Source of the DNA: Alphaproteobacteria bacterium
Lineage (GTDB): Bacteria > Pseudomonadota > Alphaproteobacteria > RS24
Reading direction: 5' to 3'
Length of the DNA stretch: 48,883 bases
Assembly: GCA_022426245.1 (NCBI GenBank)
Contig: JAKMDW010000038.1
Span: forward strand, 1-48,883
Made by a program: the position numbers and the translations under genes. Below are positions 1 through 48,883 of this stretch, in pieces. Each line of letters starts with the position of its first letter. Positions within the stretch are counted from its first letter, which is position 1. The notes under the pieces are model-generated. The model had not been told where the DNA came from. It saw nothing but the letters and a program-made list of their open reading frames with translations, and did no database searches.

Positions 1-1294
<1,294 letters not shown>

Positions 1295-1315
1295 CTATAG
1301 GGTAAGGGGTCGGGG

Positions 1316-1603
1316 TTAGCCGATAATTCCCAAAATGTCGCTTTCTTTCATGATCAACAGCTCTTCGCCGTCAATCGTCACTTCGCTACCGGACCATTTG
1401 CCGAACAGCACTTTGTCCTTCGGCTTTACGTCCAGCGGCGTGACGTTGCCATCATCACCTTGCAAACCATTGCCAGTGGCAACGACTTCGCCTTGTGACG
1501 GCTTTTCCTGCGCCGAGTCGGGAATGATAATCCCACCGGCTGTTTTTGTGTCTTCATCGACGCGACGTACCAATACGCGGTCATGCAAAGGACGAAATTT
1601 CAT
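1316..1603 (-). CDS. groES: Co-chaperonin GroES (Hsp10)
   Basis: Heptameric lid of the GroEL folding chamber. The 95-residue length is normal for the family. Recognisable features are the N-terminal [10 protein letters not shown] strand, the mobile loop region [20 protein letters not shown] (about residues 21-40) that contacts GroEL, and the C-terminal strand ending DILGIIG. It is the first gene of a groES-groEL operon. A CIRCE operator lies 42 bp upstream of its start and a heat-shock-type promoter just beyond that, so repression by HrcA and activation by RpoH are both plausible. Confidence 0.98.
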
Positions 1604-1644
1604 TGGTCAATCTCCCAGTGATTGAATTTAAGATTGAATTCAAA

Positions 1645-1671
1645 TTGGCACTCTCACCAAAAGAGTGCCAG
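1645..1671 (-). promoter_or_regulatory. CIRCE operator (HrcA-binding inverted repeat)
   Basis: The inverted repeat TTGGCACTC - 9 bp - GAGTGCCAG (arms 1645-1653 and 1663-1671) matches the CIRCE consensus TTAGCACTC-N9-GAGTGCTAA with one change in each arm. The changes are compensatory, so the dyad stays symmetric. It lies in the 5' leader of groES. CIRCE is the known target of the HrcA repressor; hrcA itself is not in the window. Confidence 0.95.
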
Positions 1672-1682
1672 AACGCTGTTTG

Positions 1683-1712
1683 GAAATAGGGAGAAGGCCC
1701 GTTCATGTCAAG
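1683..1712 (-). promoter_or_regulatory. groESL promoter, RpoH-like (overlaps a sigma-70-like reading)
   Basis: On the minus strand CTTGACA is followed after 14 bp by CCCTATTT, close to the heat-shock sigma-32 pattern (CTTGAAA, 13-14 bp, CCCCATNT). The same bases can be read as a sigma-70 promoter, TTGACA (1706-1711) with a 17-bp spacer to TATTTC (1683-1688), where only the -35 is good. The CIRCE element starts 11 bp downstream, so the start of transcription would lie at or next to the operator. Promoter identity is inferred from sequence only. Confidence 0.7.
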
Positions 1713-2045
1713 AGACTGGGTTAAAAAAAAGCCTAAATAAGAAAGGCCGTTTTTGCTGAGCCGGAGAGATGAAAGAGAGTTGGCCGATGACGCAATCGCC
1801 ACCGGCCGCCATATCGCAGCCCGGGCGGAGGAAAGCAGTACGGTAGGTGGGATTAACCGCACCATTTTCCACAGGCATACAAAACGGCGCACCCGCAAAG
1901 GTGCAAAGCCTATTTCAAGCATGCCCTGATCGCTGGCAATAGGGATATTCTCAATAAATCCAATGGTCTAAAATATTTTCACTGGATTTAATTTATTGCG
2001 TTAAAGCGCAAAAATTACCTCAAGAAACGGCTTTCAAAAACCGCC
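1713..2045. other. Intergenic stretch between SDR gene and groES promoter
   Basis: About 330 bp without a convincing gene. It contains an AT-rich inverted repeat with 8-bp arms TAAATCCA / TGGATTTA at 1955-1962 and 1983-1990. Immediately beyond the SDR stop there is a weak 6-bp hairpin at 2028-2043 (CGG.../...CCG with a G-T pair), followed on the minus strand by a short T-rich run that could terminate the SDR transcript. An open frame on the minus strand across 1581-1922 runs through the CIRCE element and promoter and overlaps groES, so it is not accepted as a gene. Confidence 0.5.
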
Positions 2046-2810
2046 CTAAGCTATCGTTTGACCGCCATCAATGCCCATTTGCTGACCGGTCATGAAGTTG
2101 CCGGCATTGCTGGCCAAGAAAACGGCCGCACCGGCAATCTCATCGGGCATGCCGATGCGTTTCAGTGGTGTGGTGGCGGTGGATTGCTCCAGAATATCGG
2201 GATTGTCCCACAGCGCTTGCGCGAAATAGGTTTTGATAAGCCCCGGCGCAATCGCATTGGCGCGGATATTGTGATGGCCATGCTCAACCGCAATATTGCG
2301 CACCAGTTGGAAATCAGCCGCTTTGGAAATCGCGTAAGTGCCCAGCACTGGCGAGCCTTTCAGGCCACCGATTGACGAAATGATGATAATGCGACCGTCT
2401 TTGCGCTCAATCATATCGGGCAGCACCATATTGCTCAGCCAATGATTGGATTTGACGTTGGACGACATGATTTTGTCGAACGCATCATCGGGGCAATCCA
2501 TGGCCGGACCGAAATACGGGTTCACCGCTGCATTGCACACCAAAATATCGACTTGGCCGAAATGCGCTTTGGTTTCGTCAACCAATTTTTGCAGTTCTTC
2601 TTTGCTGCCGATATTGCACTGCACCGTACGGGCGCGCCCCGGGTGCTTTTCATTGATCGAATTGGTCACTTCATCACACGCCGCTGCCTTGCGGCTCGAC
2701 ACCACAACATTGGCGCCGTGGTCAGCCATTTGGCGCGCAATCGCCTCGCCAATGCCGCGCGACGCGCCGGTGATGATTGCGGTTTTGCCGCTCAGATCGA
2801 ATAATTGCAT
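2046..2810 (-). CDS. SDR-family NAD(P)-dependent oxidoreductase
   Basis: Classical short-chain dehydrogenase/reductase of 254 residues, the usual length. The Rossmann cofactor motif TGASRGIG lies at residues 14-21, an NAA motif is at about 93-95, and the catalytic Ser146, Tyr159 and Lys163 (YAISK) are in place. The C-terminal GIDGG near the end is typical. The overall pattern resembles DHRS4-like SDRs, but the substrate cannot be told from sequence. The ATG at 2810 is chosen over an upstream frame start because GGGAGACAG sits just upstream of it. It is divergent from the HAD gene, and nothing nearby points to a pathway. Confidence 0.9.
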   Translation of the reverse strand: MQLFDLSGKTAIITGASRGIGEAIARQMADHGANVVVSSRKAAACDEVTNSINEKHPGRARTVQCNIGSKEELQKLVDETKAHFGQVDILVCNAAVNPYFGPAMDCPDDAFDKIMSSNVKSNHWLSNMVLPDMIERKDGRIIIISSIGGLKGSPVLGTYAISKAADFQLVRNIAVEHGHHNIRANAIAPGLIKTYFAQALWDNPDILEQSTATTPLKRIGMPDEIAGAAVFLASNAGNFMTGQQMGIDGGQTIA

Positions 2811-2922
2811 GTCTGTCTCCCTCAAATAATCTGCGGGGAAACTAGCAGAAACAATCACCATCTAACAAGTCTTGACCTCAGAGCCCGAAAAAGGCAGCTT
2901 CGCGGCACTGATAGGAGTGGGT

Positions 2923-3780
2923 ATGAGCTTGCCACAAATGCTTTCCGGTTTTTCTGAAATCGCCGCAAATTACGACGCGCTTATCGTCGATATATGGGGC
3001 GTGCTGCATAATGGCCGCGCGCCGTTTGCGGGCGTCGATACTGCGTTGAAAAACTATCGGGAAACCGGCGGTAAAGTGCTGCTCTTGTCCAATGCGCCCC
3101 GCCCCGGCCCGTCTGCGTTGAAGCGTTTGCACGCCATCGGCAACAGCCCTGACAGCTATGATGATATTCTGACCTCTGGCGACGCCGTGCGCGCCCTGAT
3201 GAACGAAATGGGCGCTCAGGGGCAAAAAATATGTCATATCGGCCCCGATAAAGACGCCGATTTAATGGCCGATCTCGCCGTTGAATTTGTCGATGAAGAC
3301 GCAGCAGACGCCATTTTGTTTTCCGGCATGTATGACGATGATGAAGAAACGCCTGATGATTATGCCGATATGCTGGCGCGGTTTCGCGCGCGCGCGCTGC
3401 CGCTTTTATGCCCAAACCCCGACCGCACGGTGATGGTTGGCGATAAAATTATTTATTGCGCCGGTGCCGTGGCCGAGCTTTACGAGGATATGGGCGGCAC
3501 AGTGACATGGGTCGGCAAACCCTATCCGACGGTTTACGCCCGCGCCCGCGCCCAATTAAGCGACATGACCGGTGTTGATGCACCGCGCCTACTGGCCATT
3601 GGCGATGGGCCGAAAACCGATATTCTGGGCGCTGAAGCCGCCGGCATTGACGCACTGTTTATCGCCGGTGGATTGGCCGCCGCCTCGGGCGCAGATGTGA
3701 ACAGCCCGGACGCCATCGCCGCCTTGCTGGCCGATGAAAATACAAAAGCGCGCTATGCCATGCGTCATCTGGTCTGGTAG
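2923..3780 (+). CDS. HAD-IIA family hydrolase (TIGR01459-like sugar/nucleotide phosphatase)
   Basis: Predicted cytosolic phosphatase of the HAD class IIA (NagD-like) group, 285 residues. The first motif is DIWGVLHNG at residues 23-31, with Asp23 as the expected nucleophile. The second acidic residue of the usual DxD is Trp, which is characteristic of this alphaproteobacterial subfamily (DLWGV type). The third motif region GKPYP and the acidic metal-binding motif GDGPKTDILGA are present. The frame is open upstream to a TTG at 2872, but the ATG at 2923 has AGGAG five bases before it and is preferred. It lies directly ahead of ribF on the same strand. Its substrate is unknown. Confidence 0.88.
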   Translation: MSLPQMLSGFSEIAANYDALIVDIWGVLHNGRAPFAGVDTALKNYRETGGKVLLLSNAPRPGPSALKRLHAIGNSPDSYDDILTSGDAVRALMNEMGAQGQKICHIGPDKDADLMADLAVEFVDEDAADAILFSGMYDDDEETPDDYADMLARFRARALPLLCPNPDRTVMVGDKIIYCAGAVAELYEDMGGTVTWVGKPYPTVYARARAQLSDMTGVDAPRLLAIGDGPKTDILGAEAAGIDALFIAGGLAAASGADVNSPDAIAALLADENTKARYAMRHLVW

Positions 3781-3819
3781 CCGCTTGTTAATAATGACAG
3801 CGCGCCCTAAATTAGCCCC

Positions 3820-4788
3820 ATGAGTTCTTCAGCCGCCAAACCCATATCGCTTTACCGAAGCCTGAGCGACCTGCCCGAAACGGCCCGCGGCGCAGTGCTG
3901 GCCATCGGCAATTTTGACGGGGTGCATTTTGGCCATCAGCAGGTGATTGCCGATGCCCGCGCTTTGGCAAAAGCCAAAGATGTGCCTTTGGGGGTGATGC
4001 TGTTCGACCCGCACCCGCAACAATTTTTTGCGCCTGACGCGCCGCCCTTCCGATTAACGCGTCTGGTCACCCGCGCGGCTCTATTGGCCGATTTGGGCGT
4101 CGACTTCACCCTCGCCCTGCCCTTTGATGCCACTATGGCAGCCTGCGAAGCCGAAGATTTCATCAGCGATATTTTGCTGGCACAGCTTGGCGTCAGCGCC
4201 GTATGCGTCGGTTATGATTTTTGCTTTGGCAAAGGCCGCAAGGGTAATTTTGCAATGCTGCAAGATGTTGGCGGCGAAATGGGCTTTGAGACATTTGCTA
4301 CCGAAGCGGTGATGCAGCCCGACAGCACAGCGCCTTATTCATCCTCAGCCATTCGCAATTTCCTGCGTGACGGCGCACCCGAACAAGCGGCCAAGCTGAT
4401 GGGGCATGCTTTTGCTATTGAGGCGGAAGTGCAACAAGGCGACCAGCGCGGGCGCACAATCGGTTTTGCGACCGCCAATATGCCACTTGATGATTATGTG
4501 CTGCCGAAATTCGGCGTCTATGCGGTGCGCGCGGATATATTGGATGGCGCTTTTGCCGGACAGGTTTTGACCGGTGTCGCCAATCTTGGCATGCGCCCGA
4601 CCGTCGGCACGGACAAGCCGCGTCTTGAAAGTCATTTCTTTGACTTTGAAGGCGATTTATATGGCGCCATATTGCGCGTCTCGTTGTTACATTTCATTCG
4701 GCCTGAACAAAAATTTGACGGCCTTGACGCGCTGAAAGCGCAAATCACCATTGATAGCGCCCAAGCACGCGAAATGCTTGGCAGTTAA
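3820..4788 (+). CDS. ribF: Bifunctional riboflavin kinase / FAD synthetase
   Basis: Makes FMN and FAD from riboflavin in the cytosol. The 322-residue protein has the N-terminal adenylyltransferase domain with the nucleotidyltransferase motif GNFDGVHFGHQ (about residues 28-38) and the PYSSSAIRNFL segment. The C-terminal flavokinase domain begins near RGRTIGFATAN and includes the NLGMRPTVG motif. The length is typical. No strong ribosome-binding site precedes the ATG. It lies 38 bp upstream of ileS; a ribF-ileS-lspA order is common in proteobacteria, which supports cotranscription. Confidence 0.96.
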   Translation: MSSSAAKPISLYRSLSDLPETARGAVLAIGNFDGVHFGHQQVIADARALAKAKDVPLGVMLFDPHPQQFFAPDAPPFRLTRLVTRAALLADLGVDFTLALPFDATMAACEAEDFISDILLAQLGVSAVCVGYDFCFGKGRKGNFAMLQDVGGEMGFETFATEAVMQPDSTAPYSSSAIRNFLRDGAPEQAAKLMGHAFAIEAEVQQGDQRGRTIGFATANMPLDDYVLPKFGVYAVRADILDGAFAGQVLTGVANLGMRPTVGTDKPRLESHFFDFEGDLYGAILRVSLLHFIRPEQKFDGLDALKAQITIDSAQAREMLGS

Positions 4789-4826
4789 GGCCTCTATTGC
4801 TACAAGGCCTGAAATAGGAATCGAGC

Positions 4827-7625
4827 ATGAGTGACGAGACAAATCAAAGAGATTGGCGCGAGACGCTGAACCTGCCGCAGACCGAGTTTCCGATGAAAGC
4901 CGGCCTGCCCAAGCGCGAGCCGGATATGCTGACGCATTGGCACACTATCGGCCTGTATGAAAAGTTGCGCGCCGATGCCAAGGGCCGCGAAAAATTTGTG
5001 CTGCATGATGGCCCGCCTTACGCCAATGGCGATATTCATATCGGCCATGCGCTGAATAAAATCCTGAAGGACGTCATTGTGCGGGCCCACCAAATGATGG
5101 GCCGCGATGCGGTATATGTGCCGGGCTGGGATTGCCACGGCCTGCCGATTGAATGGAAGATTGAAGAGCAATATCGCAATAAAGGCCAAGATAAGGACGA
5201 GGTTCCGGCCAATGAGTTCCGCGCCCAATGCCGCCAATTTGCTGAAAAATGGGTCGCCGTTCAATCCGAACAATTCCAACGCCTCGGCGTTTTGGGCGAT
5301 TGGGAAAACCCTTATACGACAATGGCCTATGAAGCCGAAGCGACGATTGTCGCCGAGTTTCAAAAATTTATCATGGACGGCTCGCTCTATCGTGGCTCCA
5401 AGCCGGTCATGTGGTCGGTGGTGGAGAAAACCGCTCTGGCCGAGGCCGAAGTCGAATATGAAGAGCATGTCTCACCGACCATTTTCGTCAAATTTCCGGT
5501 GCAGGGCATGGACAATACTTTCGCCGTTATCTGGACGACGACACCATGGACCATTCCGGGCAATCGGGCGATGGCCTATGCCAGGGGGTTGACCTATGGC
5601 CTCTATGCCGCCAATGGCGAGCAGCTTGTGCTGTGCGACAACCTTGCCGACCAAGTCATGCAAGCGGCGCAAATTGAGGATTATGAGCGCCTTGGCGACA
5701 TTAATCCGGGCGCCTTGACCTGCCATCATCCGCTGGCCGCGCATGGCTATGATTTTGATGTACCGGTGCTGGCCGGTGATTTCGTCACTGATGAAACCGG
5801 CACGGGGCTGGTGCATATCGCGCCCGGCCACGGTCAAGACGACTTTGAGTTGGCAATGCAGCACAATATCGACGTGCCATTTACGGTTGATGAGGGTGGC
5901 ATTTATCTCGACAGCGTTCCGGTTTTTGCCGGCAAATGCGTGCTTGATGATAAGGGCAAAGATGGTGACGCCAATGGTGCGGTCATCGGCGCGCTGGTGG
6001 AGGCCGGGGCATTGCTGGCGAAAGGCAAATTGCGCCACCAATATCCGCATAGCTGGCGGTCAAAAGCGCCACTGATTTTCCGCAATACGCCGCAATGGTT
6101 TATTTCAATGGAAAAAACCGGCCTGCGCGACACCGCCCTCAACGCCATTGATACAGTGAATTGGTATCCCCAAGCAGGCAAAAACCGTATTCATTCGATG
6201 ATTGAGAACCGCCCCGATTGGGTGGTCTCGCGCCAACGCGCTTGGGGTGTGCCGCTGACCATTTTTGTCGACAAGAAAACCGGCGCGCCATTGCGCGATG
6301 ATGCCGTCAATCGCCGCATCTTCGCGGCGGTGAAGGCCAAGGGCGCCGATGCTTGGTTCGACACTGACCCGCAGGAATTTCTCGGCGCTGATTATGCCGC
6401 CGATGATTATGAGCAGGTTAATGATATTCTCGATGTCTGGTTTGATAGTGGCGTGACCCATGCATTTGTGATGGAAGCGCGTGATGATTTGCACTGGCCT
6501 GCCGATGTCTATTTGGAAGGTTCCGACCAGCATCGCGGCTGGTTTCACTCCTCCCTGTTGGAAGCCTGCGCGACCCGCGGCGCAGCGCCATATAAAAATG
6601 TTGTGACGCACGGCTTCACCATGACCGAGCAAGGCAAAAAAATGTCGAAATCGCTGGGCAATGCGGTTGACCCGCTAAAGGTCATTCAGCAATCGGGGGC
6701 TGAAATTATCCGTCTTTGGACGATGTCGTGCGACTATTCAGAAGACCAACGCATTGGGCCGGAAATCATCAAAGCCAATACCGATGCCTATCGCAAAATC
6801 CGCAATGGCTTCCGCTTTCTCTTGGGCAATCTGGCTGATTTCGAGGAGGCGGAAAAAGTGCCGCTTGATGAGATGCCGGAATTGGAACGCTATATGCTGC
6901 ATCGTCTGGCTGAACTGGACGCGCTGGTGCGCGACAATTACAGCTATTTCGATTTCCGTAAAATCTATCAAGCTTTGTTCAATTTCATGACGGTTGATTT
7001 GTCGGCGTTTTATTTCGACATTCGCAAGGATACGCTTTATTGCGACGCCGATTCCAGCCTTGAGCGGCGCGCCTGCCGCACCGTGATGGATGTTGCTTTC
7101 CATTGCCTGACCCGATGGTTCGCGCCGGTTTTGTGCTTCACCACAGAGGAAGTATGGCAATCGCGTTTCGGCGTTTCCGATGACAGCGTGCATTTGCAGC
7201 AATTTGTCGAGATGGACGCCAATTGGAAAGACGACGCGCTGGCCGCCAAATGGGATAATATCCGCAAAGTCCGCCGTGTCGTAACAGGCGCGTTGGAAGT
7301 TGAGCGTCGTGAAAAGCGCATCGGCTCCAGCCTCGAAGCCGCGCCGATTGTCTATATTGCAGAGCCGGCTTTGCGCGCGGCGGTGGATGGCCAAAACATG
7401 GCCGATATTTGCATCACCTCACAAATCGAATTGACCGACACCGGCGCCCCTGACGAAGCCTTCACCCTCGATGATGTCTCCGGCGTGGCGGTTGTGCCGC
7501 GACTGGCCGAGGGTAAAAAATGCCAGCGTTCTTGGAAAATTCTGCCCGATGTCGGCTCGGTTGAGGGCTATCCTGATTTGACCCCGCGCGATGCCGCAGC
7601 GGTGGCAGAATATGATGCCCGCTAA
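4827..7625 (+). CDS. ileS: Isoleucyl-tRNA synthetase
   Basis: Class I aminoacyl-tRNA synthetase that charges tRNA-Ile, with an editing (CP1) domain. It has 932 residues, a normal size. The HIGH motif is at residues 71-74 (after PPYANGDI) and the KMSKS motif near residues 605-609. The CP1 editing region includes [14 protein letters not shown] and [15 protein letters not shown]. The C-terminal zinc ribbon is degenerate: where four cysteines are usual I read [10 protein letters not shown] and DLTPRD, leaving one Cys. This form is common in alphaproteobacterial IleS, so it need not mean loss of function. The stop overlaps the lspA start. Confidence 0.98.
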
Positions 7626-8103
7626 AGCCCGCGCGCATGCCCTGTCGGTGAGACTTGCGCTGGGGCTGACCCTGTTACTGGCGGCCCTCGACCAGCTCAG
7701 CAAAATCGCCATTGTCGTCTGGGCCGGTTTCGCCACGCATGAGACAATGGCTATCTTGCCGTTTCTGGATTTCACTCTGATTTGGAATTACGGGATTAGC
7801 TATGGGCTGTTTGCCGAGGGCGGCGATGCCGGGCGCTATGCGTTAATCGGTTTCTCTGTCGTGGCCATTGGCGTTTTCATTTATCTGATGCGCGGCGCTG
7901 AAAATGCCCGCGTCTCCGCTGCCTATGCGCTTATCGCCGGCGGCGCGCTGGGCAATCTTATCGACCGTCTCTGGCACGGCGCGGTGGTTGATTTCATCTC
8001 ACTGCACGCGGGCGGATATTATTGGTATGTATTTAATCTGGCCGATATGTGGATTACCTTTGCGGTGATTATTCTTATTTATGACGCTTTGCGCAGCCGA
8101 TGA
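7612..8103 (+). CDS. lspA: Lipoprotein signal peptidase (signal peptidase II)
   Basis: Inner-membrane aspartyl protease that removes signal peptides from prolipoproteins after Cys lipidation. It has 163 residues from the chosen ATG, with four hydrophobic segments. The conserved blocks are LDQLSK near residue 26, the NYGISYGLF loop, and the two catalytic aspartates in GNLIDR (Asp118) and VVDFIS (Asp127). Two tandem ATG codons (7612 and 7615) overlap the end of ileS, suggesting translational coupling. It is followed immediately by two or three predicted lipoprotein or secreted genes. Confidence 0.96.
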
Positions 8104-8534
8104 TTTCCGCTATACCAATGGCCATGAAAAACAAAACACTTTTGTCCCTGACCCTTGTCGTCGTGTTGACCCCTGTGCTGGCGGCCTGCGGCCTCGGCTA
8201 TAATAAGAACCCGCCAAATGAATTTAATGTCGTGCGTCGTGCGCCATTGATTTTACCACCGGAATTTAATTTGCGCCCGCCATCAAGCGGCCAAACGACC
8301 CCGGCGATTGCAACGGGCACTGAATTGGCACGCCTTGTTGTGCTGCGCGCGCCGAGCAATGAAAAGCAGCCCGATGCGGTTGAGCAACGCCTGCTCGACA
8401 AAGCCTCTAACGGCGGCATTTACGGCGACGGTGTGCGTGATGCCTTGCTGAATGAAGGCTCCGGCAAGGTCAGCATCGATGCTGATTTGGTCGAAAATCT
8501 GACGCGCAATCAGGCGGAAAAGACCGCCGAATAA
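8100..8534 (+). CDS. bamF: BamF-like DUF3035 lipoprotein
   Basis: Small outer-membrane lipoprotein. DUF3035 proteins have been reported as BamF, an alphaproteobacterial subunit of the beta-barrel assembly machine. The hydrophobic signal ends in a lipobox LAAC, and the conserved segment RAPLILPPEFNLRPP follows the mature N-terminus. The first ATG overlaps the lspA stop (ATGA at 8100), but starts at 8118 or 8124 give a more standard signal peptide beginning MKNKTLLSL. The protein is 144 residues from the first ATG. Placement after lspA and before M16 peptidases is common in this class. The BamF name rests on family resemblance. Confidence 0.8.
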   Translation: MISAIPMAMKNKTLLSLTLVVVLTPVLAACGLGYNKNPPNEFNVVRRAPLILPPEFNLRPPSSGQTTPAIATGTELARLVVLRAPSNEKQPDAVEQRLLDKASNGGIYGDGVRDALLNEGSGKVSIDADLVENLTRNQAEKTAE

Positions 8535-8550
8535 GGCGGCGCGCGCGCCC

Positions 8551-9939
8551 ATGATGTCAGCTCCAAAACCGCTTTATGTTGCGCTATTTTGTGTGCTGGC
8601 TTTGGCCGCTTGCGGCAAAGCACCTGACGGGCCAAAGGTCGAAACGGCCACACTCGAAAATGGCCTCGACATTATCGTCATTCCCGATTTCCGTGCCGAT
8701 GTGGTGACCCATATGCTGTGGTATCGCGTCGGCTCGGCTGATGAGCCGAAAGGCAAATCCGGCATTGCACATTTTTTTGAACATCTCATGTTTCGCGGCA
8801 CGGAAAATATCCCGCCCGGCGAATTTTCAAAAACCGTGGCGCGTTTGGGTGGGCAAGATAACGCTTTCACTTCTTATGATTACACCGCCTATTTCCAGCG
8901 CATTGCCAAAGACAAGCTTGGCAAGATGATGGAGATGGAAGCCGAACGTATGCAAAAACTGATTATCCAAGATGACATTGTCGCCATTGAGCGCGATGTG
9001 ATTTTGGAAGAGCGGTCAATGCGCGTTGATGGGCGGCCTGCCTCTTTGCTGAGCGAAGAATTACGCCATCGCCTGCACGAGGGCACAGCCTATGAAGTGC
9101 CGGTGATAGGCTGGCGCGCCGAGATTGAAAAACTAAACGCCGCCGATGCGAGCGCCTTTTACCGCCGCTATTACGCCCCTGATAATGCCGTTTTGGTCGT
9201 CGCAGGTGCGGTAACGCTTGATGAGGTTCTGGCTTTGGCACAAACCCATTATGGCGGTCTGAAACCCAGCGGCCGACCGCGCGCACCCCGTATCGCGGCG
9301 ACAGATCTGACGGTCGCAAATCACGCCCAAGCCGAAGTGCTGGCTGATGCGCGAGTGCGTCAACCAAGCTGGCAGCGGCTGTATCGCCTGCCGCAATATA
9401 AAAGCGCCGCCAAACGCCAATTTGCTGCTGCTGATGTATTGGCGGAAATTCTGGGCGGCGGGCTGACCGGTCGGCTGTATCAAGAACTGGTGGTCACTCA
9501 AAAACTGGCGGTTAATGTCGGCGCTTATAGCGATTCAAGCCGCCTCGATAATGGCGAGTTTATGGTTTACGCCGTGCCTGCCCCGCAGGTCGGGTTAGCA
9601 GAATTGGCGAGCGCCATTGAGGGTGAAATCAATAAAGCTCAAACCACACAGATGGATGCCGATGCCATGCGCCGCGCCAAACGACAGCTTGTGTCTGATT
9701 TGGTCTTTGCCCGCGACAGCCAGCAAAGCATGGCCAATATTTTCGGCAGCGCCGCTATGATCGGCCTCAGCCCCGAGGATGTGCTGGCATGGGTCGATGA
9801 AATTGAAGCGGTCACCGCCGATGATGTGCGCCGCGCTGCGCAGGCATTTCTTGTTGCCGCCCATTCGGTTACCGGACATTTGACAGGAAATATCGAGACG
9901 AATATCGAGACGAATATCAATACGGGGGACACGCCATAA
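8551..9939 (+). CDS. M16-family zinc metallopeptidase, catalytic subunit (lipoprotein)
   Basis: Insulinase/pitrilysin-family peptidase of 462 residues. The inverted zinc motif HFFEH (His74, Glu77, His78) is intact, with the downstream ligand glutamate in the RDVILEER region (about residues 150-155). An N-terminal signal ending LALAAC (Cys21) makes it a predicted lipoprotein facing the periplasm. The C-terminal half has the usual second M16 fold. It overlaps the next gene by one base (TAATG); the two are likely partners of a heterodimer in which this subunit cuts. The C-terminus carries a near-perfect threefold 12-bp repeat encoding NIETNIETNINTG. Confidence 0.93.
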   Translation: MMSAPKPLYVALFCVLALAACGKAPDGPKVETATLENGLDIIVIPDFRADVVTHMLWYRVGSADEPKGKSGIAHFFEHLMFRGTENIPPGEFSKTVARLGGQDNAFTSYDYTAYFQRIAKDKLGKMMEMEAERMQKLIIQDDIVAIERDVILEERSMRVDGRPASLLSEELRHRLHEGTAYEVPVIGWRAEIEKLNAADASAFYRRYYAPDNAVLVVAGAVTLDEVLALAQTHYGGLKPSGRPRAPRIAATDLTVANHAQAEVLADARVRQPSWQRLYRLPQYKSAAKRQFAAADVLAEILGGGLTGRLYQELVVTQKLAVNVGAYSDSSRLDNGEFMVYAVPAPQVGLAELASAIEGEINKAQTTQMDADAMRRAKRQLVSDLVFARDSQQSMANIFGSAAMIGLSPEDVLAWVDEIEAVTADDVRRAAQAFLVAAHSVTGHLTGNIETNIETNINTGDTP

Positions 9940-11249
9940 TGCTTGGATACCGTTTTTTAATCGGTCTTTGTTTCTGCTTGGTGGTGAGCATTGCCGCACA
10001 AGCTGCGCCGCCCGTGCAATCGGTAAAATGGCGCGATATGGAAGCCTGGCTGGTGAGCGATAATAGCCTGCCGCTCATCACCATGAAAATGGCATGGCGC
10101 GGCGGCACGGCCAGCGACCCGGCCGACAAGACCGGCCTGACCATGCTGATGTCGCGGCTGATGAATGAGGGCGCCGGTGATTTGCCCGCCCAAGCCTTTC
10201 AGCAAGCAATGGCCGATAACGCCATTTCGCTGTCCTTTTCTGCCGGTCGCGATGAGATGACCGGCACGCTGCGCTGCCTTCGCCGCTATCGCGCTATCTG
10301 CTATAAATTGCTGCGCCTTGCCGTCAAAGAACCGCGTTTTGACGAGGAAGCCGTGACCCGCATGAAACGCGAGCAAGCCACGGCGATTTTGCGCAGCCAG
10401 CAAAACCCGCGCAGCATTGCCAATGAAACCCTGATGAAGCTGGCCTTTGGCACGCATGCTTATGGGCGCGCGGGCAATGGCACGCAAGACAGCCTTGCCG
10501 CCATAACCGACGCCGATATTCGCACCCATTATCAAGCCATGCTGGCGCGCGATAATTTGCACCTTGCTGTGGTTGGCGATATTGGCCGGGCTGAATTGCG
10601 CCGCGTCATGCGCGATGTATTCGGCGCCCTGCCCGCCGACAATAAAATGCCGCAAATTGATCCTGCCGAAATTGCGCAAGGGCCGCAAAGCCGCCATATT
10701 TACCGCGCCGGTCCACAAACCAGTATTGTTTTTGCGCAAGCCGGGCTGGGCCATCAGCATCCGTTATTTTTCGCTGATTTTGTCATGAACTCCATATTGG
10801 GCGGCAGTGGCTTTTCCTCGCGCTTGACCGAACAAGTGCGCGAACAACGCGGCCTCGCCTATGGCGTTTACAGCGCCACTTCCAATTTTCAAAAAGCCGC
10901 CATGTGGAACGGCTCGGTCGCCAGCGACAACGCCACCGCCCAAGAGGCGGTCGAGGTCATTCGCGCCGAGATGCGCCGCATCGCAGAGGAACCGGTCGGG
11001 GCACAAAGACTGGCAGCGGCCAAAACCTATCTGACCGGCAATTACGCCCTGCGTTTTGATAGCGGGTCGAAGATTGCCGGACAGCTTTTGGGCGTGCAGC
11101 TAAACGGTTGGCCGATAAGCTATTTCAAGACGCGCAATGACAACATCAATGCGGTGACCCAAGCCGAGGTGCAGCGCGCCGCCACATTACTGACCCCCGA
11201 CCGGCTTTTAGTGGTTTCGGTCGGCGGCACGGCCATCACGCTTGATTAG
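9939..11249 (+). CDS. M16-family peptidase homologue, non-catalytic subunit
   Basis: A second M16 protein of 436 residues, with a cleavable signal peptide (hydrophobic residues 5-20, then AQA). At the position of the HxxEH zinc motif it reads LMSRLMNEG, so the metal ligands are missing. The later conserved segment SILGGSGFSSRLTEQVRE, with R/Y residues used for substrate binding in M16 partners (GLAYGVYS), is kept. Proteobacterial M16 pairs of one active and one inactive chain are well known. The start overlaps the previous stop (TAATG), which would keep the two chains in equal supply. Confidence 0.92.
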   Translation: MLGYRFLIGLCFCLVVSIAAQAAPPVQSVKWRDMEAWLVSDNSLPLITMKMAWRGGTASDPADKTGLTMLMSRLMNEGAGDLPAQAFQQAMADNAISLSFSAGRDEMTGTLRCLRRYRAICYKLLRLAVKEPRFDEEAVTRMKREQATAILRSQQNPRSIANETLMKLAFGTHAYGRAGNGTQDSLAAITDADIRTHYQAMLARDNLHLAVVGDIGRAELRRVMRDVFGALPADNKMPQIDPAEIAQGPQSRHIYRAGPQTSIVFAQAGLGHQHPLFFADFVMNSILGGSGFSSRLTEQVREQRGLAYGVYSATSNFQKAAMWNGSVASDNATAQEAVEVIRAEMRRIAEEPVGAQRLAAAKTYLTGNYALRFDSGSKIAGQLLGVQLNGWPISYFKTRNDNINAVTQAEVQRAATLLTPDRLLVVSVGGTAITLD

Positions 11250-11295
11250 CGCAAGATCGATTGCAGCTCGGTCGCCCGCCCTATAGGGTGCCTTT

Positions 11296-12105
11296 ATGTG
11301 GTTTTTACCCCTTTATGATGAAAATCCGAGCTTTCGAAAGCCGTATCTGACCTATGCGATTATGGCTTTGTGTGTGGCGTGGTATTTCGGCTATCAGTCG
11401 GCGCAAGCCCCGCAAGCGATTTTGGAATATGGGTTTATTCCGGCCCGCCTGTTCGCCGGATATGACCCAAGCTTTGAATATGGTGTCACCCCGTTTCCGG
11501 TCGTCATTACGTTTTTGACCACCATGATAAGCCATGGCGGCTTTATGCATATTTTCGGCAATCTTTATGTCATGTATTTGCTGGCCGATAATATTGAAGA
11601 CGCCATTGGCCACGGTCCCAAATTTATCGCCTTTGCCATCATCACCGGCACGATTGGCACGCTGGGGCATGGGCTGGCCAACCCCGACAGCACCACGCCT
11701 CTGGTCGGGTTGAGCGGTGTATGCTCAGCCATGATCGGCGCTTATATTCTGCTGTGGCCGCGTGCCAACATTAAAACCCTTATCGGCTTTTTTATCTTTT
11801 TCCGCACTTTCAACATTCCCGCCGTGCTGATTTTTGCGTTTTGGCTGTTCGGTCAACTGGGCGGGTTTTTGAACCCGCAGGGCAATGTCGCCTATGATGT
11901 GCATATTTATTCAATGATTGCGGGCATGGCACTGATACCGTTTTTCAAGCGCCCGCATATCAAATTCTTCCAAAAACCGGTCAGCCGTGCCTTTAGTCGC
12001 GGCGATGGGCCGACCCATGTGCCCAGTGTCGGCGCGCAAAAGCACCGGCCGCGTCGCCAAATTGACCCGAATGATGGAAAAAACCCGTGGAATCGAGACG
12101 AATAG
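11296..12105 (+). CDS. Rhomboid-family intramembrane serine protease
   Basis: Integral inner-membrane protease of 269 residues. The catalytic serine is in GLSGVCSAMIGAY (Ser140) and the partner histidine in YDVHIYSMIAG (His203). The H-G-x-xH-type N-terminal elements appear as SHGGFMHIFGNL, which contributes the conserved histidines and asparagine. Six or so hydrophobic segments can be picked out, followed by a basic, proline-containing cytosolic tail of about 50 residues. Its substrates are unknown. It stands 46 bp after the M16 pair and may be cotranscribed. Confidence 0.93.
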   Translation: MWFLPLYDENPSFRKPYLTYAIMALCVAWYFGYQSAQAPQAILEYGFIPARLFAGYDPSFEYGVTPFPVVITFLTTMISHGGFMHIFGNLYVMYLLADNIEDAIGHGPKFIAFAIITGTIGTLGHGLANPDSTTPLVGLSGVCSAMIGAYILLWPRANIKTLIGFFIFFRTFNIPAVLIFAFWLFGQLGGFLNPQGNVAYDVHIYSMIAGMALIPFFKRPHIKFFQKPVSRAFSRGDGPTHVPSVGAQKHRPRRQIDPNDGKNPWNRDE

Positions 12106-12168
12106 AAGCAAGATGAGTGATATTTCCCCGACAATTTGCTAAGCTGTTAGCCTGTTTTGGGGGTTTTA

Positions 12169-14478
12169 TTGTCTTATCTGAAGCGTATCGGTCTGCGTTG
12201 GCAAAAATTATTTCTGCCGTTTATGGCGCCCATGGCGGTTCTCCTGACGGCGGCGACTTTGCAATTATGGCAACCCTATCCGATTGAGTTCACCCGCAAT
12301 GTGGTGTTTGACCAATATAATCGCTGGCAACCGCGCCAAGAACAAGACAGCCCCGTCGTCTTTGTCGATATTGATGAAGCCAGCTTAGAGCGGCTCGGCC
12401 AGTTTCCGTGGCCGCGCAGCGTGTTTGCCGATTTGGTTGAAAAAATGACCGGCTATGGCAGCGCCGCCATCGCCTTTGATATTTTATTTACCGAAGCCGA
12501 CCGCACCGCCCCCGCCGAAATCCTGCCAGTTTGGGAAAATCTGCGGCTTGATGAAAACGCGCCCGAATGGCAAGCCCTTCGCGCCGCCATCACGGCGCAA
12601 ATCACCAGTCCCGACGACGCCTTTGCCCGCGCCATGGCTGACGCACCGGTGATTATGGCGACCATGATGAGCGATGAGGCCGCGCGCCTGCCCATGCCGA
12701 AAGCCGGTGTCGCCGTGCGTGCGCAAGGCACGCGCAACAATGACGGCCTCGACCCGATGCGCAATGTGCCCGCCAGCAGCTTCGCTATTTCAAACCGCGA
12801 TGTGCTGAACGATAACGCGCTTGGCCTCGGCTCGATAAATGCGCGCATTGATGGCGACGGTATTATCCGCCGCGCTTCGCTGCTTTACCGCGCCGGCGAG
12901 CATATTTACCCAAGCCTTGCGCTGGAAAGCCTGCGGGTCGCGCAAGGGGCCGGTTCGATTGTTGTGCGTGCCTCTGATGTGCGCGGCGAAGGCACGTATA
13001 GTTCGGGCTTCGGGCTGTCGCGGCTCAAGGTCGGACGGGTTATCGCGCCGATTGAGCCCGATGGCAGCATGCGGCTGTATTTTGCCAATAGCGAAAATAT
13101 TCAAACCGTCTCGGCCTATGAGGTTTTGCAAGCCGATTTCGATATGACGCGGCTGGCCGGAAAAATTGCCTTTATCGGCACCAGCGCGGCCGGGCTGAAA
13201 GACATTCGTGCCACGCCGCTAAATCCGGCTACGCCGGGCGTTGAGGTGCATATTCAAACCGTGCAGCAAATGCTGGCAGGCACATATTTGACGCGCCCGA
13301 TTTGGGTGCAAATCGCAGAGGCATTGGCCACCATTCTAATCGGGTTTGGCGTGGTGGTGATGGTCTATCGCTTCTCGCTTGTGCCAAGCATTGCATTTAT
13401 GGCTCTTGCCCTTATCGGCGGCGCGGCGTTTTCATGGCTGCAATTTTCCAACCAGCGCGTGCTGATTGACCCGGCCACGCCCGGCTTGTCCATTTTTCTG
13501 ACTTTTTTAACGGCTGCGTTTTTGCACTTTTTGGAAACCGCCCGCGAGCGGCGCGAGGTGCGCAATGCGTTTCAATATTACCTTGCTCCGGACATGGTCG
13601 AGCAAGTCGCCAGCGACCCTGATAAGTTGAAGCTGGGCGGCGAGACCCGCGATTTAACGATTTTGTTTTGCGACATTCGCGGCTTTACAACAATCTCTGA
13701 GGCGTTTGCCGACGCGCCCGAAAAGCTGACCCACATCATCAATATTTTTCTTACCGGCCTGTCGAGCGTCATTCAACGCCGCAGCGGCACCATCGATAAA
13801 TATATTGGCGATAATATTATGGCGTTTTGGAATGCCCCGACCGATGTTGCGCAGCATGGCTATCAGGCTTGTCGTGCCACGCTGGAAATGGTGGACGCGC
13901 TGGTCGAGGTGAATGAACGCCTGCGCCAAGATGCGTTTCTCGGTGGCTTTGAGCAAGAAATCCGCATTGGCATCGGCCTTAATTCAGGCGCGACACTGGT
14001 CGGTAATGTCGGCTCGGACCAGCGGTTTAATTATTCAGTGATGGGCGACACGGTGAATGTTGCGGCACGGTTGGAAGGCCAAACCAAGGATTATGCGCAA
14101 ACCATATTGATCGGCGAAAGCACTTATGCCGATGCCATGGCCGCCATAAATGACGGGCAGCCGGCTATGGCGTTTCTTGAACTTGACTTGATTGCGCTGA
14201 AGGGCAAAGCCCTGCCGCAGCGCATTTACGCCTTATTGGGTGACGCAGAAATGGCACAAAGCGAGAGTTTTCAAGCCCTGAAAACCGGTCAAGAGGCGGT
14301 TTTGCAGGCTTATCGGGCGCAGCAATGGGATGTTGCCGAAAAGACAGCCCGCGACCTTAGCGCCACAAATCCGGCACTTGGCGACTATTATGAAATGCTG
14401 ATTGGTCGTATAAATGCTTATCGGCATAACCCGCCCGGCGCGGATTGGCGAGGGCAATTTATTGCCCTAACAAAATAG
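12169..14478 (+). CDS. CHASE2-domain class III adenylate cyclase
   Basis: Membrane-bound signalling enzyme making cAMP. After a first membrane segment (about residues 18-35) comes a periplasmic CHASE2 sensor domain beginning VVFVDIDEASLERLG. It is followed by three membrane segments near residues 380-450, then the cyclase domain. Metal-binding aspartates lie in FCDIRGFTT and YIGDNIMAFW. The lysine in TIDKYIGD and the aspartate in MGDTVNVAARLE are the pair that selects ATP over GTP. There is no ATG; I prefer the TTG at 12169, which has GGGGG six bases upstream, over a TTG at 12157. The last codons lie inside a duplicated 28-bp hairpin. The ligand sensed by CHASE2 is unknown. Confidence 0.9.
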   Translation: MSYLKRIGLRWQKLFLPFMAPMAVLLTAATLQLWQPYPIEFTRNVVFDQYNRWQPRQEQDSPVVFVDIDEASLERLGQFPWPRSVFADLVEKMTGYGSAAIAFDILFTEADRTAPAEILPVWENLRLDENAPEWQALRAAITAQITSPDDAFARAMADAPVIMATMMSDEAARLPMPKAGVAVRAQGTRNNDGLDPMRNVPASSFAISNRDVLNDNALGLGSINARIDGDGIIRRASLLYRAGEHIYPSLALESLRVAQGAGSIVVRASDVRGEGTYSSGFGLSRLKVGRVIAPIEPDGSMRLYFANSENIQTVSAYEVLQADFDMTRLAGKIAFIGTSAAGLKDIRATPLNPATPGVEVHIQTVQQMLAGTYLTRPIWVQIAEALATILIGFGVVVMVYRFSLVPSIAFMALALIGGAAFSWLQFSNQRVLIDPATPGLSIFLTFLTAAFLHFLETARERREVRNAFQYYLAPDMVEQVASDPDKLKLGGETRDLTILFCDIRGFTTISEAFADAPEKLTHIINIFLTGLSSVIQRRSGTIDKYIGDNIMAFWNAPTDVAQHGYQACRATLEMVDALVEVNERLRQDAFLGGFEQEIRIGIGLNSGATLVGNVGSDQRFNYSVMGDTVNVAARLEGQTKDYAQTILIGESTYADAMAAINDGQPAMAFLELDLIALKGKALPQRIYALLGDAEMAQSESFQALKTGQEAVLQAYRAQQWDVAEKTARDLSATNPALGDYYEMLIGRINAYRHNPPGADWRGQFIALTK

Positions 14479-14504
14479 AGGGCAATTTATTGCCCTGACA
14501 AAAT
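14450..14504 (+). repeat. Tandem 28-bp duplication carrying a hairpin, at the cyclase stop codon
   Basis: Two 27-bp copies (14450-14476 and 14478-14504) differ at one base, and each contains the perfect palindrome GGGCAATTTATTGCCC (6-bp stem, 4-base loop). The first copy encodes the end of the cyclase (QFIALTK) and the stop TAG spans the junction. The second copy is non-coding and reads into a TGA. The near identity suggests a recent slippage event. As RNA, two consecutive hairpins would sit between the cyclase and the downstream hydrolase; no T-run follows, so a terminator is not supported. Confidence 0.85.
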
Positions 14505-14534
14505 GAACTTAAAGCGGAGGCTTTTGGCTCACTG

Positions 14535-15365
14535 ATGGAATTGTTTTTCTGGGGAACGCGCGGCTCTTTGCCTATGAACACGCCGAACCACCGCTTGTTT
14601 GGCGGCAATACATCGTGCATTGGTGTAAATCAGGGCGATGATATGGTGGTGTTTGATGGCGGCTCTGGTCTGATACATTTAGGGTCTGATATGATTAAGA
14701 GCGACCGCAAAGAAATTGATATTTGCTTTTCGCATTTTCATTCCGACCATATTTGCGGCCTGCCGTTTTTTAAGCCACTTTTTGACAGCGCCTTTGCGGT
14801 TCGGCTGCACAGCTTCGGCAATAATGATGCTTCGCTTTACGAAGCGATGAGCGGCTATTTGAGCAGCCCGATTTTTCCCATCGGCCTTGACGGTTTCAAG
14901 GCACAAATCGAGTTTATCGAGCATGATGCAGATGACGCCTTAACCATTGGCGCGCTGTGCGTCAGCGCTTGCCCCATTCCACATCCGGGCGGGGCGCATG
15001 CCCTTAAAGTAGCCAGCACTGACGCCACAGCGGCCGATAATAACAAAAGTTTTGTTTATGCAACCGATACGGAGCACGACCCAAAGGCCATGAATGAAAA
15101 TTTGGTGCGCTTTATGAACGGGGTTGATATGGCGGTGTATGATTGCACCTATGATGATGCGGAATTTGACACCAAACGCGGCTGGGGACATTCAACCTGG
15201 CAAGAGGGTGTGCGCTTGGCGATGGCCGCCAAAGTGAAGCAATTTGGCATTTTTCATCACGAACCTGAGCGTAGCGATGACATGTTGCTGGCGATTGAGG
15301 CGGCGGCGCAAGCAATGATGCGCCAATGCTTCGTAACGCGCGACTATATGCGGATTGAATTGTGA
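14535..15365 (+). CDS. Metallo-beta-lactamase-fold hydrolase (possible cyclic-nucleotide phosphodiesterase)
   Basis: Cytosolic protein of 276 residues with the MBL metal motif SHFHSDHICGLPFF (HxHxDH near residue 68). Later ligands are visible in IPHPGG, YATDTEHD and GIFHHEPERSDD, and GWGHSTWQEG is also characteristic. The N-terminus FFWGTRGSLPM and GGNTSC match a COG1235-type group in which some members have been proposed as class II cyclic-nucleotide phosphodiesterases. Position 56 bp after an adenylate cyclase makes a cAMP role attractive but unproven. A GGAGG lies 14 bases upstream of the ATG, further than ideal. Confidence 0.82.
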   Translation: MELFFWGTRGSLPMNTPNHRLFGGNTSCIGVNQGDDMVVFDGGSGLIHLGSDMIKSDRKEIDICFSHFHSDHICGLPFFKPLFDSAFAVRLHSFGNNDASLYEAMSGYLSSPIFPIGLDGFKAQIEFIEHDADDALTIGALCVSACPIPHPGGAHALKVASTDATAADNNKSFVYATDTEHDPKAMNENLVRFMNGVDMAVYDCTYDDAEFDTKRGWGHSTWQEGVRLAMAAKVKQFGIFHHEPERSDDMLLAIEAAAQAMMRQCFVTRDYMRIEL

Positions 15366-15419
15366 GCAGCGGAGAATTTTCGCGTGAGAATCACCTTTTT
15401 TTGGCTTAAAGTCTAATTT

Positions 15420-16019
15420 ATGGAAAGAACCATGCGCATCATTGCTCGGATGTTTGAGCAAAATGGAACGCTGTTTATCGGTGCCGGTATTGCTGTGCTT
15501 GTGCTGATTTTGCTGGTGATCGTCTCGCGCCGCATGCGCCGAGCAAATGCTACCGAAAACGGCGTGGCCGCGATGAGTAGTGCACCCCAATTTGGCGGCG
15601 ATATCGAGCTGGAAATGGCCGATGATGAAAACGCCGAAGCAGAAGCGATTATGTTTGAGGCCGATGGATCATCAGACCGAATGGTTGATGACGCCGCGCA
15701 TCAGTTTGATATGGACGATGATGCGCTGGACGATATTGACGACCTCACCATTCCGAAAGTCGGGGAAGCCCCACCGCCCCGCAAGTCAAAATTTTTCAGC
15801 GCCTCATGGCTGCACCGCGACAAGGCTGAGGAACCGGCCATTATCGCCGATAGTTTTGACGCGCCCGACAGCCGCACCCTGAAAGATGCCGGTGCCTGTG
15901 CCCGTTTGGCCGAGATTGAACGCAATATGTTGGCATTGCGTGAGCTTTATGAAGCCGGTCTTATCGCGCCGGAAGTTTATGTGCTGAAAGCGCGTGAATT
16001 CGCGGCACAAGCGGCCTAA
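15420..16019 (+). CDS. Uncharacterised membrane-anchored acidic protein next to minor pilins
   Basis: I do not recognise a named family. The 199-residue protein has one N-terminal membrane segment (about residues 17-36, FIGAGIAVLVLILLVIV) followed by basic residues, placing the rest in the cytosol. A highly acidic middle (residues 50-110, many Asp/Glu) follows. The C-terminal helix pair around LAEIERNMLALRELYEAGLI looks like a SHOCT-type short oligomerisation motif. An alternative ATG at 15432 with GGAAAG upstream would shorten it by four residues. It ends 3 bp before a prepilin-like gene, so it is probably the first gene of the minor-pilin transcript and may be a pilus accessory protein. Confidence 0.7.
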   Translation: MERTMRIIARMFEQNGTLFIGAGIAVLVLILLVIVSRRMRRANATENGVAAMSSAPQFGGDIELEMADDENAEAEAIMFEADGSSDRMVDDAAHQFDMDDDALDDIDDLTIPKVGEAPPPRKSKFFSASWLHRDKAEEPAIIADSFDAPDSRTLKDAGACARLAEIERNMLALRELYEAGLIAPEVYVLKAREFAAQAA

Positions 16020-16022
16020 ACC

Positions 16023-16583
16023 ATGCCACGCGCACAAAGCGGTTTCACGCTTGTCGAATTAACAACAACACTGGCTATTATCGGGGTAATTTCAGCCGCG
16101 CTTATGGCTGTGATGACCAACCTCAATACGCAAAGCGAACGGATGAATTCGCAGACCGAACTATTGGTCTCGAGCAAACAATTATTCGAACTGATTGAGC
16201 CGTGGGCTGCTTTGGCCGGCCACAAACAGGCCAACCCCGCCCTGCCGGAAAACAAGGCCTATGAAATTGTCAGCGCGTCGCACATTAAATTTTGCTATGA
16301 CCTCGACGCCGCCAGCCGCCAGCAAAGGGAGTTTCGTCTGCGCGACAAAAGATTGCAGGAGCGGGTTGAAGATAATTTTGGCTGCACAGTGGCGCCGAAT
16401 GAGAATGGCTGGGTCAATATTAGTGAGCCGGTTATTCGTACACTGACCTTTTCAGACAGCAATGGCAGCGACTATTCGCTCGACATGCGGCTGGAACTGG
16501 AAAAACTGGTGCCCGGCACAAATGAGATTACCGCGACTGTGGTTCGCCGCCGCTTCAATATGTTTGCAATGACTTTATATTGA
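16023..16583 (+). CDS. Type IV pilus minor pilin / pseudopilin (PilW/GspJ/MshO-like)
   Basis: 186-residue prepilin-like protein. A short leader MPRAQSG precedes the processing site and the type IV pilin N-terminus FTLVELTTTLAIIG, with Glu5 present. The hydrophobic helix runs to about residue 30. The remainder is a globular domain with two cysteines (FCYD and GCTVA) and a late strand region LEKLVPGTNEITATV typical of minor pilins. It should be cleaved by the prepilin peptidase encoded at 21136-21933. It starts 3 bp after the preceding membrane protein. Subclass (PilW, GspJ or GspH) is uncertain. Confidence 0.82.
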   Translation: MPRAQSGFTLVELTTTLAIIGVISAALMAVMTNLNTQSERMNSQTELLVSSKQLFELIEPWAALAGHKQANPALPENKAYEIVSASHIKFCYDLDAASRQQREFRLRDKRLQERVEDNFGCTVAPNENGWVNISEPVIRTLTFSDSNGSDYSLDMRLELEKLVPGTNEITATVVRRRFNMFAMTLY

Positions 16584-16602
16584 TGCGCTTTATGAGGGAG
16601 CA

Positions 16603-17121
16603 ATGAGCTTAAACATACGCACCATTCATGACCAGAGACCGGCAACCGGTGAGGCGGGCTTCGCCCTTTATCTCGCCATCGGCTTTGTCGTGTTAATTTC
16701 CATATTGGCCGGTTCTGTCGGCACAAAACTCAATATCGCATCGCTCAGCGAGGCGCGCCAAACCGACCGCCGCGCTGCCTTGAACGATGCCGAAGCGGCC
16801 CTGGGCTTGGCTTGGCATCGTTTGTCACAAGAATTTGCGCTTGATGATAATTGGCCTGCGGCTGCCAGTTCAGCCAGCGACACAAATGTGACCGGCGACC
16901 GCGATAAATGCGTCGGTTCGCATGAAACATCACCCAATGATTTTTATGCCTCAGAGCGCGCCAGTGTCGGTGATCGGGCACGGCGTTTTTTCGTCAAACG
17001 CGACGGCACCAGCTATCGGCTTTACGGTTGCGGCTATGATGAAAAAGGCACACGTGCCGCTTTCGCGCTTTACGAAGTGACCGGCACAGACCTGACGCTA
17101 ACGCGCACCCGCCGCTATTAG
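16603..17121 (+). CDS. PilX/GspK/MshP-like tip minor pilin
   Basis: 172 residues with a 19-residue leader ending GEAG, then FALYLAIGFVVLISILAG as the membrane helix. The residue at mature position 5 is Leu, not Glu. Loss of Glu5 is a known feature of PilX/GspK-type minor pilins, which cap the fibre, so a tip role is suggested. The following segment LNIASLSEARQTDRRAALND resembles the PilX-type linker (basic and polar after the helix, then A-rich). GAGGGAG lies just before the ATG. It is the last gene of the + strand minor-pilin set and converges on the PilV-like gene. Confidence 0.75.
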   Translation: MSLNIRTIHDQRPATGEAGFALYLAIGFVVLISILAGSVGTKLNIASLSEARQTDRRAALNDAEAALGLAWHRLSQEFALDDNWPAAASSASDTNVTGDRDKCVGSHETSPNDFYASERASVGDRARRFFVKRDGTSYRLYGCGYDEKGTRAAFALYEVTGTDLTLTRTRRY

Positions 17122-17133
17122 CGCTCATTCGGC

Positions 17134-17562
17134 TTACGGGGTTTTCAGTTTTTTATAAAAATTACGCGTGCGGGTCATCCGTCGCCCGCTCGGGCTAACC
17201 AATGTCAGTGTCGAAATATAGCTTATCGGACTGGCTCCGGCACTAATTGCCAGCGTTGAAGCGGCTGGACTATATCCATTATCGGTAAATAATATAGCCA
17301 GCCCCAAGCCATCGGAATCGGCGTCCACATCATAGGATGGCGTCACCGGCAATGCGCCATCACGCTGAAACTGGACGGCCAATTCATTCATGACACCATC
17401 GGCAATCATACCCATGCGGGCCTGCGCCCAGCTTGTTTCCATAATCGCGCGATTGGCGCTGACCATAGAAATAGTGCCGATAATACCTGTGGTGATGACG
17501 GTTAGCGCGACCATCACCTCAACCAAAGAGAAGCCGCTCTCGCCGTGCCTAATTGAGGTCAT
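17134..17562 (-). CDS. PilV/GspI/MshD-like minor pilin
   Basis: 142 residues from the ATG at 17562 (the frame is open further, to 17592, inside the secretin gene). The leader MTSIRHGESG is followed by the classical FSLVEVMVALTVITTGIIG, with Glu5 present. The pattern VMVALTV...GIIG and the following NRAIMETSWAQARMGMIADG are typical of I/V-type pilins, which have many A/Q-rich helix turns after the membrane segment. It overlaps the 3' end of the secretin gene by 14 bp and so is the last gene of that minus-strand transcript, translationally coupled to it. Confidence 0.8.
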   Translation of the reverse strand: MTSIRHGESGFSLVEVMVALTVITTGIIGTISMVSANRAIMETSWAQARMGMIADGVMNELAVQFQRDGALPVTPSYDVDADSDGLGLAILFTDNGYSPAASTLAISAGASPISYISTLTLVSPSGRRMTRTRNFYKKLKTP

Positions 17563-20500
17563 AATAGCGGGCTGAATTGACCGGCATCTCACCGGCTTTA
17601 GGCGTAATGACTTCTGGCGCCAAGAATATCACCATTTCTTGCGATGCTTTCGCGTCTGAACTGGTGCCGAGGAAGGTGCCCAATATCGGAATGCCGGTCA
17701 CACCCGGAAGCCCGTTGCGGGTCTTCGAATTGTCTTCCGTATACAGCCCCGCCAGCACAATCACATCACCGGGCGCGGCGATGAACTCGGTGTTTATCCG
17801 GCTCTGAATTTTATCGGAATTGGCATCAGTGGTAACAAAGAAGTCGTCATTGAATGCAATCTTCAGGCGCACATGGTCATTAAGCGGGTTGATGACCGGC
17901 GTCACATTAAGGCTCAACGTCGCTTGGCGCGGCTCATATGTGGTGGTGGATTCGCCCGGCACTGTTTGCCCGCCCGGTGTCACGACCGGCGCGGAAGTGG
18001 CGGTGACCGGCAGGTAACGCGTTTCCGATTTTTCAATCTGCGCCTCGCACCCATCAAGCGCCAAAATGGTCGGGCTTGAAACCTTGCGTCCAAGACTATT
18101 GCTCTCCATGAAATCAATCGTCCAAGCAAGGCCGAGGCGGAAATTATTCAGGGTAAAGCTATTGGCCGCAGCGGCACGGTCAGCAAATCTCAGCGCGCCC
18201 TGCACACCGATAAGTGAATTGTCACGCACTTCAACCAAGCCCGGCAACTGGCCGGTCACCGTATCGGGCAGAGCGGAGATATCGGCGTCGGTCTTGGCGG
18301 TTGTCCGCACAGCATTTTGCAGTTTGCTTTGCAGTTGGCGCTGCCAGTTTTTGGCAACATTGACCATGAACACTTCCACCAAAACCTGCTTATCCGGCTT
18401 GTCGAAGCTTTCCATCAACTCCGAGACCAGTTCAATGTCGTGACGAAAACCGGAAATGATAATCGTGTCTCCCACCGCGGTGACCGTCGGACGACGAAAG
18501 GACGAGTCGGTCAGGAAGATGGTTGAGGGTGGGGCTGTGGACGGCGCATCGTCTTCTTGAGATACGCCCTCCTCAGGCGCAGCCGTGTTTGTGGCTTGCG
18601 GCGTTGCCGCCCTATCGGCTTCAGCCGCTCCGGCAGGCGGAGCAGATGGGGCAATATCACCCGCAATATCGCTGGTAATATCAGTCACGCTGGCACTCGC
18701 CAAAGCTTCTTGCAAGGGGTCGAATACCGGCACACCTTGCTCGGCTATCAGACGCGCGCGTGCTTCTGCTTCGCGCTCTTCTTTCTCGCGCGCCAAACGC
18801 TCGGCCTCGACGCGTTCCTCCGAGGCTTTTTCAGCAGCAATCATCTCATCGGGATAAAGCTGTTCGAAATAGCTGGAGAGCTCGGTCTGAATTTCGCTCA
18901 CACGGTCGCCGCTATCGCCGCCGCAACTGGCCGCGCCTTCGCTATTATAAATGGTAAATTTTTCCGTATAGATCGGCTCGGTGGTTTGCAAATTGGCGTC
19001 ACGCACCACGCGGCCGCGCAACTCATCGGCATCAGGCACGTTGAGGAATGACATCGCATTATTATCACCCTCCAACCCACTGCCGATTTGCGGCATGGCA
19101 TTATCTGACGCATTGTTATCTGACGCATTGTCGGCCAAACTCGCCAGGCTTGCCGCCGCATCGGCGGCGGTCAGACGCACGACAACCTCATCAAGCAATT
19201 TTTGCTTATTGCCCCGCTCGGTCGTGAGCAGCGCCAGCGCTTGGTCAACATCCTCCAGCGCAAACATTGCTGTCTGAGCTTTTGTCGCCTGCGCTTGGCG
19301 TTCGGTCGTCGTTTCGAGGTCAAGCTCATCAAGCGCGCGCTCATTTGTCAGCGCAACCTCTTTAAACGCAACAATCGCGGCCGCAACCGCCGGCGAATGA
19401 TCGTCTTCAATAATCGCATCATTGGTCAGCGAACGCACACGTCCGGCCTCATCGGGATGCTGGAAATAATTTTGATAAATTTGGCGCAACGTCGCCGTGT
19501 CATTTTCAAGCGAACTTATTTTGCGCAAATTGCGGGCGCGCCGATTATGCAGCTCAGCCGCCGCAACCGCGTCATCAACACGCTCATTAAACTCGGCGCG
19601 GGTGTAAAAACGCGCAACGCCCATTTTACGGTCATACGCCATGGCCAGCCCGTAATTATCAATCAGAATATCGAAAATATCGAGCGCATCGGCGCGTGAA
19701 ATATCGAGGCTGACTTTTTGGGGCGCGGCATTCACGGCGGGCGACAAATAAACCTGCATATTAATCGATCGTGCCAGAGACTTCAGCGCGGTCGGCAATC
19801 GCAGGCCAGATAGATTAACGCTCAAACTGCGTGAGCCGACCTCATCGGACAAATCATCCATGCGTCCCAAAGAGACGCCGGTGGCGACATCATTGCCGAC
19901 AAACAAAAAGCTCTTCTCCAGCGAGACATATTCATCTTTGCGGGCCAATTCATTGCGCCCGAATAACGCCAAGGCGCCCAGCTCATTATTGTCACTCAGG
20001 CCGATAATCGTGGTTGGCTCAGCTTGTGCATATTGCGCTTCCAAATCTGCAATAAAGCCCTGCAATAATTTTTCATTGGCAATCTTGAAACCCTGCAAGG
20101 TCAGGTCGCGCGATTTTGAATGGCGCATATCCATCTGGTCGAGCAGTAATTTTTCAGTGTTATAACTTGCCAGCACGCCGCGTCTTTGGCGCCGAATGGT
20201 TTCAGCGCGTTTATCAATCGCTTTCAGCTGGCTGTCTAAAGAACGTTTGTTGGAAACCAAAGCGCCCTTACCCGGGTCGGCGTTTGACAGGTTTAACCCC
20301 TGCAATGACATTTCGGTCATCGATTGCGCGACAACCCCGTCGGCAATCTCATCAACTTCAATTTTTCCCGGAACCCGCACTTGCAGTAATTCGCGGCGTG
20401 GGGGCAGCGGCTTTAACTGCGCCGCCCGCGAACTGTCTATGCCATCAAGCGCCGCTTGCTCAGCGCGCACGGCGGCACGGCGGTCATCAAAACGTTGCAC

Positions 20501-20617
20501 CGCCCCCGATATGCTTAAATCGCGACCCGTGCGTGTGCCACAGCCATAAACATTTACGCATAGCGCCCCCGCAATCGCGAGCCGTATGACTTTTCCTGGG
20601 ACTGTAACTCTACGCAA
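17549..20617 (-). CDS. Type IV pilus secretin (PilQ/MshL-like), oversized lipoprotein
   Basis: Outer-membrane channel for the pilus, 1022 residues, far longer than MshL-type secretins (about 550). The signal ends VYGC (Cys26), a plausible lipobox. An STN/N0-like domain spans about 264-345 (SLSVNLSGLRLPTALKSLAR). Then comes about 360 residues of helical, low-complexity and coiled-coil sequence, with an EKEEREAEARARL stretch and P/A/E-rich linkers. An N-domain (VGDTIIISGFRHDIELV, about 715-735) and the secretin core follow, with the VPVIG-type signature as GLPGVTGIPILGTFLG near 970-985. Start is a TTG with GGAG 8 bases upstream; no suitable ATG exists. It is followed by the PilV-like gene. Confidence 0.92.
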   Translation of the reverse strand: MRRVTVPGKVIRLAIAGALCVNVYGCGTRTGRDLSISGAVQRFDDRRAAVRAEQAALDGIDSSRAAQLKPLPPRRELLQVRVPGKIEVDEIADGVVAQSMTEMSLQGLNLSNADPGKGALVSNKRSLDSQLKAIDKRAETIRRQRRGVLASYNTEKLLLDQMDMRHSKSRDLTLQGFKIANEKLLQGFIADLEAQYAQAEPTTIIGLSDNNELGALALFGRNELARKDEYVSLEKSFLFVGNDVATGVSLGRMDDLSDEVGSRSLSVNLSGLRLPTALKSLARSINMQVYLSPAVNAAPQKVSLDISRADALDIFDILIDNYGLAMAYDRKMGVARFYTRAEFNERVDDAVAAAELHNRRARNLRKISSLENDTATLRQIYQNYFQHPDEAGRVRSLTNDAIIEDDHSPAVAAAIVAFKEVALTNERALDELDLETTTERQAQATKAQTAMFALEDVDQALALLTTERGNKQKLLDEVVVRLTAADAAASLASLADNASDNNASDNAMPQIGSGLEGDNNAMSFLNVPDADELRGRVVRDANLQTTEPIYTEKFTIYNSEGAASCGGDSGDRVSEIQTELSSYFEQLYPDEMIAAEKASEERVEAERLAREKEEREAEARARLIAEQGVPVFDPLQEALASASVTDITSDIAGDIAPSAPPAGAAEADRAATPQATNTAAPEEGVSQEDDAPSTAPPSTIFLTDSSFRRPTVTAVGDTIIISGFRHDIELVSELMESFDKPDKQVLVEVFMVNVAKNWQRQLQSKLQNAVRTTAKTDADISALPDTVTGQLPGLVEVRDNSLIGVQGALRFADRAAAANSFTLNNFRLGLAWTIDFMESNSLGRKVSSPTILALDGCEAQIEKSETRYLPVTATSAPVVTPGGQTVPGESTTTYEPRQATLSLNVTPVINPLNDHVRLKIAFNDDFFVTTDANSDKIQSRINTEFIAAPGDVIVLAGLYTEDNSKTRNGLPGVTGIPILGTFLGTSSDAKASQEMVIFLAPEVITPKAGEMPVNSARYYDLN
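19101..19130 (-). repeat. Exact tandem 15-bp duplication inside the secretin gene
   Basis: Two perfect copies of a 15-bp unit (19101-19115, 19116-19130) encode the repeated DNASDN segment in the low-complexity part of the secretin insertion. It is in frame and preserves the reading frame. Confidence 0.9.
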
Positions 20618-20652
20618 AAACTTTTCTCCGTCAGCGTTTTAAACAGGTCTCT

Positions 20653-21051
20653 TTATTTGGGACGCCGCAAATTTCCGGTGGCCCGCACTTCGGTGATTTT
20701 GCCAATCGCCTCGGTAATCACCTCGCGGGCAATATCGGCCATATAGCGGTTGATCCATTCTTCCATCATCGGGCGGATGACTTGGGCGACCGCCAGCTTA
20801 ATCGTGTCTTGCGAACGCTTGGTGTCGAACACGCTGGAATAACGCAAAAACTCAGCCCGCAGTGCAATCGTCGCTTCCTCGGTAATCGCCAAATCAAGCC
20901 CGTGCATCAAATGCTGAATGTCATGCTCTGACATGGCGGCTTGTTGGTCGCCGTCGCGGGTCTCTAAATCTGCCTCAAGACTGGTTTCAGCCTGCCCCAA
21001 TAATTCTTTGATGGCGCGCTTGTAATCATCTTCGGTCCGCAACGTGTTCAT
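20653..21051 (-). CDS. PopZ-like (DUF2497-type) protein in the pilus locus
   Basis: 132-residue soluble protein. The C-terminal helices IRPMMEEWINRYMADIAREV (about residues 91-110) and ITEAIGKI match the pattern of the PopZ/DUF2497 C-terminus (RPLLKEWLDxNLPxIVExxV), which drives oligomerisation of the alphaproteobacterial polar organiser. The N-terminus is acidic and Gln/Glu-rich but short, without a long proline-rich spacer. The ATG has AGGATAA upstream. It lies 35 bp upstream of the secretin gene on the same strand and after the prepilin peptidase gene, so it is probably expressed with the pilus. A polar-targeting role is inferred from homology and context. Confidence 0.65.
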   Translation of the reverse strand: MNTLRTEDDYKRAIKELLGQAETSLEADLETRDGDQQAAMSEHDIQHLMHGLDLAITEEATIALRAEFLRYSSVFDTKRSQDTIKLAVAQVIRPMMEEWINRYMADIAREVITEAIGKITEVRATGNLRRPK

Positions 21052-21135
21052 GCTTTATCCTCGTTAGAAAACGAATCTCTTTCGCTGTTAAGAGTATAAA
21101 GCTGTTTGGGTAACAGGTGATGCAAAATCGGTGGA

Positions 21136-21933
21136 TTATTGCGCAGCCGACAGTAATTGTGGCGCAAAAAACAACCAGACAAGCGCCATCGGGGTTAGAA
21201 AACAGCCAAATGGCACTTGCGTCGGTTGGCCTTGCCCATCTTGCCCTTTTTGAGATTTTTGCGCTTGTGCCGCCAAAATTGCCAAAATGCCGAAAAACGC
21301 GCCGCTTATGCTGGCCGCGAATAGAATCGGCAGCAGCGCCAATGGCCCCAACCAGACGCCCAGCATGGCCATCAGCTTGACATCACCAAACCCCATACCG
21401 TCATGGCCGCGCCATAATTTATAGGCCGCATTGATAGAATAAATCAGCGCAAAACCACACGCGCCGCCCAGCAGCGCATCGGTGATAACCGGCAGGCCCG
21501 GCGCCCGAAACACGGACAGCCCCACGCCCAATGCCAAACCGCCCAGACTGGCCCAATCGGGAATGATAAAGGCGTCCATATCGGTTAGAAAGATCACCAC
21601 CATCAAAATGGTGAACGGCACAAAGCTTAAAAACACCAGCAGGTTGAGTTGATGGAAGGCGAGCACCAGCAAGGCTGCCATTGCCAGTTCAACATATAAA
21701 TAACGCCGTGGCAGTTTTTGACCGCAGCACCCGCTGCGCCCACCATAACGCAGATAGCCGAAAATCGGCAGATTGGCGAAGAAGCTGAGTTGTTTGGCGC
21801 AATGGAAACAGGCTGAGGGCCGGCGCACCCAATCCTCGCCGCGCAATGTGCGTAGGGCTGCAACATTGGCAAAACTGCCAAGGCAGGCGCCAATAAGCGC
21901 GATAAGAGCCGCTAAATATGGATCATTGACCAT
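21136..21933 (-). CDS. pilD: Prepilin peptidase / N-methyltransferase (PilD/GspO)
   Basis: Inner-membrane aspartyl protease that cleaves prepilin leaders at the Gly-Phe bond and methylates the new N-terminus. It is 265 residues from the ATG at 21933; the frame extends to a TTG at 21948. The N-terminal cytosolic domain GSFANVAALR is followed by a cysteine motif CFHC ... GCCGQK, a variant of the usual CxxC...CxxC. The two catalytic aspartates lie in FLTDMDAFIIPDW and GMGFGDVKLMAMLG. About seven further hydrophobic segments are visible. Three pseudopilins and a major pilin in this window are its expected substrates. Confidence 0.94.
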   Translation of the reverse strand: MVNDPYLAALIALIGACLGSFANVAALRTLRGEDWVRRPSACFHCAKQLSFFANLPIFGYLRYGGRSGCCGQKLPRRYLYVELAMAALLVLAFHQLNLLVFLSFVPFTILMVVIFLTDMDAFIIPDWASLGGLALGVGLSVFRAPGLPVITDALLGGACGFALIYSINAAYKLWRGHDGMGFGDVKLMAMLGVWLGPLALLPILFAASISGAFFGILAILAAQAQKSQKGQDGQGQPTQVPFGCFLTPMALVWLFFAPQLLSAAQ

Positions 21934-22041
21934 GACGTTTACCCGCAACAGTGAAGGCCGTTGAGCACATCGGCTCTGGCCAAAATTTGGAAGCCCCAGT
22001 ATAAACAGGTTACGAGTTGTCGTGTAGAGTCAAAGCTGAAA

Positions 22042-23079
22042 ATGTCGCAAACCGAAAAACCCATACCCGCAGATAATCCGGTCTATCGTTATCTTGACGA
22101 ATTGCCGAAGGAATATCGCATATCAGATTTTCATATGCGCTCGGGAAGCCCATTGGCCATTCGGGTGAATGGCGAAATTCAGATTATGCAGGACTGCCCG
22201 ATTACCCATGAAATGCTGGATGGTATATTTCGGCACGAATTGGACGAAGAGCTTTATGACGGCTTTGCCGAAACCAAAGATATTGACTTTGCCATTACGG
22301 TAAATGGCGCACGCTTTCGGGCCAATGGCTATCACACGCTTAATGGTTGGGGCCTGATTTGCCGGACAATTGTTACCGAAGTGCCGAATATCGATCAGCT
22401 TGGCCTGCCGGCGGCGGTGCATAATGTGCTGGTTGAAAAAAAGGGTCTGGTGCTGGTCACCGGCCCAACCGGTTCGGGTAAATCAACCTCGCTGGCCTCG
22501 ATGATCAATAAGATTAATCGGGAGCGCGCCGAGCACATTATTACCATTGAGGATCCGGTCGAGTTTGTTCACTCGGAGATTAAATCGATTATCTCGCAGC
22601 GCGAAGTGGGGCGCGATACGATGAGCTTTGCGTCGGCGCTAAAGGGTGCTTTGCGCGAAGACCCGGATATTTTGCTACTGGGTGAAATGCGCGATTATGA
22701 GACCATTTCATTGGCTTTGACCGCAGCCGAAACCGGCCATTTGGTTTTCGGCACATTGCATACTTCGGGCGCCGCCGAAACCATTAACCGGATCATTGAT
22801 GCGTTTCCGGCCGAAGAACAGCCGCAAGCGCGCTCCATGGTCGCCTCGTCTTTGCAATTGGTGATGACGCAGCAATTGATGAAACGCAAAAGCGGCGGTC
22901 GCATCGGTGCGTTTGAGGTAATGGTCTGCGTGCCCGCGATTAAAAACCTCATTCGCGAAGACAAAATTCCGCAAATCGCCACCGTTATGCAAACCGGCGC
23001 ACAATACGGCATGATTACCATGGAAAAATATGTCGATGAGTTGGAAAAACAGGGCCTTATCGTTATTGAGGACGACTAG
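22042..23079 (+). CDS. pilT: Type IV pilus retraction ATPase PilT
   Basis: Cytosolic hexameric ATPase that disassembles the pilus for twitching and DNA uptake. It is 345 residues, as expected for PilT, when the ATG at 22042 is used (an upstream TTG at 21961 would add an unlikely 27 residues). Walker A is GPTGSGKST (about 141-149), the Asp box is IITIEDPVEFVH, Walker B is ILLLGEMRD and the His box is GTLHTSGAAE. The C-terminal AIKNLIREDK matches the AIRNLIRE motif diagnostic of PilT. It diverges from the pilD block, and its 3' end overlaps the convergent glycosyltransferase gene by 17 bp. Confidence 0.95.
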   Translation: MSQTEKPIPADNPVYRYLDELPKEYRISDFHMRSGSPLAIRVNGEIQIMQDCPITHEMLDGIFRHELDEELYDGFAETKDIDFAITVNGARFRANGYHTLNGWGLICRTIVTEVPNIDQLGLPAAVHNVLVEKKGLVLVTGPTGSGKSTSLASMINKINRERAEHIITIEDPVEFVHSEIKSIISQREVGRDTMSFASALKGALREDPDILLLGEMRDYETISLALTAAETGHLVFGTLHTSGAAETINRIIDAFPAEEQPQARSMVASSLQLVMTQQLMKRKSGGRIGAFEVMVCVPAIKNLIREDKIPQIATVMQTGAQYGMITMEKYVDELEKQGLIVIEDD

Positions 23080-24889
23080 GCCGCTGGGCCAAATATTGCT
23101 CCAATCCGGCGCGATATGATGCCGCTTTTTCGGGCACATATCCCTCTATCTCAGCAATCAAACGGCGGGCTTTATCAAACGCGCCAAGCGTCACATAAAC
23201 TTGCAAGGCCATCTGCCAAACTCGCGGTGCCGGATAATGTGGCAGCACATACGCTTCGAAATACGGCAGTGCAACAGGGCGCAGCAACTCAAAGCGCTGT
23301 TCTTTATAGATAAGATTTATCAAATAAATATTGGTGATGGCACGCAGGCGCTCGCCCAAAATCGGGTGGTGTAATTCCGGCGCATCCGCGCGGTCGTTAA
23401 TATAGTCCTCCAGCGACATTTGCGTTGCGCGCGTATAGGCCAGCGTCGCCTGCCGCACATCAGCCATCAGAGAAAACAGCATAAAAATTCCGCCGACACA
23501 GGCCAGCGAGAGCGTAGAGATAGCAGCAACCCGCAACCGCTTATCAGCAATCGCGAAGGCACGGGGTAAATCGACCTCGGCCCCATCCGCTTTATCGGCC
23601 TTATCGGTGAAACTGAGACCCATCACCAGGGCAATGGCGAACATCCAATAATGCGCGCCGGAAGCAATATAGGGATATTCAAATTGCGTGTGCAGCAAAA
23701 TAGGAAAAACCAAAGCGGCAATCAGCCAGCGATTGTTATGGGTTTGAAAAACCCGAATACCCAGCCAGATATACGGCCCCATAATAACCGCCATCCCAAA
23801 CAGGCCGGTTTCAGACAAAATATGGATAAACAGATTATGTGGCACGGTGACCAAAGGGAAGAAATATAAATCTTCCGCAACACCATATTGCGCGAATTGC
23901 GCCATATAGACCGACAGATAACTGCCGAGCCCGTGGCCGAATAGCGGCTTTTCAACAAACCCCCAAAAGCCGACCACCCACATGGTAAAGCGGGTTTGAA
24001 ACGAGCTTTGATTGGCGTCAAAAGACCGATCGACCAACTCACCGCCCAACCCCAAAATAGCAGCCAAGCCGCTGGCCGCCACATAGGTCAGTAAAAGTAA
24101 CGCCACTGACATGACAAAACCGCGCTTGGCAGCAGGCCTGCGCGCAACCGAAAAAACATATATCGCCAACAGGCCAAGCCCGATGCCCAAGCCCAATAGA
24201 GCGGTCTTGCTCGGCACAAACGGCATATCAAGGGTGTAAAAAACCATCAGCGCCGCAACCATTATGCGTCGCCATCGGCTCATCGGGACAAGGGCAAGCG
24301 CCGCCGCCCCCATGACCAGCAAGCTGGCCATTAAAGAGCCGAGTAAATTATATTGCCCAAAACCGGCCGAGGGCTTGGTTAACCAATGCGGCAATTGCCC
24401 GCTCGATAGCCCCGTCCAGTGCATGAAAACCGGGTTTTCTTGAACCAGATAGAGCGCATATTGCGGTAACAAAGCCAGCCCGATAATGATAAACAGCAGC
24501 GCCATATCCGGCACCGTTGCGTCCGCACGCTCAACATGGTTCAGCAGGCCCAACACCAAAAGCCCAAAAGCCAGCAGCATGAAGGGCAGAAAATAATGCC
24601 CCATATGCATATGTTCAAAGCCACCGATAATATTGACCAGCAGCACAAAAACCGCGCCGATAACCGGCAGCAATAGCCCACCAAGCCAAAGCGGTGACCA
24701 GGCCAGCGCAGCGCGCCGCAGCGGCTGCCACCAAAGCGCCATTAGGCTGGCACAAATAGCCGCCCAAGCGCTTAAATTGCGCGCAACATAAGTCTCACCA
24801 ATATCTGCAATATGCAGATTAAATGCTACGCCAAACAGTAAAAGGGCGCTCCACGTTAGCGGGGACTTAAAAAAAACCGGCAAGCGCAT
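23063..24889 (-). CDS. Wzy/PglL-family O-oligosaccharyltransferase (probable pilin glycosylation)
   Basis: Polytopic inner-membrane protein of 608 residues with about twelve hydrophobic segments and a periplasmic C-terminal half. The O-antigen ligase (Wzy_C) loop is visible as FQTRFTMW ... FGHGLGSY ... VPHNLFIHILSETGLFG, with the catalytic-type histidine. A second block LLHTQFEYPYIASGAHYW resembles the Wzy_C_2 motif found in PglL/TfpO enzymes rather than WaaL. A soluble tail follows with helical repeats. It lies directly downstream of the major pilin gene but after a strong terminator, so its expression would be much lower than pilin or come from read-through. Glycosylation of the adjacent Ser/Thr-rich pilin is inferred from context. 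Confidence 0.82.
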   Translation of the reverse strand: MRLPVFFKSPLTWSALLLFGVAFNLHIADIGETYVARNLSAWAAICASLMALWWQPLRRAALAWSPLWLGGLLLPVIGAVFVLLVNIIGGFEHMHMGHYFLPFMLLAFGLLVLGLLNHVERADATVPDMALLFIIIGLALLPQYALYLVQENPVFMHWTGLSSGQLPHWLTKPSAGFGQYNLLGSLMASLLVMGAAALALVPMSRWRRIMVAALMVFYTLDMPFVPSKTALLGLGIGLGLLAIYVFSVARRPAAKRGFVMSVALLLLTYVAASGLAAILGLGGELVDRSFDANQSSFQTRFTMWVVGFWGFVEKPLFGHGLGSYLSVYMAQFAQYGVAEDLYFFPLVTVPHNLFIHILSETGLFGMAVIMGPYIWLGIRVFQTHNNRWLIAALVFPILLHTQFEYPYIASGAHYWMFAIALVMGLSFTDKADKADGAEVDLPRAFAIADKRLRVAAISTLSLACVGGIFMLFSLMADVRQATLAYTRATQMSLEDYINDRADAPELHHPILGERLRAITNIYLINLIYKEQRFELLRPVALPYFEAYVLPHYPAPRVWQMALQVYVTLGAFDKARRLIAEIEGYVPEKAASYRAGLEQYLAQRPSRPQ

Positions 24890-24901
24890 GGCAGAACTTT
24901 C

Positions 24902-24933
24902 AAAAAAAAGAGCGCCGTGCAAGCACGGCGCTC
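24902..24933 (-). terminator. Rho-independent terminator of the major pilin gene
   Basis: A perfect 10-bp G+C-rich stem GAGCGCCGTG / CACGGCGCTC with a 4-base loop (24910-24933), followed on the minus strand by eight T residues. It starts 25 bp after the pilin stop codon and lies just ahead of the oligosaccharyltransferase start. This is the strongest terminator in the window and fits a short, abundant pilin mRNA. Confidence 0.95.
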
Positions 24934-24957
24934 CTGATTTCATACATCGTATCGCGA

Positions 24958-25527
24958 CTAGAAGTTAGCGATGGTCGTGTGACGCTTGGTGAGTTTACCG
25001 TCACTGTCGCCTTCTTTAGCGCAGAAATATACGTCGATGTGGCTCGCGCCGGCACCGGAAACGCGAACAATAATGTCGCCATTTTGCGATGAAGCATCGA
25101 GATTTGTGCAATCAACCGTACCGTCGCCCGTGACAGCTGATGAGCTGGCAATTGCGCGAATGGCTGTTGAGCCGGTGCGCGAGGTCGTATACGGGTTTTT
25201 GAAGCTCTCGAAAGGACCGCCTGCGGCACCCAACTGGCCGAAGCAACCGGAGCTGGCAACTGCAGCAGCGGCAGTCGTTGCTGATGTCAGTGTTGCCGAT
25301 TTACACGCCACCGGGTCGGTGTCGATGCCTGCAGCACGAACGGTTTTGGTGTTTACCAACCACTGATGAACCGCTTTTGCGTTTGCATCGGTGACCGATT
25401 TTTTGGTGCTGTCGATATAACCTTGGTAACCGACAACGCCAACGGCGGCCAATACACCAATAATTGCAACAACAACCAACAGTTCAATAAGGCTAAAGCC
25501 TTTTTCGCTTCTTGCGCGAATGTCCAT
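24958..25527 (-). CDS. pilA: Major type IV pilin (PilA/MshA-like)
   Basis: 189-residue prepilin. The leader MDIRARSEKG is cut before FSLIELLVVVAIIGVLAAVG, the canonical type IVa pilin N-terminus with Glu5. The globular part is rich in Ala, Ser and Thr and has four cysteines (VACKS, SGCFG, VDCTN, YFCAK) able to form two disulphides. A consensus AGGAGAG lies ahead of the ATG and a strong terminator behind the stop, both expected for the most abundant subunit. The neighbours are a PglL-type enzyme and a partner-switch regulator. I cannot tell whether it is closer to PilA or MshA. Confidence 0.93.
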   Translation of the reverse strand: MDIRARSEKGFSLIELLVVVAIIGVLAAVGVVGYQGYIDSTKKSVTDANAKAVHQWLVNTKTVRAAGIDTDPVACKSATLTSATTAAAAVASSGCFGQLGAAGGPFESFKNPYTTSRTGSTAIRAIASSSAVTGDGTVDCTNLDASSQNGDIIVRVSGAGASHIDVYFCAKEGDSDGKLTKRHTTIANF

Positions 25528-25550
25528 GGGAACTCTCCTCTATTTACAGA

Positions 25551-25612
25551 CGCGCCTAAGCGCGATACCCAACAAAGTGAATAGACTTCAAATCCGTGCA
25601 GTTTGCAACTGC
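25551..25612 (-). promoter_or_regulatory. Pilin 5' leader with two inverted repeats and possible promoter
   Basis: The leader upstream of pilA holds a 5-bp hairpin CGCGC-CTAA-GCGCG (25551-25564) 24 bp before the start codon and a 6-bp palindrome GCAGTT-TGC-AACTGC (25598-25612). A weak sigma-70 match is TTGCAA (within the second repeat), 17 bp, TCTATT on the minus strand. Neither a sigma-54 (TGGCAC-N5-TTGC) site nor any clear strong promoter was found. Confidence 0.4.
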
Positions 25613-25684
25613 TTTTCGTAAGTTTTTTAATGCAGTGTTCCCTTAAAACCTCTATCATTACATGTAGTTATTAGGGGTTTCAGT

Positions 25685-26392
25685 ATGGCTTTTCAATTCA
25701 AACGCGACCGTGGCGAAAATATTACACTTGTGCTGGCCGGCGACATTGATTTGGAGGTGACGCCCGAGATCAAAGCCCAGATTGCCAGCCAGAGCGAAGA
25801 TGCCGCTTCATTGACAATCGACGCGACCAATATCAGCTATTTGGACAGCTCCGGCGTTTCCATTCTGATTATCGCCATGCAGACCTGCAAGCAAAAGAAG
25901 ATTTCGTTCAACATCTCGTCAATCAGCGAGGAAGCCGTGCGTGTTTTGCGACTGGCCAAGCTCGACAAAATTTTGCCGATTGCGTCCGTTTCCGGCCCTG
26001 CCGATTTGATTGACGTTGATGTGTTCTCAAAAACCGGCGATGGCGATACCGCGATTGCGACCGAGATATCCCACCCCAGTGGCGGCGCGATGAATGAGCC
26101 GGAAGAGCCTGCAATGGCAACACCGTCGGCAGATGATGATTTAATCGCGGCCATTGCCAGCGGGGATATGAGCCCCGGCGGCAGTGTTGCCAATGAACAG
26201 GGTGCGCCCGCAATTGAAGCAGCACCTGAACCGGAGCCTGAAGCTGAACCCGTGCCTGAAGCTGAACCCAAAGCTGCTTCGACTTCGACTTCGACTTCGG
26301 CCCCCACCCCGCCGACGCCTGATGATGATAGCCAGAACGGCCCATCTGGCAGTAGCGGCAGTGGCGGCTTCACCCCGGGCACATTCGGCTGA
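25685..26392 (+). CDS. STAS-domain anti-sigma factor antagonist-like protein with acidic tail
   Basis: 235 residues. Residues 1-105 form a STAS domain of the SpoIIAA/RsbV type; the phosphorylation-site loop reads YLDSSGVSILI, so the target serine is conserved. The C-terminal half is unusual: a 100-residue low-complexity tail rich in Glu-Pro repeats (PEPEPEAEPVPEAEPK), then a Ser/Thr repeat and a Gly-rich end GSSGSGGFTPGTFG. It ends four bases before the GAF-PP2C-HATPase gene, which is the expected cognate phosphatase/kinase. Partner-switch modules control sigma factors, biofilm and motility in other bacteria. It is divergent from pilA across a 157-bp shared upstream region. Confidence 0.85.
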   Translation: MAFQFKRDRGENITLVLAGDIDLEVTPEIKAQIASQSEDAASLTIDATNISYLDSSGVSILIIAMQTCKQKKISFNISSISEEAVRVLRLAKLDKILPIASVSGPADLIDVDVFSKTGDGDTAIATEISHPSGGAMNEPEEPAMATPSADDDLIAAIASGDMSPGGSVANEQGAPAIEAAPEPEPEAEPVPEAEPKAASTSTSTSAPTPPTPDDDSQNGPSGSSGSGGFTPGTFG

Positions 26393-26396
26393 TAAT

Positions 26397-28076
26397 ATGC
26401 CGGAAAGCAATAGTCAGCTCGATATTGTCTACCGCATGATGTCGGCTTTTGCGTCAAGCTCTGACATGGCTCAAACGCTCTATGAGGGGCTTGATTATAT
26501 TCGCGCAGAAATCGGTGCCGAGGCGGCGAGTTTTTTTGTTCTGCAGGAAGACGGGAATAAACTGCGCTGCGAAGCATGTATTGGCCCGGCCGATATTACC
26601 GGCCTTGAAATACCCGCCGATCAGGGCATTGTCGGCGCGGTAACCCAAAGCGACGAAATGCGTTATGTGCGCGACACTGTCGACGACCCGGACTTTACCG
26701 GCGCGGTTGATGCCAAAACCGGGTTTGAAACAAAATCCATGATTTGCGTGCCGGTCTCAGGCCATGGCAAACGCTTTGGCGCGCTACAATTGATTAACCG
26801 CAGCGATGGCGCATTATTCAGCGATGATGATGCCGCATTGGTTTCGGTTTACGGCAAAAGCGCCGCATTGGCTTTAGCCAATTCGCAAATGGCCACGCGC
26901 ATGATCGAGGCTGATAATTTTCAGCGTGATTTACGTATGGCCTCGCGGGTGCAGGAGAGCTTATTTCCAAGCGCCGATTTTGACTTTATTCACGGTGTCA
27001 ATGTGCCGAAAAAAGGCGTCTCCGGCGACCTTTATGACTATGTGGAGCGCGACGGGAAATTTTATTTCTGCATGGCTGATGTTTCCGGCAAGGGCACCGA
27101 TGCGGCATTGGTGATGGCCAAAACGCATAGCCTGTTTCGCACGATCAGCCGCAATAATCCGGCGGTTAATGATTTGGCAGCGCGCGTTAATGCTGAGCTT
27201 GTGGAAACCGCCTTTAACGGCATGTTCGTCACCGCCATTATCGGCTGCTACGAACCCGAAAGCGGCGCCATGCAATGCTGCAATGCCGGTCACGAGCCGG
27301 GGCTGATTGTCGATACAACAGGCAGGTTCTCCTATGTCGAAGCCAGCCTGCAACCGCTCGGCATTCTTGATTTCGAAGCCGCAGATATTAGCGTTGAACA
27401 TCACGACCTCAGTTCGGCGCGGTTGTTTTGCTATTCCGACGGCATTACCGAAGCCGAGATTAACGGCACCATGTTGGGCGCGGCCAAGCTGGCAGCAATC
27501 CTATCGGAGCAAATGGGTTTCGCCATTGCCGACCAAATTATCCATACGGTCGATGTGGTCCGCCAAAAAGCCGATCGCCTATCAGATGATTTGACCCTAT
27601 TGGGACTTGGCTGTGCACCGCGCAAGCAAATCGCAAGCGGCTTGCAAGCCGGTATTGTCGAACCGGCACTCTCCGGTGAACAATTTCTGTTCAACATCTC
27701 GATCACCAATGAAGTGCCGGAACTGCGTCGCCTGCGCCGCGAAATAGAGAAACAGTTGGGCGCAACACAGGCGCATGGCATTGCGGTGAATGTTTGCCTC
27801 GCCGTTGATGAGGCGACACAGAATATTATTCGCCACGCCTTCCCCGAAAATATGAGCGGGCGGATTGAGGTTGGCGGCTATATTGCGGCGCAAAAACTGC
27901 ATGTCAGCATCACCGACACGGCACCACTCATTGACCTCGATAGGGTGAAGCCCCGCGATCTTGAAGATATTCGTGAGGGCGGTCTCGGCACGCATTTAAT
28001 TCAAGAAATTACGGAGAAAGCGCGGTGGTGGCATGATGGGGACCGCAATCGCCTTGATTTGACCTTCGCGCTTTAG
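26397..28076 (+). CDS. GAF-PP2C (SpoIIE/RsbU)-HATPase (RsbW-like) partner-switch regulator
   Basis: 559 residues combining three modules. A GAF sensor (about 10-165, IVGAVTQSDEM ... FGALQLINRS) is followed by a SpoIIE-type phosphatase (about 180-405) with GDLYDY, ADVSGKGTDAAL, YSDGITEAEI and DDLTLLGL, so its metal aspartates are intact. An RsbW-like kinase fold (about 425-559) has the N-box DEATQNIIRHAF and the G-box GGLGTHLIQE. In the usual DxG ATP-lid motif the glycine is Ala (ITDTAPL), which may weaken kinase activity. The ATG at 26397 is chosen; the open frame upstream is only a shadow of the STAS gene tail. It probably sets the phosphorylation of the upstream STAS protein. Confidence 0.88.
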   Translation: MPESNSQLDIVYRMMSAFASSSDMAQTLYEGLDYIRAEIGAEAASFFVLQEDGNKLRCEACIGPADITGLEIPADQGIVGAVTQSDEMRYVRDTVDDPDFTGAVDAKTGFETKSMICVPVSGHGKRFGALQLINRSDGALFSDDDAALVSVYGKSAALALANSQMATRMIEADNFQRDLRMASRVQESLFPSADFDFIHGVNVPKKGVSGDLYDYVERDGKFYFCMADVSGKGTDAALVMAKTHSLFRTISRNNPAVNDLAARVNAELVETAFNGMFVTAIIGCYEPESGAMQCCNAGHEPGLIVDTTGRFSYVEASLQPLGILDFEAADISVEHHDLSSARLFCYSDGITEAEINGTMLGAAKLAAILSEQMGFAIADQIIHTVDVVRQKADRLSDDLTLLGLGCAPRKQIASGLQAGIVEPALSGEQFLFNISITNEVPELRRLRREIEKQLGATQAHGIAVNVCLAVDEATQNIIRHAFPENMSGRIEVGGYIAAQKLHVSITDTAPLIDLDRVKPRDLEDIREGGLGTHLIQEITEKARWWHDGDRNRLDLTFAL

Positions 28077-28086
28077 CCCTCGGCCA

Positions 28087-30066
28087 TCATGTCATATTGC
28101 GCCGCGCCGCTCTGATGAGGCGCAAACGCATTTTCAATTCATCCCGCGCCTTCGCCGCTGCATTGGCTTCGGGCGGCGCGCCATAGCTAAGGCGGCAAAA
28201 CAGGTCGGCAAATTGCTCCACCGGCTCAGCCAATAAAGGCGTCGCCCTCGCCCATCGCCGCGCAAAACTCATACGCCCCTCATAGGCCGCACGCGCCAGC
28301 CCGTCTTTGCTCGCCAAAGCCAGAAATTGCTGATCCAAGCGCACCATCGGGTCGCGACGCACCCACCAGCGCCACAAAAACAGCGGCACGATAAATGCCA
28401 AACTGGCGACTAGCCAAAAACTGACAAAAGAAATAAGTCGTCCCAACACGGTGCCGGATAATAATTCGCGGCGTGCCGCTTCATCATAAAGCACAATGTC
28501 GCTGTTCAAGCGCACAACAAAAGCGTCAACGCGCTGCAAGCCGCGCTGCATGACACCGCGCCAACCCGGCAATGTCTCAACACTTACGCCTTCTAATTGC
28601 CGCGCGCGAAAGCGACCCACCGCGCTTGGCACAACTTGTGTCGGGTCAAGGCGCAGCCATTCGCCCGGCTCGATTTCAGCTTCAACCCAAGCATGCGCAT
28701 CGGATTGGCGAATACGGTAATATTGCCCAAAGCCGTTCCACTCGCCGCCGTGATAACCGACAACGACATGCGCCGGAATGCCCGCCGCGCGCAACGCCGT
28801 CGCCATGGCCATGGCGTAATGGCTGCAATAGCCATTTTTCGTGTCAAAAAAGAAGCTGTCCAAACGCCCCGACGGCACCCCGTCGAGCGTTTCGGGCCGC
28901 AATGTATATTGATATTCCCCCGAGGCGAAATGCGCCAAAAGGCGATCGATAAAGACCTGACGCGACCCCGCTTGTGCAAAATTTTCACGCGCCCATGCGG
29001 CCAATTTTGGCTGCCCCGAAATCTGCAAGCTGACCGGCACATTGGCGCGATATGGGTCATCAAGACTTGAGGTCACCAGCACTTGCTGGTCAAGCACACT
29101 GGTTCTGGTGCGCTTCACATATTCGCCATAGCGATTAAGCCGCGCATTATCGTCAATACGCGCCGCCAGCGCGATGCCCAAAACCGGATGCCAATCGGGG
29201 GCTTGGCGTGCATGACGAATACCGTAACGCAGGGTCTCATCAACCTGCCCCAATCTTTTATCAAAAGGCAGCGCTCCGATTTGTGCATCGCGGCGCGGGT
29301 CGCGCGACCAGCTTGCGCCGTCCATCAGCCCCAACACATGAACCCGCCAATACAGGTCTTTTTGCGCTAGCGGCTTGTCGACAAAAGCACGAAACGCATC
29401 GTCGCCGTTCAGTATCACGTTGGAAAAACGCCCCATATCGAGGCGGTCGCCGACGCCACTTGTGGCTTGCGGCGCAACCAGCCCCGGGATCGCCGCCGGA
29501 TTTATGCGCGGCATCAAAATAAAGGCGGCAATGGCAAAGAACAAAGAACCTGACAGCGCCACTACGATCGGCAATAAGCGAATGCGTAATCCCGATAGCG
29601 GCATGTCGTTAATGCGCAGCGTGTAAACCCCGGCGTAAAAAATAACCGCCACCAGCAGCAATAAAAACACGAACACATTAGTTGATAACACCATGACACA
29701 TAGCGCCGGAAAAATGACGCCGATAAGATTAAACGCGCCCGGGCGACCGTCTTCCATAACTTGTTCGCAAACCGACAGCACCAATACCACCAGCATGAAA
29801 TAAGGGGCTTGCGGCGGTTGCGTCAATTGCGCCAACAAGGCGAGCATGGCCGGTATCAGCACCAATAAAAGCGCCGTGCGCCACCAGCGCCGCGGCATCA
29901 GCGCAACCGGCCACATGAGCAACCATAAAAAGAAAGCGCGTATATCGGTGAACAACGCCATCATGAGCGCTACCGGCGCAGCCGCCAGTGCCAGCAGCAG
30001 CGCGGTTAATTGCGCCTTTGCCGAGCCGGGCAAAAAACCAACCCTATTTTGTCCGCGCCAAAGCAT
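28087..30066 (-). CDS. TgpA-like transglutaminase-core membrane protein (DUF3488)
   Basis: 659 residues from the ATG at 30066, which has GGGAGAAA upstream (a GTG at 30114 is also in frame). The N-terminal third has about six membrane helices. A periplasmic transglutaminase-like domain follows with the Cys-His-Asp triad in NGYCSHYAMAMATALR, AHAWVEAEI and RLDPT. One more membrane helix sits near residue 560, and a cytosolic tail ends the protein. The family includes Pseudomonas TgpA; its substrates remain poorly known. It overlaps the DUF58 gene by 23 bp. The MoxR-DUF58-TgpA order is a common conserved operon of unknown physiological role. Confidence 0.9.
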   Translation of the reverse strand: MLWRGQNRVGFLPGSAKAQLTALLLALAAAPVALMMALFTDIRAFFLWLLMWPVALMPRRWWRTALLLVLIPAMLALLAQLTQPPQAPYFMLVVLVLSVCEQVMEDGRPGAFNLIGVIFPALCVMVLSTNVFVFLLLLVAVIFYAGVYTLRINDMPLSGLRIRLLPIVVALSGSLFFAIAAFILMPRINPAAIPGLVAPQATSGVGDRLDMGRFSNVILNGDDAFRAFVDKPLAQKDLYWRVHVLGLMDGASWSRDPRRDAQIGALPFDKRLGQVDETLRYGIRHARQAPDWHPVLGIALAARIDDNARLNRYGEYVKRTRTSVLDQQVLVTSSLDDPYRANVPVSLQISGQPKLAAWARENFAQAGSRQVFIDRLLAHFASGEYQYTLRPETLDGVPSGRLDSFFFDTKNGYCSHYAMAMATALRAAGIPAHVVVGYHGGEWNGFGQYYRIRQSDAHAWVEAEIEPGEWLRLDPTQVVPSAVGRFRARQLEGVSVETLPGWRGVMQRGLQRVDAFVVRLNSDIVLYDEAARRELLSGTVLGRLISFVSFWLVASLAFIVPLFLWRWWVRRDPMVRLDQQFLALASKDGLARAAYEGRMSFARRWARATPLLAEPVEQFADLFCRLSYGAPPEANAAAKARDELKMRLRLIRAARRNMT

Positions 30067-31015
30067 AGAAAGCTTTCTCCCGCGCCGGTTTGTCGTAAAT
30101 CTGATAATCCGCACCCAGCAGGGTCATGCGTGCCGGTGCGCCAATGCGTTCAGCGACCGCCAATCCGCCCGATAAATAAGACAGGCCGGTTTCCAGATCG
30201 CCCTTTGGCTGGCGCAATATAATCTCGCCTTGCGTGTCCAGACCATGATCGCGCACCATCGTCTCGCGCGTCGCGGCATAACGCTTCCAGTCAATCCGCG
30301 CCGGCGGGTCGGACGCGCTATAATCGCGCAAATCGCCCAACTCATCGGCAAAATTATTTTGCTGGCGTTTTTTTTCAGCGGCCTGCGCCACAAGTGCCGG
30401 ATTGCCACGCGGATAGGCTTGCGCGGGCTGTTGTGCAGGCATCGGCGCGACCACAATATCGCCCGGCGGGCGCAGCCAACTCCAGGCCCGTGCGATGCCG
30501 AAAGGAAAGAGTGTTTCGACTTTGAGCGGCGGCACCTGATAAACCCCGCGCGCCAAAGCCCCGACCGGCACAAGAATGCTCGTCGCGCCATTGGATAAAT
30601 CGAGCGGCATATCACCCATCGGGCCGGATAATTTCAGATTAAAAGCAGGCTGGTCTTTGCGCAGCGCAAGGCGAATATGCTGCACGCCATCAGCAAAATA
30701 ATAAGGTTCGAGATGAATATCGACACGCAGCCCTTGAATGTTGCGCACACTGGCAATCAGCGACAGCATGAAAACCAGAAACAGAAAAATTACCCCAAGC
30801 AAGATAAAATTATTCTGCACCTTATAGCCCATGGCGAAACTGGCCAGCACCAGAAATCCGGCATAAAGGCCATAGCGATTGGGCAGGATAAAAATTTGAC
30901 TTTGCTTTATCAGCCATGTGCCGCCCGTCCATTTGCGCCGACGCATGCTGAGGCGCCGTGTCAGGCGCTCTGAGAATGACAGCGATTTTTTGTTGTGTGA
31001 TGCAGCACCCGACAT
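30044..31015 (-). CDS. DUF58-domain membrane protein
   Basis: 323 residues. Two adjacent membrane helices lie near residues 45-90 (YGLYAGFLVLASFAMG, ILLGVIFLFLVFMLSLIA), followed by a soluble domain. The DUF58 signature appears as DLRDYSASDPPARIDWKRYA (about residues 225-244). DUF58 proteins are usually paired with MoxR ATPases and are thought to be their targets or adaptors. Here the gene lies 27 bp after the MoxR gene and overlaps the transglutaminase gene. There is no visible VWA MIDAS motif. Confidence 0.9.
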   Translation of the reverse strand: MSGAASHNKKSLSFSERLTRRLSMRRRKWTGGTWLIKQSQIFILPNRYGLYAGFLVLASFAMGYKVQNNFILLGVIFLFLVFMLSLIASVRNIQGLRVDIHLEPYYFADGVQHIRLALRKDQPAFNLKLSGPMGDMPLDLSNGATSILVPVGALARGVYQVPPLKVETLFPFGIARAWSWLRPPGDIVVAPMPAQQPAQAYPRGNPALVAQAAEKKRQQNNFADELGDLRDYSASDPPARIDWKRYAATRETMVRDHGLDTQGEIILRQPKGDLETGLSYLSGGLAVAERIGAPARMTLLGADYQIYDKPAREKAFYALARTK

Positions 31016-31042
31016 GACGACACTGTTTGCCCCTCTTTGCCC

Positions 31043-31996
31043 TTAAGGCACCTCGACTTGTTGCAGAATATCTTGCAATAGGGCGCTGCTGGCACCGGTG
31101 TCAGTATTGGTAATTGGCCCCAGACGATGCTGCAAAGCCGGCGCAAATACCGCCTGCACATCCTCAGGCTGGCAATAATCGCGCCCGTCAATCATCGCAT
31201 GCGCCTGCGCCAGACCTTTAACCTGTATCAGCGCGCGCACCGATAAATTGGGCAGGCTTGCCGCACGCAACCGCGCCGCAAGATTTTGCAAATAGCCGAT
31301 AACCGCATCACTGAAAGTAATTTGCGCGCAATGACGGCGCAAAATGTTGAAGTCACCGGCAGCTAAAACCGGCGTGCCCTGCTCAAAATTTTCTGCGCCC
31401 GATATGGCGTCGCGCAAAATATCCGTCTCCACGGCATTGGAGGGCAGACCGAGGCTGAAAGAAACGGAAAACCGGTCAAGCTGGCTTTCCGGCAAAGGCG
31501 ATACACCGATTTGTTCGGTTGGGTTTTGCGTCGCAATAACGATAAACGGGTCGGGCAAAATATAGCTCGAGCCGTCAACCGTCACTTGCCGCTCAGCCAT
31601 CGCCTCCAGCAAAGCCGACTGACTTTTGGACGGCGCCCGATTTAATTCATCCGCCAATAAAAGCTGGGTGAAGACCGGCCCTTGCCGAAAGTCAAAATCG
31701 CCGCTTTTCGGGTCGAATATATTGACCCCGACAATATCCGAAGGCGTTGTGTCATTGGTGCATTGCAAGCGGCTCCAATCGAGCTGTAAATGATGCCCCA
31801 AGGCCCGTGCCAAGCTGGTTTTGCCCATCCCCGGCGTATCCTCAATCAGCAAATGCCCGCCCGACAGCATCGCCGCAAGCGCCAAACGCACCTGTTCTTC
31901 TTTATCCCGCACCGTGACCAAAACGGCGGATACGACATCGGCCAGACATGCAAGGTCCGGCGCGCCCTCAATGGGCTTTTCTTCAGCAGCACTCAT
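31043..31996 (-). CDS. MoxR-family AAA+ ATPase
   Basis: 317 residues from the ATG at 31996; the frame continues to 32059 but that extension is hydrophobic and unlike the family. Walker A is EDTPGMGKTSLARAL, Walker B is LLADELNRAPSKSQ, sensor 1 is IATQNPTEQ, and the arginine-finger region ESQLDRFSV is present. MoxR proteins act as chaperone-like ATPases in maturation of membrane or metal-dependent complexes. First gene of the MoxR-DUF58-TgpA operon. Confidence 0.93.
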   Translation of the reverse strand: MSAAEEKPIEGAPDLACLADVVSAVLVTVRDKEEQVRLALAAMLSGGHLLIEDTPGMGKTSLARALGHHLQLDWSRLQCTNDTTPSDIVGVNIFDPKSGDFDFRQGPVFTQLLLADELNRAPSKSQSALLEAMAERQVTVDGSSYILPDPFIVIATQNPTEQIGVSPLPESQLDRFSVSFSLGLPSNAVETDILRDAISGAENFEQGTPVLAAGDFNILRRHCAQITFSDAVIGYLQNLAARLRAASLPNLSVRALIQVKGLAQAHAMIDGRDYCQPEDVQAVFAPALQHRLGPITNTDTGASSALLQDILQQVEVP

Positions 31997-32096
31997 AACC
32001 AACTCACAACTAAAAACTTTAGCCACAATATAGGCTAAACAAGCAAAAACCATAATCAAACTTGCTTTTTTTTGCCTGATAACCCAATTTCGGCCT

Positions 32097-32339
32097 ATGA
32101 GTGAGAGTGATTTTGCACCAACTGTTGCACCTACGCCAATCGTCCATTGCCGTCATTGTCGGTTTTGGGACGCGCATATGATTGCCCGCCCAACCCGCAC
32201 GCCGGAGGGCCTATGTCGGCGTAAAGCCCCTGCCCCCGCCATGCTGGCCGATGAAGCGGACACCGGCACAAGCTGGCCGAAGACTTTTGAAGATGATTGG
32301 TGCGGCGATGGCGAGCCGAATGAAGCGACAGGTTTTTAG
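32097..32339 (+). CDS. Small cysteine-rich protein (putative zinc-binding)
   Basis: 80-residue hypothetical protein with a conserved-looking cysteine arrangement: CRHC near residue 18, CRRKAPAP near residue 41 and DDWCGDGE near residue 68, with WPKTFEDDW between. The spacing CxxC ... C ... C with WP-T and DWCG recalls a small family seen in alphaproteobacteria, which I cannot name. It overlaps the 3' end of the convergent pilC gene by 4 bp. Codon use and the composition of the frame look coding. Function unknown. Confidence 0.65.
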   Translation: MSESDFAPTVAPTPIVHCRHCRFWDAHMIARPTRTPEGLCRRKAPAPAMLADEADTGTSWPKTFEDDWCGDGEPNEATGF

Positions 32340-33568
32340 CCGCCTGCCAAATCACCGGCTGAGAAGATGGGCAGATAAAGCGCCACAACCATCATACCGA
32401 TAAGGCCGCCGACAAACACAATCATCACCGGTTCGATGACGGTTGAGAGACCCTCAACCAGCGCGTCGAATTCTTCTTCATAATAATTGGCAATCGAGTT
32501 CAGCATTTCTTCCATATTACCCGTGCGTTCACCGACAGCGATAAGCTGCGACAGCTCAACCGGAAATACTTTTTCCTTGGCAAATAATGAAGACAGCTCA
32601 GCACCCGTCATGACATCGCGTTTCACACGGTCGAAAGCGTTCATGAATAAAGTATTGGTGGTGACAGTGGAGGCGACCGTCAGGGTTTCCAACACGCTGA
32701 CACCGGCGGCAAATAAATTGGCCATAAGCAATGAGGAGCGCGCCACCACCGCCATCATGATAATGCCGCCGAAAAGCGGCAGTTTCAGCAACAGCATGTG
32801 CCATAAATAACGATAAGGGTGCACATATTTGGTCATCAGGCTGTGAAATGTAATCGTGCCGAAAACCACCGCAAACACGCCCAGCACATTGCGAATATCG
32901 GCAATCCATTCGCTGGCATCGACAATGGCTTGTGTCGGGCCGGGCAGCGCAATGCCCATTCCCTCATACATTTCTTGGAAAGTCGGCACCACATTGGTCA
33001 GCATGAACAGCGAAATACCCAGCGAGACGGTAATCAAGGTTACCGGATAGAACATGGCCGATTTGATACCGGCTTTAATCTTTTGCTGCTTTTCAAGAAT
33101 TTCCACCAGCTTGTCGATAAACTTATCGAGCATGCCCGATACTTCACCCGCCTCAATCATATTGCGATAAACATTGTCGAAATGGCGTTCATGCTCGCGA
33201 AATGCGGCCGAGAGTGGCTTACCGTCATTCAGGGTCGAAATCATTTGCTGCGTGACCCGTTTCATATTCGGATTTTTAGTTTGCCCCGCCACCATAACCA
33301 GCCCGTCCAAAATCGGCAGACCGGCGCGAATCATGGTGGATAGCTTTTTAGTGAACATGAGGATTTCTTTTGACGGTATCGACCCGAAAGGCCCCCAAGT
33401 GATTTGAATATCCAGCGCACCGGATTTCTTCTCTTTCACCTCTTTGATTTTTTTGACCCTGATGCGCTGCTGGCGCAAAGTGGAGCGCGCGCGCGCCATG
33501 CTATTGGCTTCGACTTGCCCTTTTACCTTTTTTTTGCCTTGTAAACCGGCATATGCATAAAACGTCAT
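32336..33568 (-). CDS. pilC: Type IV pilus inner-membrane platform protein PilC (GspF/MshG family)
   Basis: 410-residue polytopic platform protein that couples the assembly ATPases to pilin insertion. The N-terminal segment TFYAYAGLQGKKKVKGQVEA is typical. The two repeated GspF domains are visible as MFTKKLSTMIRAGLPILDGL (about residue 72) and, in the second half, ARSSLLMANLFAAGVSVLETL. Three membrane helices are apparent, with the last ending IVFVGGLIGMMVVALYLPIF. It lies 9 bp after pilB and is the last gene of the five-gene pilMN-pilO-LysM-pilB-pilC transcript. Confidence 0.94.
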   Translation of the reverse strand: MTFYAYAGLQGKKKVKGQVEANSMARARSTLRQQRIRVKKIKEVKEKKSGALDIQITWGPFGSIPSKEILMFTKKLSTMIRAGLPILDGLVMVAGQTKNPNMKRVTQQMISTLNDGKPLSAAFREHERHFDNVYRNMIEAGEVSGMLDKFIDKLVEILEKQQKIKAGIKSAMFYPVTLITVSLGISLFMLTNVVPTFQEMYEGMGIALPGPTQAIVDASEWIADIRNVLGVFAVVFGTITFHSLMTKYVHPYRYLWHMLLLKLPLFGGIIMMAVVARSSLLMANLFAAGVSVLETLTVASTVTTNTLFMNAFDRVKRDVMTGAELSSLFAKEKVFPVELSQLIAVGERTGNMEEMLNSIANYYEEEFDALVEGLSTVIEPVMIVFVGGLIGMMVVALYLPIFSAGDLAGG

Positions 33569-33577
33569 GACAAAACC

Positions 33578-35335
33578 TTAATTGACCACCAGCACACGGG
33601 TAAACTCTTCAAGACACAAGACGCCGTCTCTAATGTAATCGCGCCCGACCTCTTGCATCGTCATAAAATTATCAAGCCGCGCCGCTTCCAAAATTTCCGG
33701 GGCTTGCGCTTGCTTCAAAATCGTTTCTTCAACTTCGGGCGTGACCCGCAACACTTCGTAAATGCCCTGCCGGCCTTTATAACCCGTGCCTTCGCAACTC
33801 GCACAACCGCTGCCCTTGCGCGGCTGCATAGCTTGCACTTCTTCGGCGCTAAAGCCGATATATTCAAGCGCGGCGGGCGTCGCATTGTCATCAGGCACCA
33901 GACAATCAGGGCAATTTTTACGCGCCAAACGCTGCGCCACCACCAGCGATAAGGCGGCTGAAATCATGAAGCTCGGCACACCCATATTGAGCAGCCGCGA
34001 AATCGTCGAAATGGCATCATTGGTATGCAAAGTGGAGAGCAGCAAGTGGCCGGTAAGCGCTGCCTTCACGGCAATCTCAACCGTCTCTTGGTCGCGAATC
34101 TCACCCACCAGAATAACCTCAGGGTCTTGGCGCAAAAAGGCGCGCAAAATGGAGGAGAAGGAAAGGCCGATTTTCTCATTGGCCTGTGTCTGTCCCAAAC
34201 CCTCCAGATAATACTCCACCGGATCCTCGGCCGTCATAATATTGGTGCCGGGGTCGTTAATATATTGCAGCGCGCCATACAGCGTTGTGGTTTTGCCCGA
34301 CCCTGTCGGCCCGGTGACCAACACCATGCCCTGCGGCGCGGTAATGGCGCCGATGAGTTTTTCTAAATCCGCCTCTTTGAAGCCGATTTTCTCAATCGAC
34401 AGTGACGGGTCGCCTTTCAAAAGGCGGATGCAAATGCGCTCGCCATTTTTGCCCGGTAGCACGTTAAAGCGGGTATCAACATCCTCGCCATCAGGCGCTT
34501 TAAAGGTAATGGCACCGTCTTGCGGCAGACGTTTTTCAGCAATATCGCAATCGGCCAAAATTTTGAGGCGAGTAATGACGGCCAAATAATTGTGAAACAG
34601 GAAATCAGAAAACTGGTCTTGCGCTTGCAGCACGCCGTTAATACGAAATCTGATACGGGCGGTTTCGCGATAGGGTTCAATATGAATATCGCTGGTATCG
34701 GTCGTGACCGATTGCTCCAAAATATCATCGACGAATTTGATGACCACGGTCGGGTCGTCAATATCATAGGCGGAACGCCGCCGCGGCGTGGGACGCAGGG
34801 CCTCAGCGGCAGGGGCAGCGGCGACCTCCTCTTGCTTTTTCTGCCCCAAACTGGCTTGCACATCTTCATGCCCCATGCAGGCCGCGAACTCGCTGGGCTT
34901 GATGAGGAAGAACTCAACATTTTGATTGCTCAGCGCCTTAATCTGATTAGCCAAAGTGGCTTTGGTCGGGTCCACTGTCGCAACCCGCAAAAACCGCCCT
35001 TCGCGCGCAAATGGCAGAATATGCTCACGATCAATCATATCTTTGGACACCGAGGTCAGCGCGTCTTTGGCAACATCGCTGGGGGCGATATTTTTGCGCC
35101 GCAACGCATAAGCACGCGACAAAATATTGACCACTAATTCTTCTTCAACCGCTGCTGCCGGAGGCTTACTGGGGTCGTCCGGGTCGGGCTTGGCTTCCAT
35201 CAAAAGGGCCAGCGCACGCGATGAGCGCGATTCAGCCTGCACCATAATCTCGGTCATTTTAGCCTCATCGACCTGACCGCTGGCTTGGAGAATACGCAAA
35301 ACGCGATCCGCAACATCCTTTGTGTATTCAGTCAT
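33578..35335 (-). CDS. pilB: Type IV pilus assembly ATPase PilB (GspE/MshE family)
   Basis: 585-residue cytosolic hexameric ATPase powering pilus extension. The N-terminal MshEN/GspE-N region (residues 1-180) is followed by the N2 domain and the ATPase core. This has Walker A GPTGSGKTTTLYGAL, Asp box MTAEDPVEYYLEG, Walker B VILVGEIRDQETV and His box LLSTLHTNDA. The tetracysteine zinc site is intact as CPDC ... GCASC plus GTGYKGRQGIYEVL. It lies between the LysM protein and pilC genes on the same strand. Confidence 0.95.
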   Translation of the reverse strand: MTEYTKDVADRVLRILQASGQVDEAKMTEIMVQAESRSSRALALLMEAKPDPDDPSKPPAAAVEEELVVNILSRAYALRRKNIAPSDVAKDALTSVSKDMIDREHILPFAREGRFLRVATVDPTKATLANQIKALSNQNVEFFLIKPSEFAACMGHEDVQASLGQKKQEEVAAAPAAEALRPTPRRRSAYDIDDPTVVIKFVDDILEQSVTTDTSDIHIEPYRETARIRFRINGVLQAQDQFSDFLFHNYLAVITRLKILADCDIAEKRLPQDGAITFKAPDGEDVDTRFNVLPGKNGERICIRLLKGDPSLSIEKIGFKEADLEKLIGAITAPQGMVLVTGPTGSGKTTTLYGALQYINDPGTNIMTAEDPVEYYLEGLGQTQANEKIGLSFSSILRAFLRQDPEVILVGEIRDQETVEIAVKAALTGHLLLSTLHTNDAISTISRLLNMGVPSFMISAALSLVVAQRLARKNCPDCLVPDDNATPAALEYIGFSAEEVQAMQPRKGSGCASCEGTGYKGRQGIYEVLRVTPEVEETILKQAQAPEILEAARLDNFMTMQEVGRDYIRDGVLCLEEFTRVLVVN

Positions 35336-35380
35336 GCCCTAACGCCCTTAAACATATTTCCCGAAACTTGCCGCACCTGA

Positions 35381-37009
35381 CTAGTTTCCGTCAATCTTTT
35401 TGGGCTTCTCGGCCAATTTCTTGATGAAGTTTTGCGACCCCTCGCGCCGTGTTTCCTCACCCTTCATCAGCCTTTGCCCTAGCGCCGTGTCCTCAGCACC
35501 TGGCACATTGGGGTCAATATTGCCTGCCGCTTCAGCCGCAGCACTGGCGGCTTTGGCCGCTTTATCAAGCGCGGCTTTGCGCGCTGCCTCGGCGGCGCGG
35601 CGTTTTTCCTCCGGATCAATTTCCGGTATCCGGTTCAATGGCAGCGTCAGCAAATACCCATTGGCATCGGTCAGCATGATGCGGTCATTGGTAATTTTGG
35701 CAATCGTGCCTTCCGCATTGCCAAGCTCTTGGCCTTCGGTAAGAAAATATTCAAGCTTGGTCAGGCGCGTTACATCTGTGCGCCCGCTATCGAGTTCATC
35801 ATCACCGTCAAAATAAACATAAGGGCTGACCGAGATGATGGCGTGACTGTCAAAATTGCGCCCGCGCTCCGGCCCGGGCACACGATTGACCACGAGGCAC
35901 GGCAAATCATCTTTGCGGAACAGCGCGCAATACGCCTCGCCATGGCGCTCCGAACGCAACGGCCCGATATCCATATTATAGAACATTTTGCCTTTATGCT
36001 TATCATCGCTTTCGCGGCGCAACGAAATATCGCTATCCATAAACTGATAATATTTGGCAAAAAATTCGCGCGCGCCGCGCATCGCTTTTTCCTCATCGGC
36101 AAACTGCCCAAGTCGCGCATAGGGCATACGCGCCTTGGTCAAATGGCTGTCATCAACCTTAACCGGCGCGGGCACGGCCATGCGGGCCAGTTGGTCATTA
36201 ATGGCTTTTTCGCGAATAAGAAAACGCCGTCCCAAAACCAGCTTATCGTCTGCGCCCAAATCATTGCGCACACGCAAACGCGGCACATCCGTGTCATAAA
36301 TCTTGGCCAGCTTCGCAATCGTGTCGCTGCGCAAAACAATATGCGTGAGCGGACCATTATCGCGCGGGCTGACATAAAACCGCATCGGGTCGGCAAGCTG
36401 CTTTTCACGCAAGGCATTATTCATGCCCAGCATATCGTCAACCTGCATCACCAGCTTGCGGGCAATAGACGACAGGGTCTCGCCCTTATTGCGCTGATAC
36501 ACCCAACGCCGTTCGCGCCCCGACCAGAAGAGCTGGCCGGATCTGGGCTTCTCAACCTCCTCAATAACATGAATGACCGGCTGGGTTTGCGGCTTGGAGA
36601 GCACCAGCCCGTCGAGGCGATATTTGCGCGCGGCGAAAGCGGTAAAGAAATCAGGGTCAGAAATCGGGGCAGGAATAATGACTTCTTCCTCAACAATCAC
36701 GTCACCATCGCTCGGCGTATCGCCTGTGCCTTGCTGCAATTGCAGTGCCTTGCGCGCCAGTTCTTCGGCTTCGCGTTGCAAGCGCAGGCGCTCATCCAAT
36801 CGCTTCAGCCCGCGCACAAACGGGTCTTGCGGATCGGCGGCGGCGATATCTTGCTTAACCGGTTTTGGCTTTTCAGCTTGCGCCGAACTTTGACCGGCGG
36901 GCGCATCAACCGGGGCGGTTTGTGCTGAGACAGCAGCGTTTCCGCTGACCGCAATTGAGATGATAAAGGCCCAAAGAACCGGGGAGAAAGAGCTTACCAA
37001 TAAACGCAT
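35381..37009 (-). CDS. Periplasmic LysM-containing pilus protein in the PilP position
   Basis: 542 residues, exported: hydrophobic signal residues 2-22, then VSAQ. A Pro/Ala/Gln-rich linker and a coiled-coil-like stretch (60-95) precede two LysM-like motifs at about 171-215 (NKGETLSSIARKLVMQVDDM) and 222-266 (VLRSDTIAKLAKIYDTDVPR). A SPOR-like segment may lie at 300-378 (FYNMDIGPLRSERHGEAYC). A short beta region at 432-465 (GTIAKITNDRIMLTDANGYL) recalls the PilP/HR fold. The end is Ala/Lys-rich and charged. LysM binds peptidoglycan, as in TsaP and FimV. Its start overlaps the pilO-like stop by one base. Domain calls other than LysM are tentative. Confidence 0.7.
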   Translation of the reverse strand: MRLLVSSFSPVLWAFIISIAVSGNAAVSAQTAPVDAPAGQSSAQAEKPKPVKQDIAAADPQDPFVRGLKRLDERLRLQREAEELARKALQLQQGTGDTPSDGDVIVEEEVIIPAPISDPDFFTAFAARKYRLDGLVLSKPQTQPVIHVIEEVEKPRSGQLFWSGRERRWVYQRNKGETLSSIARKLVMQVDDMLGMNNALREKQLADPMRFYVSPRDNGPLTHIVLRSDTIAKLAKIYDTDVPRLRVRNDLGADDKLVLGRRFLIREKAINDQLARMAVPAPVKVDDSHLTKARMPYARLGQFADEEKAMRGAREFFAKYYQFMDSDISLRRESDDKHKGKMFYNMDIGPLRSERHGEAYCALFRKDDLPCLVVNRVPGPERGRNFDSHAIISVSPYVYFDGDDELDSGRTDVTRLTKLEYFLTEGQELGNAEGTIAKITNDRIMLTDANGYLLTLPLNRIPEIDPEEKRRAAEAARKAALDKAAKAASAAAEAAGNIDPNVPGAEDTALGQRLMKGEETRREGSQNFIKKLAEKPKKIDGN

Positions 37010-38244
37010 TACTTCTTCGCCTCCGCCGCTTTCTTGGCCGGGTCATCCAATTCCGCATCATAGTCGCGTTTGGTCGGCACCATCAGGCTGGCTTTGATGT
37101 TCAAATTCGGGGTTCCGGTTTGCGGGTTCATTGTCTCTTTCAGCACGCTGGCAATTTTCAACTCATCAACAAAGATTTTGCGAATATCGACATAGACATC
37201 ATAGCGCCCCTGAAGATTAAGCTCGACCAGATTTGCTTGCTGCACACGATTGCCGATAATCACCTTGCGGTCATCCATTGAGGATAAATTATAACCCTGC
37301 AATTCAATATCGTATTTCTGCAAAGCGGCGACATAGCGATTGAATAATGTTTCCAAATCTGTATTCGGCATGAGCTTATCGATACGCCGCTTGGCATCTT
37401 GCTCCAATGCCGACAAGCGCACCGCCATGCTGTCCGCCAGTTTTTTATCCTCCGCCATTTGCGCTTCAAAACCACGAATTTGCGTAAGCTTTCGCCCATT
37501 ATCTGAAATTTGTGGCTGGATGATAGCCAAATTGACCGCCGGTGGCACGGCCGCAACCAGCACCAGAATAATCGCGCGAATAATCGTATAAGGCAAAAGC
37601 GACGCCCCCGATTGGGCGTCATAAGCCGCGGCCGCATTGCGCACGCCGATAAGCCGCGTCACCCCACCTGCACCGGCACGAAAGCGTGACAGCAGACCGC
37701 CAAAGCGGGTTTTGGTTTTCTCGTCTTCATCAAACGCGTCTTCACCAAACGGGTCGTCCCCCAAAACTGCGTCTATTTCTTCATCAGTGAGGGAAACCTG
37801 CCCATCATCGGCATCGGCACCGGTATCGGCACCGGTATCGGCATCGGAAAGGGCGCCATCATCCATCGCGGGCGCGAATTCTTCCAGCAAATCATCGGTT
37901 CCGAAAGTTACCTGCGCGGCTTGTTTTTCACTGCGATATTTTTCGGCAACCTCAAGCGCAGCCTTTTCATCGACCATCATCGCGCCATCGCCATCCTCAA
38001 TATGGTCGAGCAAATCGGCAAAGGCGCGCGCTTTGGCATCCTCATGCGGCGTCAACAAAACCGGCGCGGCGGCTTCATCCGGCATGGCGTGTTTCAGTGC
38101 TGCCATATCAAGCGCGCCAGATGAAGGCTCAATCGCACCCGATATTTCAGCCAAAAGCCTGCGCGCATCAGCCGATAAAGGCTGGCCAGTTTGAGGCATT
38201 TCTTGCCCGGATTGGGGGGCTGAATGATGGGTCGAGTCAGACAT
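37009..38244 (-). CDS. PilO-like alignment-subcomplex protein with long acidic cytosolic N-terminus
   Basis: 411 residues. A long acidic cytosolic N-terminus (about 1-215, runs of Asp/Glu/Ala including TGADTGADADDG) precedes one membrane helix (about 222-243, TIIRAIILVLVAAVPPAVNL). A coiled-coil (245-295) and an alpha/beta domain follow, with IELQGYNLSSMDDRKVIIGN and GRYDVYVDIRKIFVDELKI. Membrane helix, coiled coil, then a ferredoxin-like domain is the layout of PilO (and PilN). Since PilN is fused to PilM in the preceding gene, this is best read as PilO. Canonical PilO has only a short cytosolic N-terminus, so the 215-residue extension is unusual. Overlaps both neighbours by one base. Confidence 0.72.
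   Translation of the reverse strand: MSDSTHHSAPQSGQEMPQTGQPLSADARRLLAEISGAIEPSSGALDMAALKHAMPDEAAAPVLLTPHEDAKARAFADLLDHIEDGDGAMMVDEKAALEVAEKYRSEKQAAQVTFGTDDLLEEFAPAMDDGALSDADTGADTGADADDGQVSLTDEEIDAVLGDDPFGEDAFDEDEKTKTRFGGLLSRFRAGAGGVTRLIGVRNAAAAYDAQSGASLLPYTIIRAIILVLVAAVPPAVNLAIIQPQISDNGRKLTQIRGFEAQMAEDKKLADSMAVRLSALEQDAKRRIDKLMPNTDLETLFNRYVAALQKYDIELQGYNLSSMDDRKVIIGNRVQQANLVELNLQGRYDVYVDIRKIFVDELKIASVLKETMNPQTGTPNLNIKASLMVPTKRDYDAELDDPAKKAAEAKK
37816..37839 (-). repeat. Tandem 12-bp duplication in the pilO-like gene
   Basis: Two exact copies of a 12-bp unit (37816-37827, 37828-37839), flanked by partial copies, encode the repeated D-T-G-A segment in the acidic N-terminus. Confidence 0.88.
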
Positions 38245-39872
38245 TATTGCATCCTCGACAAGGTGAGTGTCATCGAGAAGCGCCAGAAGTCGCCATCCTT
38301 TTCGGTTTCCACCGTCGGGTCGCGGCGGAGTATTTTGGCCGTGCGTAAATTGCGCTTCAGCCGATTAATATCTTCATTTTCCAACGCCAGACCGGCCATG
38401 GTCACACCGTCCTTAGCGTCAATTTCAAGTATTTGCAGCTCGGCACCGGCGGGCAAGAGCGCGGGCAATTTTGACAAAAACACGCCATAGCCGCGATTGG
38501 CCGAATTGGCGCGAATATCGGTAATGACCTGATTTATCTCCGTCAGCTTTTTCTCATTCACCTGCCGCCGCAATGCCTCAGCCCGCGCCGCACTGGCGGC
38601 TGCGTTATATTGCGTCGACGCCTCGCGGGTTTGCAGATAAGCCGGCACCGTATTCACCCCCAGCACCGTGCCGGAAAATAAAATCACCGCGACAATGGCC
38701 AGCGATAAAATACGATTGACCGCCCCCAATTGTCGGTTGCGCCGAATGCGCGGCGCGTCTTCAAGGAAATTCATCGAGATTAGGCGGCTATGCATATTGG
38801 CGCGGCTGCGCCCTTCAACATTCAGGCCCTGCGTGGCCAGCCCCATCGCGGTTGTGAAAATCGACGGATTGGCAAAAAAATCGACATATTTTTGATGCTC
38901 ATTCGGCACCTCAACATCGTCCATCGCGTCATAGATAACGACGCGCGCTGTGCCGAGCCGCTCATGCAGCAGGAAGTAAAAATTTTCAATCTCGCGATAT
39001 TCGGAAACCAGAAACACTTTATCAGGGCGTTGCACATCATAGGTCTCAACCAGAAAAGCAATCGCCTGCTTCACCTGCTCGCTGACCCGAATGGCGACTT
39101 CCTCCCAGAAATCACCCTCGACCTCATCGACACGTTCAAGCTCCATCAGCAGGGCTTCGTCAAAATCAGAGATATTGATTTTGTGCATATATAGGCGGCC
39201 GCGATAATGCACCACAATCTGATTATTGCCCGGGCATAAATGCACGGCGAAAAATGGCTTATAGCGCTCATCGGTGCTCATCCGCGCGTAAATGCCATTG
39301 ACCAGAGAGAACAGCTCATTCTCGACAAACACCGGAATGAGATTGGCCTCCAGCATTAGTGACCGATAGCGTTCCAGTTCACCGACCGGCAGGCTGGCTA
39401 TCATCACATCGATGCGGTCTTCGCCCTCATTGGCATACAGAATTTGATGTCGCACCACGCGCCCGACAAGATTGGTCAGCTCAGGGTCAAATTCCTCCCA
39501 AAACTCCGGCTCCTCAGCCTCCTCGGCCAGCTCGGCCTCTTCCATATAGGGAAGTTGCAAAACGCGCACATCGAACAAAGAATGAGGAATGGAGATGCCC
39601 GCATCAACACCGTCAATGCCGGCCTCTTTGGCAGCGGCGGAAATTTGGTCAGCGAGGTAATTGAAATTGTCCTGCACAGGCGAGCGCCCAATGGCGTTCT
39701 CCAACGACCAGCTGACCAAACGGTCCAAATCCCAATCATCAAGGGTCGGGTGAAGCTGCACCACGGAAACTGCATCAGGATGAAGCTTGACCGCCACAAT
39801 CCGCTCTTGCTGCCGCAAAAGCGGTCCGGCAATTTGCACGGCTCCGGCAAGGAAAGCTTCGGCTCTACTCAT
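38244..39872 (-). CDS. PilM-PilN fusion protein (type IV pilus alignment subcomplex)
   Basis: 542 residues in two parts. Residues 1-355 are a cytosolic actin-like PilM-type domain, with VAVKLHPDAVSVVQL near the start, GISIPHSLFDVRVLQLPY, and a late phosphate-loop-like region. Residues 360-542 have the PilN layout: a short motif ISMNFLEDAP (about 365-374, compare the INLLP of PilN that docks into PilM), a basic stretch RIRRNR, a membrane helix at about 388-408, a coiled coil and a ferredoxin-like periplasmic domain. It is the first gene of the minus-strand pilus operon. PilM and PilN are normally separate proteins; MshI-type proteins may be related. Confidence 0.75.
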   Translation of the reverse strand: MSRAEAFLAGAVQIAGPLLRQQERIVAVKLHPDAVSVVQLHPTLDDWDLDRLVSWSLENAIGRSPVQDNFNYLADQISAAAKEAGIDGVDAGISIPHSLFDVRVLQLPYMEEAELAEEAEEPEFWEEFDPELTNLVGRVVRHQILYANEGEDRIDVMIASLPVGELERYRSLMLEANLIPVFVENELFSLVNGIYARMSTDERYKPFFAVHLCPGNNQIVVHYRGRLYMHKINISDFDEALLMELERVDEVEGDFWEEVAIRVSEQVKQAIAFLVETYDVQRPDKVFLVSEYREIENFYFLLHERLGTARVVIYDAMDDVEVPNEHQKYVDFFANPSIFTTAMGLATQGLNVEGRSRANMHSRLISMNFLEDAPRIRRNRQLGAVNRILSLAIVAVILFSGTVLGVNTVPAYLQTREASTQYNAAASAARAEALRRQVNEKKLTEINQVITDIRANSANRGYGVFLSKLPALLPAGAELQILEIDAKDGVTMAGLALENEDINRLKRNLRTAKILRRDPTVETEKDGDFWRFSMTLTLSRMQ

Positions 39873-40018
39873 ACAGTCAACACCCGTTTACCAAACGCCT
39901 TACACCCAAGAACTTTTCTTAAAAGCCGATTGGGCAGGCATCATGATGGGCGGCGATTATTCCGAATCACCGCTCATTTCTTAGTTTTACCACAAAAAAC
40001 CGCACAAATTTATCACAA

Positions 40019-40035
40019 GACGCTGTTTTAGCGTC
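40019..40035. repeat. Inverted repeat upstream of the dioxygenase promoter
   Basis: GACGCT-GTTTT-AGCGTC, a perfect 6-bp stem with a 5-base loop, 12 bp before the -35 of the promoter at 40048. It could be an operator for the dioxygenase gene; no T-run follows, so it is unlikely to be a terminator. The rest of the 230-bp divergent region 39873-40102 shows no gene, and I found no clear promoter for the pilus operon in it. Confidence 0.4.
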
Positions 40036-40047
40036 CGTGACGCAGAC

Positions 40048-40077
40048 TTGTCACGCGCCCAAAAGCGGCCCTATAGT
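40048..40077 (+). promoter_or_regulatory. Sigma-70-type promoter of the TauD-family dioxygenase gene
   Basis: TTGTCA (40048-40053) and TATAGT (40072-40077) each match the consensus hexamers at five of six positions, with an 18-bp spacer. A start site near 40084 would give a leader of about 20 bases containing the GGGGGGA ribosome-binding site. Confidence 0.6.
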
Positions 40078-40102
40078 AAACAAAACTTTGGGGGGGATGA
40101 TT

Positions 40103-40939
40103 ATGAGTTCAGTAGAGATTAAAGCGATATCAGGTGGCGTCGGTGTTGAATTGGCAAATGTCGATATTGGCGGCGGCTTGAGCAATGCTGATTTTGTCGC
40201 CATTCAGAACAGTTTTATCGAACATGGGCTGGTGTTTTTGCATGGCCAAGATATGACGCCGGAGCAGCATATTGAATTTGCTGAACGTTTTGGCGAGATT
40301 AACGTTAACCGCTTTTTCCCGAAGGTGGCGGGCTATGAGAAAATAGCTTCCGTGACCAAGGAGAAGGACCAGGTGACCAATATTGGCGGCGGCTGGCACA
40401 CAGACCATAGTTATGACCAAATTCCGGCCATGGGGTCGATTTTGCTGGCCCGCGAAACCCCGCCTGTCGGCGGCGATACGCTGTTTGCCTGCATGTATAA
40501 AGCCTATGACAGTCTGTCACCGGGTTTGAAAGCGACTTTGGAAAATATGAATGCCGTTCATTCAAGTCGCCATATTTTCGGTGACCAATCAGCCTATCGG
40601 GATGAGATGGACGATGTATTTGAAAATGCCGACAAAGCGACGCAGGACGCCGTGCATCCGGTCATCATCACCCATCCTGAAAGCGGCAAAAAAGCGCTTT
40701 ACGTCAATCCGGCTTTCACTTTGCATTTCGAGGGTTGGACGCCGGCCGAGAGCAAGCCGCTATTGGATTTTCTGTATGATCACGCGACTTTAATGGAGCG
40801 CACGACGCGCTTCAAATGGGCCGAAGGGTCGGTTGCCATTTGGGACAATCGCTGCACATGGCATTATGCGCTAAATGATTATCACGGCACACGCCGCGAG
40901 ATGCACCGCATCACGCTGGAGGGGTCGCCGCTTAATTAG
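40103..40939 (+). CDS. TauD/TfdA-family Fe(II)/2-oxoglutarate-dependent dioxygenase
   Basis: 278-residue oxygenase, the normal family size. The iron-binding facial triad is His99 and Asp101 (GGWHTDHSYD) and His254 (CTWHYALNDYHG); Arg265/Arg269 near the end (RREMHRITLEG) are positioned to bind 2-oxoglutarate. The ATG at 40103 is preferred because GGGGGGA lies six bases upstream; another ATG at 40097 and an open frame to 40037 also exist. No sulphonate transport genes are nearby, so taurine is only one of several possible substrates. Confidence 0.9.
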   Translation: MSSVEIKAISGGVGVELANVDIGGGLSNADFVAIQNSFIEHGLVFLHGQDMTPEQHIEFAERFGEINVNRFFPKVAGYEKIASVTKEKDQVTNIGGGWHTDHSYDQIPAMGSILLARETPPVGGDTLFACMYKAYDSLSPGLKATLENMNAVHSSRHIFGDQSAYRDEMDDVFENADKATQDAVHPVIITHPESGKKALYVNPAFTLHFEGWTPAESKPLLDFLYDHATLMERTTRFKWAEGSVAIWDNRCTWHYALNDYHGTRREMHRITLEGSPLN

Positions 40940-40958
40940 AGCCGGTTAACAGCTTCGG

Positions 40959-41558
40959 CTAGGCGAGCATTTCCTCGACCTGGCCGAGGCGTTCTTTGCC
41001 GAAAAATGTCTCGTCACCGACAAAGAAAGTCGGAATGCCGAAAGCACCGCGCGCGACAGCGGCATTGGTGTTTTCCATCAGCTTCGCCTTAATCGCGTCA
41101 TCGCTCATATCGGTCATGATTTTACCGGCGTCAAACCCGGCATCGGCATAGGCTTTGTGCAGCACTTCGGGGTCATCTAGTTTCAGCCCCTGCTCCCACA
41201 TGGCATCGACCATTGCGTCGATATATTTCATCAGATAACCATCGCGTTCAGCGACCAGCGCGCCGCGCACAAGCATCAGCGACATGATCGGAAAATGCGG
41301 ATTCATTTTGAAGCCGGTCAGCGCGTGGCGGTCGATAAAGCGCTGCATCTCAATCATGTCATAGTCGGGTTTGTTCTTAATATCGCCAAAGGCAATCATC
41401 GGTGCCTGATTGCCGGTAGCCTTAAAAATGCCGCCCAAAAGACATGGGAGATAATTAAATGTCGCGCCCGTGCGCGCCTCAATTTGCGGCACAATCTTGT
41501 GCACCAAATAGGCATTGGGACTGGCGAAATCGAAAATGAAATCAACTGTTTTGCTCAT
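40959..41558 (-). CDS. 2-hydroxychromene-2-carboxylate isomerase family protein (DsbA-fold, GST-kappa-like)
   Basis: 199 residues with the typical N-terminal FDFASPNAYLVHK motif, whose Ser replaces the CxxC of DsbA and binds glutathione in this family. The cis-proline region GAFGIPTFFVGDETFFGKER lies near the end. Characterised relatives isomerise aromatic-degradation intermediates with glutathione, but many family members act on unknown substrates, and no aromatic-degradation genes are nearby. Convergent with the dioxygenase gene (19 bp apart). A 13-bp tandem repeat lies upstream. Confidence 0.88.
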   Translation of the reverse strand: MSKTVDFIFDFASPNAYLVHKIVPQIEARTGATFNYLPCLLGGIFKATGNQAPMIAFGDIKNKPDYDMIEMQRFIDRHALTGFKMNPHFPIMSLMLVRGALVAERDGYLMKYIDAMVDAMWEQGLKLDDPEVLHKAYADAGFDAGKIMTDMSDDAIKAKLMENTNAAVARGAFGIPTFFVGDETFFGKERLGQVEEMLA

Positions 41559-41594
41559 GGTAAATCTTCCTTTACTGGAAACCCACAGACGAGC

Positions 41595-41633
41595 CCTAGA
41601 GACGAAGCCTAGAGACGAAGCCTAGAGACGAAA
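41595..41633. repeat. Three tandem copies of a 13-bp repeat
   Basis: CCTAGAGACGAAG at 41595-41607 and 41608-41620, with a third copy at 41621-41633 differing in the last base, and partial copies on both sides. It lies in the 107-bp gap between phoB and the isomerase gene. Confidence 0.9.
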
Positions 41634-41665
41634 CCCTAATGCAGCAAGGCGTGTCTGCCAATCGG

Positions 41666-42370
41666 TTAATTGGGCCGCGTCAGGGAATAGCCCGTGCCGC
41701 GCACCGTGCGAATAATATCGCGTCGCGCCGTGCCGCCATCAGCGCTTTTATTCAAGGCGCGGCGCAGCCGGCTCATATGCACATCGACAGTACGGTCTTC
41801 GACATAAATGCCATGACCCCAAACTTTATCAAGCAATTGCTCGCGCGAGAACACGCGCTCTGGGCGTTCCATCAAAACCGATAAAAGTCGAAATTCTTTC
41901 GGACCCAAATGAATCCGATTGCCATCGCGCTCCACCCGCATGGTGTCGGGGTTGAGCACAAGGTCTTCAAATTGCATCACATCTTGCAGCAAAGACGGGC
42001 GGGCGCGGCGCAGCAGGGCTTTCACCCGCGAGACCAATTCGCGCGGCGAGAACGGCTTGGTGATATAATCATCAGCGCCGGTATCAAGCCCCAATGCGCG
42101 GTCGCCTTCTTCGCCGCGCGCCGATAGCATAATAATCGGCAAAAGCCGCGTGGTGGCGCGGGCGCGCAATTCGCGGCAAACATCAATGCCAGAGGCTTCC
42201 GGCATCATCCAATCCAGCACCACCAGATCAGGGTCCGTATCCTCAACAAGGTCAATGGCGCGCCGACCATTATCGGCTTGCACGGTTTCGAAACCGGCTT
42301 TTTCGAGATTATAGCGCAGCAGTTCAAGCTGTGCCGGTTCATCATCAACAATCAATATGGTCGCCGACAT
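41666..42370 (-). CDS. phoB: Phosphate-regulon response regulator PhoB
   Basis: OmpR-family transcription factor of 234 residues. Receiver-domain acidic pocket Asp10-Glu11, phosphoacceptor Asp53 (VVLDWMMPEASG), Ser in IIMLSARGEEGD and Lys in ITKPFSPRELVSR. The C-terminal winged helix carries LGPKEFRLLSVLMERPERVF and the recognition-helix region DRTVDVHMSRLRRAL. The ATG at 42370 has AGGTAAG upstream; the open frame extends to 42433 inside the phoU end. Last gene of the pst-pho operon. It should bind the Pho box found ahead of pstS. Confidence 0.96.
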   Translation of the reverse strand: MSATILIVDDEPAQLELLRYNLEKAGFETVQADNGRRAIDLVEDTDPDLVVLDWMMPEASGIDVCRELRARATTRLLPIIMLSARGEEGDRALGLDTGADDYITKPFSPRELVSRVKALLRRARPSLLQDVMQFEDLVLNPDTMRVERDGNRIHLGPKEFRLLSVLMERPERVFSREQLLDKVWGHGIYVEDRTVDVHMSRLRRALNKSADGGTARRDIIRTVRGTGYSLTRPN

Positions 42371-42383
42371 GAACTTACCTCGC

Positions 42384-43094
42384 TTACGCAGAATCCGCAG
42401 GGCCGCTGACAACATCCACTTTCGGACGCTCATCGGCAGGCATTGACCCGTTTACTTGAAAATAAACCTGCTCGGCAACGGCAGTCGTATGATCGCCAAT
42501 GCGTTCGATATTTTTCGCGATAAACAGAAAATGCGAACTGACACTGGCCTGTTCGGCTCCATTGGCAATCACTGCCAACAAATCGCTATGCAAGCTGGAA
42601 TAAAGCTCATCAACCTCTTGGTCGCGCTCCCAGACCTCCATCGCCTGCTCGGCATTGCCGGTGGCATAAGCGTCAAGCGCTTGGCGTAACATGCCCTGCA
42701 CAATATCGGCAATCCGCGCCAAGCTAATCGTGTCGCTGCGATTGGTTTCTTCATTGATAATCACATGGCTGCGCTTGGCGATATTTTTGGCATAGTCACC
42801 GACACGTTCCAGCACTGAGGCGATTTTGACCGCCGACAAAATGCTGCGCAAATCGGTCGCCATGGGCGCGCGCGTTGCAATCACCTCAATGGCGCGGTCG
42901 TTCAAATCTTGTTCAAGCTGGTCCAGTTCGCTATCGCCAGCGATAATCTTATCAATCGATGAGGCGTCGCGATTTTCCAGCGCGTCAATGGCAGCGGCAA
43001 ATTGCTGTTCAGCAAGGCCGCCCAATCGCGCGACGAGCTTGTTCAAATCAGCGAGGTCGCGGTCAAAAGAAGATACAATATGGCTATCCGTCAT
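42384..43094 (-). CDS. phoU: Phosphate-signalling protein PhoU
   Basis: 236-residue all-helical protein made of two PhoU repeats. Each holds an acidic metal-binding motif of E/DxxxD type (IIAGDSELDQLEQDLNDRAI near residue 50 and WERDQEVDELYSSLHSDL near residue 150). ERVGDYAKNIAKRS and IERIGDHTTAVAEQ are the repeated signature sequences. PhoU links PstB transport activity to PhoR output. Its ATG overlaps the pstB stop (TAATG). Confidence 0.97.
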   Translation of the reverse strand: MTDSHIVSSFDRDLADLNKLVARLGGLAEQQFAAAIDALENRDASSIDKIIAGDSELDQLEQDLNDRAIEVIATRAPMATDLRSILSAVKIASVLERVGDYAKNIAKRSHVIINEETNRSDTISLARIADIVQGMLRQALDAYATGNAEQAMEVWERDQEVDELYSSLHSDLLAVIANGAEQASVSSHFLFIAKNIERIGDHTTAVAEQVYFQVNGSMPADERPKVDVVSGPADSA

Positions 43095-43870
43095 TATCCT
43101 ATTTTCCCTGAAATATAGGCTTCGGTTTGCTGATTTTGCGGCTTGGTGAAAATCGCCTCCGTCTGCCCGTGCTCGACCAAATCGCCGAGGTGAAAATAAG
43201 CGGTGCGTTGCGAAATACGCGCCGCTTGCTGCATTGAATGCGTTACGATGACAATCGTGTAATCGCGGCGCAATTCTTCCATTAATTCTTCAATCACCGC
43301 CGTGGCAATCGGGTCGAGGGCCGAACATGGCTCATCCATCAGCACAATAGCCGGATTAACGGCAATGGCACGGGCAATGCATAAACGTTGCTGCTGCCCG
43401 CCGGACAGGCTGGTGCCCGAGGCGGTCAGGCGGTCTTTGACCTCTTCCCATAATCCGGCGCGCTTCAAGCTACGCTCGACAACCTCATCCAGCGTTGCGC
43501 GGTCTTGCGCCATGCCATGAATGCGCGGGCCATAGGCGACATTATCGTAAATCGATTTCGGAAACGGGTTAGGCTTTTGAAACACCATGCCGACACGGGC
43601 GCGCAATTCCACCACATCAACAGCGTCCGAATAAATATTCTGCTCATCAATGCTCACCGTGCCACCAACGCGGCACCCATCAATCACATCATTCATACGA
43701 TTGATACAGCGCAAGAATGTTGACTTACCACAGCCCGACGGGCCGATAAGCGCGGTCACTTCATTGGCATTCAAATCGAGGTCAATGCCGTGCAATGCGC
43801 GCGCCTCGCCATAATGCACGGTTACATCGCGCGCCTTGATTTTTACGTTTTGGTTCTCAGTATCCGTCAT
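43094..43870 (-). CDS. pstB: Phosphate ABC transporter ATP-binding protein PstB
   Basis: 258 residues from the ATG at 43870, one base after the pstA stop. Walker [15 protein letters not shown]-loop [15 protein letters not shown] (the NPFP stretch is characteristic of PstB), signature [15 protein letters not shown], Walker [16 protein letters not shown] and H-loop [13 protein letters not shown] are all intact. It energises phosphate import through PstC-PstA. Confidence 0.98.
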
Positions 43871-43871
43871 T

Positions 43872-45149
43872 CTACCATCGCTTCTCAAATCGCCTGCGGA
43901 AATAAATGGCCGCTGCATTGACCACCAGAAGCAGGGTTAACAATACCACAATTCCGGCGCTTGTGCGGGCCACAAAGGCGCGCTCGGGATTATTGGCCCA
44001 CATATAAATCTGCGCCGGAAGAACCGTCGCCTTCGCCGTCACATCGCCGGGCACATCAACAATAAACGCCATCATACCAATCATCAAAAGCGGCGCGGTT
44101 TCGCCTGCTGCTTGCGCCAGCCCGATAATGGTGCCGGTTAAAATGCCCGGCATGGCCAGCGGCAATACGTGATGCATAATCACCTGGGTGCGCGACGCGC
44201 CAACCCCCAAAGCGGCTTCGCGAATGGAGGGCGGGATAGAGGCAAAGGCGGCGCGCGTCGGGATGATGATGCGCGGCAAGGTCATCAAGGCCAGCACAAA
44301 ACCACCGACCAGCGGCGCCGAGCGCGGCAAATGGAAGAAATTAATAAATACCGCCAAGCCCAAAAGGCCGTAAACAATCGACGGCACGGCAGCGAGATTG
44401 TTGATGTTCACTTCAATCAACGCCGTTGCGCGATTTTTCGGCGCAACTTCCTCAAGATAAATCGCGGCCAAAACACCGAGCGGAAAACTGACAATCAGCG
44501 TCACCAGCAGCGTCCATAAAGAGCCGACCAGCGCGCCTCGAATACCGGCCATTTCCGGCTCGCGACTATCGCCATTGGTAAATAGGGCGAAAGCAAATTT
44601 GCGGCTGATGCGGTTTTCGGCCAGCAACTTATCGGCCCATACCAAATCGCGGTCGGAGACAATGCGGTCGCTCTCGGGCAGCGTGCGGTCAATCAGCCCC
44701 TTCAACATCAGGTCAATATCATCGGATAAAGGCACATCAAGACTGAGGCGCGTGCCGATTAAATCCGGTTCGGCAATGACCCGCTTTTGCAGCTCATCAG
44801 ACGCGCCAATGGAGAGGATTTTATATAGTGCGCGCTTATCGCGACGCCCTGACACTTCGGGGAATTGGTCGCGCAAAGCGGCACGCACAAGCCCTAAATA
44901 ATTACCCTGTTCGGGCGCATCCGCCGACACATAATCGGTCGAAACCTGAATATCGAGACGCGTATGGTGATGCGAAAAAGCCGGCAATGAGGAATAGACA
45001 ATGGAACTCAACAGAAACACCAAAATCAAACCCGCCGTCATTATCGCGGCCATGCCATAGGCGCGAAAACGCCGTTCTGCCCGATAGCGTTTTTTCAACC
45101 GCGCTTCATAGGCTTCGGTATGAGATTTTGTGTCGCTTTTATCAGTCAT
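43872..45149 (-). CDS. pstA: Phosphate ABC transporter permease PstA with DUF3333-type periplasmic domain
   Basis: 425 residues, much longer than enterobacterial PstA (about 296). After a basic cytosolic N-terminus and the first membrane helix (about 35-55), a soluble periplasmic insertion of about 150 residues precedes the standard permease core. This matches the DUF3333 extension usual in alphaproteobacteria. The permease EAA loop reads [20 protein letters not shown]. The ATG at 45149 overlaps the pstC stop by 8 bp. Confidence 0.95.
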
Positions 45150-46524
45150 ATTGTTCTCGGAAACGATTGACGACATAGAGCGCCAACACATTCAACATTA
45201 GCGTGATGAAGAACAACACCAAGCCCAGCGCGAAGGCGGCGAGGGTTTTGGCGCTATCAAATTCTTGGTCACCGACCAGCAGCATGACGATTTGCACGGT
45301 CACGGTGGTGACGCTCTCAAACGGGTTGGCGGTCAAATTGGCTGCCACACCGGCCGCCATAACCACAATCATCGTCTCACCAATGGCCCGCGAAATCGCC
45401 AGCAATATGGCGCTGACAATGCCCGGCAAAGCGGCCGGCAGCACCACTTGGCGAATGGTTTCCGACTGTGTTGCGCCAAGCGCCGCCGCGCCATCGCGCA
45501 GGGTTTGCGGCACGGCGTTAATCACATCATCTGACAGCGATGAGATGAACGGAATAATCATAATGCCCATAACCAGACCGGCGGCCAGTGCCGATTCCGA
45601 CGACAGGGTGAGACCGATATCGGCACCGCTATCGCGCAAAAAAGGCGCAACCATCAGGGCCGCGAAAAAGCCATAAACAACCGTCGGAATGCCGGCCAAA
45701 ATCTCAATGCCCGGCTTGGCGAAGCCGCGCAATCTCGGATTGGCATATTCAGACAAATAGACGGCTGACATTAGCCCGATCGGCACGGCGACCAGCATGG
45801 CAATAAAAGTAATCATCATCGTGCCGGCAAAAAGCGGTATTGCGCCAAATGATCCCGAACCGCCGACTTGGTCTTCGCGAATGGCTATTTGTGGCGACCA
45901 GCTCGTGCCAAACAGGAAATCCATCATCGGCACTTTGTCGAAAAAGCGGAAGGTTTCGAAAATCAGTGACAGCACAATGCCAATAGTCGTCAAAATGGCG
46001 ATGGCCGAGGCGATAATCATCACCACTTCAAACACCCGTTCAACCGCCGGTCGCGCCGTAAAGCGCGGGGCCAATTTGCCCGCGCCATAAGCCAACCCGC
46101 CCAGCGCCAGCAGGATAACCGCGACGCTGCGCGCCGTGTTTGAATTGCTGCGAAGAAGCGCGAAATAGTCACTGCCATTGCGAATAAGGTCATTGGCGAA
46201 AGCCTCAGGCAGTGAGCCGACAGAATAGGCTTTCACTTTGGCAATCAGCACACCCATTTCACCAATTGATAAATCAGGCGATTGGCGGCGGAGGAAATCC
46301 TCCAACATGGCATCGAGCAAAAGCGGCGACAAACCCGACCAAGCCAAAAGCACAATAAGCGGCACCAGCACCGCACACAGAGCGACAAAGCTGCCGTGAT
46401 AGACATCGCGCGAATGTTGCTTAACGCTGACCGCGCCCGACAGCGCGCGAATACGGCGGCGGCCGAATAAAAAGGAAAAACTGCCCAAGCCCAAAAGACA
46501 GAGAAAGAGGAAGCTGGTGCTCAT
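45142..46524 (-). CDS. pstC: Phosphate ABC transporter permease PstC, extended form
   Basis: 460 residues, longer than enterobacterial PstC (about 319). The first two hydrophobic segments (residues 2-20 and 45-65) are separated from the core by a periplasmic stretch with LRRQSPDLSIGEM and further helices. The core includes FGTSWSPQ, FGAIPLFAGTM and the EAA loop DGAAALGATQSETIRQVVLP. It partners PstA to form the channel. A hairpin separates it from pstS upstream, and its stop overlaps the pstA start. Confidence 0.95.
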   Translation of the reverse strand: MSTSFLFLCLLGLGSFSFLFGRRRIRALSGAVSVKQHSRDVYHGSFVALCAVLVPLIVLLAWSGLSPLLLDAMLEDFLRRQSPDLSIGEMGVLIAKVKAYSVGSLPEAFANDLIRNGSDYFALLRSNSNTARSVAVILLALGGLAYGAGKLAPRFTARPAVERVFEVVMIIASAIAILTTIGIVLSLIFETFRFFDKVPMMDFLFGTSWSPQIAIREDQVGGSGSFGAIPLFAGTMMITFIAMLVAVPIGLMSAVYLSEYANPRLRGFAKPGIEILAGIPTVVYGFFAALMVAPFLRDSGADIGLTLSSESALAAGLVMGIMIIPFISSLSDDVINAVPQTLRDGAAALGATQSETIRQVVLPAALPGIVSAILLAISRAIGETMIVVMAAGVAANLTANPFESVTTVTVQIVMLLVGDQEFDSAKTLAAFALGLVLFFITLMLNVLALYVVNRFREQYD

Positions 46525-46544
46525 GAATGGGCCTTTGAATTATC

Positions 46545-46575
46545 GGGTCGGCCTCGGCTTATGCGAAGCCGACCC
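46545..46575 (-). repeat. Intergenic hairpin between pstS and pstC
   Basis: GGGTCGGC (46545-46552) and GCCGACCC (46568-46575) form a perfect 8-bp G+C-rich stem. An alternative inner pairing TCGGCTT/AAGCCGA is also possible. No T-run follows on the minus strand. Its position between the binding-protein gene and the permease genes fits a 3' stabiliser or partial attenuator that leaves more pstS mRNA than pstCAB. Confidence 0.75.
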
Positions 46576-46586
46576 AAAGATGAAAT

Positions 46587-47651
46587 TTACATCGACAATT
46601 TGGTCAGATTCTTTCCATCATTGCGATATTTTTGACGCTCCGATGCCGGCAGCGGAATCAGGCCTTTATCGACCAGATAGCCGTCTTCGCCAAATGCTTT
46701 CTCGCTGGTAAATTCAGCGACAAACTCACTTATGCCGGGCACTGTGCCGACATGGGCTTGTTTAATATAGAAGTAAAGCGAGCGGGAAATACCGTATTTA
46801 CCGTCGGCAATATTCTCAAAACTCGGCTCAATGCCCTCAACAATCGCGCCTCTCAGGCGGTCTGAGTTTTGGTCCAGAAAGCTGAAACCGAACACGCCAA
46901 CGGCTTTCGGATTGGCCGACAGCTTTTGCACCATCAGATTGTCATTCTCACCCGCATCAATCCATGCCCCGTCTTCGCGCACTGTGCGGGTCAATTTTTT
47001 CCACATACTTTTATCGGCTTTTTTCAGCTTCTTCATGTGCGGAAACTTATTGGCGCCTTTTGACATGGCCAATTCTTGAAACGCATCGCGCGTGCCGGAG
47101 GTCGGCGGGGGGCCAAGAATTTCAATTTTTACATCTGGCAGAGACGCATCAATATCGCTCCACTTCATGTAAGGGTTCTTTACCGGCTCACACCAATTTG
47201 ATTGGCAGGGCTTATCTGGATTGGGCACCATTTTCGCTGTCGCCAAGTAAATTTGCTGGCGCGTCAGATTCAATTGCGGTGCGCCTTTGGCTTTGGCCAG
47301 CACAATGCCGTCAAAACCGACAACGATTTCGGTAATATCAATGCCTTTGGCTTGGCAATTTTTGAACTCTTTGCCTTTAATGCGGCGCGAGGCATTGGTG
47401 ATATCGGGGTGCTCAAGGCCGATACCGGCGCAGAATAATTTCAAGCCACCGCCTGAGCCTGTTGATTCCACAACCGGTGTTTTGAACTTTGACGTGCGGC
47501 CAAACTGTTCAGCCACAGAGGTGGCGAACGGAAATACGGTCGACGAGCCAACGATTTCGATTTGGTCGCGAGCTTGCGCGCCGCTGACCATTGCAACGCC
47601 GATAAGCATTGCCAATATTGGTTGAACCAATACGGTTTTGAACTTGTTCAT
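46587..47651 (-). CDS. pstS: Phosphate ABC transporter substrate-binding protein PstS
   Basis: Periplasmic phosphate-binding protein, 354 residues. A signal peptide of about 27 residues ends SGAQA before RDQIEIVGSSTVFPFAT, where the GSSTV loop binds phosphate. The second ligand segments STGSGGGLKLFC and PPPTSGTRDAFQEL are also conserved. Three ATG codons stand in tandem; the last (47651) has GGAG at a proper distance. It is the first gene after the Pho box and is separated from pstC by a hairpin. Confidence 0.97.
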   Translation of the reverse strand: MNKFKTVLVQPILAMLIGVAMVSGAQARDQIEIVGSSTVFPFATSVAEQFGRTSKFKTPVVESTGSGGGLKLFCAGIGLEHPDITNASRRIKGKEFKNCQAKGIDITEIVVGFDGIVLAKAKGAPQLNLTRQQIYLATAKMVPNPDKPCQSNWCEPVKNPYMKWSDIDASLPDVKIEILGPPPTSGTRDAFQELAMSKGANKFPHMKKLKKADKSMWKKLTRTVREDGAWIDAGENDNLMVQKLSANPKAVGVFGFSFLDQNSDRLRGAIVEGIEPSFENIADGKYGISRSLYFYIKQAHVGTVPGISEFVAEFTSEKAFGEDGYLVDKGLIPLPASERQKYRNDGKNLTKLSM

Positions 47652-47684
47652 CATCATCTCCAATAACGTGATGTCATTTACTAC

Positions 47685-47711
47685 TCATCGAGGGTTGATT
47701 TAACTCGATGA
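47685..47711 (-). promoter_or_regulatory. Hairpin in the pstS leader
   Basis: Perfect 8-bp inverted repeat TCATCGAG / CTCGATGA (arms 47685-47692 and 47704-47711, 11-base loop) between the Pho box and the pstS start. No T-run follows, so it is not a good terminator for phoR. It may shape the pstS mRNA leader or be a binding site. Confidence 0.55.
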
Positions 47712-47742
47712 CCGCAAACTCGCCGTCTCCGGCAAAACATTT

Positions 47743-47771
47743 GTGTCAGGAATGTTACAGTTTTGTGACAA
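47743..47771 (-). promoter_or_regulatory. Pho box with three 7-bp direct repeats (PhoB-binding site)
   Basis: Read on the minus strand: TTGTCAC-AAAA-CTGTAAC-ATTC-CTGACAC. The three 7-bp units recur every 11 bp, as in the Pho-box consensus (CTGTCAT-N4-CTGTCAT). Coordinates of the repeats are 47765-47771, 47754-47760 and 47743-47749. Located about 90 bp ahead of pstS, it gives the operon a PhoB-activated internal promoter downstream of phoR. No convincing -10 box was seen at the expected distance. Confidence 0.88.
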
Positions 47772-47805
47772 CGCCCCAAGCCGCCTGTGGACGCGGCGGA
47801 AAAAT

Positions 47806-48883
47806 TTACGAAACCCGCGGCAAAGTAACAGAAATAGTGGTTTCTTCAGCCGCGCTGGTAATTCGCAACCGCCCCCTATGCCGATTGACAATATGCTTAA
47901 CAATCGCCAAACCGAGGCCGGTGCCGCCCATTTGCCGCGACCGGCCTTTATCGATTCGATAAAACCGTTCAGTCAGCCGGGCCAAATGTTCCGGCGCAAT
48001 CGTCTCGCCCTTATTAATCACCTGCACGCGCAATAAATCATCGCGCGTTTGCCCCGACGCCAAACGCCCCTTGCCGACACGCAGGTTCACCGCGCTATCG
48101 GGCGCGCCATAGCGAATGGCATTCTCAACGAGATTTTGAAACACTTGGCGCAATTCATCGCGCACACCCTGCACGGCAAGCGGCGTGTCATCATTGCCGG
48201 AGAGCAAATCGGGGGCGATTTCAACATTTATGGTTTTGTCATTTTTATCGGCCGTATCGCGCATGCCAGAGGCCAGTTCTTCCAAAATCGGCACCAGTTC
48301 GACCGCCGCATCAGGCAGGCGATGCTCTTCCGCCTCAACCCGCGACAAATGCAGTAAATCATCAATCAGACGCTGCATGCGCGCCGCCTCACCCTGCATG
48401 ATGGACAGAAAATTCATGCGCGCCGCTTCATCTTCAACCGCGCCATCTTGCAAGGTTTCGATAAAACCGCTCAATGCGGTTAGGGGCGAGCGCAATTCAT
48501 GGCTTACATTGGCCACGAAATCGGAGCGAATACGCTCAACCGACAGACCCATTGTGCCGTCAAAAATCACCAGCAGCACATAGCCCGACTCAAACGGCGC
48601 AATTCGCAGCGTGAAGGAACGGCGCACTTGATCCATGCGCGTATAATCGAGACTGGTCAGCGCGCCCTCATAAGAGGCGCGGCGAACCGCATCGGCAAAA
48701 TCGGGATGGCGCAAAAATCGGTCGAGCGGATAGCCGGTAATATGGCTGCCCAAAATATCAAGCGCCGCGTCATTGGCGGCCACGACCTTGCTTTGCGCGT
48801 CCAGCAAAACACTGGCTTCATCAAGCAATTTGGCCATATTCCAAAAGCGTTCGGTCAACTCGTCCATAATGTCACACAACCGG
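47806..48883 (-). CDS. phoR: Phosphate-regulon sensor histidine kinase PhoR, N-terminus beyond window end
   Basis: Sensor kinase partner of PhoB. The visible 357 residues hold a PAS domain (about 15-110, LLDAQSKVVAANDAALDILG) and a HisKA domain with the phosphoacceptor in NVSHELRSPLTAL. The catalytic domain has N-box NLVENAIRYG, F-box ERFYRIDKGRS and G-box GGTGLGLAIVKHI. The frame stays open to the last full codon of the window; a TTG (48879) and an ATG (48867) are in frame, but PhoR proteins usually have membrane helices before the PAS domain, so the gene is probably cut by the window edge. It heads the pho-pst operon. Confidence 0.95.
   Translation of the reverse strand, partial: RLCDIMDELTERFWNMAKLLDEASVLLDAQSKVVAANDAALDILGSHITGYPLDRFLRHPDFADAVRRASYEGALTSLDYTRMDQVRRSFTLRIAPFESGYVLLVIFDGTMGLSVERIRSDFVANVSHELRSPLTALSGFIETLQDGAVEDEAARMNFLSIMQGEAARMQRLIDDLLHLSRVEAEEHRLPDAAVELVPILEELASGMRDTADKNDKTINVEIAPDLLSGNDDTPLAVQGVRDELRQVFQNLVENAIRYGAPDSAVNLRVGKGRLASGQTRDDLLRVQVINKGETIAPEHLARLTERFYRIDKGRSRQMGGTGLGLAIVKHIVNRHRGRLRITSAAEETTISVTLPRVS

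Follow-up and report, generated by a model that had tools for sequence, protein, structure and literature searches.

A PopZ-type DUF2497 protein in a type IVa-like pilus island of the marine PS1 clade: a possible second cell-organising scaffold

Introduction

What would a PopZ-like protein do inside a pilus locus? This question is raised by a stretch of alphaproteobacterial DNA of 48,883 nucleotides (contig JAKMDW010000038.1 of assembly GCA_022426245.1), which was analysed as a whole and is called the window here. A first-pass annotation, made from the letters of the window, had described a 132-residue protein with a PopZ/DUF2497-like C-terminus encoded 35 bp upstream of the secretin. It had proposed that this protein is a pilus-dedicated, miniature PopZ that could place the pilus at a pole. 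The protein, called mini-PopZ below, was compared across 28 genomes of its family, the marine PS1 clade of the Alphaproteobacteria. With few exceptions, these genomes are metagenome-assembled and partly incomplete.

Results

Position of mini-PopZ within the pilus island

The 132-aa open reading frame starts with ATG on the minus strand and occupies exactly positions 20653 to 21051. A GAGG motif resembling a ribosome-binding site precedes the ATG. The secretin starts at 20617, downstream of mini-PopZ on the same strand, and the annotated gap of 35 bp was confirmed by measurement. On the upstream side, mini-PopZ is flanked by a co-directional prepilin peptidase gene. The genes of the island are as follows.

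16023-16583, plus strand: prepilin-like protein (N_methyl), adjoining o199, a membrane protein described below
16603-17121, plus strand: small protein of the minor-pilin block, with no Pfam assignment
17134-17592, minus strand: prepilin-like protein (N_methyl), downstream of the secretin
17549-20617, minus strand: pilus secretin, 1022 aa (PF00263, E 4.6e-27; TIGR02515 below its cut-off)
20653-21051, minus strand: mini-PopZ (open reading frame and DUF2497 match)
21136-21948, minus strand: prepilin peptidase, A24 (PF01478/PF06750)
21961-23079, plus strand: PilT-type retraction ATPase (TIGR01420, 417 bits, cut-off 319); the true start is probably the ATG at 22042
24958-25527, minus strand: probable major prepilin (N_methyl, E 3.1e-8)
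32336-33568, minus strand: PilC-like platform protein (PF00482; NCBIfam below cut-off)
33578-35335, minus strand: PilB-like extension ATPase (TIGR02538, 529 bits, cut-off 676)
38244-39872, minus strand: fused PilM/PilN-like protein (PF05137, PF11104 and TIGR01175, weak)

A PilT retraction ATPase, a secretin, a prepilin peptidase and prepilins, by which a type IVa locus is recognised, are all encoded. The presence of PilT, prepilins, PilC, PilB and a PilM/PilN-like gene indicates that the island is type IVa-like. The secretin carries a long non-secretin N-terminal part that matched no Pfam family.

Other genes are interleaved with the pilus genes between 12157 and 32059. They encode an adenylate cyclase, a metallo-beta-lactamase fold protein, STAS and SpoIIE-type regulators, and MoxR, DUF58 and transglutaminase proteins. 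PilB and the PilM/N-like gene flank a gene at 35381-37009 that encodes a LysM-domain protein. In other bacteria, LysM proteins, FimV among them, serve as polar hubs for pili. Seven family genomes (G008, G009, G013, G017, G020, G023 and G025) also carry elsewhere a second, stronger secretin and a GspE-type ATPase, which are type II secretion-like.

DUF2497 similarity of mini-PopZ

The motifs RPMMEEW, IAREV and EAI named in the first-pass annotation are all present in the C-terminus of mini-PopZ. The Pfam profile of DUF2497 (PF10691) matched the window protein with E 1.4e-5 and 25.9 bits, just below the cut-off of 27 bits. The match runs from residue 58 to 120 on profile positions 6-74 of 75, so that nearly the whole profile is covered. 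The same cut-off was exceeded by the orthologues in G001, G004, G005, G010, G013, G014, G017, G018, G023, G024 and G025. The NCBIfam PopZ family (NF052660) gave E 9.5e-6 and 27 bits; its cut-off of 125 was not reached, and mini-PopZ is therefore not filed as PopZ proper.

The similarity might be a coincidence, arising from an amphipathic helical protein that happens to resemble the domain. The window protein lies under the curated cut-offs and shows weak matches to unrelated helical families too. However, DUF2497 was matched by all 11 aligned mini-PopZ relatives, with a best E of 9e-10. When the search was reversed and a profile of the mini-PopZ family was run on 385 genomes of the class, matches of 25-36 bits were obtained in other families, and in 8 of the 8 cases that could be checked these coincided with canonical PopZs that DUF2497 also matches. 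The alignment of helices H3-H4 with PopZ is gapless, with Pro94 and Trp99 invariant among the mini-PopZs, and a profile-profile comparison between the mini-PopZ family and the PopZs encoded between tolC and valS in the same family gave E 1.1e-5. Because the similarity is found in both directions, the likeness of mini-PopZ to PopZ goes beyond chance, and a coincidence is very improbable.

Outside the family, the nearest match to the mini-PopZ profile other than PopZ (43 bits) was a stand-alone 77-aa DUF2497-type protein (G216, L117:1474-1707). It is encoded beside GcrA in a genome of another family, far from any pilus.

Domain layout of mini-PopZ

Two parts of the protein were located by comparison with PopZ.

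20692-20880, minus strand: DUF2497 domain, residues 58-120, equivalent to PopZ helices H2-H4 (profile match and alignment)
20986-21030, minus strand: N-terminal helix, residues 8-22, corresponding in position to PopZ H1, diverged (alignment and H1 PSSM)

No signal peptide or transmembrane segment was apparent in mini-PopZ, with a maximal 19-residue hydropathy of 0.73. An identity as a secretin pilotin was considered and dropped, because no signal peptide is apparent and because of the PopZ similarity. The AlphaFold model shows three helices (7-31, 42-75 and 78-125) at a weak pLDDT of 63. The search of solved structures gave no meaningful match for mini-PopZ; for canonical PopZ it returned 6xry only, which covers the N-terminal and linker part and leaves the DUF2497 domain without a template.

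H1 is the helix by which PopZ binds its clients. A PSSM of canonical H1 (EEILASIRRII type) scored the window protein at -10.2 bits, no better than shuffled sequences. Conservation of H1 was therefore rejected for the window protein, and positional equivalence alone is retained. The PSSM matched one of 20 sequences, that of L090 (EELLSSIKILISDAE), at the expected place with 16.4 bits (p<0.0005, 2000 shuffles). The linker of mini-PopZ is about 20-25 aa long and proline-free, and the long acidic proline-rich disordered linker of the PopZ type is missing. The word "miniature" suits the linker but not the DUF2497 domain, which is whole.

A second DUF2497 gene at the canonical popZ place

A search of the same genome for a further popZ, as the first-pass annotation had advised, found that TolC and ValS flank another DUF2497 gene, which scored 47.5 bits. 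This is the canonical popZ; its place is known from Caulobacter and Magnetospirillum (PMC6414705) and was seen in L006 as well. The ValS query was inexact over its first ~16 residues; the matches were unambiguous nonetheless. Both genes are found in most genomes of the family, and none of the 33 genomes searched outside the family has two DUF2497 places. No paper naming a PopZ paralogue as such was found in a search of the open literature.

In a maximum-likelihood tree, a split with UFBoot 100 separates the single clade of the mini-PopZs from every tolC-valS PopZ and from the PopZs of the class; the alignment is short (79 columns) and the exact branching order is unreliable. The tolC-valS PopZ of PS1 likewise has a short linker. 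In genus g6 of the same family (L156/G016 2142-2205; also G019 and G022), no DUF2497 protein was found. There popZ is gone and TolC and ValS lie ~60 bp apart. This PopZ-free alphaproteobacterial genus keeps GcrA and a CcrM-type gene.

Retention of mini-PopZ after loss of the pilus

Mini-PopZ is present in 21 of the 28 family genomes and lies between the prepilin peptidase and the secretin across the family, strain IMCC14465 (G013, L088) having it together with the secretin and PilT. The arrangement is no accident of a single genome, the DUF2497 similarity is real, and the gene is not the only popZ, so that neither of the objections foreseen in the first-pass annotation applies.

The proposed dedication to the pilus held in part. 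A pilus-type secretin was found in 14 of the 28 genomes, and all 14 have mini-PopZ, but in seven genomes (G006, G010, G012, G014, G018, G024 and G025) mini-PopZ is intact and the secretin is missing or truncated. In G014 (L047:6686-8017) and G018 (L050), the secretin gene next to mini-PopZ is cut short, and the frame that stays open encodes 443 N-terminal residues and no pore domain. In G010, which is 100% complete in 3 contigs, the secretin, PilB and other genes are gone and PilT is broken. The 28-kb island of G006, between rhomboid and TauD/DsbA, is lost except for o199 and mini-PopZ, which are now adjacent and convergent; the secretin and prepilin genes lie between the two where the ancestor-like order is kept. 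All that is left of the island in G024 is o199, mini-PopZ and one prepilin gene. Given the pair in G006, the probability that the three survivors of 22 genes in G024 include both is 0.013. The completeness of G006, G012 and G024 is 77%, 79% and 73%, and part of the absence of pilus genes could reflect missing contigs, although in G006 and G024 the locus runs unbroken through the deleted part.

The dN/dS of mini-PopZ is about 0.04-0.19 against other members of the genus. These low values indicate a real gene under purifying selection. Against their nearest relatives, the pilus-less G006 and G010 gave 0.02-0.07 and 0.05-0.07, respectively.

These data bear on the reading in which mini-PopZ is a strictly pilus-dedicated polar targeting factor that recruits the secretin, with the copies in pilus-less genomes being leftovers on their way to loss. 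Its presence in every genome with a pilus-type secretin fits this reading, as does its place in the same operon, 26-52 bp ahead of the secretin in most members of the genus. Decaying pilus genes still lie beside it in G010 and in the g4 genomes. However, G006 and G024 have lost nearly all other pilus genes and keep mini-PopZ, o199 and their GANTC sites intact, the dN/dS of the G006 copy stays low, and selective retention together with o199 is unexpected for a leftover. Strict dedication to the pilus is therefore unlikely. Since mini-PopZ, accompanied by o199, persists in several species after the pilus is gone, it looks like a second cell-organising scaffold and not only a part of the pilus.

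o199, a putative membrane partner

15420-16019, plus strand: o199, putative partner of mini-PopZ (transmembrane, disorder and hairpin predictions; co-occurrence)

o199 comprises one N-terminal transmembrane helix, an acidic disordered tail in which an IP motif is conserved, and, at its C-terminus, a helical hairpin for which pLDDT 92-94 was predicted. The acidic stretch contains 27% D/E over 108 aa. Judged by the positive-inside rule, this tail probably lies in the cytoplasm. The o199 of G012 is shorter, about 105 aa, with the transmembrane helix and hairpin kept. A short C-terminal helical hairpin of similar pattern in a transmembrane protein is found in the SHOCT domain. Membership of o199 in SHOCT (PF09851) was rejected, as no Pfam match was obtained for the o199 family or in its own genome.

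The profile of the o199 C-terminus gave 73-94 bits in exactly the 21 genomes that have mini-PopZ, and o199 is absent from all seven that lack it, a 22-bit match in G027 being taken as noise. Fisher's test of the co-occurrence gave p 8e-7, a value that overstates the independence, given the relatedness of the species and the proximity of the two genes. As both genes lie in one island, their co-loss is partly linkage. An o199-like protein of 167 aa, with a transmembrane helix and a C-terminal hairpin, is encoded in G404 (L162:1465-1968) with no mini-PopZ beside it.

CcrM methylation sites upstream of mini-PopZ and o199

15388-15392, plus strand: GANTC site, GAATC, 32 bp upstream of o199, in the conserved stretch GTGAGAATCA (from the comparison)
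21073-21077, minus strand: GANTC (CcrM) site, GATTC, 26 bp ahead of mini-PopZ and kept by 18 of the 21 genomes
21093-21098, minus strand: TATACT, -10-like hexamer upstream of the GATTC, conserved in the alignment

GANTC is rare in the window, with 28 sites observed against 160 expected, and 12% of random 150-bp stretches contain one. The site upstream of o199 was found in 18 of 19 genomes, and the pilus-less G006, G010 and G024 too have kept the upstream sites of both genes. No upstream GANTC was found for the secretin (0/14), PilT (0/15) or the prepilin gene on the o199 side (0/13), and the tolC-valS popZ has one in 1 of 16 cases. The PilM/N-like gene has the site in 3 of 3 cases, at 39964-39968 in the window (~95 bp upstream of the operon) and in two other genomes. 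No CtrA-type TTAA-N7-TTAA site was found in the window.

Genes for GcrA and for a CcrM-type RAMA protein are present in genome G000. Judged by their conserved promoter GANTC and the presence of GcrA and CcrM, mini-PopZ and o199 qualify as putative CcrM/GcrA-controlled genes, and TATACT may be the promoter of mini-PopZ and the secretin. In Caulobacter, GcrA and CcrM govern the polarity gene podJ via GANTC, and a change of GANTC to GCNTC there has a precedent of a 60-80% fall in expression (PMC3667746).

The sites bear on a further reading, in which mini-PopZ still oligomerises through DUF2497 but no longer has a polar role. Together with o199 it would serve membrane assembly, as adaptor or chaperone, anywhere in the envelope. 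H1 has diverged, the linker is missing, only the oligomerisation domain is clearly conserved, and the stand-alone 77-aa protein indicates that the domain is reusable. The CcrM sites and the PopZ ancestry speak against it and point to cell-cycle and polarity genes, by analogy only. This reading is rather improbable, with somewhat under one chance in four.

Discussion

The explanation that we favour, at about even odds, is that mini-PopZ forms a second PopZ-type scaffold timed by the cell cycle. It would be held at the membrane by o199 and, in genomes that have a pilus, connected to that pilus. Under this explanation, mini-PopZ would have diverged from the PopZ encoded at tolC-valS ahead of the radiation of the family. 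Its DUF2497 domain may self-assemble as in PopZ. The Caulobacter PopZ linker has 78 aa, and engineered PopZ with a shortened linker had a lower saturation concentration and denser condensates (PMC9512792); by analogy, the short linker could make the mini-PopZ assembly dense and rather static. With its tail in the cytoplasm, o199 would bind mini-PopZ and tether it to the inner membrane, like the bitopic ZitP for Caulobacter PopZ, where ZitP acts near DUF2497 (PMC5182065). CcrM and GcrA would time both genes to the cell cycle, and a mini-PopZ patch would form at a defined stage, probably at a pole. In genomes with the pilus, this patch could mark the site at which the secretin and the motors are assembled. 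Another client would keep the pair in the pilus-less genomes.

A broader proposal is more tentative, and we consider it possible at a little under one chance in three. It holds that, in PS1, mini-PopZ and o199 make up a second polar or membrane hub that has CcrM/GcrA timing of its own, depends on neither PopZ nor pili, and came to be used for placing the pilus in some lineages. The o199 tail may then provide in trans the acidic repulsive element that PopZ has in its linker.

In the Alphaproteobacteria, PopZ is regarded as a hub encoded by one gene copy, and the PS1 mini-PopZ is a stable paralogue. A short-linker paralogue with a membrane partner and cell-cycle sites of its own would be a natural experiment on the function of the linker and on how the clients of one hub stay apart from those of another, for which engineered PopZ has been used so far. 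It also makes it possible to test whether a PopZ-type scaffold is linked to the placement of type IVa pili.

Comparison with known systems

Mini-PopZ resembles PopZ in its C-terminal DUF2497 domain, its N-terminal helix at the place of H1, its cytoplasmic nature and its occurrence in Alphaproteobacteria. It differs in the missing long acidic proline-rich linker, the diverged H1, its location in a pilus operon instead of tolC-valS, the promoter GANTC, and the canonical PopZ also present in the genome.

The ZitP-PopZ and ZitP-CpaM-CpaC modules (PMC5182065, PMC5182063) likewise combine a bitopic membrane protein with a PopZ-type scaffold and have a link to a pilus secretin. They share cell-cycle (GcrA/CtrA) control, which the GANTC sites suggest for mini-PopZ and o199. 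Unlike ZitP, o199 has no zinc finger and no DUF3426. The pilus of the ZitP-CpaM-CpaC system is of the Tad type, whereas the present island encodes a type IVa-like pilus with PilT. ZitP and CpaM bring about polar assembly of the Tad secretin CpaC in Caulobacter without a need for PopZ (PMC5182063), so that this branch gives no direct precedent for a mini-PopZ placing a pilus at a pole. The C-terminal hairpin in a transmembrane protein is shared between o199 and SHOCT (PF09851), but a Pfam match is absent. The island shares PilT, PilB, PilC, PilM/N, the secretin, the prepilin peptidase and the prepilins with type IVa pilus loci, and it differs from them in its unusual 1022-aa secretin and in the PopZ-type gene between the prepilin peptidase and the secretin.
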